Positions 1 to 64,000 of a stretch of DNA of 64,000 bases are shown piece after piece. Location of the stretch: contig JAVKHY010000004.1 of assembly GCA_031459765.1 (NCBI GenBank), positions 62,001-126,000 on the forward strand. Direction: 5' to 3'. Every line of letters begins with the position of its first letter. Positions within the stretch are counted from its first letter, which is position 1. The DNA is from Armatimonadota bacterium (lineage in GTDB: Bacteria > Sysuimicrobiota > Sysuimicrobiia > Sysuimicrobiales > Kaftiobacteriaceae). The notes beneath the pieces are model-generated. The model had not been told where the DNA came from and did not search any database. It was given only the letters and a program-made list of their open reading frames with translations. The position numbers and the translations under genes were made by a program.

Positions 1-519
1 GAACTGGATCTCGCCGCGCAGCACCCAGGGACCGATCCGCGGCGCGCGCAGGGAGATGGCGCCCAGCCCCTGGCCCACGGCGTGGATGATCGTGTACTCG
101 GTGAGGAATTGAAAGGCCAGGGTGGCGATGGCTAGGTACAGGCCCTTGATTCGCAGCGACGGCAGGGCGACGATGGCCCCGCAGGCGAAGGCCAGCACCC
201 CGGAGAGGGGCAGGGCGGCCAGGAAGGGCAGGCCGTAGTTGCCCGTGAGCACGGCCGATCCGTAGGCGCCGATGGCCATGAAGGCGGCGTGGCCGAGTGA
301 GATCTGGCCGGTGAAGCCGGTGAGCAGGCTCAATCCGGTGGCGCCGATGGCGAAGATGCCGATGGTGGTCAACAGAAAGATGAAGTGCCCCAACCAGAAG
401 GGGGCGAGGATCAGGGCGGCGACGAGAAGGCCGAACCCCCAGCGGTAGAAGGCGGTGTCCAGCAGGGCCATATCCTGCCGGTAGCTGGTTTTGAAGTCGC
501 CCGCCGGACGGACCGCCAT
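1..519 (-). CDS. livM: LivM-type branched-chain amino acid ABC transporter permease, partial
   Basis: Inner-membrane permease of a LIV/HAAT-family ABC importer; it would pair with the LivH-like permease just upstream in the operon. The frame opens with ATG at 519-517 (MAVRPAGDFKTSYRQD), 4 bp after the livH stop, and stays open to the window edge, so about 173 N-terminal codons are present and the C-terminus is missing. The translation has several hydrophobic segments and the family stretch GLSLLTGFTGQISLGHAAFM around residues 60-80, typical of LivM. A livF ATPase and a substrate-binding protein probably lie beyond the left edge (inference). Substrate is not readable; LIV-type systems import branched-chain amino acids, amides or aromatic acids. 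Confidence 0.9.
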   Translation of the reverse strand, partial: MAVRPAGDFKTSYRQDMALLDTAFYRWGFGLLVAALILAPFWLGHFIFLLTTIGIFAIGATGLSLLTGFTGQISLGHAAFMAIGAYGSAVLTGNYGLPFLAALPLSGVLAFACGAIVALPSLRIKGLYLAIATLAFQFLTEYTIIHAVGQGLGAISLRAPRIGPWVLRGEIQF

Positions 520-523
520 GGCG

Positions 524-1405
524 CTACAGCCGCTCGATGTGCTCGGTGCCGAACAACCCGTAGGGCCGGATCATCAGCACCAGCAGGATGATGATGAAGG
601 CCACGATCTCCTTGAACCCATAGATGATGTGGGCGTCGATGTACCCGCCGACCGTGGTCTCGATCACGCCGATGAGCAGTCCGCCCACAATGGCGCCCGG
701 GATGCTGTCCAGCCCGCCCAGGATCACCGCGGCCAGGGCTTTCAGCCCGACGAAGCCCAGGGCGAAGTTCACGCCCAGCCACAGGCCCAGCAGGACGCCG
801 CCCACCGCCCCGGCGATCGCCGCAAAGGCCCAGGCGTAGGCGAAGACCCGGCGGAGGCTGACCCCGAGCGTGCTCGCGGTCAGTTGCTCGTTGGCCGCGG
901 CGCGCATGGCGATCCCCACCAGCGAGTAGCGGAAGAACAGCCAGAAGACCAGGAGCAGCGCTGCGGCCGTGGCCGCGCTGTAGATGCCGACCCGCTGGAT
1001 GGCGATGCCGGCGATGACCGTGACGCCCGTAGGCAGCCCGGCGGCGAACTGCCGGGTGTCGCCGCCCCACAGCCCGACCATCACCCCGCGCACGATATAC
1101 CCCAGGGCCAGGGTGACGATGATCACGGAGAGCAGGGGCTGTCCGAAGAGCGGGCGCATGATGGCCCGCTCGATGGCAAAGCCGAGGATTCCGGCGGCGA
1201 GCAGGGTGACGAAGACGGCCGCCGGGAAGGGCAGGACATGGCTCAGGGCGATGGCCAGGTACCCGCCGAACAGCACCAGCTCGCCGTGGGCCAGATTGAG
1301 GATCTTCGTGGATTTGTACAGGAGGGCGAAGCCCAGCGCAATCAGGGCATAGATGCTGCCCACGGCCAGCCCGTTGATCAGCCCACCCAGGAAAAACTCG
1401 ATCAC
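524..1405 (-). CDS. livH: LivH-type branched-chain amino acid ABC transporter permease
   Basis: Membrane permease of a LIV-type ABC importer, 293 aa, the usual LivH length. The N-terminus (FLGGLINGLAVGSIYALIAL) and the following KSTKILNLAHGELVLFGGY stretch are characteristic of LivH. About eight hydrophobic segments follow, and the C-terminus has the conserved GGLDSIPGAIVGGLLIGVIE loop region. It sits 30 bp downstream of an acyl-CoA synthetase gene and 4 bp before livM, all on the minus strand, so it is part of one operon beginning at livG. The family assignment is secure; the substrate is not. Confidence 0.95.
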   Translation of the reverse strand: MIEFFLGGLINGLAVGSIYALIALGFALLYKSTKILNLAHGELVLFGGYLAIALSHVLPFPAAVFVTLLAAGILGFAIERAIMRPLFGQPLLSVIIVTLALGYIVRGVMVGLWGGDTRQFAAGLPTGVTVIAGIAIQRVGIYSAATAAALLLVFWLFFRYSLVGIAMRAAANEQLTASTLGVSLRRVFAYAWAFAAIAGAVGGVLLGLWLGVNFALGFVGLKALAAVILGGLDSIPGAIVGGLLIGVIETTVGGYIDAHIIYGFKEIVAFIIILLVLMIRPYGLFGTEHIERL

Positions 1406-1435
1406 GGCGAACGCCCGCTCACGGCACGACCCCGG

Positions 1436-3391
1436 TCACGGGAGGTCCCGGATCGCCAGGCGCGTGCGCACTTCTCCGGTGCGGCCGTCTTCGTAGCGGA
1501 TGGTGAAGACGGCGTCGTAGTGGGGCGCGTCGGAGCACAGCGCGGCGACCAGGTCACGGTAGCGGTCCTGGATGAAGCTGCGGCGCAGCTTGCGGGTGCG
1601 GGTGAGCTCGTCGTCGTCGGGGTGGAACTCTTTGTACAGGGAGAGGAACCGCCGCAGGCGCCATTCCGGGCGGAGGCGGCTGTTCACTTCGGCCACGAGG
1701 CCCTGCAGCAGGTCCAGCACCTGGGGCTTCTGGGAGAGGTCGGCGTAAGAGGTGTAGGCGATGCCGCGATCTTCCGCCCACTTCCCCACGCTGCGCATCT
1801 CGATATTCAGGATCGCGGCCAGCGTGCGCCGATCGGGCCCCAGGACGACCATGGCTTCCTGGATGTAGGGGGTGAACTTCAGCATCGCCTCCACCACCCA
1901 GGGGCTGATGCGGGTGCCGTCGGCCAGGACTAAGACGTCGGACATCCGGTCGAACATGATCACGTCGCCGCTGGGGTCCAACGTGCCGTAGTCTCCGGAA
2001 TAGAGCCACCCGTCCCGGAGGGCCCGGGCCGTCGCCTCCGGGTTGCGGAAGTAGCCCTGGAAGAGGGCCGGGCTGCGGCTGACGATCTCCCCCTCCTCGG
2101 TCACCCGGACCTCGGTGTTCGCGATGGGCGAGCCCATGGTCCAGAAACGCACCGCCCCGTCGCGGTGGACGCAGGAGATGCCGGCCATCTCCGTCTGGCC
2201 GTAGATCTGCTTGAGGTTCACCCCCAGGGCGTGGAAGAACTTGAAGTAGTCCGGCCCCAGCGGGGAGCCCCCGTTCCAGGCCACGCGGAGGCGGGCGAAA
2301 CCGATCTTGTCCAGCAGCGGCCGATACACCAGCCAGCGGGCGAGACTCCGCTGGACCCGCAGCCACCACGACACCGGCTGCCCGTCGGCCCGGCGTTCCA
2401 CGATCCGGCCGCCCACGCCCAGCCCCCAGTCGTACACCTTCCGGCGCAGCCAGCCTGCATCCAGGATGCGGACGGTGACCGCGGTGTGCAGCCCTTCATA
2501 GATTCGCGCCGGGGCAAAGGTGAACCGCGGGGCGATCTCCCGGAAGTCGCGCTGCGCCGTCTCGGGCTCCTCGGGAAAGTTCACCGTGAACCCCACCAGC
2601 TGGTGGAGGGACACGGAGAGCATCTGCTCGCCGATCCAGGCGAAGGGCAGGTAGCTGACGAACTCGTCGTCGACGCCGATGTGCGACTCGACGGCGTGGA
2701 AGTTCAGCCCCTGACTGATCAGGTTGGCATGGGAGAGCATGGCCAGTTTCGGCAGCGCCGTGGTGCCCGAGGTCTGGCAGAAGATGGCGACATCCGTGGC
2801 CCGGCCCTGGTCGATCTCCTCGTCGAACCGCCGGGGGTCGGCCTGGTGGCGTTCCCTGCCACGGCGCAGGACCTCCTCGAATCGGAGCAGCATCGGGTGG
2901 CGGTAGCGCCACATCCCCCGCCAGTCGTCCACGATGATGAACTCGACGCGGCGCAGTCGGCCCAGCGCGTCGAGGACCTTGTCCGTCTGCTCCTGATCCT
3001 CGCAGAAGACGAACCGGGCCTCGGAGAAGTCAATGAGCTGGGCCAGCTGCTCCGACAGGCTGTCCTGATAGAGTCCGTAGGAGATCCCCCCCACGGACTG
3101 GGCGCCCAGCGCCGCGTAGTACAGCTCCGGACGGTTGTCGCCGACGATGGCCAGGACCTCGCCGCGGCGGAATCCCAGGGCCTGCAACCCCAGCCCGAAG
3201 TCGCGCGCCGCGTGGAAGTAGCGCCGCCAGGAGATGGGCTGCCAGATCCCCAGGTCCTTCTCCCGAAACGCCGTCCGATCGCCGAACCGCTCCGCGTTGT
3301 GCCGCAGGAGCTTGGGCAGCGTGTCCAGTGCCCGCGGGAGCCCGGATGGGCTCGGGACGCTTCGGGGGTGCTCGAGGAGGGCGCGGGCCAT
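1436..3391 (-). CDS. AMP-binding long-chain acyl-CoA synthetase inside the LIV operon
   Basis: ATP-dependent acyl-CoA ligase of the ANL superfamily, 651 aa, most like the long FadD/FAA-type (LC-FACS) enzymes. The phosphate loop is QTSGTTALPK at about residues 206-215, where the usual glycine-rich GxPKG is altered to ALPKL. Further motifs are IYGQTE and YSGDYGTLDPSGDVIMFDR, and the C-terminal lysine region is LTRTRKLRRSF. It lies 2 bp after livG and 30 bp before livH, so it is co-transcribed with the transporter. Known family role: activation of a carboxylic acid to its CoA thioester. Inference: the transporter may import a carboxylate (fatty, aromatic or branched-chain acid) that this enzyme then traps. 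Confidence 0.9.
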   Translation of the reverse strand: MARALLEHPRSVPSPSGLPRALDTLPKLLRHNAERFGDRTAFREKDLGIWQPISWRRYFHAARDFGLGLQALGFRRGEVLAIVGDNRPELYYAALGAQSVGGISYGLYQDSLSEQLAQLIDFSEARFVFCEDQEQTDKVLDALGRLRRVEFIIVDDWRGMWRYRHPMLLRFEEVLRRGRERHQADPRRFDEEIDQGRATDVAIFCQTSGTTALPKLAMLSHANLISQGLNFHAVESHIGVDDEFVSYLPFAWIGEQMLSVSLHQLVGFTVNFPEEPETAQRDFREIAPRFTFAPARIYEGLHTAVTVRILDAGWLRRKVYDWGLGVGGRIVERRADGQPVSWWLRVQRSLARWLVYRPLLDKIGFARLRVAWNGGSPLGPDYFKFFHALGVNLKQIYGQTEMAGISCVHRDGAVRFWTMGSPIANTEVRVTEEGEIVSRSPALFQGYFRNPEATARALRDGWLYSGDYGTLDPSGDVIMFDRMSDVLVLADGTRISPWVVEAMLKFTPYIQEAMVVLGPDRRTLAAILNIEMRSVGKWAEDRGIAYTSYADLSQKPQVLDLLQGLVAEVNSRLRPEWRLRRFLSLYKEFHPDDDELTRTRKLRRSFIQDRYRDLVAALCSDAPHYDAVFTIRYEDGRTGEVRTRLAIRDLP

Positions 3392-3393
3392 CG

Positions 3394-4167
3394 TCAGGCG
3401 AGGGCCTCCGTGCCGATGTAGGCGCGGATCACCTCGGGGTGGCGCTGGATCTCGGCCGGGGGGCCTTCCGCGATCTTCCGGCCGTAGTCCATGACCATGA
3501 TCCGGTCGCAGAGGTCCATCACCACGCCCATGTCGTGCTCGATGAGGATCATCGGGAGGTGGCGCACTTCCTTCAACTCCAGGATGTAGCGCGCCATGTC
3601 CGCCTTCTCGTCCACGCTCATCCCGGCCATGGGCTCGTCGAGGATCAGCAGGGCCGGTTCGGTGGCCAGTGCGCGGCCGAGCTCGACCTTCTTCTGGAGA
3701 CCGTAGGACAGATCGGCCACCCGGGCGTCGCGCACCGCTTCGATCTCCAGGAAGTCGATGATCTCCTCCACCGCCGCCCGATGGGCGATGTGCTCCCGCT
3801 GGGCCGGGCCCCAGTAGAGGCCGCAGGCCAGTACGCCCGAGCGCATCCGGATGGCGCGACCGGTCATGATGTTGTCGAGGACGGTCATCCCGGGGTAGAG
3901 CGCGATATTCTGAAAGGTGCGGCTGAGGCCCAGCTGCGCCCGGACGTGGGGGGGGAGCCCGGAGATCTCGCGGCCGCGGAAGGTGATCCGTCCCCGCTGC
4001 GGGCGGTAGAAGCCGTTGATGCAGTTCAGGACGCTGGTCTTGCCGGCGCCGTTGGGACCGATGATCCCGAAGATCTCACCGTCCAGGACGTCAAAGCCGA
4101 CGTCCTGAACCGCCTGGATGCCGTGGAAGCTCAGGTGCAGGTGCTCCGTCTGCAGGATGGCCTCCAT
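3394..4167 (-). CDS. livG: LivG-type ABC transporter ATP-binding protein
   Basis: Cytoplasmic ATPase of the LIV-type importer, 257 aa. The Walker A motif GPNGAGKTS is near residue 36-45, the ABC signature region LSYGLQKKVELGRAL near 150, Walker B LLILDEPMAG just after it, and the H-loop in LIEHDMGVVMDL. The long insertion between Walker A and the signature (GLPPHVRAQLGLSRTFQNIALYPGMTVLDNI) is typical of LivG. It is the first gene of the minus-strand operon and is separated by 71 bp from a divergent ligase gene. The signature departs from canonical LSGGQ (LSYGLQ), which is common in LivG proteins. Confidence 0.95.
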   Translation of the reverse strand: MEAILQTEHLHLSFHGIQAVQDVGFDVLDGEIFGIIGPNGAGKTSVLNCINGFYRPQRGRITFRGREISGLPPHVRAQLGLSRTFQNIALYPGMTVLDNIMTGRAIRMRSGVLACGLYWGPAQREHIAHRAAVEEIIDFLEIEAVRDARVADLSYGLQKKVELGRALATEPALLILDEPMAGMSVDEKADMARYILELKEVRHLPMILIEHDMGVVMDLCDRIMVMDYGRKIAEGPPAEIQRHPEVIRAYIGTEALA

Positions 4168-4238
4168 GGCGTATTGCCCAGTAATTACGGCCGGGGGGAG
4201 GAGGCTTCCTCCACCGCTCCAGGGAAGAATCCCGTCTG

Positions 4239-5492
4239 ATGGGCGGACACGACGCGTCGTTCTACAGGGCGTCGGAAGGGCGCCCGCACGCCGAGCGTCT
4301 GCGGGAGCAGGAGGGGCGCCTGCGGGCAGTGCTGACGCAGGCTTTTGACGTCTCGGCGGCCATCCGGCACGCCCTGGCCACGGCCGGGCTGTCCCCGCGA
4401 ACCATCACCCTGGCCGACCTGCCGCGGCTACCGCTGGTGCGCAAGGATCGCCTGCCGGCGCTGCAGGCCCAGGCCCCGCCCTTCGGCGGATGGCTCGGCG
4501 CGCCCCCGGCAGAGCTGCGCCGCATCTTCGTCTCCCCGGGACCGATCTACGACCCGGAGGGCCGGGAGCCCGACTACTGGGGGTTCGCTCCGGCCCTGCA
4601 CGCCGCCGGCTTCCGCCGGGGCGACGTGGTGCTGAACGCCTTCTCCCACCACCTCACCCCCGCCGGCGCCATGTTCGAAGGGGCACTGGAGGCGCTGGGC
4701 TGCGTGGCGGTGCCCACAGGGGTGGGCAACGTGGAGATCCAGGCCAAGACCGCCATCGACCTGCGGGCCCGGGGATTCATCGGGACCCCGAGTTTCCTGG
4801 CCACGGTGCTGGCCAAGCTCGACGAGCTGCAGGCGGCCTCACCGCTGGCCCTGGCCTTCGTCTCCGGCGAACCGCTGGACGAGGCGCAACGGAACGACCT
4901 GGAGCGCCGGTTCGGGCTGCGGATCAGCCAGGGCTATGCCATCGCCGATCTCGGTCTGATCGCCTACGAGTGCCCCGAGCGCCGCGGCCTGCACCTGGAC
5001 GACCGAGTCATTGTGGAGCTGGTCGATCCCCGCACGGGCACGGCGCCGCCCCGCGGAGTCCCCGGGGAGGTCGTCGTGACCTTCCTCAGCCCGGTCTATC
5101 CGATCCTGCGCCTGGCCACGGGCGACCTCTCGCACTTCGCCGACGGCGATTGCCCCTGCGGCCGTACCGCGCCGCGGCTGACGCGCATCGAGGGACGCAT
5201 CGGGGAGGGGGTCAAAGTCCGCGGCATCTTCCTCTATCCCCACGACCTGGAGCGGGCGCTGGCCCGCTTCCCCGAGGTCCGCCGGTACCAGGCCATCGTC
5301 ACCCGCGAGGGACTGCTCGACGAACTGATCGTCCGCGTGGCCGGCGATGCCCCCGACCGCGAGGCGCTGGCCGGGCGGATCGCCCAGAGCGTCTACGAGG
5401 CGACGCGGCTGCGGGCCACCGTCGAAGTGGTGCCGCCCGGGGTGGTCTGGCCGGAAGAAAAGAAGATCGTCGATCGACGCCCCGCGTCCTGA
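4239..5492 (+). CDS. Phenylacetate-CoA ligase-like AMP-dependent synthetase
   Basis: 417-aa member of the ANL superfamily resembling PaaK (phenylacetate-CoA ligase). PaaK-like features are the early FYRASEGRPHAERLREQ helix, the central DYWGFAPALHAAGFRRGDVV region, LPLVRKDRLPAL, and the GEVVVTFLSPVYPILRLATGD / CPCGRTAPRLTRIEGR segments near the C-terminus. The classical SSGTTG loop is replaced by SPGPIYDPEG, which departs from PaaK proper, so the substrate is uncertain and activity may be altered. It is divergent from the LIV operon, whose second gene is also an acyl-CoA ligase; joint action on imported acids is inference. Confidence 0.8.
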   Translation: MGGHDASFYRASEGRPHAERLREQEGRLRAVLTQAFDVSAAIRHALATAGLSPRTITLADLPRLPLVRKDRLPALQAQAPPFGGWLGAPPAELRRIFVSPGPIYDPEGREPDYWGFAPALHAAGFRRGDVVLNAFSHHLTPAGAMFEGALEALGCVAVPTGVGNVEIQAKTAIDLRARGFIGTPSFLATVLAKLDELQAASPLALAFVSGEPLDEAQRNDLERRFGLRISQGYAIADLGLIAYECPERRGLHLDDRVIVELVDPRTGTAPPRGVPGEVVVTFLSPVYPILRLATGDLSHFADGDCPCGRTAPRLTRIEGRIGEGVKVRGIFLYPHDLERALARFPEVRRYQAIVTREGLLDELIVRVAGDAPDREALAGRIAQSVYEATRLRATVEVVPPGVVWPEEKKIVDRRPAS

Positions 5493-5519
5493 GCGGCCAC
5501 CGAAGGGAGGGCCACCCTG

Positions 5520-5548
5520 TTGACAAGAGCACAGGGGTCCGGTAGACT
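5520..5548 (+). promoter_or_regulatory. Housekeeping (sigma-70/A) promoter of the ilv-leu operon
   Basis: A perfect -35 box TTGACA at 5520-5525 is followed by a 17-nt spacer and the -10 box TAGACT at 5543-5548. Transcription would start near 5555, immediately before the ykkC-class aptamer, which gives the leader a natural 5' end. Confidence 0.8.
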
Positions 5549-5561
5549 TCCCTTCAAGTTC

Positions 5562-5706
5562 CAGAAGAGGAAGTGCGCCTAGGGTTCCACGGCTTCACAA
5601 GAGCCGGTCGGTCCAAGCGGCGCAGGCGGCCGGGCGCGGCCGCTACACCGTCAGGATAAAAGCCTGAGGGATAGGTTCCTCCAGAATCTATCGCTCAGGC
5701 TTGTTG
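5562..5706 (+). promoter_or_regulatory. ykkC-class riboswitch (subtype 2, ppGpp-type suspected) with intrinsic terminator
   Basis: The leader holds the ykkC family signature in order: CTAGGGTTCC (5579-5588), a GGCT/AGCC hairpin, GGTCCAAGCGG (5610-5620), a GCGGCC/GGCCGC hairpin (5626-5643), TACACCG, then the hallmark GGATAAAAGCC (5654-5664). A short hairpin TCAGG/CCTGA (5651-5655 with 5663-5667) shares bases with a long terminator stem AAGCCTGAG (5660-5668) : CTCAGGCTT (5694-5702), extended inside by GATAG/CTATC and followed by TTGTTGCT. Aptamer and terminator are therefore mutually exclusive, as in a ligand-ON switch. ykkC subtypes bind guanidine, ppGpp, PRPP or nucleoside diphosphates; ppGpp is favoured here only because ppGpp riboswitches are known to precede branched-chain amino acid genes. 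Confidence 0.8.
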
Positions 5707-5744
5707 CTATCCGGGTCCGGTGAGCGGATCCGGTGCCGTGATTG

Positions 5745-5992
5745 CCGGGCGATGACGGGAAGCAGTAGACGCCGGCGGGCGCTTTCCAGAGAGCCGTGGG
5801 GGGTGGAATCCGGCAGCCGACGCCGCGTCGAACTCGTCCCTGAGCCGCGACGCCGACCCCTGACCGGCTAGGCGTCGCCGGCAGCCGCCGTTACCGGTGC
5901 GAGTGCCGGCGGCTCGGTCCTGAGGACCGGTCGCTGGAACTAAGGTGGTACCGCGGGAGCACCCGCCCTTAGGGTGTCTCCCGCGCTGTGTT
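5745..5992 (+). promoter_or_regulatory. T-box leader of the ilv-leu operon, leucine (CUC) specifier
   Basis: Stem I begins near 5745 and shows AGAGAGCCG (5788-5796) and the distal loop sequence GGTGGAATCCGG. The specifier context GAA-CTC-G places codon CUC (Leu) at 5833-5835. The T-box AAGGTGGTACCGCGGG is at 5942-5957. Antiterminator pairing CTAAGG (5940-5945) with CCTTAG (5967-5972) competes with a terminator stem GCGGGAG (5953-5959) : CTCCCGC (5978-5984), followed by a T-rich stretch. Uncharged tRNA-Leu would stabilise the antiterminator and allow read-through into ilvB. B. subtilis ilv-leu uses the same specifier codon. Confidence 0.93.
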
Positions 5993-6025
5993 TCTTGCGG
6001 CCTACAGGGCCGGGAGGAGAGTGTC

Positions 6026-7747
6026 ATGGCCCGTCAGATCGAGGCAGCACCGGGCAGGCGTGCCCTCCGCGCCAGGACGATGACCGGTGCGCAGATCCTG
6101 GTGGAGGCGCTGCGGCGGGAAGGGGTGGAGATCATCTTTGGCCATCCCGGCGGGGCCTCTTTGCCGATCTACGACGCCCTGTACGATGCGAAGGACATCC
6201 GCCACATCCTCGTCCGCCACGAACAGGTGGCCGCGCACGCCGCCGTGGGCTACGCCCGCGCCTCCGGCCGGGTCGGGGTCTGCACCGCGACCTCGGGGCC
6301 CGGCGCCACGAACCTGGTGACGGGCATCACGGACGCCATGATGGACTCCATTCCGATCGTGGCCATCACCGGTCAGGTGCCCCGGCCCGTCATCGGCAAC
6401 GACGCCTTCCAGGAAGCGGATGTTACCGGCGTGACGATGCCGATTACGAAGTGGAACCACCTGGTCCTGGAGGTGGGCGATGTGGCGCCCTCCGTGCAGC
6501 GCGCCTTCTACCTGGCCCGAACGGGGCGGCCGGGCCCGGTACTGGTGGACCTCCCGCGCGACGTCCTGCAGGAGAGCGCCGTCCCGGCCTTCCTCGACGG
6601 CATCCCGGTTCCCGGATACCGTCCGGTCCTCGACGGCAACCCCAGGCAGATCGCCGCGGCGGCGGAGCTGCTGGCGACCGCGACGCGGCCGGTGATCTAT
6701 GCCGGCGGAGGGGTGATCAGCGCCGGAGCCAGCGCCGAGCTGACGGCGCTGGCCGAGCGCACGGGCATTCCCGTCACCCTCACCCTGATGGGCAAGGGGG
6801 CGATGGACGAGACCCACCCTCTGTGCCTGGGGATGCTCGGCATGCACGGGAGCGTCTACGCCAACTACGCGGTGCACGAGGCCGACGTCATCCTCGCCGT
6901 CGGCGTGCGCTTCGACGACCGCGTGACGGGCAGGCTGCGGGATTTCGCCCCCCGGGCCCGGTTCATCCACATCGACATCGACCCGGCGGAGATCGGCAAG
7001 AACAAGCCGGCGCACATCCCCATCGTGGGAGACGCCTCCCGGGTTCTGGCCGCCCTGGCCTCTCAGGTCCGCGCCCCCCAGATCGACGGCTGGTGGGCAC
7101 AGATCAACACCTGGCGGCGGCGCTACCCGTTCCGGTACCGGCAGGGCGAGGCCACCGTCAGCGCCCAGTACGTCTGCGACCAGCTGAACCGGATCACCGG
7201 CGGCGAGGCCGTCGTCACCACCGATGTGGGACAGCACCAGATGTGGATGGCGCAGTGGTACCGGCCGCGCGGGCCGCGCCGCTTCATCTCCTCGGGTGGG
7301 CTCGGCGTGATGGGGTTCGGGTTCCCGGCGGCCCTGGGGGCGAAGTTCGCCTGCCCGGAGAGCCTTGTGGTGGCGGTGGTGGGGGACGGCGGCTTTCAGA
7401 TGACGATGCAGGATCTCAGCACCGCCGTCGAGTACCGAATGGCTCTGCCGATCATCGTCCTGAACAACGGCGCCCTGGGGATGGTGCGCCAGTGGCAGAC
7501 CTTCTTCTACCGCGACCGGCGGTCGGCGTCCATCCTGCGCAACCCCGACTTCGCCCGCGTGGCCGAGGCCTTCGGCGCCCGCGGGATCCGCGTGGAGCGG
7601 CCGGAGCAGGTCGAACCCGCGCTGCGCAGCGCTTTGGCCGTCGAGGACGGGCCGGTGGTGGTGGACATCCGGTGCGATCCCGAGGAGAACTGCCTGCCCA
7701 TGATCCCTTCGGGCCAGTCCGTGGCCGAGATGATCATCGATGAGTGA
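6026..7747 (+). CDS. ilvB: Acetolactate synthase, large (catalytic) subunit
   Basis: ThDP-, FAD- and Mg-dependent enzyme condensing two pyruvates, or pyruvate with 2-oxobutyrate; first common step of Ile/Val/Leu synthesis; 573 aa. The ATG at 6026 was chosen because it follows GGGAGGAG by 7 nt; an upstream in-frame start would lie inside the T-box terminator. Motifs: catalytic glutamate in VRHEQVAAHAAVGYARASG, the FAD-region VGVRFDDRVTGRL, and the ThDP-binding VGDGGFQMTMQDL...NNGALGMVRQWQ near the C-terminus. First gene of the operon; its end overlaps ilvN by 8 bp, which suggests translational coupling of the two subunits. Confidence 0.97.
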   Translation: MARQIEAAPGRRALRARTMTGAQILVEALRREGVEIIFGHPGGASLPIYDALYDAKDIRHILVRHEQVAAHAAVGYARASGRVGVCTATSGPGATNLVTGITDAMMDSIPIVAITGQVPRPVIGNDAFQEADVTGVTMPITKWNHLVLEVGDVAPSVQRAFYLARTGRPGPVLVDLPRDVLQESAVPAFLDGIPVPGYRPVLDGNPRQIAAAAELLATATRPVIYAGGGVISAGASAELTALAERTGIPVTLTLMGKGAMDETHPLCLGMLGMHGSVYANYAVHEADVILAVGVRFDDRVTGRLRDFAPRARFIHIDIDPAEIGKNKPAHIPIVGDASRVLAALASQVRAPQIDGWWAQINTWRRRYPFRYRQGEATVSAQYVCDQLNRITGGEAVVTTDVGQHQMWMAQWYRPRGPRRFISSGGLGVMGFGFPAALGAKFACPESLVVAVVGDGGFQMTMQDLSTAVEYRMALPIIVLNNGALGMVRQWQTFFYRDRRSASILRNPDFARVAEAFGARGIRVERPEQVEPALRSALAVEDGPVVVDIRCDPEENCLPMIPSGQSVAEMIIDE

Positions 7748-8243
7748 GGTGGAGGCGGCCGTGGCCACGATCAGCGTTCTGGTGGACAACAGCCCCGGCG
7801 TGCTGGTGCGTGTCGCGGGCCTGATCCGCCGGCGCGGCGTGAACATCCACAGCCTGTCTGTGGGCCCGACGGAGAACCCGGCGATCTCGCGGATGACCAT
7901 TGTCGTGGACACCCCGCCCGAGCGCACGGAACAGTTCGCCAAGCAGCTGCGCAAGCTCGTCGAGGTGCGGCGGGCGACCGCGGTGGACGGGGCGGCCACG
8001 GTGGACCGCGAGCTGGCCCTGGTGAAGGTGAACGCCACGCCCGGCACGCGGATGGAGATCATGGAAATCGCCAACGTCTTCCGGGCCAGCGTGGTGGACC
8101 TCACCGACCGGACGATGACCCTGGAGGTCACCGGCAAGGGCGAGAAGATCGACGCCATCCTGTCGCTGCTGGCCAAACACGGCATCCGGGAGGTGGCCCG
8201 CACCGGCCAGGTCACGCTGGTCCGCGGCGCGCAGGCGACCTAG
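7740..8243 (+). CDS. ilvN: Acetolactate synthase, small (regulatory) subunit
   Basis: 167-aa regulatory partner of IlvB (IlvH/IlvN family) that normally confers valine feedback inhibition and stimulates catalysis. An N-terminal ACT domain (about residues 8-80) has the conserved [20 protein letters not shown] and [11 protein letters not shown] stretches. The C-terminal domain contains [10 protein letters not shown] and the [14 protein letters not shown]-like segment. Length is standard. The ATG at 7740 lies within the end of ilvB, in the typical overlapping arrangement. Confidence 0.95.
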
Positions 8244-8305
8244 GGCGAGCGCCGAGGGCGCACCGGCCCCTTGGCGGACACGCCCATACCGCAAGGAGGT
8301 GGAAG

Positions 8306-9331
8306 ATGGCCAGGATCTACTACGACCAGGATGCGCCGCTGACCCCGCTGGCGGGGCGCACCGTGGCGGTCATCGGATACGGCAGCCAGGGCCACGCCCA
8401 TGCCCTGAACCTGCGGGACAGCGGAGTGAACGTTGTGGTGGGGCTCTACCGGGGGAGCGCCTCCTGGGCGAAGGCGGAGGCGGAGGGGCTGACCGTGGCC
8501 GCCGTGGGCGAGGCGGCGGCGCGGGCCGACGTCGTGGCGATGCTGGTCCCCGACCACGTGCAGCGCACCCTCTACGACCAGGAGATCGCCCCGCACCTGC
8601 GCCCGGGGCGGACGCTGCTCTTCGCCCACGGGTTCAACATCCACTACAACCAGATCCAGCCTGCGCCCGACACCGACGTGGTGATGATCGCGCCGAAGGC
8701 TCCCGGCCACCGGATGCGGGAGCTGTTCGTGGAGGGAGCCAGCGTCCCGGCGCTCCTGGCCGTCCACCGGGACGCCTCGGGACAGGCCAAAGCCACCGCG
8801 CTGGCCTATGCCCGGGGGATCGGCTGCACGAAGGCGGGCGTCATCGAGACGACCTTCCGCGAGGAGACGGAGACCGACCTGTTCGGGGAGCAGGCCGTGC
8901 TGTGCGGCGGGATCACCAGCCTGATCAAGGCGGGCTTCGAGACCCTGGTGGAGGCGGGATACTCCCCGGAGATTGCCTACTTCGAGTGTCTGAACGAGAT
9001 GAAGCTCATTGTCGACCTCATCTACGAAGGCGGGTTTTCCTACATGCGGTACTCGGTGTCCGACACGGCGGAGTACGGCGACTACACCCGCGGGGGGGCG
9101 GTTATCGACCAGCACGTCCGCGAGGCGATGCGCCGGATCCTCCGGGAGGTGCAGGACGGCACCTTCGCCAGGGAGTGGGTCCTGGAGAACCAGGCCGGTC
9201 GGCCCGCCATGACGGCGTACCGTCGCCTGGAGGCGGCGCACCCGATCGAGGAGGTCGGCCGACGCCTGCGCGCCATGATGCCCTGGCTCCGCCGTCGGGC
9301 CGCCTCGCCGGAACCGGTCGGAGCCTCCTGA
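8306..9331 (+). CDS. ilvC: Ketol-acid reductoisomerase, class I
   Basis: Isomerises and reduces acetolactate or acetohydroxybutyrate with NADPH and Mg2+. 341 aa, the length of short class I enzymes. The Rossmann motif [18 protein letters not shown] is at about residues 25-42, followed by the cofactor-selecting loop YRGSASW. The knotted C-terminal domain carries the metal ligands in [22 protein letters not shown] and [19 protein letters not shown] strong AAGGAGGTGGA ribosome site precedes the ATG. The C-terminal extension after MMPWLRRR is short and probably disordered. One base separates its stop from the leuA start. Confidence 0.97.
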
Positions 9332-9332
9332 G

Positions 9333-10904
9333 ATGCACACGGTGCCGCGGCCGGTGCGCCCGGAACGGGTCTGGATCTTCGACACGACGCTGCGCGACGG
9401 CGAGCAGTCGCCGGGGTTCTCCATGAGTGCCGACGAGAAGGTGGAGATGGCGCGGCAGCTGGCGCATCTGGGCGTGGATGTGATTGAGGCGGGATTTCCC
9501 GTCTCCTCCCCGGGCGAGTTCGAGGCGGCGCGGAGGGTGGCCCAGGAGGTGGCGGGACCGACGGTCTGCGTCCTGGCCCGGACCGCGCCCGGGGATATCG
9601 AGCGAGCCTGGGAGGCGGTGCGGGAGGCGGAGCGTCCCCGTATCCACACCTTCATCGCCACCTCGCCGATCCACATGGCCCGGAAACTGCGCATGAGTCC
9701 TGAGGCCGTCCTGGAGTCGGCCGCCGACGCCGTGCGGCTGGCGCGCCGGCTGTGTCCGGAGGTGGAGTTCAGCGCGGAGGACGCCACGCGATCGGACGTC
9801 GAGTTTCTCTGCCGCGTCTTCGAGGCGGCGATCAACGCGGGGGCGGCCGTGATCAACATCCCGGACACCGTCGGCTACGCCCAGCCGGAGGAGTTCGCCG
9901 CGCTGGTGCGGACCCTGATCGAGCGCGTCCCCGGCATGGAGGCGGTCACGGTCAGCGTGCACTGTCACGACGACCTGGGCCTGGCCACGGCCAACACCCT
10001 GGCCGGGATCCGGGCCGGCGCCCGGCAGGTCGAGGGCACGATCAACGGCATCGGGGAGCGGGCCGGCAACGCCGCCCTGGAAGAGGTGATCATGGCGTTG
10101 CATACGCGCGCCGACCGCTACGGCCTGACCACAGGCGTGGACACGACGCAGATCGCCGCCACCAGCCGGCTGCTCTGCGCCCTCACCGGCATCGAGGTCC
10201 AGCCCAACAAGGCCGTGGTCGGGGCCAACGCCTTCGCCCATGAGGCAGGGATTCACCAGCACGGGGTGCTGATGGATCGGGCCACCTACGAGATCATGAC
10301 CCCCGAGTCGGTGGGCCTGCCCGCCAACCGGCTGGTCCTGGGCAAACACTCTGGCCGCCACGCGCTGGCCGCGGTGCTGGAGGCGGCGGGATTCCGGCTC
10401 AGCCGGGAGGAGGTGGACCGCGTCTACCGCCGGTTCAAGGAGGTGGCCGACCGGAAGAAGACGGTGCTGCCCGAGGAACTCGTGGCGCTGGTCGAGGATG
10501 ACCTGGCCGCCCCGCCCTCCACCTGGGAGCTGAGCGGCTTCGAGGTGACGACCGGCAGCGCCCGGAAACCCTCGGCGGTGGTGGCGCTCACCTCCGGCGG
10601 CCGCCGCATCGAGCGGACGGCGACGGGAGACGGTCCGGTAGACGCCATCTTCGCGGCGATCAACGACATCGTCGCCATGAGGCCGGCGCTGGTGGACTAC
10701 ACGGTCCGCGCCGTGGCCGGCGGCGCGGAGGCGGTGGGCGAGGCCGTGGCGCGCCTCCGGCTGGACGGCGCGCTGGCGGTGGGCCGCGCGAGCAGCACCG
10801 ACGTCCTCGAAGCCAGCGCCCGGGCCTATCTAGCGGCGATCAACAAGCTGCTGGCCCGCCGCGCGGCATCCGTGGTCCCGGGAGGGTCCCGCGCGTGGGC
10901 ATGA
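9333..10904 (+). CDS. leuA: 2-isopropylmalate synthase
   Basis: Condenses 2-ketoisovalerate with acetyl-CoA, the committed step of leucine synthesis; 523 aa, standard for the bacterial LeuA type 1 family. The TIM-barrel catalytic domain starts with the DRE-TIM signature [13 protein letters not shown] (about residues 13-25); later motifs are the metal ligands in [14 protein letters not shown] and [17 protein letters not shown]. The C-terminal third (from about residue 390) is the LeuA dimer regulatory domain that usually mediates leucine feedback inhibition. Homocitrate or citramalate synthase would be the alternative for this fold, but the operon context argues for LeuA. Confidence 0.95.
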
Positions 10905-12181
10905 CCATGACCGAGAAGATCCTCGCCGCGCACAGCGGGGTCCCCTCGGTCCGCCCGGGAGAGATCGTGGACTGCCGGGTCGATTTCGCCTTCGCCAACG
11001 ACATCACCGCCCCCCTGGCCATCCAGGAGTTTCAGAAGATGGGCGGCGAGGCCGTCTTCGATCCCGACCGGGTGGCCTTCGTCCTCGACCACTACGTCCC
11101 CAACAAAGACATCGCCTCCGCCGACCAGGCCCGCATCACGCGGGAGTTTGTGCGGGCCCAGGGACTGCCCCACTTCTACGACGTCGGCCGCGCCGGCATC
11201 GCCCACGTCCTCCTCGCCGAGGAGGGCTTTGTCGGTCCGGGCGACCTCTTCGTCGGCGCCGACTCCCACACGTGCAACCACGGGGCCCTGGGCGCCTTCG
11301 CCACCGGGGTCGGCTCCTCCGACCTGGCCGCGGCCCTGATCACCGGCCGCCTCTGGCTGCGGGTGCCACAGACCCTGCGCTTCGTCCTGCGGGGACGGCC
11401 GCGGCCCTGGGTGACGGGCAAGGACCTGGTCCTGACCATCATCGGGATGATCGGCGTGGACGGCGCGCGCTACGCGGCGATGGAGTTCGCCGGCGACGCC
11501 CTGGCCTTCCTGACGATGGACGAACGGTTCTCCATCACCAACATGGCGGTGGAGGCCGGCGCCAAGAACGGCATCATGGAACCCGACGAGCGGACGCTGG
11601 GGTGGATCGCTCCGCGCGCCCGCCGGCCGTTCACGGTGGTCCGGTCCGACCCCGACGCGGCGTACGCCGATGTGCGGACGATCGAGGTGGACAGCCTGGA
11701 CCCGGTGGTTGCCGCTCCGTCGTCTCCCGGCAACGTCGTCCCGGTCCGGGAGGCGGCGGGGGTGCCTGTGGACCAGTGCTTCATCGGCACCTGCACCAAC
11801 GGGCGCCTGGAGGACCTCCGCATGGCGGCGCGGATCCTGTCCGGCCGCACGGTGCACCGGGACACGCGCCTGCTCGTCATCCCGGCGACCCCCGCAATCT
11901 ACCGCCAGGCACTGGAGGAGGGACTGATCCGGATCTTTCTCGACGCCGGCGCCGCGGTCAGCACATCGACCTGCGGGCCGTGCATCGGAGGACACATGGG
12001 CGTGCTCGGTGCCGGGGAGGTCTGCGTCTCGACCAGCAGCCGGAACTTCGTCGGACGGATGGGCCACAGGACCAGCCGCGTCTACCTGGCCAACGCGGCG
12101 GTGGCGGCGGCCACGGCGGTGACCGGTCGGTTGACCCATCCCGCGGACGTCGTCGGCGAAGCGGTGCCGGCCCGGGGATGA
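10895..12181 (+). CDS. leuC: 3-isopropylmalate dehydratase, large subunit
   Basis: [4Fe-4S] hydro-lyase subunit isomerising 2- to 3-isopropylmalate together with LeuD. 428 aa, matching the shorter archaeal-type/homoaconitase-like LeuC rather than the roughly 466-aa proteobacterial type. Cluster cysteines lie in CFIGTCTNGRLEDLRMA and STSTCGPCIGGHMG; substrate-side motifs are FVLDHYVPNKD and GADSHTCNHGALGAFATGVGSSD. GTG at 10895 lies 8 nt after GGAGGG; ATG at 10901, overlapping the leuA stop as ATGA, is an equally plausible start two codons later. Confidence 0.95.
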   Translation: MGMTMTEKILAAHSGVPSVRPGEIVDCRVDFAFANDITAPLAIQEFQKMGGEAVFDPDRVAFVLDHYVPNKDIASADQARITREFVRAQGLPHFYDVGRAGIAHVLLAEEGFVGPGDLFVGADSHTCNHGALGAFATGVGSSDLAAALITGRLWLRVPQTLRFVLRGRPRPWVTGKDLVLTIIGMIGVDGARYAAMEFAGDALAFLTMDERFSITNMAVEAGAKNGIMEPDERTLGWIAPRARRPFTVVRSDPDAAYADVRTIEVDSLDPVVAAPSSPGNVVPVREAAGVPVDQCFIGTCTNGRLEDLRMAARILSGRTVHRDTRLLVIPATPAIYRQALEEGLIRIFLDAGAAVSTSTCGPCIGGHMGVLGAGEVCVSTSSRNFVGRMGHRTSRVYLANAAVAAATAVTGRLTHPADVVGEAVPARG

Positions 12182-12185
12182 GGCG

Positions 12186-12695
12186 ATGATCCGGCGGGGT
12201 CGGGCCCATGTCGTCGGCCACCACATCGATACCGACGTGATTATTCCGGCGCGCTACCTGGTGACCGCGGACCCGGCGGACCTGGCGCGGCATGCGTTCG
12301 AAGATCTCGACCCGTCGCTGCGCGAGCAGATCGGAGAGGGCGACATCCTCATTGCCGGCGAGAACTTCGGCCAGGGCAGTTCCCGGGAACACGCCCCCCT
12401 GGCCCTCCGGGGGCTGGGCCTCGCCGCGGTGGTGGCGGCTTCCTTCGCCCGGATCTTCTACCGCAACGCCTTCAACGTCGGCCTGCCTCTGCTCGAGTGC
12501 CCTGCGGCCGCCGGCGGCGTGCGGGACGGCGATGTGGTGGAGGTGGACTTCGGGGCCGGCACCGTACGCAACCTGACGCGGGGGGACCTCTACCGCGGCC
12601 AGCCGATTCCGGAGTTCATGCAGCGCCTGGTCGATGCGGGGGGACTGGTGGGCTACATCCGGGCCCAGCGCCGGGCGCTGCAGGAGCGGGGATAG
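12186..12695 (+). CDS. leuD: 3-isopropylmalate dehydratase, small subunit
   Basis: Swivelling domain subunit of isopropylmalate isomerase, 169 aa, again of the short archaeal-type size that pairs with the 428-aa LeuC. The N-terminus has HHIDTDVIIPARYL; the conserved active-site region GENFGQGSSREHAPLALRGLG is at about residues 58-78, followed by SFARIFYRNAFNVGLPLLEC. It starts 4 bp after leuC. A small ORF with its own strong ribosome site lies between leuD and leuB. Confidence 0.95.
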   Translation: MIRRGRAHVVGHHIDTDVIIPARYLVTADPADLARHAFEDLDPSLREQIGEGDILIAGENFGQGSSREHAPLALRGLGLAAVVAASFARIFYRNAFNVGLPLLECPAAAGGVRDGDVVEVDFGAGTVRNLTRGDLYRGQPIPEFMQRLVDAGGLVGYIRAQRRALQERG

Positions 12696-12727
12696 CGCAG
12701 CCTTTGTGGCACAGAGGAGGAATATCG

Positions 12728-12871
12728 ATGTCGGAGTCCGCATCCCGGAGCGGTGAGCGCCGGGGCAAGACGGAGTCGGAAGCGGAACAGCGCCGCGAGC
12801 CCGACGAAACCGCCGGGCCGGAGTGGGTCCTGGAGCGAATCCAGCAGACCTTCGAGACGCGCCGGGGGTGA
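12728..12871 (+). CDS. Small hydrophilic protein, unknown function (47 aa)
   Basis: A 47-codon ORF with a strong ribosome site (AGAGGAGG, 7 nt before the ATG) sits in the 185-bp gap between leuD and leuB, inside the operon. The product is highly charged (SRSGERRGKTESEAEQRREP) with a more ordered C-terminus PEWVLERIQQTFETRRG that could form one amphipathic helix. No signal peptide, membrane segment or cysteine is present. I do not recognise a family. The ribosome site, frame and tight fit argue for translation; a role in Leu/Ile/Val synthesis is only suggested by position. Confidence 0.6.
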   Translation: MSESASRSGERRGKTESEAEQRREPDETAGPEWVLERIQQTFETRRG

Positions 12872-12880
12872 CCGCGCCCG

Positions 12881-13948
12881 GTGAGGATCGCCGTCCTGCC
12901 GGGTGACGGCGTCGGCCCGGAGGTGACGGCCGAAGCCGTGAGGGTGCTCGTCGCCTCCGCCCGCCGCCACGGTCTGGCCGTCGAGACCGCGGACGGGCTC
13001 ATCGGGGGCGCGGCACTGGAACGGACCGGCCGTCCGCTCCCGGCGGAGACGGTGGACCTCTGTCGTACCGCCGATGCCGTGCTGCTGGGGGCTGTGGGCG
13101 GCCCACGGTGGGACGATCTGCCGGGCGACCGGCGGCCGGAGCGGGGACTCCTCGAGCTCCGCCGCGCCCTGGGGGTGTACGCCAATCTGCGGCCGGCGCG
13201 CGTCTTCCCCTCCCTGCTGGACCGGGCGCCGCTGCGGCCGGAGGTCGCCTCGGGGACGGATCTCCTCATCGTCAGGGAGCTCACCGGGGGCCTGTACTTC
13301 GGCACGCCGCGGGGCCGCGACGGGGATGAGGCCGTGGACACGCTGCGCTACCGACGCCAGGAGATCCGGCGCCTCGTTCGCACGGGGCTGGATGCGGCGC
13401 GGCGCCGCCGCCGGCGCCTGACCTCGGTGGACAAGGCGAACGTGCTGGAAACCTCCCGGCTGTGGCGGGAGGTGGTGGTGGAGGAGGCCGCCGCGTTCCC
13501 GGAGGTTGCCGTCGAGCACATGCTGGTGGACACCTGCGCCATGCAGCTGGTCCGCGCCCCCCGCGCCTTCGATGTGATCGTGACAGAGAACATGTTCGGC
13601 GACATCCTCAGCGACGAAGCCGGCGCCGTGGTCGGGTCGATGGGACTCCTCCCGTCGGCCAGCCTGGGGGAGACGCCTCCCTTCCTCTATGAGCCGGTGC
13701 ACGGATCGGCGCCGGACATCGCGGGGAAGGGGATCGCCAACCCCGTCGGCGCGATCCTCAGCGCGGCGTTGATGGTCCGCCACTCCTTCCGCCGACCCGA
13801 GATCGCCGCCGAAATCGAAGCCGCGGTGGAGGCGGCGATCGCCGCCGGCGTGCGCACCCCCGATCTCGGAGGAACGGCGACCACGGCGGAGATGGGGGAG
13901 GCGGTGGTCGCCGCGCTGTCCCGGGTTGCGGGGTCGGGAGGACGGTGA
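12881..13948 (+). CDS. leuB: 3-isopropylmalate dehydrogenase
   Basis: NAD-dependent oxidative decarboxylation of 3-isopropylmalate; 355 aa, the normal LeuB length. GTG start at 12881 ([15 protein letters not shown]). Motifs: [12 protein letters not shown], the substrate-binding arginines in [14 protein letters not shown], the [10 protein letters not shown] loop diagnostic of LeuB rather than isocitrate dehydrogenase, [18 protein letters not shown], and the metal-binding aspartates in [14 protein letters not shown]. The C-terminal nucleotide-binding [18 protein letters not shown] is intact. GTGA overlap with ilvD suggests coupled translation. Confidence 0.97.
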
Positions 13949-15702
13949 AGATGGCGATGCCGGAGTGCAGGGCGGAGGTTCGCGAGCCCAGGGCGGAGGT
14001 TCGCAACTCCAGGGCGGAGGTTCACGAGCGCAACGCAGCATTCCGCGAGCACAGCGCGCGGCTGCTCGACGGGCCGGACCGCGCGCCGGCACGCTCCTAC
14101 TTCAGGGCCATCGGGCTGACCGACGAGGACCTGCGCCGTCCCCTGATCGGCATCGCCAACACCTGGATCGAGCTTATGCCCTGCAACTACCACCTGCGGC
14201 GCCTCGCCGAGCAGGTGAAGTCGGGTGTCCGTGAGGCGGGCGGGACGCCCCTGGAGTTCAACACCATCGCCATCTCCGACGGCATCTCCATGGGGACCGA
14301 GGGGATGCGCACCTCCCTGGTCAGCCGGGAGATCATTGCCGACTCCATCGAGCTCGTCGCCCGCGGCTATCTGCTGGACGGGCTGGTGGCCATCGCCGGG
14401 TGCGACAAGACGATCCCGGGAGCGGTCATGGCCCTGGCCCGTCTCAACCTCCCCGCCCTCCTGCTGTACGGCGGGTCGATCGCCCCCGGAAGGTTCCGGG
14501 GCAGGGATGTCACCGTGCAGGACGTCTTTGAGGCGGTCGGCGCCTACCATGCGGGCCGGCTGGATGCGGCGCAGCTGGCGGAGCTCGAATCCGCCGCCTG
14601 TCCGGGCCCGGGCGCCTGCGGCGGGCAGTTCACCGCCAACACCATGGCGATGGCTTTTGAGGTGATGGGGATCAGCCCCATGGGCAGCGCCGACATCCCG
14701 GCCATGTCCCCGGACAAGGACGCCGCCGCACGGGAGGCCGGTCGCCTGGTGATGGGACTGCTCCGCGCCGGAATTCGTCCGAGGGAGATCATCACCCGTC
14801 GCTCGCTGGAGAACGCGATCACGGCGGTGGCCGCCTCGGGGGGCTCCACGAACGCCGTGCTCCACCTGCTGGCCGTCGCTCAGGAGGCGGGGGTTCCCCT
14901 GACCATCGACGACTTCGACCGCCTCAGCGGGCGCACGCCCCTGATCGTCGACCTGAAACCGGGGGGCCGCTTCACCGCCGTGGATCTGCACCGCGCCGGC
15001 GGCATCCGGCTGGTGACGCAGCGGCTGCTGGAGGCGGGCCTGCTGCACGGCGAGACGATCACCGCCAGCGGCCGGACGCTTGCCGCCGAGGCCGCCGTGG
15101 CCCGAGAGAGCCCCGGCCAGGAGGTCGTTCGTCCGGTCAAAGATCCGCTGGAGCCCACCGGAGGGCTGGCCATCCTGCGCGGCAACCTGGCTCCCGAGGG
15201 ATGCGTGGTGAAGCTGGCCGGCTCCGCGCGCCGCACGCACCGGGGGCCGGCGAAGGTGTTCGACTCCGAGGAGGAGGCGTTCCAGGCCGTCGCCGGCGGG
15301 AAGATCCGCCCGGGAGACGTCGTCGTCATCCGCTACGAAGGGCCGGTCGGCGGCCCCGGCATGCGCGAGATGCTCGCCGTCACCGCCGCACTCGTGGGCG
15401 CAGGCCTCGGCGAGTCGGTGGCGCTGCTCACCGACGGTCGCTTCTCCGGGGCGACCCACGGCCTGATGGCCGGTCACGTCGCTCCTGAAGCCGCCCGCGG
15501 CGGTCCGATCGCGGCGCTGCGCGACGGGGATCTCATTGTCTTCGATGTGCCCGCCCGCCGGCTCGACGTCGCCCTCTCCGAGGCGGCGCTGACGGAGCGT
15601 CTGGCCTCGTGGCGGCCGCCGGCGCCCCGCTACAGCGGCGGTGCGCTGGCGAAGTACGCCCGCCTGGTGTCCTCCGCAGCCCTCGGCGCCGTCACGCGCT
15701 GA
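13945..15702 (+). CDS. ilvD: Dihydroxy-acid dehydratase
   Basis: Iron-sulfur dehydratase making 2-keto acids for valine, isoleucine and leucine; 585 aa from GTG 13945 (ATG at 13951 has better ribosome-site spacing). Cluster and active-site motifs: [16 protein letters not shown] (about residue 152) and [19 protein letters not shown] (about 217). [19 protein letters not shown] near the C-terminus is also diagnostic of IlvD. The first 29 residues or so are not conserved family sequence; they are encoded by a 21-bp triplicate (RAEV repeats). The conserved region begins around [21 protein letters not shown]. Last gene of the operon. Confidence 0.96.
13968..14030 (+). repeat. Three tandem 21-bp units in the ilvD N-terminal codons
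   Basis: Units at 13968-13988, 13989-14009 and 14010-14030 share CAGGGCGGAGGTTCGC or near variants and differ mainly in the last six bases. They encode RAEVREP / RAEVRNS / RAEVHER, a charged N-terminal extension ahead of the dehydratase domain. The in-frame period means copy-number change would not shift the frame. Confidence 0.9.
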
Positions 15703-15707
15703 TCGGG

Positions 15708-15737
15708 TCGACGGCCCGCTTCCGTCCCTGCTATAAT
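15708..15737 (+). promoter_or_regulatory. Promoter of rpsU
   Basis: A consensus -10 box TATAAT at 15732-15737 is preceded after 18 nt by TCGACG (15708-15713, four of six matches to TTGACA). It lies just after the ilvD stop and gives an rpsU leader of roughly 70 nt. Confidence 0.6.
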
Positions 15738-15816
15738 GGCCTGAGTCGCCAACCCACGCCGCATCCGACGCTCAGCGTTCTCGGCGGGCGGGTGAGGTCA
15801 GGAGGGGGTGGGTCCC

Positions 15817-15990
15817 ATGACCGAAGTCCGTGTCGGCAAGGACGAAAGCCTGGACAGCGCGCTGCGCCGGTTCAAGCGCCAGGTGAAGCGCTCGGGCATT
15901 CTCACCGACGCCAAGCGCCACGAGCACTACGAATCCCCCAGTGTGAAGCGGCGCCGGAAGGCAGCCCGGCGGCGCCGGCGGGGAGGGTAG
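15817..15990 (+). CDS. rpsU: 30S ribosomal protein S21
   Basis: Small, very basic ribosomal protein of the 30S platform, 57 aa. The sequence ([20 protein letters not shown], then [20 protein letters not shown]) is unmistakable S21. ATG at 15817 is preferred over an in-frame GTG at 15808 because AGGAGGGGG lies directly before the GTG and about 8-10 nt before the ATG. Followed by an intrinsic terminator and then yqeY, the same order as in Bacillus. Confidence 0.96.
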
Positions 15991-16014
15991 GGCGTCCCGC
16001 CACGGCGCAGCAGG

Positions 16015-16036
16015 AAGGGGGACGGCGGTCCCCCTT
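16015..16036 (+). terminator. Intrinsic terminator or attenuator after rpsU
   Basis: Perfect 9-bp hairpin AAGGGGGAC (16015-16023) : GTCCCCCTT (16028-16036) with loop GGCG, followed by CGTGCTTT. It separates abundant rpsU transcription from the yqeY-Nudix-aminotransferase genes. Confidence 0.75.
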
Positions 16037-16059
16037 CGTGCTTTGCGCCCACGCGTGCA

Positions 16060-16503
16060 ATGTCCCTCGCCGACCGTCTGAAGGAAGATCTGAATCGCGC
16101 CCTCCGTGCCGGCGACAGCCTCCGTGTGTCGACGATCCGGCTGGCCCGGGCAGCGATTCACAATGCCGCCATCGAGCGGGGCCGCGACCTGACCGACCTG
16201 GAGATCCAGGACATTCTGGCGCGGGAGATGAAACGTCGGCGCGAAGCGATTGAAGCCTACACCAGGGCCGGGCGCGAGGACCTGGTACAGAAGGAGACCC
16301 TGGAACTGGCCATCCTCACCGAGTACCTTCCGCCGCTGGACGAGGCGCAGTTACGGGCGATGATCCGCGACACCGTCGCCCAGGTCGGGGCCACCGGGCC
16401 GCAGGATCTGGGCCGGGTGATGGGAGCCCTGATGCCGCGCCTCCGCGGCCGCGCCGACGGCGGGCTGGTCCAGCGGCTGGTCCGGGAAGCCTTGGGGGCA
16501 TGA
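16060..16503 (+). CDS. yqeY: GatB/YqeY domain protein
   Basis: 147-aa member of the YqeY family, related to the C-terminal tRNA-binding domain of GatB of the Asp-tRNA/Glu-tRNA amidotransferase. The length and motifs RVSTIRLARAAIHNAAIERG, EMKRRREAIEAYTRAGREDL and ELAILTEYLPPLD are typical. Molecular role is poorly defined; tRNA binding is an inference from the GatB tail. Neighbour of rpsU as in many Gram-positives; its stop overlaps the Nudix gene start (ATGA). Confidence 0.92.
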   Translation: MSLADRLKEDLNRALRAGDSLRVSTIRLARAAIHNAAIERGRDLTDLEIQDILAREMKRRREAIEAYTRAGREDLVQKETLELAILTEYLPPLDEAQLRAMIRDTVAQVGATGPQDLGRVMGALMPRLRGRADGGLVQRLVREALGA

Positions 16504-16974
16504 CACCGGAGCGCAGCACCTCGCGCCGCAGGCCGGTCAAGCGGGCGCGCAGCGCCGGCGGGGTGGTGTTTCGGAGCGACGGCGGCCGTCCGACTATCCT
16601 CCTGCTGCGGCATGAGAGCGGCAGGTGGATGCTCCCCAAGGGGACGATCGAGGAGGGCGAAACGCCCGAGGCCGTGGCCCTCCGCGAGGTGCGCGAGGAG
16701 ACCGGTCTCTCCCGTGTCCGGGTGGTGGCCGACCTGGGGGAGGAGCGCTACCACTTCTTCTGGCGCTCCGAGGACGCCTACTACGACAAGACCGTGCGCT
16801 ACTTTCTCCTCGAGTTTCTGGGCGGGGAGGATCCCGCCCCCCAGTCGGAAGAAGGGTTTGTGGCCTGCGAGTGGGTGAGCCTGGACGACGCTCTCGAGCG
16901 CATCAAGTACAAAGAAACGCGCGAGGTCGTGCGTCGGGCGAAGGACTATCTCGAGCATACGGGGGAGCGCAGCG

Positions 16975-16997
<23 letters not shown>
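16500..16997 (+). CDS. Nudix hydrolase
   Basis: 165-aa MutT/Nudix protein with a perfect Nudix box GTIEEGETPEAVALREVREE-TG at about residues 48-69 (G-x5-E-x7-REVxEE-x-G), which binds the divalent metal for pyrophosphate-linked substrate cleavage. The preceding basic N-terminus (RRRPVKRARSAGGVVF) and the C-terminal WVSLDDALERIKYKETREVV region resemble diadenosine-polyphosphate or nucleotide hydrolases of this family. Substrate cannot be read from sequence. It overlaps yqeY by 4 bp and the following aminotransferase by about 23 bp. Confidence 0.92.
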
Positions 16998-18384
<1,387 letters not shown>

Positions 18385-18631
18385 CCGCCGCCGTCACGGG
18401 CCGGCGACCTGGTGCCGGCGATCCGGTGGCAGCGACTCAGTGCGGCGACCCCGTGGCGGCGATCCCGCCCAGCGGACGGAATCCCGACGGCCAGAGTTCC
18501 GGCGGCCAGCCCACGGCAGTCACAATCCCCGGTGCCGCTATTCCCGGTGGCCGCGATTCTCCGTGGCCGCAATTCCCGGTGACCACACCCCCGGGGAGCC
18601 GATCCTGACTCGTTCCCTCGTGGCGGGCGGC
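18385..18631. repeat. Degenerate 15-16 bp repeats between aminotransferase and HNH gene
   Basis: The 247-bp gap is filled with imperfect GC-rich repeats built on a core like CCCGGTGGCCGCGATT. The clearest run is 18528-18590, with four units of 15-16 bp. Further diverged copies occur upstream (GGCGATCCGGTGGCAGCG, GGCGACCCCGTGGCGGCG). No promoter or terminator is evident. A comparable repeat block lies on the other side of the HNH gene. Confidence 0.7.
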
Positions 18632-19837
18632 TCATCCCGGCGCCGCCGCCGGTCCGCGGCGCATGTCTTTGTGCCGCATCGCCTGCACCGTGTCGCGGCC
18701 GAAGATGAGTTCCGCTTCGTAGCCGTTGTGGGCGCGACACCTGAGCTGGATGTTGTCGAGGGTCGCTGTTCCCCCGCGGGCGTACGGAACGATGTGATGG
18801 AACTCGAGGAAGCCGCGGGCCTCGCAGCGACGGCCGCCGGGTGAAACGTAGGCGCATTGTCCCTGGTCCCGAGCCCACGCCGCCCGCCTGACCTCCGCCG
18901 GAATGTGCCGCGAACGGACTGATGCGTTCGTGGTGTGCTGCCGTGGCGGCGGCTCACCATCTGCTCGACGTCCGTCGGTGTCGCGCTGCGCGGCGGAGTG
19001 CCTGCGCTGCGCCAGATCTTTCAGAAGCGCCCGCAGCGCCAGCCTGAAGACTTCCCCCGCATCACCATCGGGAATCCGGTGCCGCAGCAGATCCTGGGCC
19101 CGGCGGAGCGCCTGATACATTTCCTCATCTGCGGTGAATTGAATGCGATACAGCCTGGGCGCCAGCGGTTCGACAACGGGTCGCCGTGCGGAGGAAGGCG
19201 ACGAGAAGCGTGATGCTTCCGCCGGCGCATCAATCAGCGGGGCCCCCAGTGCTCCGGGCCTATCCGGTGCTTCCTGTCCCGCTGCTTCCTGTCCCGGTTT
19301 TTCCTCTCCGTGCGCTTCCCCGATGCTATCGCCTTCGGAGGCTTTCGGATCGCGGGCGGCCCCGACCGGCCGCGCAATGGCGGCCGGGATCGGCAACCGG
19401 CGCACCGTCGAGGCCACCGGCGGTTGCGGTCGCAGGCGGGCGACCAGGGCTTCCACCTCGTGCTTGGTCTTGCGTTCCGCTTCCGTCAGCAGGGCCACGT
19501 GATTCTCCGCCGTCAGGTGAGGGGCCAAAAGCCCCACCGTGGTCAGGTTCACCGCTCCGCTGGTCAGCAGGTCCAGGACCTGAGGGAACCGGCGCGCCAC
19601 CCGCGCGGCCTCGATGCGGTTGTATGCGGCGTACTCGGAGAGGTGGAGCACCCGAGTACAGTAGGCGAACATCGACGGGCAGCCCTCGGCGAGGTAGAGA
19701 CGGCGCTCGTCGAAGACGGCCAGGTGAGCAATGAGGGCGGCGGTGGCCTCACGCTCGCGGCGCACCAGGTCCTGGATCCGACAGGTCAAATCCCGGTCGT
19801 TGAGTCCTGCGGCCTGGACAAGGATGGATGCGATCAT
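18632..19837 (-). CDS. HNH endonuclease with DUF222-like N-terminal region
   Basis: 401 aa from ATG at 19837. The N-terminal half (DLVRREREATAALIAHLAVF, then RIEAARVARRFPQVLDLLTSG and LLAPHLTAENHVALL) resembles the helical region found before HNH domains in DUF222/13E12-type proteins. A low-complexity linker has duplicated GQEA. The C-terminal HNH nuclease domain has CAYVSPGGRRCEARG, then FLEFHHIVPYARGGTATLDN and LRCRAHN, keeping the paired metal-ligand and catalytic HH. A frame open upstream to 20041 is rejected because the -10 box of a good promoter falls inside it. Such genes are often mobile or dispersed in high-GC genomes; function here unknown. Confidence 0.85.
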   Translation of the reverse strand: MIASILVQAAGLNDRDLTCRIQDLVRREREATAALIAHLAVFDERRLYLAEGCPSMFAYCTRVLHLSEYAAYNRIEAARVARRFPQVLDLLTSGAVNLTTVGLLAPHLTAENHVALLTEAERKTKHEVEALVARLRPQPPVASTVRRLPIPAAIARPVGAARDPKASEGDSIGEAHGEEKPGQEAAGQEAPDRPGALGAPLIDAPAEASRFSSPSSARRPVVEPLAPRLYRIQFTADEEMYQALRRAQDLLRHRIPDGDAGEVFRLALRALLKDLAQRRHSAAQRDTDGRRADGEPPPRQHTTNASVRSRHIPAEVRRAAWARDQGQCAYVSPGGRRCEARGFLEFHHIVPYARGGTATLDNIQLRCRAHNGYEAELIFGRDTVQAMRHKDMRRGPAAAPG

Positions 19838-19843
19838 GGCCCT

Positions 19844-19873
19844 TCTATACGCGGTTGTCGTCGAAGCCGTCAA
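19844..19873 (-). promoter_or_regulatory. Promoter of the HNH gene, predicted leaderless transcript
   Basis: On the minus strand TTGACG (19873-19868), an 18-nt spacer and TATAGA (19849-19844) precede the ATG at 19837 by only 6 nt. The predicted +1 falls on or next to the start codon, so the mRNA would have little or no 5' leader. Confidence 0.6.
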
Positions 19874-20049
19874 TGACCGGGGTGGATCAGTTCTACTGGG
19901 TCCGGACCCAGTTCTGTTCGATCGTCTGGCGTCAGGGATGGCGCGAGTCCGGCGCGAGGGCGGCTCGACGGGGACAGACCGGGACCGGTCCTCTCGGACC
20001 CTGGCGAACGAAACTCTGGCGGGAGACCCCCGGCAAACCAAACCTTGAC

Positions 20050-20139
20050 GGAAGACCCCTGCGGGAGACCCCGGCGACCGAGACCCCGGCGAGCCAGGCC
20101 TTGGGAAGCGAGACCCCGGCGACCGAGACTCCGGCGGCC
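20050..20139. repeat. Six 15-bp tandem units upstream of alaS
   Basis: A strict 15-bp period runs from 20050 to 20139. Units starting at 20065, 20080, 20110 and 20125 are variants of GAGACCCCGGCGACC; the others are more diverged. It lies between the divergent HNH and alaS promoters. Flanking sequence (20140-20200) holds further short repeats such as CCGCGGAATGGCG / CCGCGAAATGGCG. Confidence 0.85.
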
Positions 20140-20238
20140 TGACCTGGGGATTGACGGGAGCCCCGCGGAATGGCGGAGAGTCCCGCGAAATGGCGAAGAG
20201 TGCTGACGCAGACGAGGCGGGGGGATCGGGACGGCAGA

Positions 20239-20267
20239 TTGACAGGGGCCGGCAGCCTCTCTACACT
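20239..20267 (+). promoter_or_regulatory. Promoter of alaS
   Basis: TTGACA (20239-20244), a 17-nt spacer and TACACT (20262-20267) form a near-consensus housekeeping promoter. The start site would be near 20274, giving a leader of about 200 nt that contains the T-box. Confidence 0.8.
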
Positions 20268-20274
20268 GGGGCCG

Positions 20275-20450
20275 AGCAATGAAGGAGCTCGCCCCTCCCG
20301 AGCGTTCGCCGAACGTCAGCACGTAAGGCGACGGAGGCCTCCGATATCGGCCCCACGAGAGCCCCGGGGCCGTGTATCCTCCGGGGAAGATGGGTGGTAC
20401 CGCGGGAGCGCTGCTCGCTCTCGTCCCTGAGGGGACGAGGGCGTTCTTTT
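20275..20450 (+). promoter_or_regulatory. T-box leader of alaS
   Basis: A clear T-box GGGTGGTACCGCGG is at 20392-20405, preceded by a Stem III hairpin CCCCGG (20362-20367) : CCGGGG (20381-20386). The CGTCCC segment can pair with GATGGG to form the antiterminator, or with GGGACG in a 12-bp terminator (20416-20427 with 20432-20443) that ends in TTCTTTTA. Only about 118 nt separate the predicted start site from the T-box, so Stem I is shorter than usual and I could not assign the specifier codon; Ala is inferred from the gene controlled. Confidence 0.88.
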
Positions 20451-20476
20451 ATGAGGAAGCGATCGAGGTGGAGGAG

Positions 20477-23158
20477 ATGGGGACGACCCGATGGACGTGG
20501 CGGCAGGCGGCCGAGACGTTCCTGACGTTCTTCCGGGAGCGCGGTCATACCGTCGTCCCCGGCAGCTCCCTGGTGCCTGCGGGCGACCCCACGCTGCTCT
20601 TCACCAACGCCGGCATGGTGCAGTTCAAGGACACCTTCCTCGGCCTGGAACGCCGTCCGTATCTGCGGGCCGCCACATTGCAAAAGTGCATGCGCGTGCA
20701 GGGGAAGCACAACGACCTGGAGACGGTCGGGCCGAGCCCCTGGCACCACACCTTCTTCCTGATGCTGGGCAACTTCAGCTTCGGCGACTACTTCAAACGG
20801 GAGGCGATCGCCTACGCCTGGGAGTTGATGACCGCCATCTACGGGATCGATCCGTCCCGACTGGTGCTGACCATCTTCAAGGACGACGACGAGGCCTTCC
20901 AGGCCTGGCGGGCGCTGGAGATCCCCGCCGCGCGCATTTTCCGCATGGACGAGAAGACGAACTTCTGGATGATGGCCGACGTCGGACCCTGCGGGCCGAC
21001 CTCGGAACTGCACTACGACTGGGGCCCCGAGCGCTGCACCTGCGGACGTCCCGACTGCAGCGTCGCCCTGGACAACGGCTGTCTCCGCTGGCTGGAGGTC
21101 TGGAACCTGGTCTTCATGCAGTTCGACCAGCGGCCCGACGGGACCCGGGTCCCCCTGCCGAGACCCGGGGTGGATACGGGCATGGGGCTGGAGCGTCTGG
21201 TGACGGTCCTCCAGGGCACCCGCGACGTGTACGGCACCGACCTGTTCCTGCCCCTGATGGATCGCCTGCAGGCCATTCTGGGCCACGACCGGCGCCGGCG
21301 CGAGGAGCATGAGGTGGCCTACCGGGTGATGGCCGACCACGGGCGGGCCATGACCTTCCTGCTCGCCGACGGCGTGGTTCCCGGCAACGAAGGCCGCAGC
21401 TACGTCCTGCGGATGATCATGCGGCGGGCGATGCGCTTCTGCCGCTCCACCGGCACCACGGCGCCGTTCCTCGCCGAACTGGCCGGGGCCGTCGCGGAGG
21501 AGATGGGGGATGTGTACCCGGAATTGCGCGCGCAGCGGGAGTTCATCGAGGCCGCGGCGCGCGCCGAAGAAGAACGCTTCACCCAGACGCTGACCAACGG
21601 CCTGGAGCGGCTGGAGGAGCTCCTGGACCGGACCGCGGAGGCCGGGGCGCGCGTCCTGCCCGGCGAGGAGGTGTTCCGTCTCTACGACACCTACGGGTTT
21701 CCGCTGGAGATGACGAAGGACGTGGCGCGCGAGCGCGGGCTGGAGGTGGACGAGACCGGTTTTGCCCGGGCGATGGAGGCCCAGCGCGAGCGGGCCCGGG
21801 CGGCGCAGGCGTTTACCCTCCCGGCGGATGACGGCCGCTATGCCCGGCTGGCGGCCGAAGGGATAACCACAGAGTTCGTCGGCTACCGGCGGCACCGCCT
21901 GCGGGCGCGCATCAGGGCGCTGCTGGTCCGCGGCCGGCCGGCGGAGCGGGCCGCCGCCGGCGACGAGGTGGAGGTGGTGCTCGACCGCACGCCCTTCTAC
22001 GCGGAAGGCGGCGGCCAGGTCGGCGACACGGGCGAACTGGTCACGGCGGACGGCCGGGTCGAGGTCCGGGACACCCGCCGCGGGCCGGGCGGGATCATCG
22101 TCCACCTCGGGCTCGTCCAAGATGGTGCGATCCGGGTCGGCCAGACGTGCCGCGCGACGATCGACGTCGCGCGGCGACTCGACATCATGCGGAACCACAC
22201 CGCGACGCATCTGCTGCACAAGGCCCTGCGGGAGGTGCTCGGGGAACACGCCCGCCAGGCCGGCTCGCTGGTGGCCCCCGACCGGCTGCGCTTCGACTTC
22301 ATCCACCTGGCGCCGCTCAGCGCGGAGCAGCGGCAGGCCATCGAGGTCCGGGTGAACGAGCAGATCACGGCCGACCTGCCCGTGCGGGCGCAGTGGTTGA
22401 GCTACGAGGAGGCGGTGGCCCGCGGGGCCATGGCGCTCTTCGGAGAGAAGTACGGCGACCGTGTCCGCATGGTCAGCATCGACCACTACAGCCGGGAACT
22501 GTGCGGAGGCACCCACCTCGCGCGCACCGGGCAGATCGGCCTCTTCAAGGTCACCGCGGAGAGCGGCGTCGCCGCTGGCGTGCGGCGCATCGAGGCGGTC
22601 ACCGGTCGGGGCGCGCTGGATCTGGTCATCCGCCAGGAGCGCGCCCTGCGCGCGATCGCCGAGCAGTTGCGCACCACGCCCGAAGAGGCCCCCGAGCGCG
22701 TGCGGCGGTTGAGCGAGCAGATCAGAGAACTGGAGCGTCGGCTGCGCGCCGGCGCGGAGCCGTCCCGCGAGGAGGTCGCCCTGCGCGGCGAGGCCGCCGC
22801 CGTCACCGTGGACGGCACGCGCGTCGTCGTCCTCGACGTCCAGGCCGACGACGCCGAGGCGCTGCGTCGCCAGGCCGATCGGCTGCGCGAGGTCTTCGAC
22901 GCCAGGACGGAGCCCGCCGTGATCGTCCTGGCCAGCACCACCAGCGGCCGCCTGGTCGCGACGCGCACACGCAAAGCCTCGCCGCCGGTCCACGCGGGGG
23001 CGCTGCTGCGCAGCCTGGCCGAGGAGTTCGGGGGCAGCGGCGGCGGCCGGCCCGACCTGGGGCAGGGCGGGCTGCGCGATCCGGCGCGGGTGCGCGACCT
23101 GGTGGCCCGCGGCCGCGATCCGGCCTTCCTGGCCGCGCATCTGGCGCGCGGGAGGTAG
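20477..23158 (+). CDS. alaS: Alanyl-tRNA synthetase
   Basis: Charges tRNA-Ala; 893 aa from ATG 20477, normal size. An upstream in-frame start at 20372 is rejected because it lies inside the T-box. The class II catalytic core starts TFLTFFRERGHTVVPGSSL and includes LFTNAGMVQFKDTFLG and RAATLQKCMRVQGKHNDLE. The editing domain has HNHTATHLLHKALR-type zinc ligands (HxxxH) and CGGTHLARTGQIG. The C-Ala tail has the GGGRPDLGQGG motif. Head of a Firmicutes-like cluster with ruvX, DUF1292 and mltG. Confidence 0.98.
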   Translation: MGTTRWTWRQAAETFLTFFRERGHTVVPGSSLVPAGDPTLLFTNAGMVQFKDTFLGLERRPYLRAATLQKCMRVQGKHNDLETVGPSPWHHTFFLMLGNFSFGDYFKREAIAYAWELMTAIYGIDPSRLVLTIFKDDDEAFQAWRALEIPAARIFRMDEKTNFWMMADVGPCGPTSELHYDWGPERCTCGRPDCSVALDNGCLRWLEVWNLVFMQFDQRPDGTRVPLPRPGVDTGMGLERLVTVLQGTRDVYGTDLFLPLMDRLQAILGHDRRRREEHEVAYRVMADHGRAMTFLLADGVVPGNEGRSYVLRMIMRRAMRFCRSTGTTAPFLAELAGAVAEEMGDVYPELRAQREFIEAAARAEEERFTQTLTNGLERLEELLDRTAEAGARVLPGEEVFRLYDTYGFPLEMTKDVARERGLEVDETGFARAMEAQRERARAAQAFTLPADDGRYARLAAEGITTEFVGYRRHRLRARIRALLVRGRPAERAAAGDEVEVVLDRTPFYAEGGGQVGDTGELVTADGRVEVRDTRRGPGGIIVHLGLVQDGAIRVGQTCRATIDVARRLDIMRNHTATHLLHKALREVLGEHARQAGSLVAPDRLRFDFIHLAPLSAEQRQAIEVRVNEQITADLPVRAQWLSYEEAVARGAMALFGEKYGDRVRMVSIDHYSRELCGGTHLARTGQIGLFKVTAESGVAAGVRRIEAVTGRGALDLVIRQERALRAIAEQLRTTPEEAPERVRRLSEQIRELERRLRAGAEPSREEVALRGEAAAVTVDGTRVVVLDVQADDAEALRRQADRLREVFDARTEPAVIVLASTTSGRLVATRTRKASPPVHAGALLRSLAEEFGGSGGGRPDLGQGGLRDPARVRDLVARGRDPAFLAAHLARGR

Positions 23159-23160
23159 GG

Positions 23161-23655
23161 ATGGGTGGGAGGGTGCTCGCCCTCGACGTAGGCACCAGGC
23201 GGATCGGCGTCGCCGTCTCCGATCCCACCGGGACCATCGCGCACAGCCACGCCGTGCTGCCTCGTACCTCGTGGGCCGACCTCCTCCGGCGACTGCGGCG
23301 CATCATCGCCGACCAGGAGGTGGAGCGGGTCGTCGTCGGCCTACCCCTGCGTCTGGACGGGCGGGAAGGGCCCGCGGCGGAGGAGGCCCGGGCCTTCGCC
23401 CGGCGGCTGCGGCGCGAGCTGCCGCTCCCCGTTGTCCTGCAGGACGAGCGCCTGTCCACCGCAGAAGCGGAACGGGCAATGGTGTTACAGGACGCCCGCC
23501 GGGGGGTGCGACGGCGACGGCGGGACGCCGTAGCGGCGGCGATCTTCCTGCAGACTTATCTCGAGCGGTGCCGCAGGGACGCGGGCGCGGCGGACGACGG
23601 GGAGGAGGGACGGCGTGACGAATCGCGGGACCACCATCACACTCCTGGACGATGA
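23161..23655 (+). CDS. ruvX: Putative pre-16S rRNA nuclease (RuvX/YqgF)
   Basis: RNase H-fold protein of the YqgF/YrrK family, 164 aa, implicated in 16S rRNA 5'-end maturation. Motifs: VLALDVGTRRIGVAVSDP with the first acidic residue, VVVGLPLRLDGREGPAAEEARAFA, and QDERLSTAEAERAM followed by DAVAAAIFLQTYL. ATG at 23161 begins 2 bp after the alaS stop. The C-terminal tail (after about residue 140) is charged and overlaps the start of the next gene by 41 bp, so the functional domain ends earlier. Confidence 0.93.
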   Translation: MGGRVLALDVGTRRIGVAVSDPTGTIAHSHAVLPRTSWADLLRRLRRIIADQEVERVVVGLPLRLDGREGPAAEEARAFARRLRRELPLPVVLQDERLSTAEAERAMVLQDARRGVRRRRRDAVAAAIFLQTYLERCRRDAGAADDGEEGRRDESRDHHHTPGR

Positions 23656-23899
23656 GGGCCGATCCCACGCCTTCACCCTCGTCGACGTAGTGGAGGTGGA
23701 CGACCGCCGGTACGCCGTGCTCCAGCCCCAGGGCGAGGAGGGGAGCGCGGTGCTTTTCCGCGTCGAGGGCGAGCTGCTCACGCCGGTGGACGAGGACGAG
23801 GAGTTCGACCGCGTCGTCGCCGAGTTGCAGGAGACCGGGGACTACGACGCCCTGACCGTAGTGGACGAGGACGACCGGCGCAGGCGCGGGGTGAACTGA
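23615..23899 (+). CDS. DUF1292 family protein
   Basis: 94-aa acidic protein of the YrzB/DUF1292 family: TITLLDDEGRSHAFTLVDVVEVDDRRYAVL and the GSAVLFRVEGE strand match the family pattern, which is typically encoded between ruvX and mltG in Firmicutes. Function is unknown. GTG start at 23615 follows GGAGGAGGGA. The C-terminus is a string of acidic and basic residues (VVDEDDRRRRG). Confidence 0.88.
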   Translation: MTNRGTTITLLDDEGRSHAFTLVDVVEVDDRRYAVLQPQGEEGSAVLFRVEGELLTPVDEDEEFDRVVAELQETGDYDALTVVDEDDRRRRGVN

Positions 23900-23904
23900 C
23901 ACCG

Positions 23905-24897
23905 ATGCGCCGGGCGGCGGCGGTGACGGCGGGACTCCTGGGTGCAGCGATCGCCGCGGCCGCCTTTGCCGTCTCGAGCGCGCTGGCGCCGGTGGAGCGG
24001 CGGGCCCCGGTGCAGGTCGTGGTCATCCCGCCCGGGAGCGGCGCGGCGGAGATCGGCCGGATTCTGGAGGATGCCGGGATCGTGCGCCGGGCCTCCCACT
24101 TTGTCTACGCGGCGCGGCTGCGGGGGCTGACGCGCCGCCTCCGCGGCGGAGAGTACCGCCTGTCCCCCGCCATGTCTCTGCCGGAGGTGGTGGAGCGCAT
24201 CGCCCGCGGCGAGGTTGTGCTCCACACCGTGACGATTCCCGAAGGCCTCACCGCAGAAGAGATCGTCCGAACCCTCGCCGGGAAAGGGCTGGGCGATCCC
24301 GTGCGGCTGCGGACGCTGGTACGGGAGGGAGCAGGAGCGTTCCCCCACACCTTCCTCCGGGAGATCCCCACCGCCTCCCTGGAAGGCTACCTGTTTCCCG
24401 ACACCTACCAGCTGCCGCGCTTCCTCGACGAACGGTTGGTGTTGGCCGCCTTCCTGGACCGGTTCGAAGCCGTCGTCATCCCCGCATGGCGGCGAGAGGG
24501 ACGGGGACGGAGCCTGCACGAGATCGTCACGGTGGCGGCGATGGTGGAACGGGAGGCCCGCGTGCCTTCGGAGCGCCCGCTCATCGCGGGGGTGATCTAC
24601 AACCGGCTCCGCCGCGGCTGGCGGCTGGAGATCGACGCCACCGTTCTCTATGCGCTGGGGCGGCACAAACCGGTCGTCACCTACGACGACCTGAAGGTGG
24701 ACTCGCCCTACAACACCTACCTCCACGCCGGTCTGCCTCCCGGGCCGATTGCCAGCCCGGGACTGGCCGCGATCGAGGCGGCGCTGCGCCCGGCCCGGAC
24801 GGACTACCTCTTCTACGTCGCCCGTCCGGACGGCTCCCATGCCTTCAGCCGGACGCTGGCCGAGCACCTGGTCGCCGTCCGCCGCTACCGGCCGTGA
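23905..24897 (+). CDS. mltG: Endolytic murein transglycosylase
   Basis: MltG/YceG-family enzyme that cleaves nascent glycan strands at the membrane; 330 aa. One N-terminal membrane segment (about residues 5-27) is followed by a LysM-like region (VVIPPGSGAAEIGRILEDAGIV). The catalytic domain has SLEGYLFPDTYQLPR, the catalytic glutamate in TVAAMVEREARVPSE, GVIYNRLRRGWRLEIDATVLYALG and SPYNTYLHAGLPPGPIASPG. Its stop overlaps the GTG of the next gene. Confidence 0.95.
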   Translation: MRRAAAVTAGLLGAAIAAAAFAVSSALAPVERRAPVQVVVIPPGSGAAEIGRILEDAGIVRRASHFVYAARLRGLTRRLRGGEYRLSPAMSLPEVVERIARGEVVLHTVTIPEGLTAEEIVRTLAGKGLGDPVRLRTLVREGAGAFPHTFLREIPTASLEGYLFPDTYQLPRFLDERLVLAAFLDRFEAVVIPAWRREGRGRSLHEIVTVAAMVEREARVPSERPLIAGVIYNRLRRGWRLEIDATVLYALGRHKPVVTYDDLKVDSPYNTYLHAGLPPGPIASPGLAAIEAALRPARTDYLFYVARPDGSHAFSRTLAEHLVAVRRYRP

Positions 24898-25412
24898 TCC
24901 AGCGCCTGCTCACGCCCCGGGAGGTGGCGGCCTCCGTCGCGGATCTCGATCCCGAAGCGCTGCACCGCCGGGGGGTCCGCGGCGTGATCCTCGATCTGGA
25001 CAATACCATCGTCCCGTGGGGTCGCCGGACCGTCCCCCCGGTTGTCCATGAGTGGGTGGAAGGCCTCCGCCGGACCGGCATCCGGGTCTGCATCGTGTCC
25101 AACAACTCCGGGGGGTGGGCCCGACAGGTGAGCGCCTCGTTGGGCGGGATCCCCGTGGTGGGATGGGCGCTCAAACCGGTGCCCTTCGGGTTCAGACGCG
25201 CCATGCGCCTGATGGGCACCGCTCCCGCGCAGACCGCGCTGGTCGGTGACCAGCTGTTCACCGATGTCCTGGGCGGCAACCTGCTCGGCGTCTACACGAT
25301 TCTCGTCGAGCCGCTGTCGCCCCGGGACTGGCTGAGTACCCGCCTGGTGCGTCTGCTGGAAGGACCCTTCCGCCGGCGCCTTGCCCGCCGCTTCCCTCAG
25401 GACACCGGCTAG
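24894..25412 (+). CDS. YqeG-family HAD IIIA-type phosphatase
   Basis: 172-aa HAD hydrolase of the YqeG family, common in Gram-positives. HAD motif I is DLDNTIVPW (about residues 43-51), motif II SNNSGG, and motif III/IV KP...VGDQLFTDVLGGN; no large cap domain. GTG start at 24894 overlaps the mltG stop (GTGA). The physiological substrate of YqeG is not established; the yeast relative Gep4 is a phosphatidylglycerophosphate phosphatase. Confidence 0.9.
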   Translation: MIQRLLTPREVAASVADLDPEALHRRGVRGVILDLDNTIVPWGRRTVPPVVHEWVEGLRRTGIRVCIVSNNSGGWARQVSASLGGIPVVGWALKPVPFGFRRAMRLMGTAPAQTALVGDQLFTDVLGGNLLGVYTILVEPLSPRDWLSTRLVRLLEGPFRRRLARRFPQDTG

Positions 25413-25450
25413 CCCTCAGACTACCGGCTTCCCCCGGCCGTCCTCCTCTC

Positions 25451-25517
25451 CTCCCGGGGCCTTCTTGCCGATATTTCTTTCCGAATAGGACACAGAAGGC
25501 CGTCTAGGCCCCGGGAG
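25451..25517. other. Inverted repeat in the leader of the first pilin operon
   Basis: Within the 152-bp gap before the pilins, CTCCCGGGGCC (25451-25461) is the perfect complement of GGCCCCGGGAG (25507-25517). An alternative internal pairing GGCCTTCT (25458-25465) : AGAAGGCC (25494-25501) shares bases with it. The AT-rich loop (GATATTTCTTTCCGAATAGG) is the only AT-rich stretch nearby and may contain the promoter. Not a riboswitch class I recognise. Confidence 0.5.
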
Positions 25518-25564
25518 GCCGGGGCAAGGAGAGGAGATGAGCGGCCGGCGAGGCCGCAGCCGGG

Positions 25565-26041
25565 GTGAGGGAGGGGCCGATTACGACACGCCGCCAGTTC
25601 CTGCAGGGGCAAACCGGGTTCACGTTGATCGAGCTGCTCGTGGCCACGGCGATCTTCGGGATCGTGGCCATCTTTCTGCTCACCTCGTTCATCCAGGCGC
25701 TCAGCCAGGCGGGGTACTCCAACGAGCGGTCCGCGGCGACGACCATCGGGATGCAGGTCATGGAGCAGATCCGCTCCAGCGCCAACCCCTATCAGCTGGT
25801 GGCCTTCGACCCGCTGCCGCGGACACCCATCGCCAGCATCGGGCCGTGCCCGCCGGACCCCAACCCGAGCCCGTACTGCGGTCTGGCCAACCCCACCCCC
25901 TACGCCTTCGACCTGCAGGTGGACATCAACCAGAACGATGACCTGGGGCTGGTCGACGTCACGGTCCAGGTCTACCGGACCGGATCGGCCGCCGGCGTCC
26001 CGCCCATCGTGAGGCTGACGACGATCCTCGATGACCAGTAG
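25565..26041 (+). CDS. Type IV pilin-like protein (PilV/PilI type)
   Basis: 158-aa minor pilin candidate. A short basic leader is followed by the class III prepilin site QTG|FTLIELLVATAIFG (cleavage after about residue 18), with Glu at +5, and a single N-terminal hydrophobic helix. The globular region contains one close Cys pair (GPCPPDPNPSPYCG) and a C-terminus rich in beta-type sequence. GTG start, weak ribosome site. First of four pilin-type genes in tandem; processed by the prepilin peptidase encoded at 58657. Confidence 0.85.
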   Translation: MREGPITTRRQFLQGQTGFTLIELLVATAIFGIVAIFLLTSFIQALSQAGYSNERSAATTIGMQVMEQIRSSANPYQLVAFDPLPRTPIASIGPCPPDPNPSPYCGLANPTPYAFDLQVDINQNDDLGLVDVTVQVYRTGSAAGVPPIVRLTTILDDQ

Positions 26042-26656
26042 ATGACCAACAGGAGACCGGCGATGCGCAGAGCAGGCGACAGGCGGACGGCGTCTTCCGG
26101 CGAGCAGGGGTTCACGCTGCTCGAACTGCTCATCGGTCTGACGCTGGTGGCGCTCGTCATCGGCGTGGTGGGCGCGTTGCTGGTTACCGGCGCCCGCGCC
26201 GCCAAGAACACGAATAGTTTCCTCCAGACCCAGGCCCAGGTGCGCGCCGGATTGGACAACATGGTGGAGGAGATCCGGTGGGCGCAGGAGGTCCGCGCGG
26301 CTGCGGCGCAGTCGGTCACGCTGTTCGTCCCCCAGAGCACCCCCTTCTCGGCCAGCAGCCCGTACACCGTGACCTTCGCCTACAACGCCGCGGACGACAC
26401 GATCACACGCCAGGAGGATCCGGACGCGGACGGCCCGCAACCGGCCGGACCGCCGACGCCGATCGCCTACCTCGTCGTGGATCCGGGCGGCGGGGCGGGA
26501 CTGACCCTGGAGTACTTCGACACCACGGGAACCTCGCTGGGGTCCGCACCGCCGTCGCCGGGGGACGTCTCGCGGGTCCGCATCTTCATCACGACGACGA
26601 AGGACGGGTTCAGCCGGACCTTTGCCGGCGACGCGGCACTCCGCGGCCGGTTGTAG
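26042..26656 (+). CDS. Type IV pilin-like protein (PilW type)
   Basis: 204-aa minor pilin candidate starting directly after the previous stop codon. The prepilin motif EQG|FTLLELLIGLTLVALV has Glu+5, and a long alpha-helical stretch (AQVRAGLDNMVEEIRWAQEV) is typical of PilW/PilJ. The leader peptide is about 23 residues; a second ATG at 26063 would shorten it. The C-terminal codons run into a CGGTTGT repeat. Confidence 0.85.
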   Translation: MTNRRPAMRRAGDRRTASSGEQGFTLLELLIGLTLVALVIGVVGALLVTGARAAKNTNSFLQTQAQVRAGLDNMVEEIRWAQEVRAAAAQSVTLFVPQSTPFSASSPYTVTFAYNAADDTITRQEDPDADGPQPAGPPTPIAYLVVDPGGGAGLTLEYFDTTGTSLGSAPPSPGDVSRVRIFITTTKDGFSRTFAGDAALRGRL

Positions 26657-26717
26657 CCGGTTGTCGGGAGAGTCGGTTGTCGTAGCGGAGTCGGTTGTGG
26701 GAGAGGAGCCGGTGTTG
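26646..26717. repeat. Degenerate CGGTTGT repeat after the PilW-type gene
   Basis: CGGTTGT occurs at 26648, 26658, 26674 and 26692 with related flanks (TCGGGAGAG, GTAGCGGAG, GGGAGAGGAG). It spans the stop codon of the upstream pilin gene and the 144-bp gap before the next start. Confidence 0.65.
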
Positions 26718-26800
26718 GAAACGACAGGATCGCACCGCGGCCCGTGCCCGGGCGGGGCGGGCCACCGGTGCAGACCAGGACAGAAGGACGGGACAGTCTC

Positions 26801-28984
26801 ATGAGACGTCGAGGATGGGGGGAGCAGGGCTTCGCCATGATCGCCGTGCTCTCGGTCATGCTGGTGCTGACCGTGTTGAGCCTCCTGGTCCTCCACGTGA
26901 CCGGCAAGGAGGTCCGCCTGGGCGGGGTGCGGCGCCTCGGAGCCCAGAGTATCTATCTGGCGGAGGGCGGCGCCAACGCCGGCCGGGCGGGGCTGATGGC
27001 GTTCCTGCACCAGAACCCCTCGGGACCGACCCCCTCCGATCCGACCGGGCAGTGGTTCTCCGTGCACGACTCGCTGAGCGAGACCATCCTGGACAGCAAC
27101 CTGTATTCGGCGGGGAATCCCTCCACGCAGAACGCGCTGGGGCTGTTCGACTACCTGGTGGTGGACGGCCAGCGGTTCACCCTGGGCACGACCAGCGCCA
27201 CAGAGTGGCAGGCCTTCTACACGGACTGGAGCCAGCCCTACGCCCACCGCAAGCTGGTGGCCGGGCCGAGCGGCACCTCGCCGCTCCGCACCGCGGCCTG
27301 CACTCCGGCGCAGGCGGCCGCGGTGTTCGGCAGTCCTCCCACCAACACCCTGGGGCCGGGAACCTACCGTTCCACGGTCGTGGTGTGTCCGCGTCTGGCG
27401 GCGCATCCCAGCGACCCCGGCCAGCCAGCGCGCTACGTCCAGAAGCACGTACCCGGTGTCTATGAGTTTTTCTACTCCTACATGGTGGTCAGCGACGGCG
27501 AAACCGATCCCACCAGCCGCCGCCGGGTGGTCCTGACCGGGGACTTCAGCATCATCGTGCAGCGCCAGACCTTCGCCCAGTTCGCCCTGTTCACCCACGT
27601 GCACACCACGCCGAGCGGGGGCGCCATCTGGTTCACGGACCGCACCTCCTTCGACGGACCCGTGCACACCAACGGCGAATTCCGCTTCGCCTTCTTCCCC
27701 AAGTTCAGCGACCGGGTGACCAGCGCGGGGTGCACCAACGCCGCCTGCACCAACACCGACCGGGACTACGCCTGGTTCAACAACCTGGGCAGCTCGATCC
27801 GGCGGCGGCAGAACGAGAACGTGGTCAGCGGCACCCGCCGCGACGCCCCGGTGCAGTTCGACTCGACGCCGTCGGTCTACACGGACGACAACGACAACGC
27901 GCCGGCCAACTTCACCCGGGGCGCGGCCCGGATTACCATTCCGCCGTCGTCCTACAACCAGCGGGCCATTGCCCTGGGAATCGACCCGGCCGACACCGCT
28001 CCGAACAGCTGGACCAGCTCCCAGTGGAACAACGCGATCCGATCGGCCGTCCCCGAGCTGGCCAACAGCTCCTCGTCGGTACCCAACGGCATCTACATTC
28101 CCGTGGTGGACGCCAACGGAAACGGCGTCTCCGATCCGAACGAAGCCCTCGCCGGCGGTGTCTACGTTCAGGGGAACCTGAGCAGCCTGACCTTCAGCGT
28201 CTCCGGTCCGACGAACAACCTGGCGGTCTACACCTTCGTCGCTGGCAGCCAGACGGTCACCATGACGGTGAACCGGGCGGCGGGCACGACGACGATCAAC
28301 AACACCTGCTGGAACCCGGAGGCCTCCTGCACGCAGAGCGGCACACGAACGTTTGTGGGGGTGCCCAAGGGCTGGCAGGGCGACCCGACCTCCAACACCA
28401 ACTCCACCGTCATCTGGGTCAACGGCAACATCGCCGGTTCCAGCGCGACCCAGGGGGTAAGCGGCACCCTGGAGGAGAACGAGCAGGTGACGGTGGCCGC
28501 CTCGGGACGCATCGACATCGTCAACCATATCCGCTACGAGGATCCGCCCAACGTCTCCGATCCCAACGACAACCCGAAGAACGTCCTGGGCCTGTACTCC
28601 ACCGACGGCGACATCCGGATCACCACCGCGGCGCCCAACGATCTGGTCATCCACGCCGTCCTGATGGCCGGCCGGCCCGGCGCGCGCGACTGCTACTCCA
28701 TGTCCTGTCCGGTCGTCACCGTCGATCAGTACAACAGCGGATCGCCCCGCGGCCTCGTCCAGCTCGTCGGGGGGCTGATCGAGGAGGAGTACGGCGCCTT
28801 CGGCACCTTCGACTCCAGCACGGGAGCGGTGCAGACGGGGTACGGCCGCGACTTCAAATACGACCGGCGGCTCGCCCGGGGCATCCTCCCGCCCTTCTTC
28901 CCGACGACGACCCGGTTCGAGCTGGCCGAAGGGTCGGGCAAGCTGGCCGGGGTCAAGCCGGTCTGGCGCGAGTCCACGCCCTAG
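26801..28984 (+). CDS. Large PilX-like pilus assembly protein
   Basis: 727 aa from ATG 26801. N-terminus EQGFAMIAVLSVMLVLTVLSLLVLHVTGKEV is a prepilin-like hydrophobic segment lacking Glu+5, as in PilX/GspK-type minor pilins, followed by an AGGANAGRA-like helix. The very large remainder is an Asn/Thr/Ser-rich, probably beta-rich exposed domain with scattered cysteines (for example CTNAACTNTDRD and CWNPEASC). Its size far exceeds PilX of Neisseria (about 160 aa) and is closer to the large PilX/DUF4900-type proteins of Thermus-like bacteria. A tip-located adhesin-like role is inference. Confidence 0.75.
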   Translation: MRRRGWGEQGFAMIAVLSVMLVLTVLSLLVLHVTGKEVRLGGVRRLGAQSIYLAEGGANAGRAGLMAFLHQNPSGPTPSDPTGQWFSVHDSLSETILDSNLYSAGNPSTQNALGLFDYLVVDGQRFTLGTTSATEWQAFYTDWSQPYAHRKLVAGPSGTSPLRTAACTPAQAAAVFGSPPTNTLGPGTYRSTVVVCPRLAAHPSDPGQPARYVQKHVPGVYEFFYSYMVVSDGETDPTSRRRVVLTGDFSIIVQRQTFAQFALFTHVHTTPSGGAIWFTDRTSFDGPVHTNGEFRFAFFPKFSDRVTSAGCTNAACTNTDRDYAWFNNLGSSIRRRQNENVVSGTRRDAPVQFDSTPSVYTDDNDNAPANFTRGAARITIPPSSYNQRAIALGIDPADTAPNSWTSSQWNNAIRSAVPELANSSSSVPNGIYIPVVDANGNGVSDPNEALAGGVYVQGNLSSLTFSVSGPTNNLAVYTFVAGSQTVTMTVNRAAGTTTINNTCWNPEASCTQSGTRTFVGVPKGWQGDPTSNTNSTVIWVNGNIAGSSATQGVSGTLEENEQVTVAASGRIDIVNHIRYEDPPNVSDPNDNPKNVLGLYSTDGDIRITTAAPNDLVIHAVLMAGRPGARDCYSMSCPVVTVDQYNSGSPRGLVQLVGGLIEEEYGAFGTFDSSTGAVQTGYGRDFKYDRRLARGILPPFFPTTTRFELAEGSGKLAGVKPVWRESTP

Positions 28985-28998
28985 GGGGGAGGTCGGGG

Positions 28999-29460
28999 AT
29001 GGCCGCGGCAGGCCGGAGGGGCCCGATCCGGGGGCAGGCCGGACTCAGCATCATCGAGCTGATGGTGGCCATGGGGGTGCTGGCCGTCGTCCTGGCCATC
29101 GCCGTGAACCAGTGGCACGACTACTCGGAGTGGCAGCGGCTGCGCTACGGCACGGTGCAGGTGGCGACCGACCTGCGTGAGGCCCAGGAGCGCGCCCGGG
29201 CCGAGCGAAGGCAGTACACCGTGACCTTCACCTCCGGATCCGCGGCCTACGCCATCGCCGGTCCGGGCTACTCGGAGAACGCCGAGATGCCGGCCGGCGT
29301 TACCGCCACCGCCACCCAGACGATCTACTTCTCGGCCTTCGGCAAGCCGGTCACCGTCGGCGGCGCGCCGACGGCGTACTCCGTGACGGTGCAGAACCCC
29401 AAGGGCAGCGGGACGATCTCCATCACCCAGGCCGGGGGCATCACCTACAGCGAGCCATGA
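28999..29460 (+). CDS. Pseudopilin of FimT/GspH type
   Basis: 153-aa pilin-like protein from ATG 28999, preceded by GGGGGGAGG. Prepilin site GQAG|LSIIELMVAMGVLAVVLA with Glu at +5 (first residue Leu instead of Phe). The body contains WQRLRYGTVQVATDLREAQERARAERRQYTVTF, the pattern of FimT/GspH minor pseudopilins. Its stop overlaps the start of the lytic transglycosylase gene (ATGA), so both are probably co-translated. Confidence 0.85.
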   Translation: MAAAGRRGPIRGQAGLSIIELMVAMGVLAVVLAIAVNQWHDYSEWQRLRYGTVQVATDLREAQERARAERRQYTVTFTSGSAAYAIAGPGYSENAEMPAGVTATATQTIYFSAFGKPVTVGGAPTAYSVTVQNPKGSGTISITQAGGITYSEP

Positions 29461-30380
29461 GGCGGGTCGCCGGCATCCGCCGTGCCGCGGCTGCCGTGAC
29501 CGCGGTCGCCGCGAGTGCGACGGTCGTGGGGCTCTCCGCCGTCCCGGCGGCCGCCGGGACGGCGACGGCAATGCGCGCCGCCCGGGAGGCCTACCTGACC
29601 GGCCGGTACGCCGAGGCCGTGCCGCTGCTCCGCGCTCACCTGCGCGTGGCGCCCCGGGACGCGGCAGCCTGGGTCTGGCTGGGAGCCTCCCACTATGCGT
29701 CGGGAGAGATTCGCCCGGCGATCTGGGCCTTCGAGAGCGCGGCACTCCTCGACCCTGCTCCGGAGATTCTGCTGTGGCTGGGGGCGGCCTATGCCCGCGG
29801 CGGACGGACCACGGAGGCGGAGCAGGCGCTGCAGCAGGCGCGGCGGGCGGATCGCGGCCAGGCCGGCGTGATCGCCGGCCAGTGGCTGCGGGCGCTGCGG
29901 GGCCGGCGGGCTCCGGTGCTGGCTAAGGATGATCAGGCGGCGCGGTACGCCTGGGTCGTCCGCTGGTACAACCCGTCCCTCTCCGACGTCCAGGTGGAGG
30001 TGATCGTCCGCAGTGTGCTGGGCTACGCCCGGATGTACGAGGTCGATCCGCGGCTGGTGATGGCCCTGATCGCCGTGGAGTCCGGATTCAGCATCTCGGC
30101 GCGGTCGTCGGCCGGAGCGATGGGGCTGGGACAGCTGATGCCGGCCACCGCCCGGCAGCTGCAGGTCGATCCGTGGGATCCGGTGGCCAACATCTACGGC
30201 ACGGTCCGCTATCTCCGTCTGCAACTCGACCGCTTCGGCGGGAACACGGCGCTGGCCCTGGCCGCCTACAACGCCGGCCGCGGGGCGGTGATGCGCTACG
30301 GCGGCATTCCGCCGTACCGCGAGACCCAGTGGTACGTCGTCAACGTCATGGCGCTCTTCGGCCGGCTGTCCGGGACGTAA
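29457..30380 (+). CDS. TPR-containing lytic transglycosylase (SLT domain)
   Basis: Secreted or membrane-anchored muramidase-type enzyme, 307 aa. An N-terminal signal segment (about residues 5-33) is followed by TPR-like helices (about 40-145) and a C-terminal SLT goose-lysozyme-like domain. The catalytic glutamate is in ALIAVESGFSISARSSAGAMG, followed by GLGQLMPATARQL and the conserved ALAAYNAGRGAVMRYGGIPPYRET. Position after the pilins suggests local peptidoglycan opening for pilus assembly (inference). Confidence 0.92.
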   Translation: MRRVAGIRRAAAAVTAVAASATVVGLSAVPAAAGTATAMRAAREAYLTGRYAEAVPLLRAHLRVAPRDAAAWVWLGASHYASGEIRPAIWAFESAALLDPAPEILLWLGAAYARGGRTTEAEQALQQARRADRGQAGVIAGQWLRALRGRRAPVLAKDDQAARYAWVVRWYNPSLSDVQVEVIVRSVLGYARMYEVDPRLVMALIAVESGFSISARSSAGAMGLGQLMPATARQLQVDPWDPVANIYGTVRYLRLQLDRFGGNTALALAAYNAGRGAVMRYGGIPPYRETQWYVVNVMALFGRLSGT

Positions 30381-30400
30381 GGCGGCCCAGGGAGGCGGGG

Positions 30401-30416
30401 TGGCACAGGAGTTGCT
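30401..30416 (+). promoter_or_regulatory. Candidate sigma-54 promoter upstream of the c-di-GMP riboswitch
   Basis: TGGCAC (30401-30406), AGGAG and TTGCT (30412-30416) match the -24/-12 element TGGCAC-N5-TTGCW exactly. Transcription would begin near 30428, about 110 nt before the aptamer. No rpoN or enhancer-binding activator gene is in the window, so this is a sequence match only. Confidence 0.5.
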
Positions 30417-30478
30417 ACCAATCTTCCACAGAACCCCTTCCCGGTTTTCCCCGCCGGGAGGAGGATTCCGCCGGGACG

Positions 30479-30529
30479 CCGTCGAAAAGGCGAAACGTCA
30501 GGGCATAATTTCATAGCAGTTTTCGACGG
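30479..30529. other. 10-bp inverted repeat in the sigma factor leader
   Basis: CCGTCGAAAA (30479-30488) and TTTTCGACGG (30520-30529) are perfect complements around a 31-nt loop containing GGGCATAATTTC. This could be an RNA hairpin ahead of the aptamer or an operator. The left arm continues into AAAAGGCGAAAC, which resembles the start of the aptamer (AAAAGGCAAACC). Confidence 0.5.
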
Positions 30530-30537
30530 GTCCTCGC

Positions 30538-30614
30538 GAAAAGGCAAACCCAGGGCAACCTGGGGGCGCAAAGCTACGGGGCCTTCCCGTAAGGAAGGCC
30601 AGCCGGGCTGCCGA
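30538..30614 (+). promoter_or_regulatory. Class I c-di-GMP riboswitch (GEMM-I)
   Basis: All conserved GEMM-I blocks are present in order: AAGGCAAACC (30541-30550), the P2 hairpin CCCAGG-GCAA-CCTGGG (30549-30564) with a GNRA tetraloop, GGCGCAAAGCTACGGG (30565-30580), the P3 hairpin GGCCTTCC (30580-30587) : GGAAGGCC (30593-30600), then AGCCGGGCTGCCG (30601-30613). P1 forms between GGCA and TGCC. It lies 60 nt upstream of a sigma factor start codon on the same strand. Confidence 0.95.
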
Positions 30615-30616
30615 AC

Positions 30617-30664
30617 GGGGCGCGTGTATTTTCGCCCTCCTTCAGCAGCCCACGAAGGGGGGCG
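30617..30664 (+). promoter_or_regulatory. Riboswitch expression platform sequestering the sigma factor ribosome site
   Basis: CGCCCTCCTTC (30633-30643) pairs over 11 bp with GAAGGGGGGCG (30654-30664), which contains the purine-rich ribosome site 10 nt before the ATG at 30673. GGGCG (30618-30622), directly after the aptamer, can instead pair with CGCCC (30633-30637) and free the site. No strong U-tract follows, so translational rather than transcriptional control is favoured. Which state ligand binding favours cannot be decided from sequence. Confidence 0.7.
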
Positions 30665-30672
30665 TTGTCATT

Positions 30673-31467
30673 ATGGCGCGCAGTCGCGCCGCCGTCCGCA
30701 ACGGGGGAGGTGCAGTGGGGCCGGCGGAGTCGCCCGAGGCGCTGTTCCGGGCCTACCGCTCCACGCGGGATCGAGAGATCCATGCGCGCCTGACCTGCCT
30801 GTACATGCCGCTGGTGCACCAGGTGGCCCGCCGCTACAGCCGGTCGGGGGTGCCGCTGGAGGACCTGCACCAGATCGGCTACATCGGGCTGATGAACGCC
30901 GTCGCCCATTTCGACCCCGACCGCAGCGTCAAGTTTGAAACCTATGCCCGACACCTGATCGCGGGGGAGATCCGGCACTATCTCCGCGACCAGGGGACCA
31001 CGGTGCGGCGGCCGCGCTGGCTGTACGAGATGGACCACCGGGTGAGCCGGGCGATCACCGAGCTCACCCAGCGCAAGGGCCGCACCCCCACCGTCGCCGA
31101 GATCGCCGGGGAGGTGCAGCTGGCGGAAGACGAGGTGCAGCAGGTGCTGCACGCCCGAGAGTCCCTGCGCTTCCTCTCCCTGGACGAGGAGCGGGAGGGG
31201 GACGACGGCGCACCCATCGCCCAGCGCGACCGCATCGCCGCCCGGCAGCTTCCGGCGGGTATAGGTGAAGAGGAACAGGTGTTGATTGCGGACGCCATCC
31301 AGCGCCTCTCGGAGCTGCAGCGAAAGGTGATCTACTACCTGTTCTACATGGATCTGACGCAGACCGAGGCGGCGAGGGAACTGGGCATCTCCCAGAAACA
31401 CGTCTCCCGGGTCATGCATGCCGCCCTGCGGCGGCTGCGGGAGACGATGCGGCCGGAGACGGCCTAG
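30673..31467 (+). CDS. SigB/SigF-type alternative sigma factor
   Basis: 264-aa sigma-70 family protein of group 3. Region 2: YMPLVHQVARRYSRSGVPLEDLHQIGYIGLMNAVAHFDPDR, then FETYARHLIAGEIRHYLRD, as in the SigB/SigF/SigG subfamily. Region 3: AITELTQRKGRTPTVAEIAGEVQL. Region 4: LSELQRKVIYYLFYMDLTQTEAARELGISQKHVSRVMHAALRRLRE with its helix-turn-helix. No region 1.1 is present. No anti-sigma or anti-anti-sigma gene is adjacent; control instead appears to lie in the preceding c-di-GMP riboswitch. It heads the MerR-Roadblock-pilB-pilT-pilC gene series. Confidence 0.93.
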   Translation: MARSRAAVRNGGGAVGPAESPEALFRAYRSTRDREIHARLTCLYMPLVHQVARRYSRSGVPLEDLHQIGYIGLMNAVAHFDPDRSVKFETYARHLIAGEIRHYLRDQGTTVRRPRWLYEMDHRVSRAITELTQRKGRTPTVAEIAGEVQLAEDEVQQVLHARESLRFLSLDEEREGDDGAPIAQRDRIAARQLPAGIGEEEQVLIADAIQRLSELQRKVIYYLFYMDLTQTEAARELGISQKHVSRVMHAALRRLRETMRPETA

Positions 31468-31485
31468 AAGGCAAGGAGGACGGCG

Positions 31486-31767
31486 GTGAAGACGATGGAG
31501 GCTACGGCGGGGCAGGATCTGCCCATCTACCCGATCCGCACCGCGGCGCGCCTGACCGGCGTGGACGCCCGACGCATCCGGGCCTGGGAGAGTCAGTACG
31601 GGCTCCTGCACCCGGCCCGGACCCGCGGCGGGCACCGGCTCTTCAGCCAGCGCGACCTGGAGCTGATCCGACGGATCAAACGCCTGATCGACGAGGAGGG
31701 GCTGCGCCTGCAGGGCGTGCGTCTGCTGCTCGAGGCGGAATCGGTCGACACCGGGGGGGCGGCCTGA
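31486..31767 (+). CDS. MerR-family HTH regulator, DNA-binding domain only
   Basis: 93-aa protein with a MerR winged helix-turn-helix: IYPIRTAARLTGVDARRIRAWESQYGLLHPARTRGGHRLFSQRDLELIRRIKRLI. There is no C-terminal effector domain or cysteine sensor, so it resembles the short HspR/GlnR-like type. RAWESQYGLLHPARTRGG is close to the MerR domains found in B12/light or pili-related regulators. Start GTG 31486 follows AAGGAGG; its stop overlaps the next gene start (ATGA-type). Confidence 0.9.
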   Translation: MKTMEATAGQDLPIYPIRTAARLTGVDARRIRAWESQYGLLHPARTRGGHRLFSQRDLELIRRIKRLIDEEGLRLQGVRLLLEAESVDTGGAA

Positions 31768-32144
31768 TGGCCGGGAACGTGAAGGATCTGCTGCGCGGCC
31801 TCGTCGGAGGCATCGAGGGAGTGGTGGGCGCGGCCGTGGTGGGTATGGACGGCGCGCCCATTGAGACCATGCGCGTGGAGCAGGAGTTCTCCGTGGAGGA
31901 GATCGCCCAGGAAGGGGCGATGGCCAGCAAAGTGCTGGACTACCTGTGCCAGAAAGTCGATGCCGGCGCCATCGACCACATCATGCTGGTCGCCGAGCGC
32001 TACGTCGTCCTCCTGGCGATGGCCGGTCAGGACTACTACGTCGGGATCGTCGTCCAGCCCAGGGGGAACGTGGGCAAGGCCAGGCTGCAGCTGCGGCGGT
32101 TCATGCCGGAGATCGCCTCGGTGCTGAACGCCGGTGTGATCTGA
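31767..32144 (+). CDS. Roadblock/LC7 domain protein 1
   Basis: 125-aa single-domain Roadblock/LC7 protein (MglB-like fold): DLLRGLVGGIEGVVGAAVVGMDGAPIET, then ASKVLDYLCQKVDAGAIDHIMLVAERYVVLLAMAGQDYYVGIVVQPRGNVGKARLQL. In Myxococcus and Thermus, Roadblock proteins pair with Ras-like GTPases (MglA) to control pilus polarity. No MglA-type GTPase is in this window. Its position between a MerR gene and pilB suggests a pilus-control role (inference). Confidence 0.88.
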   Translation: MAGNVKDLLRGLVGGIEGVVGAAVVGMDGAPIETMRVEQEFSVEEIAQEGAMASKVLDYLCQKVDAGAIDHIMLVAERYVVLLAMAGQDYYVGIVVQPRGNVGKARLQLRRFMPEIASVLNAGVI

Positions 32145-32175
32145 GCACGAATGTGAATTGACGATTGGGAAAGGG

Positions 32176-32562
32176 ATGAGCGTCATGCAGACGATGGACA
32201 CGGCGACCGCAGGCGGACTCCGAGGCATCCTGGAAGGGCTGCTCCGCATCGACGGCGTGACCGCGGCCCTGGTGGTGGGACGGGACGGCTTCGTCATCGA
32301 GGCGGTGAGCAGCGATGCGATCGAGACCGACTCTGTGGGCGCCATCGCCGCCAGCTCCCTGGCTACCTCCGAGGCGATGGGCGGGGAGCTTCACCTCGGG
32401 CCGCTGGGGTCGATCCTGATCGAGTTCGAGCAGGGGCCGGTGGCGGTCTCCCCGGCTGGCCCGGAGGCGGTGCTGGCCGTGGTGGGCAACCAGCACGTCA
32501 ACCTGGGCCGCCTGCGCATCGAGATGCGGAAGATCCGCACCGCGGTGGCCAACCAGCTGTAG
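32176..32562 (+). CDS. Roadblock/LC7 domain protein 2
   Basis: Second Roadblock/LC7 protein, about 128 aa. GLRGILEGLLRIDGVTAALVVGRDGFVIEAVSSDAIETDSVGAIAASSLATSEAMGGEL and LGPLGSILIEFEQGPVAVSPAGPEAVLAVVGNQHVNLGRLRIEMRKI follow the MglB pattern. ATG 32176 or, with better ribosome-site spacing, ATG 32185 is the start. The two Roadblock proteins are clearly diverged from each other, so a heterodimer or different partners are possible. Confidence 0.88.
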   Translation: MSVMQTMDTATAGGLRGILEGLLRIDGVTAALVVGRDGFVIEAVSSDAIETDSVGAIAASSLATSEAMGGELHLGPLGSILIEFEQGPVAVSPAGPEAVLAVVGNQHVNLGRLRIEMRKIRTAVANQL

Positions 32563-32573
32563 AGGACCCGGGC

Positions 32574-35090
32574 GTGATCGAGCTGGCGGAGTACAAACAG
32601 CGACTGCGGGTCCCCCTCCAGGACACCACGCTCGACCGCGCCCTGGCCTTCTACCAGGCCAGGACACTGGAGCGGCGGGGACAGTTCGACGAGGCCATCG
32701 CCGCGTACAAGAAGGTTCTGGAATACGGCCCGCAGGACGGGGTGGCCTACGCCCGCCTGGCCTCCCTCTACGTGCAGCGGGGGCTGCCCCGGGCCGCGGT
32801 CATGGTCTACGTGGCCCTGGCCGAGATGCACATCAGCCGCGACCGCTGGGAGAAGGCCGCCGCCGCCTACGAGAAGGCCACAGAGCTCGACCCCGACGAC
32901 TCGGACGTCCACAGCGCGCTGCGCGACGTCTACATCCGGCTGGGCTGGCTCAAAGAGGCGGCGAAGGTCCAGGCCCGGCTGGACCGCATCCTGACCGAGA
33001 CCCCGAAGGGGGCCGTGGCCGAGCCCCTGGCACCTCCGCCGCCCGCGGCGAAGCCGTCTGTGCCGAAGCCCGACGGCGTGAAGCCCGATGCTGCAAAGCC
33101 CGATGGAGCCGTCGCAGACGGCGCCGCTCCCCGGGTCAAGCCCGACGGGGCGGCCCCGGCGGGCGCACCCGCAGCACCGGGCCAGTCCGCTCCGCCGGCG
33201 TCGGAACGGGCGCAGCCGGCAGGGCCGCCCGCCGCGCCGCCCGAGGCAACGCGATCCCCCCGCCGGGGACAGGAACCTCCCGCGCCCGCCAAGGACCGCC
33301 CGAAGGCGAAGGAGGCCGCTCCCGCCTCTCCGGCGCCCGCCCCCCCGGCGCCTGCTCCGGCCGCCCCCGGCACCAAACGGGGGATGCGGGCCCGCACCGA
33401 ATCCCTGGGCCAGATCCTCCTGGACCAGGGCATGGTCTCGCGCGAGCAGTTGGAGAAGGCCATCCAGATGCATCAGCGCTCCGGCGGACACCTGGGACGG
33501 ATCCTGGTCGAACTGGGTGCGGTCACAGAACAGCAGCTGGCGCAGGCCCTGGCCGTGCAGTGGGGACTGACCTGGGTGGACCTGAACACGGTCGAGATCG
33601 ACCCCGACGTGGTGAAGACCATCCCCCAGCACCTGGCCCAGCGCCACAAGGTCCTGGCCATCGAAAAGAGCCGCAAACGCCTCAAGATGGCCATCGCCGA
33701 CCCGTTGAACGTCCTGGCCGTGGACGACGTGCGGTTGGTGACCGGACTGGAGATCGAGCCGGTGGTGGCCGCCGAGGCCGACATCGTCGCCGCCATCAGC
33801 CGCCACTACAGCAGCACCGTGGATTTGGACGAGGCGATGCGCGCCGCCGTGGGCAGCGAGCTGGAGGTGGCGGAAGAACGCACCGAGGAACTCAGCGTCG
33901 AGAAGCTGCGCACGCTGACCGAGGAAGCGCCGGTCGTCCGCCTGGTGAACCTGATCATCGGCCAGGCCATCGCCGACGGCGCCAGCGACATCCACATTGA
34001 GCCCCACCGCCGCACCCTGAACGTCCGGTACCGCATCGACGGCGTCCTGCACGACGTGATGACCCCGCCCAAGGCGGTGCAGCACGCCATGGTCTCCCGC
34101 ATCAAGATCATGGCCAACATGGACATCGCCGAGCGCCGCATCCCCCAGGACAACCGGATCCACGTGGTGATCGAAGGCCGAGAGTACGACCTGCGCGTCT
34201 CCACCCTGCCCACCGTCTTCGGGGAGAAGGTGGTGATGCGCATCCTGGACCAGTCCAGCACGCGCCTGGGGCTGGGGAAGCTGGGGTTCACGGCCGCAGC
34301 CCTGGAGACGTGGGAGCAGCTGGTGAGCAAACCCTACGGGATGGTGCTGGTCACCGGGCCCACCGGCAGCGGGAAGACAACGACGCTGTATTCCACCCTG
34401 AACAAGATCAACACCACGGACAAGAACATCATCACCATCGAGGATCCCGTGGAGTACCAGCTGGCCCGGGTGAACCAGGTACAGGTGAACGTCAAAGCCG
34501 GCCTGACCTTCGCCAACGGGCTGCGCTCCTTCCTGCGCCAGGACCCCGACATCATCATGGTGGGCGAAATCCGCGACCGGGAGACGGCGGAGATCGCCAT
34601 CCAGGCCTCGCTCACCGGGCACCTGGTGCTGTCCACGGTGCACACCAACGACGCGCCCAGCGCCACGACCCGGCTGATCGACATGGGCATCGAGCCCTTC
34701 CTGATCAGCTCCTCGCTGATCGGCGTGCTGGCCCAGCGCCTGGCCCGGACCATCTGCTCCCACTGCAAGGAGTCCTACGTCCCCCCCGTGGAGGCGCTGC
34801 ACCGCCTGGGGCTGCAGCCCGAGGAAGGCGAGGAGATCGTCTTCTACCGGGGTCGGGGGTGCGACCGGTGCAAGGGCTCGGGGTACAAGGGACGGATCGG
34901 CATCTTCGAGCTGATGGTAATGTCCGACACCCTCCGCGACCTGATCCTCAAGGGGGCCTCCGCGGCGGAGATCCGCGAGGCGGCCATCGCCGAAGGGATG
35001 AAGACCTTGCGCGAGGATGGTATCCTCAAGGTACTCGAGGGTATGACGACCGTGGACGAGCTGCTCCGCGTCGTCTTCGTCGAGACATGA
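32574..35090 (+). CDS. pilB: TPR-PilB fusion: type IV pilus extension ATPase with N-terminal TPR and MshEN domains
   Basis: 838-aa assembly ATPase. Residues about 20-140 are TPR-like repeats (RRGQFDEAIAAYKKVLEYGP, DRWEKAAAAYEKATELDP). Residues about 145-270 are a Pro/Ala/Lys-rich linker. An MshEN-like module follows (SLGQILLDQGMVSREQLEKA and HLGRILVELGAVTEQQLAQA), the fold that binds c-di-GMP in MshE; the usual Arg of RLG is Ser and His here. The GspE/PilB ATPase core has Walker A GPTGSGKTTT, Asp box region, Walker B DIIMVGEIRD, His box GHLVLSTVHTND, and zinc cysteines CSHC...CDRC. A TPR fusion to PilB is unusual. Confidence 0.93.
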   Translation: MIELAEYKQRLRVPLQDTTLDRALAFYQARTLERRGQFDEAIAAYKKVLEYGPQDGVAYARLASLYVQRGLPRAAVMVYVALAEMHISRDRWEKAAAAYEKATELDPDDSDVHSALRDVYIRLGWLKEAAKVQARLDRILTETPKGAVAEPLAPPPPAAKPSVPKPDGVKPDAAKPDGAVADGAAPRVKPDGAAPAGAPAAPGQSAPPASERAQPAGPPAAPPEATRSPRRGQEPPAPAKDRPKAKEAAPASPAPAPPAPAPAAPGTKRGMRARTESLGQILLDQGMVSREQLEKAIQMHQRSGGHLGRILVELGAVTEQQLAQALAVQWGLTWVDLNTVEIDPDVVKTIPQHLAQRHKVLAIEKSRKRLKMAIADPLNVLAVDDVRLVTGLEIEPVVAAEADIVAAISRHYSSTVDLDEAMRAAVGSELEVAEERTEELSVEKLRTLTEEAPVVRLVNLIIGQAIADGASDIHIEPHRRTLNVRYRIDGVLHDVMTPPKAVQHAMVSRIKIMANMDIAERRIPQDNRIHVVIEGREYDLRVSTLPTVFGEKVVMRILDQSSTRLGLGKLGFTAAALETWEQLVSKPYGMVLVTGPTGSGKTTTLYSTLNKINTTDKNIITIEDPVEYQLARVNQVQVNVKAGLTFANGLRSFLRQDPDIIMVGEIRDRETAEIAIQASLTGHLVLSTVHTNDAPSATTRLIDMGIEPFLISSSLIGVLAQRLARTICSHCKESYVPPVEALHRLGLQPEEGEEIVFYRGRGCDRCKGSGYKGRIGIFELMVMSDTLRDLILKGASAAEIREAAIAEGMKTLREDGILKVLEGMTTVDELLRVVFVET
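33065..33109 (+). repeat. Three 15-bp units in the TPR-PilB linker codons
   Basis: Units of GAAGCCCGACGGCGT type start at 33065, 33080 and 33095, with a diverged copy near 33138. They encode KPDGV-KPDAA-KPDGA in the disordered linker between TPR and MshEN domains. Confidence 0.9.
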
Positions 35091-35106
35091 GGAGCGTCCG
35101 ACCGGC

Positions 35107-36846
35107 ATGGCCGAGACCGGGAATCCCCGCCGGCCCGCTCTGGACGGGCCGGGGCGACGGCGTCCCCTGGGGGAGATCCTCCTCTCCGACGGCCTGATCA
35201 CTCCCGACCAGCTGGCCCGCGCCCTGGAGATCCACCGCGCCAGCGGGCAGCGGCTGGGCCGCATCCTGCTGGAGATGGGGCTGGTGGACCCCGAGCACAT
35301 CGCCAGCGGGCTGTCCCGGCAGCTCGGGGCGGAGTTCCTGCGCTTGACCCAGATCCCGCTGCGCGAGGAGGTCCTGCGCCTGGTGCCGGCCGCCGTGGCC
35401 GGCCGCCTCCAGGCCATTCCCGTGGCCCGCGACGGCGCATCTTTGACCGTGGCCATGGTCGATCCCCTGGACGTCGTCGCCCTGGACGACATCCGCCGGA
35501 TGACGGGGCTGGACGTCCGCGTCGCCGTCACCACCCTGGCCGACTTCCAGTACGCCCTGAACCAGTACCCGCCCCTGGATGCCGAGAGCGAGCTGCTCAT
35601 GGACCTGCCGCGGCGCGAGACAGCGGTCGAGGAGGTCTCTCCGGAGGCGCTGCGGCGGGCGGCGGAGGAGCAGCCGATCATCCGCCTGGTCAACCGGATC
35701 ATTGAGGAGGCCGTCCGCCGGCGGGCCAGCGACATCCACATCGAACCCCAGGAGAAGGGGATCCGGGTCCGCTACCGCATCGACGGCGTGCTCAAAGTCC
35801 AGCACACTCTCCCCGAGCACATCCACCCCCAGGTCGTCTCGCGCATCAAGATCATGGGGACGATGGACATCGCCGAGCGGCGGCTCCCCCAGGACGGCAG
35901 TTTCCAGACCCGCGTGGACGGCCGGGCCATCGACGTGCGGGTTTCCACCGTCCCCTCCTTCTACGGGGAGAAGGCGGTGCTGCGGCTGCTGGACAAGGCC
36001 GCGCCGATCTACGACCTGGACAAGCTGGGGCTGTCCACGCGGAACATCACGCGGCTGCGCCAGATCATCCGCCGCCCCCAGGGCATCTTCCTCCTCACCG
36101 GGCCCACGGGCAGCGGGAAGACGACGACCCTGTACGCCATCCTGCGGGAACTGAACAGCGAGGCGGTCAACATCCTGACCATCGAGGACCCCGTGGAGTA
36201 CCAGATTCCGGGCGTGACCCAGGTGCAGGTGAACGTTCGGGCCGGGGTGACCTTCGCCTCGGCGCTGCGCCACTTCCTGCGTCAGGACCCGGACATCATC
36301 ATGGTGGGCGAAATCCGGGATCACGAGACGGCGCGCATCGCCGTCCAGGCCGCCCTCACCGGACACCTGGTGCTGAGCACCCTGCACACCAACGACGCGC
36401 CGGGGGCGGTGACGCGCCTGTTGGACATGGGCATCGAACCCTACTTGGTCGCCTCCGCCCTGGAAGGGGTGGCCGCCCAGCGCCTGGTGCGGGTCCTGTG
36501 TCCCCGCTGCCGGGTCCCCGATCCCTACAGCGGCGACGACCTCCGGGCGCGGTTCGGCCTGGCCCTCCCCGAGGGGGAGTACCTCCTGGCCAGGGGCTGC
36601 GAGTACTGCAACTACACCGGCTACCGGGGGCGGGTGGCCATCTTCGAGATCGCCCAGATGGACGACGACCTGCGCCAGCTGGTCATCAACCGGGCCCCGC
36701 ACCACGCCATCAAGGACACCGCGGTGCAGGCCGGGATGGTCACGCTCCTGGACGACGGGCTGGAGAAGGCGGCGCGGGGGATCACCTCGCTGGCCGAGGT
36801 CCTGCGCGTCGTGCAGATCGAACGCGTCGAGGGCAACGGCGACTGA
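35107..36846 (+). CDS. pilB: Second PilB/GspE-type pilus extension ATPase
   Basis: 579 aa, the standard PilB size. The N-terminal MshEN module is better preserved than in the upstream paralogue: PLGEILLSDGLITPDQLARALEIH and QRLGRILLEMGLVDPEHIASGLSRQ, the second half keeping the RLG arginine. ATPase core: Walker A GPTGSGKTTT, Walker B DIIMVGEIRDHE, His box GHLVLSTLHTND, zinc cysteines CPRC...CEYC. It starts 16 bp after the TPR-PilB gene, so both are co-expressed and may form mixed or alternative motors. Confidence 0.95.
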   Translation: MAETGNPRRPALDGPGRRRPLGEILLSDGLITPDQLARALEIHRASGQRLGRILLEMGLVDPEHIASGLSRQLGAEFLRLTQIPLREEVLRLVPAAVAGRLQAIPVARDGASLTVAMVDPLDVVALDDIRRMTGLDVRVAVTTLADFQYALNQYPPLDAESELLMDLPRRETAVEEVSPEALRRAAEEQPIIRLVNRIIEEAVRRRASDIHIEPQEKGIRVRYRIDGVLKVQHTLPEHIHPQVVSRIKIMGTMDIAERRLPQDGSFQTRVDGRAIDVRVSTVPSFYGEKAVLRLLDKAAPIYDLDKLGLSTRNITRLRQIIRRPQGIFLLTGPTGSGKTTTLYAILRELNSEAVNILTIEDPVEYQIPGVTQVQVNVRAGVTFASALRHFLRQDPDIIMVGEIRDHETARIAVQAALTGHLVLSTLHTNDAPGAVTRLLDMGIEPYLVASALEGVAAQRLVRVLCPRCRVPDPYSGDDLRARFGLALPEGEYLLARGCEYCNYTGYRGRVAIFEIAQMDDDLRQLVINRAPHHAIKDTAVQAGMVTLLDDGLEKAARGITSLAEVLRVVQIERVEGNGD

Positions 36847-36896
36847 CGGGCTGCCCCGTCCGGGGCAATCCCCCCGGCCGGCCTCGTTGGGGCAGG

Positions 36897-36921
36897 CCTA
36901 GCGTCCGCGCCGCCGGGGTAT
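36897..36921 (+). promoter_or_regulatory. Candidate SigB/SigF-type promoter upstream of pilT
   Basis: CCTAGC (36897-36902), 13 nt, then GGGTAT (36916-36921), inside GCCGGGGTATGG. GGGTAT is the SigB-type -10 box. The same arrangement (CCTA, 11 nt, GCCGGGGTAT) occurs upstream of the pilin at 41004. It falls in the only sizeable gap (107 bp) of the pilB-pilC series. Confidence 0.4.
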
Positions 36922-36953
36922 GGTAAGGCGGAGGACCAGCCGAGGAGCCCTGG

Positions 36954-38117
36954 ATGCACATCGATGACCTGCTGCGCGAAGCCGTCGACGCCAAAGCGAG
37001 CGACCTGCACCTCACCGTCGGCATCCCGCCGACGATCCGGGTCTGGGGCAAGCTGCAGCCGCTGAACTACCCGGTACTGACGCCCGAGGACACCTTCCAG
37101 CTCGGGTACAGCATGCTCAACACCTTCCAGAAGCAGCGCTTCGAGAAGAACTGGGAGCTGGACCTCTCCTACTCGGTGTCCGGGCTGGGCCGCTTCCGCG
37201 TCAACCTGTACCGCCAGCGCGGCTCGGTGGGTGTGGCCGCCCGCGTCATCCCGGACAAGGTCCCGCCCTTCGAAGCCCTGAACCTGCCTCCGGTGCTGAA
37301 GGACCTCTGCCGCCTGCCCCGCGGGCTGATCCTGGTCACGGGGCCCACCGGCCACGGCAAGTCCACGACGCTGGCGGCGATGATCGACTTCATCAACAAC
37401 GAGCGGTCGGCGCACATCGTGACCATCGAAGACCCCATCGAGTACGTGCACGCCCACCGCAAGAGCATCATCAACCAGCGCGAGCTGGGGCAGGACACCC
37501 AGAGCTTCCCCAACGCCCTGCGCGCCGTGCTGCGCGAGGACCCCAACATCATCATGATCGGCGAGATGCGCGACCTGGAGACGATCAGCGCCGCGCTGAC
37601 CATCGCCGAGACCGGCCACCTGGTCTTCGCCACCCTGCACACGGCCAACGCCGCCCAGAGCATCGACCGCATCATCGACGTCTTCCCCCCGCACCAGCAG
37701 CAGCAGATCCGGGTGCAGCTGGCCGCGGTCCTGGAAGCGGTGCTCTCCCAGCAGCTGCTGCCGAACCTCCAGTTCACCCGGCAGGCCGAGACCCGCCGGC
37801 CGGTGGCCGCCGCGGTGCGCAGCGGCGGGGGGGAGACCATCGCCTCGGGCTCGGCGTTCCCGTCACTGGGGGAGGTGGGGCGGGTGCCGGCGATCGAGAT
37901 CATGATCGCCACGCCGGCCATCCGCAACCTGATCCGCGAGGCCAAGACCCACCAGATTCACACGGCGATCCAGACCGGCGCCCAGTACGCGATGCAGACC
38001 ATGGACCAGGCACTGTACAACCTGTACTCCCGGCGTCTGATCACCCTGGAGAACGCGCTGGCGCGGGCGATCTATCCGGACGAGCTGCGCAAGCTCATCG
38101 AGCGGGGAGGCCAGTAG
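36954..38117 (+). CDS. pilT: PilT retraction ATPase
   Basis: 387-aa pilus retraction motor. Motifs: ASDLHLTVGIPPTIRV, Walker A GPTGHGKST (His in place of the usual Ser), Asp box TIEDPIEYVH, Walker B NIIMIGEMRDLET, His box GHLVFATLHTANAAQSIDRI, and the PilT-specific AIRNLIRE motif preserved as ATPAIRNLIREAKTHQI. An insertion of roughly 35 residues (RQAETRRPVAAAVRSGGGET...) lies before the EIMIATPAIR segment and makes the protein longer than typical PilT (about 345-370 aa). Confidence 0.95.
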   Translation: MHIDDLLREAVDAKASDLHLTVGIPPTIRVWGKLQPLNYPVLTPEDTFQLGYSMLNTFQKQRFEKNWELDLSYSVSGLGRFRVNLYRQRGSVGVAARVIPDKVPPFEALNLPPVLKDLCRLPRGLILVTGPTGHGKSTTLAAMIDFINNERSAHIVTIEDPIEYVHAHRKSIINQRELGQDTQSFPNALRAVLREDPNIIMIGEMRDLETISAALTIAETGHLVFATLHTANAAQSIDRIIDVFPPHQQQQIRVQLAAVLEAVLSQQLLPNLQFTRQAETRRPVAAAVRSGGGETIASGSAFPSLGEVGRVPAIEIMIATPAIRNLIREAKTHQIHTAIQTGAQYAMQTMDQALYNLYSRRLITLENALARAIYPDELRKLIERGGQ

Positions 38118-38160
38118 CGGCGGGCGGCCGCGACGGACGGAAGGAACGAGGTGAGGCGAG

Positions 38161-39372
38161 ATGGCCACGTTCAGATACAGCGCGCGTGACGCCTCGGGCC
38201 GCGTGGTGGCCGGGGCCATCGAGGCCGAGACCGAGGTCATGGTCGTCGGCAAGCTGCGCGACATGGGGTTCTACGTCACCAGCCTCTCCCGGGAGGCGCC
38301 CAAGATTGACGTTCGGGAGGGGCTGCGGCGCCTGCGCAAGGTCAGCCTGCGGGAGCTGACGGTCTTCACCCGACAGTTCGCCACGATGGTGAACGCCGGG
38401 CTGTCCATGGTGCGCACGCTGTCCATCCTGGAGGAGCAGTCCGAGTCCAGCAAGCTGAAGAAGCTCATCGGCGAGGTGCGCAGCGACGTGGAGCAGGGCA
38501 TGACGCTGTCCGACGCCTTCGGCAAGCACCCCCAGACCTTCAGCTCGCTGATGGTGAACATGGTGCGGGCCGGCGAGGTGGGCGGTGTGTTGGACGAGGT
38601 CCTCAACCGCATCGCCGGTTTCTACGAGAAGGACATGGCCCTGCGGCAGAAGGTGCGGGCCGCCGTGACCTATCCCGTGGCCATCTTCATCTTCTCCATC
38701 GGCATCATCATGTTCCTGGTGTTCTTCATCCTGCCCCAGTTCATCGGTTTCTTCGAGGGGCTGGACCTGACGCTGCCCTGGCCGACGCGCATCCTGATCC
38801 TCTTCACCCGCACCATGACCACCTACTGGTACATCATCTTCGGTTTCCTGGTCCTTCTGCTCTACGGCCTGCGCCTCTACATCCGCACCCCGCCCGGCCG
38901 CATGAACTTCGACCGGTTCAAGCTGCGCATCCCCATCTTCGGGCCGCTGGTGCGCAAGGTGACCATCTCCCGCTTCTCGCGCACCCTGGGCACGCTGATC
39001 AGCAGCGGCGTCCCCATCATGCAGGCCCTAGAGGTGGTGGCCAAGGCCGTGGACAACACCATCGTCAGCCAGGCCATCGACAACGTGCGGGCCAGCATCC
39101 GCGAAGGGGAGAGCGTGGCCCTGCCCCTGCAGGCCAGCGGGCTGTTCCCGCCCATGGTGGTGCAGATGACGGCGGTGGGCGAGGAGACCGGCCAGCTGGA
39201 CTCCATGCTGACCAAGGTGGCGGACTTCTACGACGGGGAAGTGGAGACCACGCTGTCCCAGCTGACCTCGATCATCGAACCGCTGCTGATCCTCTTCCTG
39301 GGCTTCGTCGTGGGCTTCATCGTCCTGGCCTTCTACATGCCCCTGTACCAGATCATCACGGGGATCAAGTAA
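38161..39372 (+). CDS. pilC: PilC inner-membrane platform protein
   Basis: 403-aa polytopic platform protein on which the pilus motors act. Two GspF domains: first FTRQFATMVNAGLSMVRTLSILEEQ with LSDAFGKHPQTFSSLMVNMVRAGEVGGVLDEVL, second ISRFSRTLGTLISSGVPIMQALEVVAKAVDN with QMTAVGEETGQLDSMLTKVADFYDGEV. Three main membrane segments (about 173-200, 222-240, 375-400). ATG preceded by GAGGTGAGGCG. Last gene of the motor operon; terminator follows. Confidence 0.96.
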   Translation: MATFRYSARDASGRVVAGAIEAETEVMVVGKLRDMGFYVTSLSREAPKIDVREGLRRLRKVSLRELTVFTRQFATMVNAGLSMVRTLSILEEQSESSKLKKLIGEVRSDVEQGMTLSDAFGKHPQTFSSLMVNMVRAGEVGGVLDEVLNRIAGFYEKDMALRQKVRAAVTYPVAIFIFSIGIIMFLVFFILPQFIGFFEGLDLTLPWPTRILILFTRTMTTYWYIIFGFLVLLLYGLRLYIRTPPGRMNFDRFKLRIPIFGPLVRKVTISRFSRTLGTLISSGVPIMQALEVVAKAVDNTIVSQAIDNVRASIREGESVALPLQASGLFPPMVVQMTAVGEETGQLDSMLTKVADFYDGEVETTLSQLTSIIEPLLILFLGFVVGFIVLAFYMPLYQIITGIK

Positions 39373-39400
39373 CCGCTGGGATCGTTCGGTCGAGCAATGC

Positions 39401-39428
39401 GCAGGGCCGGGGATTTTCCCGGCCCTGC
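39401..39428 (+). terminator. Terminator after pilC
   Basis: GCAGGGCCGGG (39401-39411) pairs over 11 bp with CCCGGCCCTGC (39418-39428) around GATTTT, 28 nt after the pilC stop. The 3' U-tract is weak. Confidence 0.65.
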
Positions 39429-39463
39429 CCACGTTACGCGAACCCAATTGTAGTCACACATCT

Positions 39464-39488
39464 GAACCGGGGCAAGGAGGCCCGGTTC
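39464..39488 (-). terminator. Hairpin after the retropepsin-like gene
   Basis: GAACCGGG (39464-39471) : CCCGGTTC (39481-39488) lies 9 bp beyond the stop codon of the minus-strand gene. It is not followed by a clear T-run, so it may act as an RNA end stabiliser. Confidence 0.45.
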
Positions 39489-39497
39489 GGGCGGTCC

Positions 39498-39848
39498 TCA
39501 GGCCAACATCATCCGCATCGGCTGGAGCTCTCTGGTAAAGGGGTTGAGGACCAGACCCAGGATCTCCAGCGTGACCACCCCCAGAAGCGCCTCGTCGCCG
39601 GGTTCGCCGAGGACGACCGGCGTGTGCGCGGCGCCCTGGGGCAGGATGATGTAGCACTCCGAAACCGCCCGCTCCACCGTCGTCCCGTCGGCCAGCGCAA
39701 AGGCGACCCGCCGGCTCGGGGCCAGGCCGAGGCGGCGCCACACGTCGTGGGGAACCACCGTGTACGTGGCGCCGCTGTCCACCAGGAAGCGCACGGGAAC
39801 CTCCACCGGGCCCGCCCGGACGATTCCCTCGACATAAGTCACACTCAT
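39498..39848 (-). CDS. Retropepsin-like aspartic protease domain protein 1
   Basis: 116-aa single-domain clan AA aspartic protease fold: the catalytic motif FLVDSGATYTVVPHDVWRRLGL is at about residues 21-42, and the second conserved hydrophobic-Gly segment is ALLGVVTLEILGLVLNP. Bacterial proteins of this family are free-standing and probably act as homodimers; substrates are unknown. No signal peptide. A paralogue is encoded at 52990-53346, also on the minus strand and also alone among pilus and glycan genes. No retroelement genes are nearby. Confidence 0.85.
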   Translation of the reverse strand: MSVTYVEGIVRAGPVEVPVRFLVDSGATYTVVPHDVWRRLGLAPSRRVAFALADGTTVERAVSECYIILPQGAAHTPVVLGEPGDEALLGVVTLEILGLVLNPFTRELQPMRMMLA

Positions 39849-39980
39849 ACTGTGCCCCGGGACTCCTCACCGGAGATGATAGCATCGGCGCGCCCTGCCG
39901 GCGATGACCCGGTCTGGCTATCGGGTGCGCCTGCTGGCGAAGGCGTGCGACACCCAGAGCACTTCAGGCGGCATGAGAAG

Positions 39981-40004
39981 GGCCGGGAGGGACTCCCCCC
40001 GGCC
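39981..40004. terminator. Hairpin between the secreted protein gene and retropepsin 1
   Basis: GGCCGGG (39981-39987) pairs with CCCGGCC (39998-40004). The + strand continues GCCTTTCTT, so it would terminate rightward transcripts best, but its position 3' of the minus-strand gene at 40031 suggests use in that direction too. Confidence 0.5.
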
Positions 40005-40030
40005 GCCTTTCTTGCGTTGACAAGACTGGC

Positions 40031-40789
40031 TCAGTGGGACGCGCTCAACTGCTCCCGGACGACCCGCTCGGCCTCCTCGGCGGTGATCCAGATGCCGGAG
40101 GTCTCGTACACCAGGCGGCGCAGGTACCCGGCGAGGGACATGAACCGGGTCTCCGCCGTGTACCCCCGGAGATGAGCAACGTTGGGGTATCCCGTGGCCG
40201 TCGGGATGGCCGCCGGCGCACCCCGCTGGAGGGCGGAGACCATGGCGCTGGTGCCAGGGCGAAACACCAGGATCGCCGCCACCCCCTGGCCGTCGAGACC
40301 GAAGGCGATGCCGCGGCCCTCGTAGATCAGCCCGGGGAAGCCCTCCACCGTCCCGCGCCGGAAGTCGCGGCCGAAGACCTCGTAGACGCTCTCCACCCGG
40401 TACCCGACGCCCAGCGTCTCGTCGATCTTCAGCAAACTGTTGGTGCTGGCCACCGCGGTGACGGCGCCCGACCTGGCGTAGACCGTAATCCCGTATCGAC
40501 TGAACAGGTACGCCGTGTCCAGAGCGGTCTCGCGGATGGCGGAGGGCCGTCCAAAACGCGTCAGCACGTTGCTCAGGCGGGCACCGATCGCCACACCGGC
40601 CAGCGACCGGCCGGGGACGATGTTCCGCGGGCCGGCCGGTCCCTCCGGCCGGGGCGGGGCCGGCAACTGCGGCGGCGGGGCCTGTTCCTGGGCGGCCGGG
40701 GGTTGCTGGGGCGGGGGCTGCTGGGCGGCTACCGGCCGGACCGGCACCAGAAGCAGGAGGGCGGCTGCAAGGACGACGGCAAAGCGCAT
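40031..40789 (-). CDS. Secreted protein with an internally duplicated domain, unknown function
   Basis: 252 aa. Signal peptide MRFAVVLAAALLLLVPVRPVAAQ (cleavage after AAA/AQ), then a Pro/Gln-rich stretch (about residues 23-55). Two similar halves follow: GARLSNVLTRFGRP...AYLFSRYGITVYARSGAVTAVAS and GYRVESVYEVFGRD...GLIYEGRGIAFGLDGQGVAAILVF. Each has an FG turn, a Y/G-rich strand and an aliphatic end, suggesting a tandem duplication of a roughly 50-60 residue beta-rich unit. I do not recognise a named family. It is divergent from two pilin genes; a pilus- or envelope-related role is inference. Confidence 0.7.
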   Translation of the reverse strand: MRFAVVLAAALLLLVPVRPVAAQQPPPQQPPAAQEQAPPPQLPAPPRPEGPAGPRNIVPGRSLAGVAIGARLSNVLTRFGRPSAIRETALDTAYLFSRYGITVYARSGAVTAVASTNSLLKIDETLGVGYRVESVYEVFGRDFRRGTVEGFPGLIYEGRGIAFGLDGQGVAAILVFRPGTSAMVSALQRGAPAAIPTATGYPNVAHLRGYTAETRFMSLAGYLRRLVYETSGIWITAEEAERVVREQLSASH

Positions 40790-41003
40790 CGATGGGTTCT
40801 CTCCTTGTCGACCTGTTCGCAGGTTGTTTCCTCTCAGGCCGGGAGTTTCCTTCCCCCCGCTTCATGCCCCCCCGCAAGCCGGCTCCAGACTCCCCGTCCC
40901 CCCGCGGGCCGCCTAAACCGGGGCCAGCCGGGGTATAGGCAGCATGACAGGGCCCGGTCTAGATGCGCCGGGCCTCTGAACTGCATGCGCGGCGGATCAT
41001 CCA
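40790..41003. other. Intergenic region between divergent secreted-protein and pilin genes
   Basis: 214 bp, C-rich on the + strand, with tracts such as CCCCCCGC. It contains the GGGTAT promoter candidate at 40912-40936 and a GGGCCCGG...CCGGGCC hairpin around 40951-40976. No riboswitch consensus or repeat was found. Confidence 0.6.
40912..40936 (+). promoter_or_regulatory. Candidate SigB/SigF-type promoter upstream of the pilin genes
   Basis: CCTAAA (40912-40917), 13 nt, then GGGTAT (40931-40936), in the context GCCGGGGTATAGG. Spacing and -10 box match the element upstream of pilT. It lies 67 bp before the TTG start of the pilin at 41004. Confidence 0.4.
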
Positions 41004-41432
41004 TTGACGCGGACTCATCGGCAGGCAGGCTTCACGCTCATCGAGCTACTCATCGTCATCGCCATCCTGGCCGTCCTGGCAGCGATCCTGATCCCCAACT
41101 TCGTCCGCTCCCGCGCCTCGGCCCTGCTGGCCACCTGCCAGCTCGACCTGCGCAATATTGCCTACGCCCTGGACATCTACTACAACGAGAATCAGGTCTA
41201 TCCCGATGCGTCCAACTGGCAGACGACCCTGGAGTCGGGGGGGTACATCCGTTCGGTCCCCCGGTCGCCCATCGACCGGGCGCCCTACGCCTACGCCACC
41301 AACGCCACTCGCACCAACTTCGTGCTCTCGGACGGTCCGAACAAGTACACCCAGGCCGGGGTGACGGGGTACGTGGTCTATACCCCGGTCGGAGGAGTTC
41401 TGGTAGGCGCCCCCTCCGTGCCCACTCCCTGA
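41004..41432 (+). CDS. Type IV pilin / GspG-like pseudopilin with TTG start
   Basis: 142-aa pilin. Very short leader (MTRTHRQAG) followed by the textbook prepilin motif FTLIELLIVIAILAVLAAILIPNF with Glu+5, then RSRASALLATCQLDLRNIAYALDIYYNENQVYP, the GspG/PilA pattern, and a small beta-rich domain. The only in-frame start compatible with a short leader is TTG 41004, preceded by GGCGGA; a low-efficiency start may keep it below the next pilin. Two pilin genes in tandem suggest gene duplication with divergence. Confidence 0.88.
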   Translation: MTRTHRQAGFTLIELLIVIAILAVLAAILIPNFVRSRASALLATCQLDLRNIAYALDIYYNENQVYPDASNWQTTLESGGYIRSVPRSPIDRAPYAYATNATRTNFVLSDGPNKYTQAGVTGYVVYTPVGGVLVGAPSVPTP

Positions 41433-41517
41433 GGGCAATTGGCCCGGGGAGGCCACAGGCCCGGAGGGCGGACAGGTCTAAAGGCTGGCGATGGTGGGCA
41501 GGATGTGCGGCAGAGAG

Positions 41518-41535
41518 AAACCCTGGCGAGGGTTT
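41518..41535 (+). other. Stable hairpin in the pilA leader
   Basis: AAACCCT (41518-41524) : AGGGTTT (41529-41535) closes a GGCG loop, 14 nt before the strong ribosome site GAGGAGG of pilA. Possibly an mRNA-stabilising 5' hairpin. Confidence 0.5.
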
Positions 41536-41562
41536 CACCTTCTGAGTAGAGGAGGAAAACAC

Positions 41563-41991
41563 ATGCTCCGGTTCTTCCACCGCAGACTGCGCAACGAGCG
41601 CGGCTTCACCCTGATCGAACTCCTGATCGTCGTCGCCATCATCGCCATTCTGGCGGCGATCCTGATCCCGAACTTCCTGCGGGCCCGCGCTCAGTCCCAG
41701 GTCTCGGCCTCCAAGGGCAACATGAAGAACATCGCCACCGCCCTGGAGAGCTACTTTGTGGACAACGGGTCGTATCCGACGACCCTGGCCCAGCTGGCGG
41801 CCGCGCCGCAGAACTACCTGCGGTCCACGCCGAACGATCCGTGCACCAACCAGCCGTATGTTTACACTCCCACAGGATCGCCGCCGCAGGACTACGCGCT
41901 AACCACGCCGGCGGGCTGGACCAGCAGTCCCTGCAACGCCATCGTGCCGAACGGCCTGACCTACACGCCTGGCGGCGGCCTGTCGCCGTAG
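41563..41991 (+). CDS. pilA: Major type IV pilin candidate
   Basis: 142-aa pilin from ATG 41563, with the best ribosome site of all pilin genes here (GAGGAGGAAAAC). Leader MLRFFHRRLRNERG, mature start FTLIELLIVVAIIAILAAILIPNFLRARAQSQ with Glu+5. The globular part ESYFVDNGSYPTTLAQLAAAPQNYLRS ends with two cysteines (DPCTNQPYVY and SSPCNAIVPN) that could form the D-region disulfide. A strong terminator follows immediately, consistent with an abundant monocistronic transcript. Confidence 0.92.
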   Translation: MLRFFHRRLRNERGFTLIELLIVVAIIAILAAILIPNFLRARAQSQVSASKGNMKNIATALESYFVDNGSYPTTLAQLAAAPQNYLRSTPNDPCTNQPYVYTPTGSPPQDYALTTPAGWTSSPCNAIVPNGLTYTPGGGLSP

Positions 41992-42021
41992 CCATCGCAC
42001 CAGGCCATCGTGCAACCGGAT

Positions 42022-42056
42022 GAGGGTGCGAGGGGCCCTGACCCCGTCGCACCCTC
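42022..42056 (+). terminator. Strong terminator after pilA
   Basis: GAGGGTGCGA (42022-42031) is the perfect complement of TCGCACCCTC (42047-42056), extended inward by GGGG/CCCC, 30 nt after the pilA stop and followed by GCCCTTTCC. It also rules out an earlier start of the next gene at 42010. Confidence 0.85.
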
Positions 42057-42075
42057 GCCCTTTCCAGGAGGGGCA

Positions 42076-42660
42076 GTGTCGAGATCCGATCTGCTGAGGT
42101 GGATCCGCGGGGCACTCCTCGGAGTCTGCGTGGCCGCCCTGCTTCCGGCGGGATCGAGGTTGGGCGAGGCCCTTGCCTCGGTAGGGAATGAGAAGGCGGC
42201 GGCTCAGGCCTACGAACGCGGGCTGGCTTTGCTGGCAACCGGCCGGCCGGATGAGGCGGCCGAGCTGTTCCGACGGGCGATCGTCCTAGTACCCGATGCC
42301 GTGGGGCCGCGCCGAAGTCTCGCCGACCTGCTGGCCCGTCAGGGGAAGACGGAGGCCGCCGTCGCACTGTACCGCTCCATCCTGGCTGCCTATCCTGCAG
42401 CCTACGAGCCGGCGTTCCTCCGGGAACGGGGGATCATCGAGTTCAGGGGCGGACGCCTTCACGAGGCTCGACGGGATTTTGTCCGGACCCTGGACCTCAA
42501 CCCTTCGGACTGGCTAGCCGCGTACTACCTTGGCCACACCTACGCCCGTCTCGGCGACCGCGACGCGGCCCGGCGCGAATGGCGGCGAGCAGTCATCTTG
42601 AACCCGCAGTTTCGGCAGGTCCATGCCAACCTTCGTGATCTTGGACCGCCACGACCCTAA
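42076..42660 (+). CDS. Membrane-anchored TPR protein
   Basis: 194 aa from GTG 42076, after AGGAGGGG. One N-terminal membrane segment (LLRWIRGALLGVCVAALLPAG) is followed by three to four TPR units (AAAQAYERGLALLATGRPDEAAELFRRAIVLVP, AAVALYRSILAAYP, GGRLHEARRDFVRTLDLNPSDWLAAYYLGHTYARLGDRDAARREWRRAVILNP). It overlaps the following Wzy-type gene by 38 bp, suggesting coupled expression. Probably a scaffold for the glycan or pilus proteins encoded around it (inference). Confidence 0.85.
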   Translation: MSRSDLLRWIRGALLGVCVAALLPAGSRLGEALASVGNEKAAAQAYERGLALLATGRPDEAAELFRRAIVLVPDAVGPRRSLADLLARQGKTEAAVALYRSILAAYPAAYEPAFLRERGIIEFRGGRLHEARRDFVRTLDLNPSDWLAAYYLGHTYARLGDRDAARREWRRAVILNPQFRQVHANLRDLGPPRP

Positions 42661-44068
42661 GGCGTCTCCGGCGCCTCCGGCCTCCGGCGGACGCCTCGAA
42701 GAGGCGATCTCCCTGTGGATCCGTGGCTTAGGAGTCACTCTGGCGATTGCCGTACCGCTCGCTGTCAACCCGTGGGCGCGGGACGCCTACAGTGCGATCA
42801 AGGCCCTGCTGATCTGGATCCTCACGCCGGCGATGCTGGTCGGGTGGGCTGCGGCCTATCTCGCCAAGAGGTCGCCTCGTTGGCGCTCGACCAGGCCGGA
42901 ACTCGCCGCCTGGCTCCTGGTGCTGGCGGCGCTGCTCACGACCGGCGTGACGGTGGACCCACGGCTGACGCTCTTCGGCGCCTCCGGCCGCCACGAGGGA
43001 CTCCTCACGGTGCTGGCGTATGTCGCCCTGTACTTCATCGCCGTGCACTTCTTCGCCGGTGGAGAGGGAATGCGGCTGCTCACCCGGTGCCTGGGAGTGG
43101 GGGCGGTCCTGGCTTCCGTCCACGCCGTCTTCCAGCTCGGCCTGGGGCCGCAGTTTTTCACAGAGGCCTACGTGTACGACTGGTATGCCTTTCCCCACCT
43201 GCCGAGGGTCTTCGGCACACTGGGGAGCCCGATCGCGCTGGGAGCGTATCTGAGCGTAGCCCTCCCCATGAGTATGGCGATGGCCGCTGCGACGTCTGGC
43301 GCCAGGAGGATCATCTGGTCCGGGGCGCTGGTCATGATGGCGGTAGCCCTGGCCTCTACGTCTACGCGGGCCGCGTGGGGCGGGACCGCGGCAGGAGTTG
43401 TTCTGCTCTTCCTGCTGCTTCGACGGACGCCGGGCGCGCGGACGGTGGCGCTTTCCGCCGTCCTGGCCGCCGTCGTCTCGGGTGGAGCTCTCCTGGTGGC
43501 GACGGGTACGCCGACGCCCATCGTCGAGCGGGCCGCCGCCGCCGCGGACCCCGGTGCCGGCTCCTTCGCCCAGCGGATCTACATCTGGCGGCGCGTGATC
43601 GACCTCGTGCGGGCGAGACCGCTGTCGGGGTGGGGCCTCGAGACGCTGGGGGTGGTGTTCCCCTACGACCGCGCTTCTCTCGTGGAGGCCTTCGGGGTGA
43701 GGCCGGTGATCATCGACCGGGCGCACAACGACCTGCTGCAGGTTGCAGTGTCGATGGGTCTCGTGGGGGCCGTCGCCTACATCGCCCTCTGGGGCTCCGT
43801 CCTCTTCGCTGCCTGGCGGCTGTGCCGTACAGTCTCAGGTCCCGACCGCGTCCTTGCCTGCGGCTGGCTGGCCGCGCTGGCGGCTTATCTTATCCAGCTC
43901 CAGTTCTCGTTCAGTATCGTCGCGGTGGCGCCGCTGGTCTGGCTGCTGGCCGGCGCCGCCTGCGGGTGGGAGACGGCGGCAGGGAATGGTAGAGATCACG
44001 GGACGGGCAGGTACCGCATGGCGACGGGGAGCAGGATGGAGATCACGAGCAACCCCAGGAGCCAGTAG
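42623..44068 (+). CDS. O-antigen ligase/polymerase (Wzy_C) family membrane protein 1
   Basis: 481-aa polytopic membrane protein, about 11-12 hydrophobic segments. The periplasmic loop contains the Wzy/WaaL-type region SFAQRIYIWRRVIDLVRARPLSGWGLETLGVVFP...IIDRAHNDLLQVAVSMGLVGAVAYIALW, with the RAHNDLLQ histidine motif of the family. Members act as O-antigen polymerases, ligases or pilin oligosaccharyltransferases (PglL/TfpO). Close to pilA, it may glycosylate pilin; specificity cannot be told from sequence. Its last 73 bp overlap an antisense small gene. Confidence 0.85.
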   Translation: MPTFVILDRHDPKASPAPPASGGRLEEAISLWIRGLGVTLAIAVPLAVNPWARDAYSAIKALLIWILTPAMLVGWAAAYLAKRSPRWRSTRPELAAWLLVLAALLTTGVTVDPRLTLFGASGRHEGLLTVLAYVALYFIAVHFFAGGEGMRLLTRCLGVGAVLASVHAVFQLGLGPQFFTEAYVYDWYAFPHLPRVFGTLGSPIALGAYLSVALPMSMAMAAATSGARRIIWSGALVMMAVALASTSTRAAWGGTAAGVVLLFLLLRRTPGARTVALSAVLAAVVSGGALLVATGTPTPIVERAAAAADPGAGSFAQRIYIWRRVIDLVRARPLSGWGLETLGVVFPYDRASLVEAFGVRPVIIDRAHNDLLQVAVSMGLVGAVAYIALWGSVLFAAWRLCRTVSGPDRVLACGWLAALAAYLIQLQFSFSIVAVAPLVWLLAGAACGWETAAGNGRDHGTGRYRMATGSRMEITSNPRSQ

Positions 44069-44226
44069 AATTGGCGATCCATCTTGTCGTCCAGGCGGTT
44101 GAAGCGCGCTTCCAGCCTCTCGTCGAGCTGGCTGAGGCGCTGTTCCACGCCTCCCAGCCGGGCACTGATCTGATCGTAAGCCCCTTCCAGCCTGGCCAGA
44201 CGCGCTTCGATGGTCTCCACCGCCAT
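43996..44226 (-). CDS. Small coiled-coil protein with a C-terminal membrane anchor
   Basis: 76 aa from ATG at 44226, with ribosome site AGGAGGCCGAG directly upstream. Heptad-rich ETIEARLARLEGAYDQISARLGGVEQRLSQLDERLEARFNRLDDKMDRQ predicts a coiled coil, followed by one membrane segment FYWLLGLLVISILLPVAM. Antisense to, and overlapping, the last 73 bp of the Wzy-type gene. Similar short coiled-coil/TM proteins are common in high-GC bacteria and have no assigned function. Coding status is supported by its ribosome site and non-random composition. Confidence 0.7.
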   Translation of the reverse strand: MAVETIEARLARLEGAYDQISARLGGVEQRLSQLDERLEARFNRLDDKMDRQFYWLLGLLVISILLPVAMRYLPVP

Positions 44227-44351
44227 CTCGGCCTCCTGCCCTCCTGCGCCACCAACAGGGTACCACACCGCGGCCGCATTCCGGAGGATCCAGGCCGCGA
44301 CGCGCGACGCGCGTCCTGCCTGGACGGGCATATACGGAGCAGGGGTACAGG

Positions 44352-46493
44352 ATGACAGGGCTCGGGCAACCGGCAGTCAAGATGCCGCCCATGGCCGACA
44401 ACCTTACTACCCGCGTCGTCCCCGGGTGGCGCACGCGACAGTTCTCCGCGCGACTGGCCGCGCCGTGGTGGCTTGGTTCGGTCGTGACAGTTGCCGTTCT
44501 GTTCAGGCTGGCGATCGGCGACGGCGGCCGGGAGCCCTTCGGTCTGGCGATGGCGCAGATCACGGTCCTCCTGCTGCTGGCCCTTCTGGTGTGGACCGGA
44601 CGGGCGCGCCTGAGTCCCGCCGCCTGGAGCGGCCTCTTCATGCTCGCCGTTATGGCGGTCACGTCGCCGACGTCGGTCCGTCCCGAGGCCAGTGTGCGCC
44701 AGATCCTCCTCTGGGCAATGTACATTGGCATCGCGGTCACCACGGGCTCCACCCTGCTCACCCCTCAAGCCGCGCGTCGGGCGACCGACGCCCTCGTCGC
44801 CATCGCCGGCGCGCTCGTCCTCTACGGGCTGTTCATCTTCTGGGGTGCCGGCGATCCCCGGATGCGCTGGTACGCCACGTTCTACTGGCCCAACCCCTTC
44901 GCGGGGTTCCTGCTGCTGGTGGTTCCAGTCGAACTCCTGCGATGTCTGCGGGCGCGGGCCGCACGTGAGGCCCTGGCGCATGGAACGATGGCCGCGCTGC
45001 TCCTGGTCGCGCTGCTGTTCACGTATTCTCGCGGGGCCTGGCTGAGCCTGGCCGCGGTCCTCCCGGTGGTGGGGATCGTTCTCCGGCCTTCGTCGTGGTG
45101 GCAGGCTGCGCGCCGCCTGGCAGTGGTGGGCGCGGCGGTCGTTGCGGTCACGGTGGGTCTGGCGGGCGCAGCCGGCGCCCGCGCCACCGTCGCCGGCATC
45201 GCTGGGCGGGCATCGTCGACGGCGGATGTGGGCGACTACTCGATCCGGGGCAGGCTCCACTTCTGGCGGGCCGCCCTGGCGATCTTCCGGGATCACCCCG
45301 TCCTGGGGACGGGACCGGGGACCTTCGGCGCGGTACACGCGGCCTACCAGCGCGACTCCCGATACTACGCGCGTGACGCGCACAACTTCTACCTGCAGGC
45401 TGCGGCGGAGATGGGTATTCTTGGTTTCCTCTCCACGATCGCTGTGGTGGCAGGCATACTCCTGACGTGGCTCGGCAGTCTCGCCGTAACTCGGGGAACC
45501 GAGTCCTATGCCGTCGCTGTTGGGTTAGGGGTCGGCCTGATCGCGTTCTTCGCCCACAGCGCCGTGGACATGGACTGGATGTTCCCGGCCGCCCCGGCCG
45601 CAGCGTGGGCTTCGACGGGAATCCTCTCGGCGCTGGTCACCCGCGGTTCAGTCCCGACCTCCCGGCGCGTCAGACCCGGCGTCCTTGGGCTGAGGCTGGT
45701 CGTCGTGATCGGCCTTCTGCTGGCCGCGCTGGTCGCCCAGAGCATCTCCGTCGCCCACCGGAAGTTCGTGGACGGCCATTCCTTCGCCCGCCGTCATCAG
45801 TGGGACCGCGCCGTCCAGGCCTATCTGGCCGCGGCGCACTGGAACCCGCTGAACGCCGGCTACCACGCCGCCGCGGCGGTGGCTTTGATCCAGAGTGACC
45901 CCATCAATCCCGCGCCTGCCGAGACTCACCTCTGGCGGGCGATGGCCCTCGACTCCAGGAACGCCGCGCATCCTTTGGATCTGGCCCGCCTGATCCTGCA
46001 GAGCCACGGCGCAGAACGCAGGTACGCGGAGATAGAGGAACTCCTCCTGCGGTCGCTGTCACTGGATCCCGCGAACCGCCCGGATGCCTACCGTCTGCTG
46101 GCGTCCGTCTACCTCGCTCAGGGCCGGTCGGACGAGGCCGGGAAGGTCTATCGCCAAGCGGGTGAGCAGTACCTCGGCAAGGGGCTGTCCCAAGGCGTTC
46201 TGTATATGCTGCTCTGGCCGCAGGCGGCCTCGTTGCTCCAGGAGTGGGCGGTGTGGGAGGAGCGGCAGGGAGAGAGAGAGGTGGCAGAGACTGTCCTGCT
46301 ACGGTTGTTGCAGGAGGATCCCGCAAGGCTTCCCGCCTATTTGCAGCTCTCGACGCTCTACCGCCGGATGGGCCGGAGGGGAGCTGCCGAGCGAGTCGTT
46401 CTGCAGGGGCTGACTATCGTGCCCTCAGGCGAAGATCTCTGGGGAGGGTGGCAGGCTCTGTCAGGGAGACAGGCTCATACCCATGAACGGTGA
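44352..46493 (+). CDS. O-antigen ligase (Wzy_C) family protein 2 with C-terminal TPR region
   Basis: 713-aa membrane protein. About 10-12 hydrophobic segments up to residue 470 contain the family loop YSIRGRLHFWRAALAIFRDHPVLGTGPGTFGAVH...YYARDAHNFYLQAAAEMGILGF. A C-terminal domain of about 240 residues has TPR-like repeats (RRHQWDRAVQAYLAAAHWNPLNAGYHAAAAVALI, DAYRLLASVYLAQGRSDEAGKVYRQAGEQYL). The upstream unit has the same two modules as separate genes (42076 TPR, 42623 Wzy). Either polymerase/ligase for surface glycan or pilin oligosaccharyltransferase. Confidence 0.87.
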   Translation: MTGLGQPAVKMPPMADNLTTRVVPGWRTRQFSARLAAPWWLGSVVTVAVLFRLAIGDGGREPFGLAMAQITVLLLLALLVWTGRARLSPAAWSGLFMLAVMAVTSPTSVRPEASVRQILLWAMYIGIAVTTGSTLLTPQAARRATDALVAIAGALVLYGLFIFWGAGDPRMRWYATFYWPNPFAGFLLLVVPVELLRCLRARAAREALAHGTMAALLLVALLFTYSRGAWLSLAAVLPVVGIVLRPSSWWQAARRLAVVGAAVVAVTVGLAGAAGARATVAGIAGRASSTADVGDYSIRGRLHFWRAALAIFRDHPVLGTGPGTFGAVHAAYQRDSRYYARDAHNFYLQAAAEMGILGFLSTIAVVAGILLTWLGSLAVTRGTESYAVAVGLGVGLIAFFAHSAVDMDWMFPAAPAAAWASTGILSALVTRGSVPTSRRVRPGVLGLRLVVVIGLLLAALVAQSISVAHRKFVDGHSFARRHQWDRAVQAYLAAAHWNPLNAGYHAAAAVALIQSDPINPAPAETHLWRAMALDSRNAAHPLDLARLILQSHGAERRYAEIEELLLRSLSLDPANRPDAYRLLASVYLAQGRSDEAGKVYRQAGEQYLGKGLSQGVLYMLLWPQAASLLQEWAVWEERQGEREVAETVLLRLLQEDPARLPAYLQLSTLYRRMGRRGAAERVVLQGLTIVPSGEDLWGGWQALSGRQAHTHER

Positions 46494-47772
46494 CGCAGTT
46501 GCCGCCCCAAGTCCCCTGAAGACCATCGGTTCTGCGGCCGCGCTTCACAGGCGCGTCCTCGGCCACGCCGGAAGACTGCTTGCGGGGGATGCGGCGTCGC
46601 GCATTTTTTCGTTCGGGACGGCCGCGTACCTTGCACGCGTTGTTGGCGTAGAAGCTTTCGGACTGCTGACTTTCGCCCAGGTGCTCTTGGGGTATGTGGT
46701 GTTGGTCGCGGACTGGGGGCTGGGCACGTCGGGGGTACGCGAGATTGCCAGCACGCCATCGGATGCCCGCCGGATAGCCGTGGGAGTGACGGTCTTGCGG
46801 ACCATCCTGGCCGTGGGCGTCACGGCGGTGGCGCTCCCCGCCGCATGGTTTGGGACATGGGACGATCGAACCAGGGCGGTTGTAGGGATGACGCTCCTCG
46901 CAGCTATCCCGCTGGCGGCGATTCCCGACTTCGCCTTCCGCGGCGCGGAACGAATGACGGAAGCGGCTTTCATTGTCGCGCTGCTTCCCGGACTGATACT
47001 ACTTGGATCGGTACTCGTCGTTCACGGACCGAGAGATCTCCTCCTAGTTCCTGCGGTCCGGACCGGTGCCGCGATCTTGACGGCCACGATTAGTCTCGTA
47101 CTGGTCACGCAGGCAGCGCGTATGCCCCAGCGAATGTGGAGGTGGTCTTGGCATCGAGAGTACGGCGCCGCGCGCACCAGGCTACGCGCCGGCAGTATCC
47201 TGTTCGCGACGAACCTGGCAGTGTTGGCACACTCGAGTCTCGACGTGCTCTTCGTCCGTGCGTTGCTGGGAGATCATGCCGTCGGCCTTTACAGTGCCGC
47301 TTATCGAGTCATTCAGCTGCCTATGGGGGCGTTCTATGCTTTGACTGCCGCCGCGTTGCCCGTGCTGGTCAGGTTTCGCGAGCATCGCGTAGCGGTGGGG
47401 CATTGGCTAGTCGGTACCGCCGTCGCGGCGGGCGCGGTCATCGCCCTTTTCATATGGGGGCTCCGCGTCCACATCATCCGTCTTATTTACGGCGATCCCT
47501 ACCTTGACGCAGCCGGGGTACTGGGTATCCTCGCTGCCGCGGTATTGTTTGACTTCACTGTGGCCGTGAAAGGGACATCCTACATCGCGCGGGGCTGGGA
47601 GCGGTGGGCCCTGATTTGCGTGGGCATCGCGGTGGTCGTGAATGTTGCGGCCAACCTGATGCTGATACCGCGGCTGGGGTTGTCTGGTGCCGCTCTGTCC
47701 GCGATCATCTCATATGCGACGTTGCTCGGGAGCTATCTCGTGTGGCTCGACCGCAGGCTCGTCGCCAGATGA
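46483..47772 (+). CDS. Wzx-type polysaccharide flippase (MATE/MVF superfamily)
   Basis: 429 aa, about 12 hydrophobic segments. N-terminal GDAASRIFSFGTAAYLARVVGVEAFGLLTFAQVLLGYVVLVADWGLGTSGVREIA matches Wzx/RfbX-type O-unit translocases, which flip undecaprenyl-linked oligosaccharides. C-terminal PRLGLSGAALSAIISYATLLGSYLVWL is also typical. It starts inside the end of the previous gene and ends in an ATGA overlap with the methyltransferase gene. From here to about 51450 base composition is visibly less GC-rich than the flanks. Confidence 0.92.
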   Translation: MNGDAVAAPSPLKTIGSAAALHRRVLGHAGRLLAGDAASRIFSFGTAAYLARVVGVEAFGLLTFAQVLLGYVVLVADWGLGTSGVREIASTPSDARRIAVGVTVLRTILAVGVTAVALPAAWFGTWDDRTRAVVGMTLLAAIPLAAIPDFAFRGAERMTEAAFIVALLPGLILLGSVLVVHGPRDLLLVPAVRTGAAILTATISLVLVTQAARMPQRMWRWSWHREYGAARTRLRAGSILFATNLAVLAHSSLDVLFVRALLGDHAVGLYSAAYRVIQLPMGAFYALTAAALPVLVRFREHRVAVGHWLVGTAVAAGAVIALFIWGLRVHIIRLIYGDPYLDAAGVLGILAAAVLFDFTVAVKGTSYIARGWERWALICVGIAVVVNVAANLMLIPRLGLSGAALSAIISYATLLGSYLVWLDRRLVAR

Positions 47773-48503
47773 AAGCATACCGAGAACGGATTTACAGGCG
47801 TTACTTTTCCTCATCCTACGGCGAGGATAATCCGCTCCACGGGGCCGCGTACGAGGCCCGCCTGACCGCGTTGCGAGACCACCTACTGCGGTGGATTCCA
47901 GCGCACCGGGACTCCCGAATTGTTGACCTGGGGTGCGGGATCGGCTATGCGGTGGACATGCTTGCCCGCCAGGGGTACCGTCAGGTGGAAGGGATTGATG
48001 TGAGCGAGGAGCAGGTGGCGCTTGCCCAGGCGCGCGGGCTCCCGGTAAGAAAGGCGGATGCCTTCGACTTTTTAGCACCGCGTCGCGAGCAGTTCGACGC
48101 CATTTTGGCCCTCGATGTCATCGAGCATTTCGATCGGGACGAACTGCTACGATTCCTAGATCTCGTCGCGGCTGCCCTAAAGCCCGGCGGACGTGTCATT
48201 GTCAAAACACCCAATGCGAATGCACCGACCGCTGCGCGCGCCCGGTTCCGGGATCTTACCCATGAGCTCATCTTTACCGAGCACTCGCTGCGGACGGGAT
48301 TCGCGGTCGCGGGCCTCCGCACGCTGTCCGTCTTTGGCGAACGAATTCGCCCAGCCACAACGGCCGGGCTGATCCGGTGGCTGCTTGGCAGTGTCACACG
48401 TCTCGCGTGGCGATTGCTCCTTATTGGGGAACTCGGCCGTGAGGCGCTACGGATTCCCGTGGAGTTCAATCTGATCGCTGTAGCGGAGAAACCTGACCGG
48501 TGA
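47769..48503 (+). CDS. SAM-dependent methyltransferase
   Basis: 244-aa class I methyltransferase. Motif I is VDLGCGIGYAVDMLARQGYRQVEGIDVS (about residues 48-75), followed by DAILALDVIEHFDRDELLRFLDLVAAALKPGGRVIVKTPN. The latter pattern is that of UbiG/glycan-modifying methyltransferases found in polysaccharide clusters. ATG 47769 overlaps the flippase stop. Target is probably a sugar or lipid-linked glycan (inference from neighbours). Confidence 0.88.
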   Translation: MKAYRERIYRRYFSSSYGEDNPLHGAAYEARLTALRDHLLRWIPAHRDSRIVDLGCGIGYAVDMLARQGYRQVEGIDVSEEQVALAQARGLPVRKADAFDFLAPRREQFDAILALDVIEHFDRDELLRFLDLVAAALKPGGRVIVKTPNANAPTAARARFRDLTHELIFTEHSLRTGFAVAGLRTLSVFGERIRPATTAGLIRWLLGSVTRLAWRLLLIGELGREALRIPVEFNLIAVAEKPDR

Positions 48504-48507
48504 GTGT

Positions 48508-49614
48508 GTGATTCGGGTATTGTTTGTTCTCCCCAATCTCCAGGGTGGAGGGGCGGAGCGGGTTGCGCTGGATCTGGTCCGCCATCTTGACCGCCGAGAC
48601 TTCCGTCCCTGTTTCTTTCTCCTCAAAGACGAGGGGCAGTTACGGGACAGTGTTCCTGATGATGTTCCGGTGCGCGCCGGGAATCCGCGACGCAGGCTGT
48701 GTGAGCAACTGCCGTGGCTGCTGAGCGCCATCATGGACGAAGCCCGGAGGAATGATGTGGTTGTGGGGGCCCTGGAGCTGGATGCCACTTTCGCGGCGTG
48801 TGCGGCAGCTCGAGTCGCACGGCGCCCCTTTGTGGCGTGGGTGCATACCGTTTTGGATCGGTTCCTAGAAGAAAAGGCCGGCCGTCTACGGGCGGTGGCG
48901 ACAAGGCTCTTGTATCCAAGGTTTCCCGTGGTCGTTGTCCCGTCGGCCGCAGTAGGCGCCTCTTTGCGTCGACGCGCTCGCGTCTCCGAGGGACGCATTG
49001 TCGAGATTCCGAACCTTCTTGATCTGGATCGGGTGACAAGGCTTGCGGCCGAGCCCGTTGCGCTGGACCTAAATGACGCAGCAACAGTAGTGGCGGTCGG
49101 AAGACTCGACTTTCAGAAGGGATTCGACCTGCTGCTGGAGGCCCACGCGCGGCTTCGGCGCCGCGGCATAGAACATCGGCTTGTTATCGTTGGCGAAGGC
49201 CCGAACCGTCGGGACCTGGAGCTGAAGGCCGCAACGCTTGGAGTGGCAGACTCCGTAATCTTCCCGGGCTTCCTGAAAAACCCGTATCCGTTGATGCAAG
49301 CGGCCCGCGTCTTCGTCCTGTCATCACGCTTTGAGGGATTCGGGATGGCTTTGCTTGAGGCCCTGGCCCTGAGTGTCCCCGTTGTGTCCACCGATTGCGG
49401 GGCGGGACCCCGCGAGATCCTGGCAGATGGGCGTTTCGGGCGTCTGGTTCCCCCCGAGGATCCCGAGGCGCTGGCCAGGGCCATCGAAGAAGCGCTACGC
49501 GAAAATGCCGGCGATGAGGCCGCCCGAAGGAGCCGGATGCAGCGGGTTCTGGAGTTCGTCCCCGATCGCATTGTGCCGCGATGGGAAGCCCTCTTTCGGC
49601 AGCTCGTATCGTGA
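48508..49614 (+). CDS. Glycosyltransferase family 4 protein
   Basis: 368-aa GT-B fold glycosyltransferase. N-terminal VLPNLQGGGAERVALDLVRHL is the GT4 start signature; the donor-binding half has VAVGRLDFQKGFDLLLEAHARL, VIVGEGPNRRDLE and the EX7E motif in SSRFEGFGMALLEALALSVPVVSTDCGAGPREI. GTG start 4 bp after the methyltransferase gene; its stop overlaps the next GTG start. Acceptor and sugar not readable. Confidence 0.93.
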   Translation: MIRVLFVLPNLQGGGAERVALDLVRHLDRRDFRPCFFLLKDEGQLRDSVPDDVPVRAGNPRRRLCEQLPWLLSAIMDEARRNDVVVGALELDATFAACAAARVARRPFVAWVHTVLDRFLEEKAGRLRAVATRLLYPRFPVVVVPSAAVGASLRRRARVSEGRIVEIPNLLDLDRVTRLAAEPVALDLNDAATVVAVGRLDFQKGFDLLLEAHARLRRRGIEHRLVIVGEGPNRRDLELKAATLGVADSVIFPGFLKNPYPLMQAARVFVLSSRFEGFGMALLEALALSVPVVSTDCGAGPREILADGRFGRLVPPEDPEALARAIEEALRENAGDEAARRSRMQRVLEFVPDRIVPRWEALFRQLVS

Positions 49615-50435
49615 AGTTTTCTCTCATTCTTGCCACAGTCGAACGAACGAGAGAGGTTGCGCGGTTCCTCGCGTCGCTGGAGGGTCAAACCTATCCTCAT
49701 TTCGAGGTGGTGGTCGTCGACCAGAACGACGACGATCGAGTTGATCGGCTCATTGCTTCACACGAGATGCACTATGCTATCAGGCGGCTTCGCGCCTCTC
49801 GGGGTCTATCGCGGGCACGCAACCAGGGCATTGCCGTGGCTACTGGAGATGTTCTGGCTTTCCCCGACGACGATTGCTGGTATCCTCCGGAGTTGTTGGT
49901 CCGTGTGGTCGGACATCTGGAGAGCGGAACATGGCAGGGCGTCGCTGGCCGTGCCGTGGATAGCGTTCACCGCCCGTCCGGCGGCATGAGGTGGGATCAG
50001 ACTTCTGGCCTTCTTGCGCCCGGCAATGTCTGGCGTCGAGCCACCTCTTACACGATCTTTCTTCAGCGTGTGGTTGTGGAAAGGGTAGGGGGATTCGATG
50101 AGAGCCTGGGGATCGGGTCTGGCACTCGGTGGGGCTCCGGAGAGGAGACCGACTACCTCCTGCGCGCAATGGCCGCCGGCTTTCGCATCTTTTACGATCC
50201 GGCCCTCTACGTCTACCATGAGCAGCCGGTGCGCAACAGTGCAGCCCTTGGGTTCTCCTATGGGATGGGCATGGGACGAGTGCTACGGAAGCACCACTAT
50301 CCTCCGTGGTTTGTCTTTCAGCAGGTCTCCCGCGCAGTCATTGGGGCCGTCGCAGCTGCTGCGGCAGGCCGCCGTGATGATGCTCGATTTCGTTGGGCGG
50401 TCGCCCGGGGGCGAGTGCTCGGCTGGCTGAGGTAG
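49611..50435 (+). CDS. Glycosyltransferase family 2 protein
   Basis: 274-aa GT-A fold enzyme from GTG 49611. FSLILATVERTREVARFLASLEGQTYPHFEVVVVDQND is the GT2 N-terminus; the metal-binding DxD equivalent is in GDVLAFPDDDCWYPPELL, and the acceptor region GSGTRWGSGEETDYLLRAMAAGFRI contains the EE/ED catalytic-base region. A C-terminal hydrophobic stretch may associate with the membrane. Substrate unknown. Confidence 0.92.
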   Translation: MKFSLILATVERTREVARFLASLEGQTYPHFEVVVVDQNDDDRVDRLIASHEMHYAIRRLRASRGLSRARNQGIAVATGDVLAFPDDDCWYPPELLVRVVGHLESGTWQGVAGRAVDSVHRPSGGMRWDQTSGLLAPGNVWRRATSYTIFLQRVVVERVGGFDESLGIGSGTRWGSGEETDYLLRAMAAGFRIFYDPALYVYHEQPVRNSAALGFSYGMGMGRVLRKHHYPPWFVFQQVSRAVIGAVAAAAAGRRDDARFRWAVARGRVLGWLR

Positions 50436-50437
50436 AC

Positions 50438-51448
50438 ATGGCCGCGACATCATCGGTTCTGGTCGACGCGAGGTGGCTGGGACCGCACGGCATCGGGCGC
50501 TTTGCCGCTGAACTGCTGGCTCGGTTCCCTCGTGTCGACCTTCTGCGGAATGGGTTGCGGCCGAACAACCCCGTAGACTCCCTCGTGCTGTCGTGGGTCC
50601 TCCGCCGACGGCGATCAGGAGTGTTCTTCAGTCCCGGATACAACTCTCCTTTGGACTCGCCTGTACCGTTTGTCTTCACCATTCATGATCTCATCCACAT
50701 ACGTTTCCCCGAGGAGATCACCGCGACGAAGAAGGCCTACTACTGGACCTTCGTGCGGCCCGCGGTGCGACGTGCGGCGTGCGTGCTCACCGTGTCGGAA
50801 TTTTCGAGGCGAGAGATCCACGATTGGGCCGGAGACGATTCGGCGCGAGTGGTCGTTGTGCCACCGGCTGCATCGGCCGCGTTTACGCCAGAGGGCGAGC
50901 GTCGGGAGCCCGGCTATCCATATCTGCTCTACGTTGGCAATCGGAAGCCGCACAAGAATTTGAAACGCTGCTTTCAGGCCATCGCGCAGGCGTCCCTTCC
51001 GCATGAGATGAGGCTGGTGATGAGCGGAACGGCCGATGCTGTTACTGCAGCCGAAGCGCGGCGGGCTGGCATCGCGGAACGGTTGGTGTTTGCCGGATGG
51101 GTAGACGATGCCGGGCTGGCCACCTGGTACAGGGGCGCGGTAGCTCTCGTGATCCCTTCTCTTTATGAGGGCTTTGGGCTTCCAGCCCTTGAGGCCATGG
51201 CGTCGGGGACGGCGGTGGTGGCTTCCGGGACGACGGCGCTGCCGGAGGTCGTGGGCGACGCCGCGGTGATGGTTGATCCCTTCGATGTAAGCTCCATCGC
51301 GGCGGGCATCGAGCGCGTCGTCCACGACCCAGATCTGCGTGACGAGTTGAGGCGCCGCGGTTTGACGCGTGCCGCGCTGTTCGACTGGAATCGCACCGCC
51401 CGTCGCGTATGGGAGATCCTGTCGAGGGCAGGCGAGGAGAGTATCTGA
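50438..51448 (+). CDS. Glycosyltransferase family 4 protein (mannosyltransferase-like)
   Basis: 336 aa from ATG 50438, 2 bp after the previous stop. GT-B fold: FTIHDLIHIRFPEEIT, TVSEFSRREIHDWAGDD, LLYVGNRKPHKNLKRCFQA, and IPSLYEGFGLPALEAMASGTAVVASGTTALPEVVGDAAVMVDPFD with the EX7E motif. The HDL and NRKPHKN patterns resemble WbaZ/MtfA-like mannosyl- or rhamnosyltransferases. Last gene of the lower-GC block. Confidence 0.92.
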   Translation: MAATSSVLVDARWLGPHGIGRFAAELLARFPRVDLLRNGLRPNNPVDSLVLSWVLRRRRSGVFFSPGYNSPLDSPVPFVFTIHDLIHIRFPEEITATKKAYYWTFVRPAVRRAACVLTVSEFSRREIHDWAGDDSARVVVVPPAASAAFTPEGERREPGYPYLLYVGNRKPHKNLKRCFQAIAQASLPHEMRLVMSGTADAVTAAEARRAGIAERLVFAGWVDDAGLATWYRGAVALVIPSLYEGFGLPALEAMASGTAVVASGTTALPEVVGDAAVMVDPFDVSSIAAGIERVVHDPDLRDELRRRGLTRAALFDWNRTARRVWEILSRAGEESI

Positions 51449-51566
51449 TCGGAACCGCGAGGCAATGACAAAGGCGACCTGGTAGACCGGAGCGCTACAC
51501 TTCCAGAGTCGGTTCCCTCGACTATCTGCCCCTTCGGACGGGCATGCTCCCCAAAGGGAACCGGGG
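51449..51566. other. Gap upstream of the glycosylphosphotransferase gene
   Basis: 118 bp. TACACT near 51493 and GACTAT near 51526 are possible -10 boxes, but no convincing -35 is spaced from either. A CCCCAAAGGGAACCGGGG hairpin precedes the start codon. Nothing else seen. Confidence 0.4.
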
Positions 51567-52979
51567 ATGCTGACGGAGAGCCGGCGCAGACAACTGCGGG
51601 TGCTGCTGGCGGTCGTGCTCGACGCGGGGATGATCGTGGCCGCGTTCTCGCTGGCCTACCTGCTGCGGTTCCGCTGGGAGATCATCCCCGCCCTGGACGA
51701 GCCGCCGGCCGCGCCGTACTTCGTCGTGCTCACCCCCCTGCTGCCGACCTGGCTGCTGATCTTCGCCGCCTACGGGCTGTACCGGGAGCAGATCCAGCCA
51801 TTCTTCGACGAGGCCCTCAAGGTGGCCAGCGCCGTGGCCATGGGGATGATGGTGCTGCTGGCCGGCTCCTTCTTCTACCGCGACTTCTCCTACTCTCGGC
51901 TGTGGATGCTGCTGGCGTGGGCCCTGAGCACCGGGCTGATGCTGGGCGCCCGCGGCACGCTGCGGGTGGGGCTGCGCGCCTTGCGCGCCCGCGGCATCGA
52001 CGTCCGGCGGGTGCTGATCGTCGGGGCCGGACCGGAAGGGGTCGCGCTGGCCCGGGCCCTGCGCGAGCGTCCGGAGCTGGGCCAGCAGCCGGTGGCGTTC
52101 CTCGACGACCGCGCCCGATCCGAGGTCGCCGGGCTGCCGGTGGCCGGTTCTCCCGGGGAGGTGCTGCGGGCGGTGCGGCGGTTCGGGGCGCACCGGGTGG
52201 TGATCGCCCGGCCGCAGGAGGCGCGGGAGGAGACGATGCGGGTGGCCGCCCTGTGTCAGGAGGCGGGGGTGCCCTTCGCCATCGTGCCGGACCTGTATAC
52301 CCTGGCCGCCACCGGCGCCGCGGTCGAGGTCGTCGGCCGCCTGCCGCTGCTGAGTCTGCAGGGCAGTCCGCTCGGGGGATGGGGGAAGCACCTCAAAGAC
52401 GCTCTCGATGTCGTCGGCGCGCTGATCGGGCTGGTCCTGACGCTCCCCGTGTTCGTCCTCTGCGCCCTGGCCGTCGTCGTGGACAGCCCGGGACCGGTTT
52501 TCTACCGCCAGCGGCGCATCGGCAAGGGCGGGGTGCCCTTCACCGCCTGGAAGTTCCGCACGATGATCCGGGATGCGGAGGCCGTGCTGGCGCAGGACGA
52601 GCGGCTGCGGCGGCAATTTGAGCGCTCCTTCAAGCTGGTGGACGATCCGCGAGTGACGCGGGTGGGCCGCTTCCTGCGGCGGACCGGCCTGGACGAGCTG
52701 CCGCAGCTGCTCAACGTCCTGCGGGGCGAGATGAGCCTGGTCGGTCCGCGGCCGATCGTGGAGGAGGAACTGGCCAAGTACGGCCCCTGGGAGCGGCGCC
52801 TCCTGTGCGTCAAGCCGGGGCTGACGGGGCTGTGGCAGGTGCTCCGCCACGACGAGCCGGACTACGCCCAGCGCGTGCGGCTGGACATGTACTACATCGA
52901 CCACTGGTCGCTGGGACTGGACCTGCAGATCCTGTTTCGCACCGTGCCGTCGGTCATCGCTGGCCGCGGCGCCTACTGA
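51567..52979 (+). CDS. Polyprenyl glycosylphosphotransferase (WbaP/WcaJ type)
   Basis: 470-aa enzyme that starts a lipid-linked glycan by moving a sugar-1-phosphate to undecaprenyl phosphate. Four or five N-terminal membrane helices (about 10-125) are followed by a Rossmann-like CoA_binding_3 region with VLIVGAGPEGVALARAL (about 150-167). The catalytic bacterial sugar transferase domain begins KHLKDALDVVGALIGLVLTLP and continues SPGPVFYRQRRIGKGG, WKFRTM, GLDELPQLLNVLRGEMSLVGPRP and GLTGLWQV. Together with Wzx, Wzy and the glycosyltransferases it completes a Wzx/Wzy pathway. Confidence 0.95.
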   Translation: MLTESRRRQLRVLLAVVLDAGMIVAAFSLAYLLRFRWEIIPALDEPPAAPYFVVLTPLLPTWLLIFAAYGLYREQIQPFFDEALKVASAVAMGMMVLLAGSFFYRDFSYSRLWMLLAWALSTGLMLGARGTLRVGLRALRARGIDVRRVLIVGAGPEGVALARALRERPELGQQPVAFLDDRARSEVAGLPVAGSPGEVLRAVRRFGAHRVVIARPQEAREETMRVAALCQEAGVPFAIVPDLYTLAATGAAVEVVGRLPLLSLQGSPLGGWGKHLKDALDVVGALIGLVLTLPVFVLCALAVVVDSPGPVFYRQRRIGKGGVPFTAWKFRTMIRDAEAVLAQDERLRRQFERSFKLVDDPRVTRVGRFLRRTGLDELPQLLNVLRGEMSLVGPRPIVEEELAKYGPWERRLLCVKPGLTGLWQVLRHDEPDYAQRVRLDMYYIDHWSLGLDLQILFRTVPSVIAGRGAY

Positions 52980-52989
52980 TCGAACCCGC

Positions 52990-53346
52990 TCACAGCAGGT
53001 ACAGGGTGGTGGGGACCAGCCGTTTGTTGACCGGGTCCGCGGTAAGCCCGAAGCCTTCCAGGGTGTAGGCGCCGAGCAGCGCCTGGGCGCCGTCCTCGCC
53101 TACGATGCACAGGGTCGCGCGCACCTTTCCGCCCAGGCGCACGTAGGCCTCGGCGATGCCTCGCCTGACGGTGCGCCCGCCGGCCAGCGTGAACTCGGCC
53201 TGCTCTGTGGCGCTGAGACCGACGCTGTCCAGAACCGAGCGCGGCACCTGGGTGTAGGATGCGCCCGTGTCCACCACCGCTTCGACGGGCCGGAACGGAC
53301 CGGCGGGCGAAGGGCCGATCTCAATGACCTGCCTGAAGACCCCCAT
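52990..53346 (-). CDS. Retropepsin-like aspartic protease domain protein 2
   Basis: 118 aa from ATG at 53346. The catalytic motif EAVVDTGASYTQVPRSVLDSVGL (DTGAS instead of DSGAT in the paralogue at 39498) and the later ALLGAYTLEGFGLTADP keep the clan AA pattern. No signal peptide. The 3' end lies 10 bp from the stop of the convergent glycosylphosphotransferase gene. Its repeated association with pilus and glycan genes may reflect a processing role, but substrate is unknown. Confidence 0.85.
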   Translation of the reverse strand: MGVFRQVIEIGPSPAGPFRPVEAVVDTGASYTQVPRSVLDSVGLSATEQAEFTLAGGRTVRRGIAEAYVRLGGKVRATLCIVGEDGAQALLGAYTLEGFGLTADPVNKRLVPTTLYLL

Positions 53347-53415
53347 GCCGGACTCATTGTAACACCCCGCTGGGCGACTATCCGGCGGAGGCCAGGGGCA
53401 AGACAGCCAAGGGCA

Positions 53416-54597
53416 ATGGGTCTCGTTCGCGAACAGGCTACGGTGGTGTCCGAGCCTTCCCGCGCCGTGTCGGATCCGGGACGCAGGGTGCAGGGGCTGC
53501 GCGTGGCCCTGGTCCACGACTGGCTGATCACCCTGGGGGGGTCCGACCGCGTCCTGCTGGCCCTCCACGAGGTGTTCCCCGACGCCCCCGTCTACACGTT
53601 CCTGGCCGATCCGGCCCGGCTGCCGGCACCCTTCGCTTGCCTTCCGGTGCGGACGTCCTGGCTGCAGCGCCTGCCCGGCGCCACCTCCCGCCACCGCTGG
53701 CTCGTGCCCCTGATGCCGCTGGCGGCGCGTACCTTCGACCTGCGGGGGGTGCAGGTCGTGCTGAGCAGCAGCCACGCCTGCGCCAAGGGCGTCCTGGTCC
53801 CGCCGAGGGCGGTGCACATCTGCTACTGCCACACACCGATGCGGTACGCCTGGGAGTTGAGAGGAACGTATCTGCAGGCGATGCCCCCGGTCATCCGCCC
53901 CCTCGCCGCGGCGGCGCTGGGCTGGCTACGCCGGTGGGATCACGCCACCTCGGCTCGGGTCCATCACTTTATTGCCAACTCCCGCCACGTCGCCGCGCGC
54001 ATCCGGGCGCACTACGGCCGCGAAGCGACGGTGATCTATCCGCCGGTGGATACCGCGTTCTTCACGCCCGGGGAGAGGCGGACGGGCGAAGAATACTTCC
54101 TGACCGTCGGCCGGCTTGTGCCCTACAAGCGCATCGACCTCGCCGTGGAGGCGTTCACCCGGGCGCGCCGGCCCCTCGTCGTGGTGGGCGACGGCCCGGA
54201 GGCGCCGCGCCTGCGCGCGCTGGCCGGCCCCACGGTCCGGTTCGTCGGGGAGGTCTCCGACGACGTCCTCCGCGACTACTACCGCGGGTGCCGGGCCGTG
54301 GTCTTCCCCGGCGTCGAGGACTTCGGTCTTGTGCCGGTCGAGGCGCAGGCCTGCGGCCGGCCCGTCATCGCCTACGCCGAAGGCGGGGCGCTGGAGAGCG
54401 TGGTGGAGGGGGAGACCGGGCTGTTCTTCCGCCTGCCGACTCCCGAGGCGCTGTTCGGCGCCGTGCAGGCCTTCGAGCGCCGGCGCTTCGATCCCGGCGT
54501 GATCCGCCGGCACGCCGAGCGCTTTTCGGTCCCCCGATTTCAGGCGGAGATCGCTTCTTTCGTGGGGCAGGTCTGGTGGTCCACGTCGAGAGCCTGA
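53416..54597 (+). CDS. Glycosyltransferase family 4 protein
   Basis: 393 aa, possibly starting at a later codon since the first 28 residues are not conserved. The core starts RVALVHDWLITLGGSDRVLLALHEVFPDAPVYTFL, followed by YCHTPMRYAWELRG, YFLTVGRLVPYKRIDLAVEAF and FPGVEDFGLVPVEAQACGRPVIAYAEGGALESV with the EX7E motif. This arrangement is close to WbaZ-type mannosyltransferases of O-antigen and exopolysaccharide clusters. Its end overlaps the MoxR gene start by 22 bp. Confidence 0.92.
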   Translation: MGLVREQATVVSEPSRAVSDPGRRVQGLRVALVHDWLITLGGSDRVLLALHEVFPDAPVYTFLADPARLPAPFACLPVRTSWLQRLPGATSRHRWLVPLMPLAARTFDLRGVQVVLSSSHACAKGVLVPPRAVHICYCHTPMRYAWELRGTYLQAMPPVIRPLAAAALGWLRRWDHATSARVHHFIANSRHVAARIRAHYGREATVIYPPVDTAFFTPGERRTGEEYFLTVGRLVPYKRIDLAVEAFTRARRPLVVVGDGPEAPRLRALAGPTVRFVGEVSDDVLRDYYRGCRAVVFPGVEDFGLVPVEAQACGRPVIAYAEGGALESVVEGETGLFFRLPTPEALFGAVQAFERRRFDPGVIRRHAERFSVPRFQAEIASFVGQVWWSTSRA

Positions 54598-55511
54598 TCC
54601 GCAACCTGGAACGCGTCATCGTCGGCAAGCGAGCCGCCCTGGAGCTGGTGGCGGCCGCGCTGCTGGCCGGCGGGCACGTGCTGCTGCAGGACGTTCCCGG
54701 GGTGGGGAAGACGATGCTGGGCCGGGCGCTGGCCCGCTCCATCGGCGGGACCTTCCGACGGATTCAGGCCACCCCCGACCTGCTGCCGGCCGACATCACC
54801 GGGGGAATGGTCTACGACGCGTCGCGCGGCGAGTTCCGGTTCGTGGCCGGTCCGATCTTCGCCCACGTCGTCCTGGCGGATGAACTCAACCGGGCCACGC
54901 CGCGGACTCAGGCCGCCTTTCTGGAGGCGATGGACGAAGGCCACGTCACGATCGAAGGCACCGCGCACCCGCTGCCGCAGCCGTTCTTCCTGATCGCCAC
55001 GTTGAACCCGCTGGAGCACCACGGCACCTACCCGTTGCCCGAAGGGCAGCTGGACCGGTTCCTGGTGGCGACGCAGCTGGGCTACCCCTCGCCGGCGGAG
55101 GAGGTGGAGGTTGTCGCCCGCCAGCAGCGCGGCCATCCCGTGGAGACCCTGCGCCCCGTGGTGGACCCCGCCGGCATCCTGCGCTGGCAGGCCGCGGTGC
55201 GCGAGGTCTTCGTGGACCGCATTCTCGTGGAGTACGCGGTCGAGATCGTCGCCGCCACGCGCACCCATCCGGACGTGGTGCTGGGGGCCAGCCCGCGGGC
55301 CTCGTTGGGCCTGATCCGGCTGGCGCAGGCGCGGGCGTATCTCCAGGACCGTCCCTTCGTCCTGCCGGACGACATCAAGGCGCTGGCCGTCCCCGTCCTG
55401 GCCCACCGCCTGCAGGTCCGCGGCGTTTCGGGAACGGCGGCCCGGGGAGTGGCCGCCGCGGCGGTCGAACAGGTCCTCCGTTCGGTCGCCGTTCCGGTGA
55501 TCACGAGGTAG
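54576..55511 (+). CDS. MoxR-family AAA+ ATPase
   Basis: 311 aa from GTG 54576. Walker A DVPGVGKTMLGRALARS (about residues 39-55), Walker B FAHVVLADELNRATPRTQAAFLEAMDEG, sensor 1 FFLIATLNPLEHHGTYPLPEGQLDRF, and the lid domain region VLGASPRASLGLIRLAQARAYLQDR. MoxR ATPases are chaperone-like and typically encoded with DUF58 and transglutaminase genes, as here. The overlap with the glycosyltransferase gene suggests read-through from the glycan cluster. Confidence 0.95.
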   Translation: MVHVESLIRNLERVIVGKRAALELVAAALLAGGHVLLQDVPGVGKTMLGRALARSIGGTFRRIQATPDLLPADITGGMVYDASRGEFRFVAGPIFAHVVLADELNRATPRTQAAFLEAMDEGHVTIEGTAHPLPQPFFLIATLNPLEHHGTYPLPEGQLDRFLVATQLGYPSPAEEVEVVARQQRGHPVETLRPVVDPAGILRWQAAVREVFVDRILVEYAVEIVAATRTHPDVVLGASPRASLGLIRLAQARAYLQDRPFVLPDDIKALAVPVLAHRLQVRGVSGTAARGVAAAAVEQVLRSVAVPVITR

Positions 55512-55514
55512 CCG

Positions 55515-56606
55515 ATGCCGACCCGCGACGCCGCGGCCTACGCCGTCCTGACCCTGCTGTTGCTCTTCGTCGCCGTGAACCTGCAGGCGGGATGGGTCTA
55601 CGCCGTCGACGCCCTGCTCATCGGGTTCGGCCTGGCCGGGTGGCTGAGCGCCGTCCTGGCTGTGCGGCCGCTGCCCGTGCGCCGCGCCCTCCCGGCGGAG
55701 GTGGGGGAGGGCGACCGCGTCATCGTCCAGCTGGCCGTCGGCCCGACGCGCCTGCCCCGCTTCTTGCTGCACCTGCGGGATGAGGTTCCGGGGCTGGATC
55801 CCGGCGAGGTGTTCCTGTCCCTCGTCCGCGGTCCGGTGAGCGCCGCCTACGAGACCGTGGCCAGGCGCCGGGGCATCCACCGCACGCGGAAGATCGAGCT
55901 GCGTTCTGTGGGCCTCACCGGGCTCTTCAGGGCCTCCGGACGGGCGGACTGCCCGGGAGTGATCACCGTCCTGCCGCGGTACGCCGTCCTCCGGCGCTTC
56001 CCCCTGCCGGGGCGGCGGGGGCTGGAGCTGCACCCATACTTGAAGCCGTCGCGGACGGGGATGGAGGTTGCGGGGGTACGGGAGTTCCGCGAGGGCGACG
56101 ATCCGTCGCACATCCACTGGCGCAGCACGGCCCGGCGGGGGACGCTGGTGGTCCGCGAGTTCGAGCGGGACGTGGAGCCGGGGGCCGTGCTGGTGATCGA
56201 CACCCGGCCGGCGGCCTGCGGGGCGGAGGGGTTCGAAGCGCTGGTGCGCGCCGCGGCCTCCGTCGCCCACCTCATCGGCCGCACAGGGCAGCCGGTGCGA
56301 ATCCTGACCGACGGCCCCGACGGGCCGATCGCCGTGGGATGGACGGAGGCGCTGCGCTTTCTGGCCGCGGTGGAGCAACGCGGATCCCGGACGCCGGCCG
56401 AGCTGTGCGCGACGCTGCCTGCGGGGACGCCCGCAGTCGTCTTCACCGGCGACGCCGAGGCGGTGACGCCGCTGGCCGCCCGCGGCCATCCCCTGGTGGC
56501 GGTCCTGGCCGGCGCGCCCTCCGGCGGCCTGCTGCTGGCGGCGCTGGGCGTTCCGGTGCGGCTCCTGCGCGAGGGGGAGGAGGTGGGGACGTGCCTCGAT
56601 TCCTGA
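55515..56606 (+). CDS. DUF58 domain protein
   Basis: 363-aa protein of the DUF58 (vWA-related) family that accompanies MoxR ATPases. Two N-terminal membrane helices (about 8-55) are followed by the DUF58 signature GMEVAGVREFREGDDPSHIHWRSTARRGTLVVREFERD at about residues 182-220 and a vWA-like C-terminal part (VLVIDTRPAACG). The MIDAS motif is incomplete. Its 3' end overlaps the transglutaminase gene start. Confidence 0.92.
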   Translation: MPTRDAAAYAVLTLLLLFVAVNLQAGWVYAVDALLIGFGLAGWLSAVLAVRPLPVRRALPAEVGEGDRVIVQLAVGPTRLPRFLLHLRDEVPGLDPGEVFLSLVRGPVSAAYETVARRRGIHRTRKIELRSVGLTGLFRASGRADCPGVITVLPRYAVLRRFPLPGRRGLELHPYLKPSRTGMEVAGVREFREGDDPSHIHWRSTARRGTLVVREFERDVEPGAVLVIDTRPAACGAEGFEALVRAAASVAHLIGRTGQPVRILTDGPDGPIAVGWTEALRFLAAVEQRGSRTPAELCATLPAGTPAVVFTGDAEAVTPLAARGHPLVAVLAGAPSGGLLLAALGVPVRLLREGEEVGTCLDS

Positions 56607-58660
56607 GGCCGCCTCCACCGCCGGAAGACTCGGTCCTGGTCCGGACCCTGGTGCTGCTGGCCGTTCTCATCGCCGTGCTGGCGGTGGGGATCTTTGAGGA
56701 GTTTACCGTGCGCGCGGGTCTCTCCGCGGCGGCGATCACCGGAGGGTTTGCGACCAGCCACCTCCTCCGCCGGCGCCGGAGGCTGTGGCTGAAGGCGGCG
56801 ATCACCGCCCTGGTGTTCGTCGCCGCGCGCGACTTCTTCTCGGCGCTGATCGCCAACCCCTACGATCCCCGCGTGGCGCTGGTGAACCTGTTCCTGTGGC
56901 TGCAGGCGCTGCACAGTTTCGACCTGCCGGCGCGCAAGGACCTGAAGTACTCGCTGGCCAGCGCGGTGGTGCTGGTTGCGGTAGCGGCGGTCTATGCCCG
57001 CGACGCCGCCTTCGGAGTGCTTCTGCTGCCCTTCGCCGCGGCCTCGAGCGCGGCCATGGTCTCGATGACGGTCCCGGCGGGCGCCCTGCACCCCGGCCAC
57101 CTCGGTCGGGCCGCCATGGCCCTGGCGCTGGCCGCCCTCGTGGTGAGCGCCGTTCTGTTCGCGGCGATCCCGCGGGGCGCGGGACTCCGCGTGCGCTGGC
57201 TGCCCGTTTCGCCCCGGCTCTCTCTGCTGGCACGGCTGCAGGCGCGGATCATCAACCCCATGTATCCTGATCCCGGTGGAGCCGCCGACCCCACCCGCCC
57301 CCCTCCGGTGTTCAACCCGCAGGGATATGTGGGGTTCTCCTCGGCCGTCGACCTCCGTCTGCGCGGCGTGCTGGACGAGACGGTGGTGATGCGCGTCCGC
57401 AGCACGCGGCCGGCACTGTGGCGGGGGCTGGCTTTCGATGAGTACACGGGCGTCGGCTGGCGCATGGCCGACCAGACCGTGCAGGAGTTCATCTCCGAGG
57501 ACCCGCGGATCGTGCCTCGGTTGACGGCCGACGAGCCGTGGCCCGCCGACAGCGAGCAGGTGATCCAGACCTTCTACGTCGAGGCGCCCCAGCCCAACGT
57601 CTTCTTCGCCGCCTACCGTCCCTTCGAGGTGTACGTGCCGACAGGGAGTGTGGGCGTGGACCGCTACGCCGGACTGCGCAGCCCCGCGGCGCTGGAGGAA
57701 GGGACCATCTACAGCGTGATCAGCCGCGTCCCGCGCCCGGCGCCGGGGCTGCTCCGGCGCCGCCGCGGCGACCTCCCGCCGGCGATCCGCGACCGGTACC
57801 TGCAGCTGCCGGCGGTGCCGGAGCGGGTGCGCGCGCTGGCGGCGGCGCTGACCGCAGCGCACGACACCGTCTACGACAAGACCGTCGCCGTCAACCGCTA
57901 CCTGGTGCGCCACTACACCTACAATCTTCAGGCCCCGCCGCTGCCGCATGGGGCCGACGCGGTGGATTACTTCCTGTTCGAATCGAAACAGGGCGCCTGC
58001 GAGGCGTTTGCCAGCGCCATGACCGTCCTGCTGCGCGCGGCGGGGATCCCCGCGCGGCTGGTCACCGGGTACGCCACGGGCACCTACAACCTCTTCACCG
58101 GGTACTACGAGGTCCGCAACGCGGACGCCCACGCCTGGGTGGAGGTGTACCTGCCGGGCGCGGGATGGATCGAGTTCGAGCCGACGCCGGGCTTTCCAAC
58201 GCCTGAGGAGGTGTCGGCCCGGACGGAAGGTCGGTGGCTGGCCCGGGACGCCGCGGTGTGGGCCGCTGCGGCGACGCAGCGGCTGCTGGCCGGGCTGCCC
58301 GGCCTGGCCCTCCGGCTGCCGCCATCGGGTGTCCTGCTCGGCGTGCTGGCAACGCTGGCGGTTTCCCTGGTCCTCTTCCGCTGGCGTGTCGGCGCCATCC
58401 GTCCCCGAGACGGGGTCAGGGCGGCCTACGCCGCGATGCTCCGGGCCCTGCGGCGGCGGGGCGTCGTGCGTCACCCTCACCTGACGCCGCGTGAACTCCT
58501 CGGGGCCGTCCCCTCCGGGGCACGGGACGCCGCGGGCGAGGTGACGGCCCTCTTCGAGCGCGTCGCCTACGGCGGCGCGGCCGTGACGGCCGACGACGCG
58601 CGCCGGGCGGCCGAGGCGCTCGCCCGGACCATTGCCGAGCTGCAGGGACGACGGCGGTGA
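56591..58660 (+). CDS. Transglutaminase-like membrane protein (TgpA type)
   Basis: 689 aa from GTG 56591, after GGGGAGGAGGTGGGG. Six or so N-terminal membrane segments (to about residue 200), a DUF3488-like periplasmic region, then a transglutaminase-like domain with the triad: Cys in KQGACEAFASAMTVLLRAAGIPARLVTGY, His in NADAHAWVEVYLPGAGW and Asp/Glu in the WIEFEPTPGF context. One more membrane segment and a DUF4129-like C-terminus follow. Forms the usual MoxR-DUF58-transglutaminase trio; the physiological substrate of these proteins is not known. Confidence 0.92.
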   Translation: MPRFLRPPPPPEDSVLVRTLVLLAVLIAVLAVGIFEEFTVRAGLSAAAITGGFATSHLLRRRRRLWLKAAITALVFVAARDFFSALIANPYDPRVALVNLFLWLQALHSFDLPARKDLKYSLASAVVLVAVAAVYARDAAFGVLLLPFAAASSAAMVSMTVPAGALHPGHLGRAAMALALAALVVSAVLFAAIPRGAGLRVRWLPVSPRLSLLARLQARIINPMYPDPGGAADPTRPPPVFNPQGYVGFSSAVDLRLRGVLDETVVMRVRSTRPALWRGLAFDEYTGVGWRMADQTVQEFISEDPRIVPRLTADEPWPADSEQVIQTFYVEAPQPNVFFAAYRPFEVYVPTGSVGVDRYAGLRSPAALEEGTIYSVISRVPRPAPGLLRRRRGDLPPAIRDRYLQLPAVPERVRALAAALTAAHDTVYDKTVAVNRYLVRHYTYNLQAPPLPHGADAVDYFLFESKQGACEAFASAMTVLLRAAGIPARLVTGYATGTYNLFTGYYEVRNADAHAWVEVYLPGAGWIEFEPTPGFPTPEEVSARTEGRWLARDAAVWAAAATQRLLAGLPGLALRLPPSGVLLGVLATLAVSLVLFRWRVGAIRPRDGVRAAYAAMLRALRRRGVVRHPHLTPRELLGAVPSGARDAAGEVTALFERVAYGGAAVTADDARRAAEALARTIAELQGRRR

Positions 58661-59415
58661 TCCCGACAATGATCCCGCATGGGTTCGCCGCGGTCCTGAT
58701 CTTCGCGCTCGGCGCCGCCCTCGGCAGTTTCCTCAACGTGGTGATCTACCGTCTCCCGCGCCGCCGCTCGCTGGTCTCCCCGCGCTCGCAGTGTCCGTCC
58801 TGCGGGACGCCCATCGCGGCGCGGGACAACATCCCGCTGCTGAGCTTCCTGCTGCTGCGCGGGCGTTGCCGCTATTGCCGCCGGCCCATCGGCTGGCGCT
58901 ATCCGCTCGTCGAGCTGCTCACCGCCGTGCTGCTGACCCTGCTGTGGTTGCGCGAAGGTCCCACGCTCCAGTTCGCCGCGGCGGCCGTCTTCGTGCTCCT
59001 GCTGATCCCCATCTTCTTCATCGATCTCGAGCACCGCATCGTGCCCAATGCCCTCAGTTATCCGGGGATCGTCCTCGGACTGCTGCTGGCCGTCCCGCAG
59101 GGCCGCTTTGCGGACGCGCTCTTCGCCGGCGCCGGCGCCGGCGCGGTGTTCCTGCTCATCGCCATCCTCAGCCGGGGGGGCATGGGCGGAGGAGACATCA
59201 AGTTGGCCGTGGTGATGGGAGCGTTCCTGGGATGGCCGGCGATCGCCTTCGCCCTCCTCGTAGCCTTCACCACCGGCGCTTTGGTTGGGGTGGTGCTCCT
59301 GGCCACGGGCCGGCGCGGACGGCGGGATCCCATCCCCTTCGGCCCCTTCCTGGCGCTGGGGGCGGTCGTCGCCTGGTTGACCGCCTCGACGGTCATCGCC
59401 TGGTATCTTCGCTGA
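58657..59415 (+). CDS. pilD: Prepilin peptidase / N-methyltransferase
   Basis: 252-aa type IV prepilin peptidase that cleaves the leaders of all pilins in this window and methylates the new N-terminus. Zinc-type cysteines CPSC...CRYC in the N-terminal cytoplasmic loop, first catalytic Asp in FFIDLEHRIVPN, and the GxGD-type motif GMGGGDIKLAVVMGAFLG. About eight membrane segments. GTG start overlaps the transglutaminase stop (GTGA). It opens the second pilus gene group. Confidence 0.96.
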   Translation: MIPTMIPHGFAAVLIFALGAALGSFLNVVIYRLPRRRSLVSPRSQCPSCGTPIAARDNIPLLSFLLLRGRCRYCRRPIGWRYPLVELLTAVLLTLLWLREGPTLQFAAAAVFVLLLIPIFFIDLEHRIVPNALSYPGIVLGLLLAVPQGRFADALFAGAGAGAVFLLIAILSRGGMGGGDIKLAVVMGAFLGWPAIAFALLVAFTTGALVGVVLLATGRRGRRDPIPFGPFLALGAVVAWLTASTVIAWYLR

Positions 59416-59542
59416 CGCATCCGGGTCAACTCTTCGTCCGGCCCTTGCCACCTCCGCGCGCTTCGTGCTAGTGGTGGGCTGCCCGCACGGCTTACGCAGT
59501 CTACGGCAACTGTGCGGAGTCTACCGCAATTGCGGGTGGGGC

Positions 59543-60082
59543 ATGAACGGCCAGAAGACCGGCACGGCTTCCATGGCCTCCCGGGAGGCTTCAGCCGGCT
59601 TCACGTTGCTGGAGGTTCTGGTCGCAGTGGCCGTGCTCGCCCTGGTCCTGGTGGGAGTCGGGGGCCGGGGCGGAGCCCTGGACGGACTGCGCGGCGCACA
59701 GGGGGCCATCCGCGCTGCGCGCGATCACACCGCCGCCGCCAGCTACCTGCAGTCGCTGCAGGAGTTCATCGCCGCCCGCAGCGGACGCGTCGAGCCGGGC
59801 GCGTACTGCGTGGGACCGGGGTGCGGGACCGAGCGCGCGCTCCCGCCCGGGCTGGACGGGTATCCGCTGCCGCCGGCGACCTCTTCGCAGCTGGACTGGC
59901 AACGCCTGGAGATGGTGATCGAGCCGTGGGCGTGGGACGTCACAACCAATCGCTTTGTGCCGGCGCCATCCGGCCCGGACCGGCTGCGGGCGGCCGATGC
60001 GCTGTGGCGCGTGCGCTCGGCACTCGTGTGGCGGTCGGCCGGGGCGGAACGCAGCCTGGTGCTGGAACGGTTCGTCCGATGA
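59543..60082 (+). CDS. Type IV pilin-like protein (GspI/PilV type)
   Basis: 179 aa from ATG 59543 (GGGTGGGG upstream); ATG 59573 is an alternative with a shorter leader. Prepilin site SAG|FTLLEVLVAVAVLALVLVG with Glu+5. A close Cys pair (GAYCVGPGCG) resembles the one in the 25565 pilin. The C-terminus includes ADALWRVRSALVWRSAGAERSLVLERFV, typical of minor pseudopilins. Confidence 0.83.
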   Translation: MNGQKTGTASMASREASAGFTLLEVLVAVAVLALVLVGVGGRGGALDGLRGAQGAIRAARDHTAAASYLQSLQEFIAARSGRVEPGAYCVGPGCGTERALPPGLDGYPLPPATSSQLDWQRLEMVIEPWAWDVTTNRFVPAPSGPDRLRAADALWRVRSALVWRSAGAERSLVLERFVR

Positions 60083-60753
60083 TCCGGCGGGCACGGCAGG
60101 GCGACGACGGGTTGACCGTCCTGGAGCTCCTCCTGGCGCTCGGGATCTTCGCCGCGGTCGCCGGACTGGCCGGCGCGGCGCTGATGGTGTCCGACCGGAC
60201 GGAGCGCCGGGCGGCGCTTGCGGCGGACGCCCAGCAGAATGCCCGCCTGGCTTTGGATCGACTGATTCGCGAACTGCGCGAGTCCACCCCCGGCCGGGTC
60301 CGTTGGGGCGGGAGGGCAGGGGCGATGTGGGTGCTGTTCGCCTCGGCGCGGCCGGCGGCCGATCCCTCGGTGTTCTGCGTGCATGCCCGCCGGTCGTCTG
60401 CGCCGGCGGAGGCCTCTACCCCCGACTGCTTCACCTTTCCCGGCGGGGATCTGGCCGAGCCGGCCCTGGGTACCTACGCGCCGGTCTGGCAACGCTATGT
60501 CGGGTATTTCGTCGCCACCACGGCGGAAGGGCCGGTGCTGCGCCGCGTCGTCGGACCGCTCGCCCGGCCGGAGGCGGTGCCCGACCCGGCGGTGCTGGTG
60601 GGCGGTGAGACCGTGGCCGAAGGGGTGGAGGCGTTCGACGTCGCCGTCGCCGGCCGCTTCTTCACCGCCGCGGTGCGGCTCGCGGGCCCCGGCCCGGCGC
60701 CGCCGCTCGTGCCGGAATTCCGGTTGCTCGGCGCGGGCGTAATCCGGAACTGA
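60079..60753 (+). CDS. Type IV pilin-like protein (GspJ/PilW type)
   Basis: 224 aa from ATG 60079, overlapping the previous stop (ATGA). Prepilin-like site DDG|LTVLELLLALGIFAAVAGLAG with Glu+5, followed by the helix QQNARLALDRLIRELRESTPG typical of PilW/GspJ. Two cysteines (FCVH, DCFTF) in the body. Second copy of a PilW-like component in the window (first at 26042). Confidence 0.83.
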   Translation: MIRRARQGDDGLTVLELLLALGIFAAVAGLAGAALMVSDRTERRAALAADAQQNARLALDRLIRELRESTPGRVRWGGRAGAMWVLFASARPAADPSVFCVHARRSSAPAEASTPDCFTFPGGDLAEPALGTYAPVWQRYVGYFVATTAEGPVLRRVVGPLARPEAVPDPAVLVGGETVAEGVEAFDVAVAGRFFTAAVRLAGPGPAPPLVPEFRLLGAGVIRN

Positions 60754-60759
60754 ACGTCG

Positions 60760-62265
60760 ATGCGTGTCCGGACGGACCTGGAGACCGGTGCGGTGCTCAT
60801 CGGCGTCCTGATGGCCTCGATCCTGGTCGTCGTCCTGGCCCTCTCCGCCCTGACGGTGGCCGCCGGCGAGGTGCTGATGGCGGGCCTCCAGCGGGATGGG
60901 GTCCGGGCCCTGGAGCAGGCCCAGGCCGGGGTGGAGGAGGCCCTGCGACGAATGGAACGAGGTTACCCGTTCGTCCAGGGCTTTTCGGGGTCCCTCTCGA
61001 ACAGTACGTCGGTTTCGGTCGCGCGCCTCGTCACGGGGGCCGGTGCGGCGTACCAGGAGATCCGGGTACGCGCCGATGCCGGCCGCGCCGCGCGCCGGGT
61101 GCACGCGATCGTGCTGCAGCGGAGTACCGCGGTGCTGCCGGACACCGTGGTGGCCGGCAGCATCCTGGTGGACGAGAACGGGCGGCTCGGCTGCGGCGAT
61201 ATCTATGCGCACACCTACATCCGGCAGAACCGTCCCCCCATGACCGGATGTGACGGGGCGGACCTCACTTCGGCCTTCCTGTACGCCGGCTGGCGGATCG
61301 ACGACGGATTCGTCGCCTGCACCAGCCACGCCGACTGCGTCCGGCAGGGGCGGCCCACCTGGTATCCGGGCCAGCGCCGCGGCGTGTGGGCGGCCAGCCC
61401 TTTGGGCCGGGAGATCATCGCCCAGACCCTGCGGTGCCTGCCGGGAGAAGGCGGCCTCCCGGGGGAGATCGTCTCCGGAACCCTCGCCGACGGGACGGCG
61501 TATGAGGGCCCGGCGTTCGGCTTCGACACGGATGATCCCGACGGCGCGGGATCCGTCCCGCCACAGGCCGTGCGCGAGGGGCTGCCCTGCGGTCTGCCCT
61601 ACAAGATCGTCCCGGAGACGTTCCTCGACGACCGGGGCAACGTCGTCACCCGGCTGTTCAAGACGATCGTCTACGAGCAGTGGCTGGACACCTACTGGCG
61701 GTTCGATCCGGACACCCTGAGCACGGTCAAGCGCCGCGGGGGAGCGTGCTCACCGGAGCAGGGGCCGTGCCTGCCCGGGGAAGGCGAGCCGGATCTGGCG
61801 AACCATCCGCAGTTCGGTGCCGTGCCGCCGGTCCCGGAGGTCGCCTCGCTGACGGCGAATGTCGATCGGCGCCTGCGGGGCGGGGGCAGGATCGCCGGCG
61901 GAGACTTCGGCTGCCTGCATCCCCCGATGCGGGGAGATGCCCACTGTCTCGGCGTCCCCGCGGATGCGTCGCGCCCGCTGGCCGTGTCGCTCGAAGAGGG
62001 CTCCTACGTGCTGGACGGCACCCTGCGCGGCCACGGGACGCTGGTCGCCAGCGCGCCCCTGCAGCTGACCGGCGATGTGGTGTACTGGGGCGCAGTCGTC
62101 GCTTCCCGGGGCATAACTCTGGAGGGGCGCGCGGCCCTGTGGGGGGCCGTGGCCACGGACGGTCTCCTGCAGGTCCGGGGAGCCGCCGCCCTGGCCGCCT
62201 CCAGCGTGCCCAATGTCCCGCTGGGGCCGGCCGTCGTCGTCATCAGGAGCTGGTGGGAGCGCTAA
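60760..62265 (+). CDS. PilX-like minor pilin with large exposed domain
   Basis: 501 aa. ETGAVLIGVLMASILVVVLALSALTVAAGEV is a prepilin-type hydrophobic segment lacking Glu+5, followed by the alpha helix VRALEQAQAGVEEALRRMERG, the PilX/GspK pattern. The large remainder has several cysteines and ends in repeated short beta-like segments (LVASAPLQLTGDVVYWGAVVASRGITLEGRAALWGAV) reminiscent of a polymeric beta domain. Counterpart of the 727-aa protein at 26801. Confidence 0.78.
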   Translation: MRVRTDLETGAVLIGVLMASILVVVLALSALTVAAGEVLMAGLQRDGVRALEQAQAGVEEALRRMERGYPFVQGFSGSLSNSTSVSVARLVTGAGAAYQEIRVRADAGRAARRVHAIVLQRSTAVLPDTVVAGSILVDENGRLGCGDIYAHTYIRQNRPPMTGCDGADLTSAFLYAGWRIDDGFVACTSHADCVRQGRPTWYPGQRRGVWAASPLGREIIAQTLRCLPGEGGLPGEIVSGTLADGTAYEGPAFGFDTDDPDGAGSVPPQAVREGLPCGLPYKIVPETFLDDRGNVVTRLFKTIVYEQWLDTYWRFDPDTLSTVKRRGGACSPEQGPCLPGEGEPDLANHPQFGAVPPVPEVASLTANVDRRLRGGGRIAGGDFGCLHPPMRGDAHCLGVPADASRPLAVSLEEGSYVLDGTLRGHGTLVASAPLQLTGDVVYWGAVVASRGITLEGRAALWGAVATDGLLQVRGAAALAASSVPNVPLGPAVVVIRSWWER

Positions 62266-62348
62266 CACCGGGCGATCGCGGGCAGAGGATGTAGATAGGG
62301 CCCGGGAAGAGGATACCGGGAGACAACCGGAAGACAGGAGAGGGCGCC

Positions 62349-63437
62349 ATGGGGTTCTTCGGGCCGAAGTCCTACGTGGGAGTGGACATCGGGAGCCGGG
62401 CGATCAAGGTTGTGGAGCTGGCCCCCGCCGGCCAGCGCTACCGCCTGTTGCACGCCGGGATGGGCGAGACGCCGGCCGGCACGGTGAAGGAGCGGGAGGT
62501 GGTGGACCCTCAGGCCCTGGGGGTCGCGATCCGTCAGGTCCTCTCCTCCGCCGGGGTGAAGGCCGGTCGCGTGGTCTCGGCCGTCGGGGGGCAGGCGGTG
62601 ATCGTCCGGGAGCTGAAACTGCCGCCGATGAGCGCCGACGAGCTGCGCCAGGCGGCGCGCTACGAAGCCGAGCGGTACATCCCCTACGCGCTGCGCGAGG
62701 TCAACATGGACTTCGATGTCATCGGCGAGACGGTGGAGGACAACCAGAAGAAGGTGGTGATCCTCCTCGTCGCGGCGCGCCAGGAGATCGTGGACAAGCA
62801 CGTCGAGGCCCTGGCCGCGGCGGGGCTGCAGCCCTTCGTCCTGGACGTCGAGTCTTTTGCCGTCATGCGCGCCCTCAACCCCCGCACCGACGGCGACGGG
62901 GCCGAGGCGGTGGTCGTCGTGGACCTGGGCGCCGAGACCACCGACATCATCATCATGGAGGGCGGGCAGCTGCGTCTGACCCGCAACCTCAGCATCGGCG
63001 GCGACAGCCTGACCAAGGCCATCGCCGCCCGCCTGGACATGGAGTTCAAGACTGCCGAGCAATTGAAGGAAGAAAAAGGCGCCGTGCTGCTCGAGGGCGA
63101 ACCTATGCCCGACGATCGGACGGTGATGGCCCTGCACGATGCGATGCTTCCCATCCTGGGGGACCTGGCCACGGAGATCCGGCGGTCGATGGACTACTTC
63201 CAGACCCGGTGGCGTGAGAGTCGGGTCCGGCGGGTGGTGCTCAGCGGCGGGACGGCGCGGCTGACCAACCTCGACCGCTTCCTGTCCCTGGAGCTGGGCG
63301 TGGAGACCGTCGTGGGCGACCCCTTCGCTCAGTGTGAGATCCCCGGGCACGTCCTGCCCGGAGACGCCCGCCGGCAGATGGCTCCGGCCCTGGCCACGGC
63401 GGTGGGGCTGGCCATGAGAGGAGCGGCCGAGCGATGA
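62349..63437 (+). CDS. pilM: PilM actin-like pilus assembly protein
   Basis: 362-aa cytoplasmic actin-fold protein that binds PilN and ATP. Phosphate 1 motif VGVDIGSRAIKVVEL (about residues 10-24), ELKLPPMSADELRQAARYEAERYIPY, phosphate 2 VVVVDLGAETTDIIIMEGGQLRLTRNLSIGGDSLT, and the adenosine motif VVLSGGTARLTNLDRFLS. ATG follows ACAGGAGAGGGCGCC. ATGA overlap with pilN. Confidence 0.97.
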   Translation: MGFFGPKSYVGVDIGSRAIKVVELAPAGQRYRLLHAGMGETPAGTVKEREVVDPQALGVAIRQVLSSAGVKAGRVVSAVGGQAVIVRELKLPPMSADELRQAARYEAERYIPYALREVNMDFDVIGETVEDNQKKVVILLVAARQEIVDKHVEALAAAGLQPFVLDVESFAVMRALNPRTDGDGAEAVVVVDLGAETTDIIIMEGGQLRLTRNLSIGGDSLTKAIAARLDMEFKTAEQLKEEKGAVLLEGEPMPDDRTVMALHDAMLPILGDLATEIRRSMDYFQTRWRESRVRRVVLSGGTARLTNLDRFLSLELGVETVVGDPFAQCEIPGHVLPGDARRQMAPALATAVGLAMRGAAER

Positions 63438-63994
63438 TCCGAATCAACCTCCTCCCGCGAGAGCGGGTCCAGCGACGGCCCCTGGGCACCCCCGTCCTGT
63501 TCGTGATAGTTCTCGCCGTGCTGCTGCCGATCGCCATCGGGGCGAGTCTGTGGATGGAGGCGAGGAACAAGGCGGTGGAGCGACAGGTGGCCGAGGTGAA
63601 CCGGCAGATCGACGCGCTCCGGGACCAGGTGCGACGGGTCGAGGAGCTGCGCCGGCAGGTCGAGCAGGCCCGCCGGAAGAGCGATCTCCTGAAAAGCCTG
63701 GAAGCCGCGCGCGTCCCCTGGGACATGATCCTGGAGGAGCTGCGCGCCGTCCTGCCCCAGGACGTCTGGCTGACTCAGATCGAGATGCAGGAAGCCGGGG
63801 CCATGACCTTCAACGGCTACGGGCTGTCCTACACCTCCGTGGCGCGGTTCATGGTCAGCCTGGAGGGCAGCGAGCTGTTCCGGAACATCGACATGCTCAG
63901 CAGCCAGACCCAGATGGTCGGCGGCCGGCAGGTGGTGAGCTTTTCGCTGACCGGACAGTTCGTCCAGGTGCGGAAGGAGGCGAACGTCCGATGA
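63434..63994 (+). CDS. pilN: PilN inner-membrane pilus alignment protein
   Basis: 186-aa bitopic protein. The N-terminal cytoplasmic motif IRINLLPRERVQR, which binds PilM, is intact; one membrane segment (about residues 22-42), then a coiled coil (NKAVERQVAEVNRQIDALRDQVRRVEELRRQVEQARRKSD) and a ferredoxin-like periplasmic domain. Overlaps pilM and the next start codon by 4 bp each. Confidence 0.95.
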   Translation: MIRINLLPRERVQRRPLGTPVLFVIVLAVLLPIAIGASLWMEARNKAVERQVAEVNRQIDALRDQVRRVEELRRQVEQARRKSDLLKSLEAARVPWDMILEELRAVLPQDVWLTQIEMQEAGAMTFNGYGLSYTSVARFMVSLEGSELFRNIDMLSSQTQMVGGRQVVSFSLTGQFVQVRKEANVR

Positions 63995-64000
63995 GCCGCC
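63991..64000 (+). CDS. pilO: Start of next gene, pilO expected, truncated by window edge
   Basis: ATG at 63991 overlaps the pilN stop as ATGA and encodes MSR before the window ends. PilO follows PilN in nearly all pilMNO operons; only three codons are visible, so the identity is by synteny. Confidence 0.5.

Follow-up and report, generated by a model that had tools for sequence, protein, structure and literature searches.

Which signals control the ilv-leu operon of this high-GC bacterium, and how are they combined on one leader transcript? The leader in question lies in the window, by which we mean the whole analysed stretch of 64,000 nucleotides from genome G000 (2.8 Mb, 29 contigs). According to the preliminary description, a promoter, a ykkC-class aptamer with its own terminator and a T-box with a second terminator are arranged serially on this leader. 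Rfam matches, folds and the promoter scan agree on this arrangement. The coordinates and hairpins given earlier proved correct as well, with hairpin 5660-5702 folding exactly as described.

Architecture of the leader

The features of the leader and of the operon are as follows.

5520..5548, + strand: sigma-70-type promoter, TTGACA-17-TAGACT (sequence scan)
5567..5681, + strand: ykkC-class aptamer, most likely of subtype 2a (ppGpp) (RF00442 match, P0 pairing, diagnostic nucleotides)
5567-5572/5676-5681, + strand: P0 helix of the aptamer
5618, + strand: C at the position of guanidine A46 and PRPP C49 (excludes guanidine-I)
5667, + strand: A at the position of PRPP G96 and guanidine G89 (points to ppGpp)
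5660..5702, + strand: predicted terminator hairpin 1, U-poor tail from 5703
5743..5973, + strand: T-box riboswitch, Leu-specific
5833..5835, + strand: specifier codon CUC (Leu) within GAACUCGUC
5940..5972, + strand: T-box antiterminator, UGGU bulge at 5946-5949 (sequence; RNAalifold consensus of relatives)
5952..5985, + strand: predicted terminator hairpin 2, tail 5986-5997
6026..7747, + strand: ilvB, encoding the large subunit of acetolactate synthase and opening the operon (NCBIfam TIGR00118, 800.9 bits)
7740..15702, + strand: remaining operon, ilvN to ilvD (NCBIfam matches and ORFs), namely
7740-8243, + strand: ilvN
8306-9331, + strand: ilvC
9333-10904, + strand: leuA
10895-12181, + strand: leuC
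12186-12695, + strand: leuD
12881-13948, + strand: leuB
13945-15702, + strand: ilvD

The leader fills the interval between the end of the upstream gene at 5492 and the start of ilvB at 6026, downstream of which the gene order is ilvB-ilvN-ilvC-leuA-leuC-leuD-leuB-ilvD. The promoter is the sole promoter-like site in 5400-6060, where shuffled sequences lead to an expectation of 0.0. Rfam cmscan placed RF00442 at 5568-5672 with 66.1 bits (gathering 63, E 6e-11), and the ykkC core of P1, P2 and P3 is present with the conserved CUAGGGUUCC and AUAAAAG. Further downstream, RF00230 matched at 5743-5973 with 80 bits (E 4e-17), a full-length match under the strict gathering score of 93, in which stem I with the specifier, the antiterminator with UGGU and a competing terminator were recognized.

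The preliminary description had furthermore claimed mutually exclusive folds for both elements, which is borne out by the overlap of each terminator with its competing fold. Hairpin 5660-5702 consists of two 9-bp helices with an intervening G/G mismatch and uses the 3′ half of P3 together with the P0 strand of the aptamer, the shared segment being 5660-5681. Hairpin 5952-5985 uses the T-box antiterminator, with 5952-5972 as the shared segment. The folding energy of 5645-5715 is -34.5 kcal/mol (z -5.5), and the stretch surrounding the second hairpin yielded z -3.4.

Conservation in related genomes

The search for ykkC elements covered G000 and 60 relatives. All 44 loci detected lie inside G000-G042, a group made up of G000 and the genomes that the genome list places in its genus, family or order; it is called the phylum in the following. 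Judged by IlvB, the nearest relatives of G000 are metagenome-derived genomes with the label Armatimonadetes or Terrabacteria group ANGP1. CSP1-3, renamed Sysuimicrobiota, was formerly placed near Armatimonadota (PMC11604079); G000 probably belongs to this phylum. As judged by tblastn or locus reading, each of the 44 loci lies ahead of ilvB, gltB or cimA, the two other ykkC elements of G000 (L002, L003) preceding gltB and cimA. Guanidine or purine genes were found downstream of none of the 44. Eighteen loci precede ilvB, and a T-box intervenes in every one of them.

These 18 tandem leaders agree in element order and in the CUC specifier, and in each of them one promoter of the form TTGACA-N17/18-TANNNT lies ahead of the aptamer; a search for an internal promoter able to bypass the first switch gave none in any of them. 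Both predicted ON switches consequently reside on one transcript, each with its own hairpin. Aptamer pairs are kept in 95.6% of cells of the 18-leader alignment, with 8 pairs in which both partners have changed (a count as high was reached in 0/500 shuffles), P0 pairs are kept in 99.1% of cells, and the T-box fold exhibits compensatory changes at 17 pairs. No covariation was observed in the terminator-1 pairs of these leaders, because the pairs overlap invariant aptamer bases.

A simple terminator scan called no terminator in this leader, which is explained by the short, interrupted U-tracts at the two hairpins (UUGUUGCU; CUGUGUUUCUUG). Better U-tails occur in most relatives, for instance CUUUUU and GUGUUUUUUU. 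The poor U-tracts suggest that the window copy may be leaky. At first sight the weak tract UUGUUGCU would also fit a leader regulated by the T-box alone, with hairpin 1 as a leaky or vestigial terminator. However, 92.6% of cells in the alignment of the 18 homologous leaders preserve the pairing of terminator 1, most relatives carry 4-6 consecutive U at this terminator, and the aptamer core is nearly invariant across the phylum, which makes a functionless first element unlikely. We retain a leader with two working switches as the preferred reading.

Two further peculiarities of the tandem loci were observed. In three relatives the gene for a ThDP enzyme, acetolactate-synthase-like, lies 3′ of the tandem leader (L019:616-2529, L117:1805-3106 and L119:1874-3109); the best NCBIfam matches of these genes are weak (E ~1e-20), and the L019 enzyme comprises 637 aa and is positioned ahead of ilvB. 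In the ilvB T-boxes of L108 and L114, the stem III region carries a long inserted hairpin in which AGTTGGA-like units recur.

Subtype of the aptamer

The Rfam label 'Guanidine-I' was rejected at face value, since the RF00442 model covers all ykkC subtypes, and the assignment was instead based on the published ppGpp consensus (PMC6031431; PMC5912903). Position 46/49 is A in guanidine aptamers and a pyrimidine in ppGpp and PRPP aptamers, position 96/89 is G in PRPP and guanidine aptamers and A, C, U or nothing in ppGpp aptamers, and extra conserved tails forming P0 are found in ppGpp and PRPP aptamers (PMC6031431). Controls from Bacillota were grouped by their downstream gene, i.e. SMR transporters, purE/purB/purD/NCS2 permeases, or ilvE/ilvD.

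Position 49 is A or G in the SMR-transporter controls (A in most), U or C in 40/40 purine-gene controls (mostly U), and C in 7/7 ppGpp (ilvE/ilvD) controls and in 44/44 phylum loci. At position 96 the purine-gene loci carry G (GCCCAG[GA]CGG) and those ilvE loci whose junction is complete carry A (CCCAAGCGG); by P3 pairing (CC.GAGGG) all 44 phylum loci carry A as well. The register is fixed by the C81-G95 pair, which is conserved in 42/43 phylum loci (a single C-to-U change leaves the pairing intact) and places A at 96. In the Rfam alignment of the window copy the long-range C-G pair is broken (C/A). P0 of the window reads GAGGAA/UUCCUC and resembles the ppGpp controls (GGAAG..AGGUUCC), unlike the purine loci (GAAAG..AGGUUUC). 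Branched-chain amino acid genes and glutamate synthase are among the known contexts of subtype 2a (PMC5912903).

Since diagnostic nucleotides, P0 and gene contexts agree, the aptamer most likely belongs to subtype 2a, and we infer ppGpp as its ligand. In favour of this reading, independent ppGpp-type aptamers of Bacillota ilvE/ilvD leaders also adjoin T-boxes, in the reverse order. That the RNA is a guanidine-I riboswitch, in keeping with its Rfam label and the reached RF00442 gathering score, is extremely improbable in view of C instead of A at position 49, the broken long-range pair, the presence of P0 and the lack of guanidine genes near any of the 44 loci.

Whole-model scores fail to split ppGpp from PRPP aptamers. 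Covariance models were built on n = 7 ppGpp and n = 20 PRPP sequences (a guanidine model ended up with an unusual consensus structure), and the window scored 77.8 bits with the ppGpp model, which comprises 7 similar Bacillota sequences only, versus 94.8 bits with the PRPP model. The resulting PRPP-minus-ppGpp margin of +17 is just under those of held-out PRPP loci (~+19 to +45) and above those of held-out ppGpp-like loci (-13 to +9); across the phylum the margin ranges from about +4.5 to +20. This failure is likely due to the S-turn, which forms part of the pocket: compared with the junction of the Bacillota ppGpp controls (AGCGGAUAGG), that of the phylum (AGGGAUAGG) lacks one nucleotide. The call at position 96 is therefore partly alignment-dependent, and one alternative alignment of the shortened S-turn, of low posterior, sets a G opposite G96. 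Such an alignment and the higher raw score would favour a PRPP aptamer (2b), which would couple ilv-leu expression to nucleotide precursor supply and tRNA-Leu. We consider this improbable, given the A that C81-G95 pairing places at 96, a P0 and a C at position 49 that both follow the ppGpp controls, and the lack of a purine gene downstream of any of the 44 loci.

The shortened S-turn itself could alternatively signify a different ligand for the phylum aptamers, e.g. pppGpp, pGpp or a nucleoside diphosphate, by which the tandem gate would gain a new first input. The variant is present in 44/44 phylum loci and in 0 of 398 sampled Bacillota genomes, and NUDIX-linked RNAs (2c type) share a similar GAGGGGGAAGG junction. 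Nevertheless, the 2c controls have G at 49, a junction of full length and another 5′ tail, and both the ppGpp and the PRPP model give them far lower scores. The phylum gene contexts are the known 2a contexts. Furthermore, some ppGpp aptamers lack position 96 (PMC6031431), and length variation is therefore expected there. A shifted ligand accordingly has little probability, comparable to that of PRPP, and ppGpp is kept as the preferred ligand.

Subtype 2c as such was rejected for the window aptamer, despite the similar junction, because the 2c controls differ at position 49 and in the 5′ tail and score low. The ykkC RNAs located before NUDIX hydrolase genes were those of L217, L218 and L223, all with G at 49 and the junction GAGGGGGAAGG.

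Leucine T-box and neighbouring RNA elements

The CUC specifier, conserved in all 18 tandem leaders, is matched in the genome by one gene for tRNA-Leu(GAG), whose discriminator A73 fits the T-box UGGU at 5946-5949. G000 furthermore encodes one Rsh enzyme of 734 aa.

A second T-box with a CUC specifier precedes ilvE of G000 (L265, G000:C4:43421-43739), ~18 kb upstream of the window, and harbours a complete tRNA-Ala(GGC) gene inside its stem III (L265:200-560, G000:C4:43400-43760). The layout GAGCG-GAUAGCGU-[tRNA]-ACGCUGUC-AA matches the published T-box motif RRRxG-stem III-AA (PMC7583486). The 47 tRNA matches of G000 include no other tRNA-Ala(GGC) gene; a partial match located at the end of a contig yielded no tRNA. 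Among 24 phylum ilvE loci (L265 of G000 and L267-L289 of relatives) tRNA-Ala(GGC) is located between the 5′ strand of stem III and the T-box motif in 18; the tRNA occurs without a recognisable T-box motif in 3, the T-box without the tRNA in 2, and the tRNA upstream of the T-box in 1. The tRNA would be transcribed upstream of the T-box terminator, and its supply should therefore not depend on the switch. The literature search found no precedent for a tRNA gene inside a T-box stem III, which is weak evidence of novelty.

Within the window, another T-box with a very short stem I lies at 20270-20431 (+ strand) before a putative alaS, identified by eye. A c-di-GMP-I-GGC riboswitch was detected at 30534-30616 (+ strand; RF03167, 65.6 bits, gathering 59), a GEMM variant associated with c-AMP-GMP; the gene 3′ of it, with a start near 30715, appears by eye to encode a sigma-70-family sigma factor.

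Proposed two-input gate

The preliminary description had made the gate conditional: if the aptamer were of the ppGpp subtype, ppGpp and uncharged tRNA-Leu would act in an AND-like manner. This is supported by the diagnostic nucleotides, P0, the gene contexts, the invariant CUC, the matching tRNA-Leu(GAG) and the Rsh enzyme. RNA polymerase would start near 5555 and transcribe the subtype 2a aptamer first. The aptamer and terminator 1 share 5660-5681, so ligand binding should permit readthrough: with ppGpp bound, P0 and P3 would stay folded, hairpin 5660-5702 would be blocked and transcription would continue, while without ppGpp most polymerases would halt at this hairpin. Those that pass would reach the T-box, whose CUC specifier is predicted to read tRNA-Leu(GAG). 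As segment 5952-5972 is common to the antiterminator and terminator 2, stabilisation of the antiterminator by uncharged tRNA-Leu should likewise permit readthrough, and with charged tRNA-Leu terminator 5952-5985 would remain. Full ilv-leu expression would thereby be attained only with both starvation signals high.

As order, CUC specifier and single upstream promoter are shared by 18/18 leaders, two ON-switches in series are the best reading, and from the sequence evidence we infer that the leader is probably a two-input transcription attenuator for ppGpp and uncharged tRNA-Leu, i.e. a soft AND gate. The undecided covariance scores and the shorter junction are the reason for grading it as probable and for leaving room for a shifted ligand. 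The two signals are expected to be correlated, because Rsh makes ppGpp in response to uncharged tRNA as well; the effect may therefore be a sharper thresholding and not a true independence of the inputs.

In several families (18 loci) the tandem is the standard ilvB leader, which brings a rare two-sensor RNA gate into an uncultured high-GC phylum. Together, the ilvB aptamers and the single ppGpp-type aptamers ahead of gltB and cimA would constitute a compact predicted ppGpp-riboswitch regulon, and their pocket variants, shorter by one nucleotide, represent natural material for tests of ligand choice in ykkC RNAs.

Comparison with known systems

The preliminary description had implied that the combination of ppGpp riboswitch and T-box(Leu) is new. 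The corresponding AND gate was, however, already described in 2018, drawn in either order (PMC5912903, Fig. 6C), and a tabulation of 2022 lists 15 cases of ppGpp riboswitch followed by T-box(Leu) and 16 of the reversed order (PMC9481103, Table 2). The need for both inputs is a prediction in the published cases, too (PMC9481103). The addition made here is the occurrence of the gate throughout an uncultured phylum, the two-sensor design itself having been published; no description of the phylum's tandem leaders was found in the literature examined, although the published 15 may include them.

The present leaders resemble the published ppGpp-T-box(Leu) gate (PMC5912903; PMC9481103) in the sensors, their order, the separate serial expression platforms and the branched-chain operon. 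They differ in the host, a high-GC uncultured phylum, in the weak U-tracts of the window copy, and in the S-turn, which has one nucleotide fewer than that of the Bacillota examples retrieved for comparison. The reverse T-box(Leu)-ppGpp tandem (PMC9481103) has the same inputs in opposite order, and its aptamer keeps the GCGG segment; we found it at five Bacillota loci before ilvE/ilvD (L214, L215, L219, L220 and L221), of which L220 and L221 look like copies. The ykkC 2b PRPP riboswitch shares the fold, P0 and a pyrimidine at position 49, but differs by G96 with the GCGG segment and by purine genes downstream. Guanidine-I riboswitches proper (RF00442) share the P1-P3 core and differ by A at 46/49, an intact long-range C-G pair, the lack of P0 and SMR transporter genes downstream.

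Follow-up and report, generated by a model that had tools for sequence, protein, structure and literature searches.

The window, a stretch of 64,000 nucleotides from an Armatimonadota bacterium (positions 62,001 to 126,000 of the forward strand of contig JAVKHY010000004.1), carries a c-di-GMP-I (GEMM-I) aptamer at 30534-30616 in the 5′ leader of a sigma factor gene at 30673-31467. All genes, RNA elements and the promoter-like site described here lie on the + strand. The sigma gene is followed by genes for a MerR-family regulator (31486-31767; PF13411, 69.7 bits), which also adjoins the sigma gene in families f1, f4 and f7 of the same order, for a conserved small protein with no family match of its own (31767-32144) and for a Roadblock/LC7 (MglB-like) protein conserved together with the sigma factor (32158-32562; PF03259, 57.8 bits). 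Next come two PilB ATPases (PilB 1, 32574-35090, TIGR02538, 686 bits; PilB 2, 35107-36846, TIGR02533, 607.7 bits), the PilT retraction ATPase (36954-38117; TIGR01420, 485 bits) and the PilC/GspF platform protein (38161-39372; NF052607 425 bits, GspF 408 bits). The gene order sigma-merR-small gene-Roadblock-pilB-pilB-pilT-pilC, closely spaced on one strand, and the family matches both agree with the preliminary description of this DNA, which had placed the sigma gene at the head of a pilus motor operon. Both consecutive pilB genes (32574-36846) encode a motif of the MshE type, predicted to bind c-di-GMP, at residues 278-329 of PilB 1 and 20-72 of PilB 2 (64.6 and 65.3 bits, respectively, with model NF053729, cut-off 38). 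PilB 1 also has an N-terminal TPR-like extension.

We found that two Rfam covariance models recognise the aptamer above their cut-offs: RF01051 with 72.4 bits (cut-off 35) and, by cmscan, RF03167 with 65.6 bits (cut-off 59, E 2.9e-13). The limits read earlier from the letters alone, 30538-30614, were right within 4 nt, and all conserved blocks of the class are intact, as had been claimed; P2 is capped by a GCAA tetraloop. The cmscan alignment places the contact residues, which we take together with their numbering from the Vc2 structure, at 30543 (G20), 30570 (A47) and 30611 (C92). Relatives of this class that sense cGAMP (GEMM-Ib) have A at position 20; the window has G. The best Rfam E-value, however, belongs to RF03167, the model of the ‘GGC’ variant, which might point to a variant aptamer with another ligand, such as 3′,3′-cGAMP or an unassigned ligand of the variant. 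Although the gathering cut-off of RF03167 is passed, position 47 is A and not the variant's G47 (consensus CGCGAAGC, window CGCAAAGC), and A47 recurs in those aptamers of relatives that were inspected. We therefore dropped the variant ligand suggested by the label and filed the aptamer under canonical c-di-GMP-I; with G20, A47 and the RF01051 score against it, another ligand is very unlikely. The role of G20 in c-di-GMP-I aptamers has been described (PMC9262584), and the canonical G20/A47/C92 set makes c-di-GMP the expected ligand. Judged by its sequence, the element is an ordinary c-di-GMP-I aptamer in an unusual, conserved place.

The host genome contains one further c-di-GMP-I riboswitch and 10 GGDEF matches. 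Upstream of the aptamer, CGAAAAGGCGAA (30483-30494) copies its first conserved block (30537-30548) at 11 of 12 positions, and is possibly the relic of a tandem aptamer. Elsewhere in the window, Rfam matches a Guanidine-I (ykkC) element at 5568-5672 (66.1 bits, cut-off 63) ahead of a 600-aa acetolactate-synthase-like ORF (5945-7747) and a small-subunit-like ORF. When ykkC relatives precede genes for branched-chain amino acids, they usually belong to the ppGpp-sensing subtype 2a, so the Guanidine-I label may be wrong.

The first start codon 3′ of the aptamer, ATG 30673, lies 56 nt on and is indeed that of the sigma gene, as the preliminary description had said with a distance of 60 nt. An in-frame GTG at 30715 with a good ribosome-binding site is a possible alternative start, but we prefer ATG 30673, because relatives keep it and the N-terminus M-A/G-R-x. 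The 264-aa product has sigma-70 regions 2, 3 and 4 (PF04542, PF04539 and PF04545) without region 1.1, and is thus a group-3 sigma factor. Its earlier assignment to the SigB/SigF type stands in part: TIGR02980 (SigB/F/G) is the best of all NCBIfam models, with 212 bits against 128 for the FliA/WhiG models, but at 212.3 bits it stays under the curated, trusted-subfamily cut-off of 234.35, so that ‘SigB/F/G-like’ is a fair label.

Transcription of the leader may start from a promoter-like site at 30482-30509 (TCGAAA-16-CATAAT; 9 of 12 consensus matches in the scan, mean of 0.1 in shuffles). Its −35 element is weak, and clearer housekeeping-type promoters occupy the corresponding place in several relatives (TTGCAA-17-TAGAAT in f1, TTGACA-17-TTAACT in f7). 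The preliminary description had raised the possibility of a promoter that bypasses the leader; scanning of the window and 24 leaders revealed no promoter-like site between aptamer and sigma gene, the only one being 5′ of the aptamer. The −10-like element is flanked by a perfect 10-nt inverted repeat (CCGTCGAAAA, 30479-30488, and TTTTCGACGG, 30520-30529), imperfect versions of which seem present in two other leaders (L034 and L041). A regulator such as the MerR protein might use the repeat as its operator.

Between aptamer and start codon the leader can form alternative hairpins that, from sequence comparison and folding, are kept in relatives. The aptamer itself is closed by an extended P1 stem (30532-30620), in which CCUCGCG (30532-30538) pairs with CG (30612-30613) and CGGGG (30616-30620). 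This stem is supported by the sequence, by a forced fold and by partner changes among relatives (CCUCG/CGAGG, CCUCG/CGGGG, CCCA/UGGG); the switching strand is the one on its 3′ side. In the putative ligand-free (ON) hairpin (30605-30651), the 3′ strand of the aptamer, GGGCUGCCGAACGGGG, forms one arm (30605-30622) and 30633-30651 the other, making up an inverted repeat (I1; 16 nt, 81%). The same hairpin was found in f1 and f5 relatives. Since MAFFT shifts the ribosome-binding-site columns, pairs were counted on hand-read elements, a procedure that leans towards structure; 14 leaders treated in this way had 136 of 154 cells paired, versus 17-53% in shifted registers. Duplex formation was significant (p ≤ 0.01) in 10 of 16 leaders and weaker in the single leaders L033, L034, L038, L041 and L042 (p 0.06-0.32). 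Changes in the ON hairpin are mostly one-sided, through G-U pairs, with one two-sided change from G-C to A-U (in L062); strong covariation is not expected here, since the need to form the aptamer limits change in one of the two strands.

The second, putative ligand-bound (OFF) hairpin (30633-30664) pairs CGCCCUCCUUC (30633-30643) with GAAGGGGGGCG (30654-30664) and is followed by UUGUCAUU. All 11 of its 11 pairs form in the window, and its partners change in relatives with pairing kept (CGCCC/GGGCG, GGCCC/GGGCC, CAUCC/GGAUG). It encloses the ribosome-binding site AAGGGGGG (30655-30662), 10 nt 5′ of ATG 30673, which has a pairing probability of 1.0 in the bound-like fold. The ON and OFF hairpins are mutually exclusive, and the ON hairpin also excludes the bound aptamer. 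The window leader had a computed energy of −86.9 kcal/mol when folded freely (ON) and of −78.7 kcal/mol in the bound-like fold, the contribution of the ligand being left out. The OFF hairpin is predicted to cover the ribosome-binding site and may cause transcription termination too; the weak U-run in UUGUCAUU counts against termination, and a consensus scan with strict criteria returned no terminator at the OFF hairpin. When the leader is folded freely to minimum energy, part of the ribosome-binding site still pairs with the 5′ strand of P1, which counts against release in the ON state. Together with the weak promoter, this imperfect release might suggest a relic aptamer without function in the host genome. 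We consider this extremely unlikely, given that the conserved blocks are intact and that both alternative hairpins are intact while their partners have changed relative to those of relatives.

Other families appear to have built the switch differently. Leaders of f5 end in terminator-like hairpins with U-runs. The f7 leaders have a different antiterminator, in which CCACGGGA of the aptamer pairs with UCCCGUGG ahead of an intrinsic terminator; the 5′ arm of that terminator, UCCCGUG(G), is complementary to CCACGGGA. A hairpin of f7 that would use the 3′ strand of the aptamer was also sought, and the tests gave nothing; the 5′ strand of P3 is used instead. Thus, an aptamer strand (3′ in f1 and f5, 5′ P3 in f7) forms the anti-terminator or anti-sequestor, so that the bound state would be OFF, and we read all platforms as OFF switches, whether they end in a terminator or in a hairpin that masks the ribosome-binding site. 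The layout is that of Cd1, where the ligand-bound state is likewise OFF (PMC9262584). Type IV pili, on the other hand, are often favoured by c-di-GMP, examples being the pilin riboswitch of C. difficile (PMC6366702) and motors of the MshE type, and this would fit an ON switch that promotes sigma expression. With the aptamer strands doubling as anti-terminator or anti-sequestor in three families, as in Cd1, this polarity is improbable.

Our preferred reading, in which we have good though not full confidence, is that the leader is a c-di-GMP-I OFF riboswitch acting on a type-IV-pilus-linked sigma factor. At low c-di-GMP, GGGCUGCCGAACGGGG would pair with the pyrimidine-rich downstream strand CCCUCCUUCAGCAGCCC, blocking the second hairpin, and the sigma factor would be expressed. 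At high c-di-GMP, the ligand would lock the 3′ strand of the aptamer in P1/P3; the freed CCCUCC strand would then pair with the GGGGGG ribosome-binding site, possibly terminating transcription, and the sigma factor would not be made. The sigma factor, in turn, is proposed to drive transcription of pilus and related genes. Since both PilBs carry the c-di-GMP motif, c-di-GMP would act on sigma synthesis and, a second time, on the motors themselves. No sigma-specific promoter motif was found: the SigB-type pattern GTTT-N12-18-GGGWA had 2 matches in the window versus 1.06 expected, none of them before pilus operons, and the scan thus gives no support for a regulon.

We then surveyed the pair in 43 genomes of the order, covering 22 genera. 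These relatives are Armatimonadetes and ‘ANGP1’ metagenome-assembled genomes of an uncultured lineage, which presumably correspond to CSP1-3. CSP1-3 has been named Sysuimicrobiota (PMC11604079), and this is probably the lineage of the relatives. Riboswitches of the c-di-GMP-I class occur in 43 of 43 genomes; they number 1-13 per genome, about 224 in total, and are also seen before prepilin-like and exported-protein ORFs. Orthologues of the sigma factor (E ≤ 1e-50) are present in 38 of the 43 and form one supported clade (97/94) in the tree. In 28 of these 38 genomes a same-strand c-di-GMP-I aptamer lies 97-310 nt upstream of the sigma gene (24 from cmscan of 30 sigma loci, and G017, G034, G038 and G040 by coordinates), an outcome that the preliminary description had said would support its reading. 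The paired genomes belong to families f1 (10), f4 (1), f5 (10) and f7 (7). With about 5 such riboswitches per genome of about 2.8 Mb, random placement upstream would be expected at only about 3e-4 per sigma gene. Three more genomes (G027, G030 and G037) have the aptamer 1-2 genes upstream, and in G014 the sigma locus is cut by a contig end. In f3, however, no riboswitch was found near the sigma gene in 6 of 6 genomes, which counts against our preferred reading. In the neighbourhoods checked, pil, Roadblock or prepilin genes accompany the sigma gene.

Two variations were noted. One pilus cluster (L081, on G012:C114) has two c-di-GMP-I aptamers (3230-3325 and 6708-6803), one before pilT-pilT and the other before the sigma gene. 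Genus g18 (L052/G033, L053/G035 and L055/G024) has the pilus-linked sigma gene twice, in tandem around merR, with the riboswitch directly before the first copy only.

The survey also bears on whether the riboswitch targets the whole pilus motor operon, with the sigma gene merely its first cistron. The close spacing of the genes from sigma to pilC on one strand would allow this, the terminator platforms of f5 and f7 would silence all downstream genes, and in G027 and G030 the genes between riboswitch and sigma are two pilT genes, giving the order pilT-pilT-sigma. Yet the f1 OFF hairpin lies over the sigma gene's own ribosome-binding site, and the riboswitch directly precedes the sigma gene in 28 genomes despite differing next genes. 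Moreover, in f5 the riboswitch and sigma gene lead a Roadblock/prepilin operon rather than pilB/T/C, so that the sigma gene is the one shared. An operon-wide target is, therefore, a serious but rather unlikely alternative to the sigma factor as the target.

The preliminary description had reported no anti-sigma gene nearby, and tblastn with RsbW of the order accordingly detected no RsbW-like gene in the window or in 20 neighbourhoods of the sigma clade. SigB paralogues linked to RsbW do exist in the order (L109-L112; tblastn found RsbW beside L109, L110 and L112), but in the tree they fall outside the riboswitch-linked sigma clade, whose loci lack the adjoining RsbW of a SigB-RsbW partner switch. 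The separate clade and the missing neighbour are consistent with the further suggestion that the riboswitch could take the place of protein-based sigma control. Some of the RsbW-like ATPase domains elsewhere in the genomes (13 HATPase_c_2 matches in the host) could, however, act in trans.

Known systems share parts of this arrangement. In SigB-RsbW the sigma factor is of the same subfamily as that of the window, but the riboswitch-linked clade is separate and has no RsbW near. The rpoH (sigma-32) mRNA carries an RNA thermometer, a structured leader that also controls sigma synthesis but senses temperature rather than a metabolite. In the C. difficile pilA1 operon, as in the window, type IV pilus genes have a c-di-GMP riboswitch, but one of the c-di-GMP-II class, acting as an ON switch on a pilin (PMC6366702). 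An RNA precedent is C. difficile sigD, inside the Cd1-controlled flgB operon (PMC6366702, PMC11477304): there, too, a c-di-GMP-I OFF aptamer lowers an alternative sigma factor and hence its regulon. This tempers the earlier claim that a sigma factor is an unusual direct target. SigD is of the SigD/FliA type and encoded within a 29-gene flagellar operon, whereas the sigma gene of the window is SigB/F/G-like, tied to pili, and conserved as the first gene. The literature searched, mostly without subscription journals, yielded no c-di-GMP riboswitch whose first target is a sigma gene. Riboswitches are mostly known for single operons; with a sigma factor as conserved first target, an RNA that senses a metabolite would govern an entire regulon. 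The locus also opens a way to study how pili are controlled in an uncultured lineage, and its RNA part is testable in vitro and in a laboratory host without culturing the organism.

A functional parallel is a protein switch. In Rubrobacter, RsiG and c-di-GMP hold WhiG inactive and so control type IV pili, and RsiG-WhiG has been described as the sole sigma-anti-sigma complex known to be a target of c-di-GMP (PMC8325347). Both there and in Streptomyces c-di-GMP keeps a sigma factor off, as proposed for the window; in RsiG-WhiG a protein anti-sigma factor binds c-di-GMP and the sigma factor, whereas the sensor predicted here is an RNA, which would control the synthesis of the sigma factor. We tentatively suggest, at somewhat short of even confidence, a lineage-wide design in which the sigma factor is controlled mainly by a dedicated c-di-GMP riboswitch rather than by an anti-sigma protein, with the platform rebuilt in at least three ways across families while the wiring was kept. 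It would be an independent RNA counterpart of RsiG-WhiG and, since input, sign and output would match those in Rubrobacter, would allow a test of whether RNA and protein have converged on one wiring.
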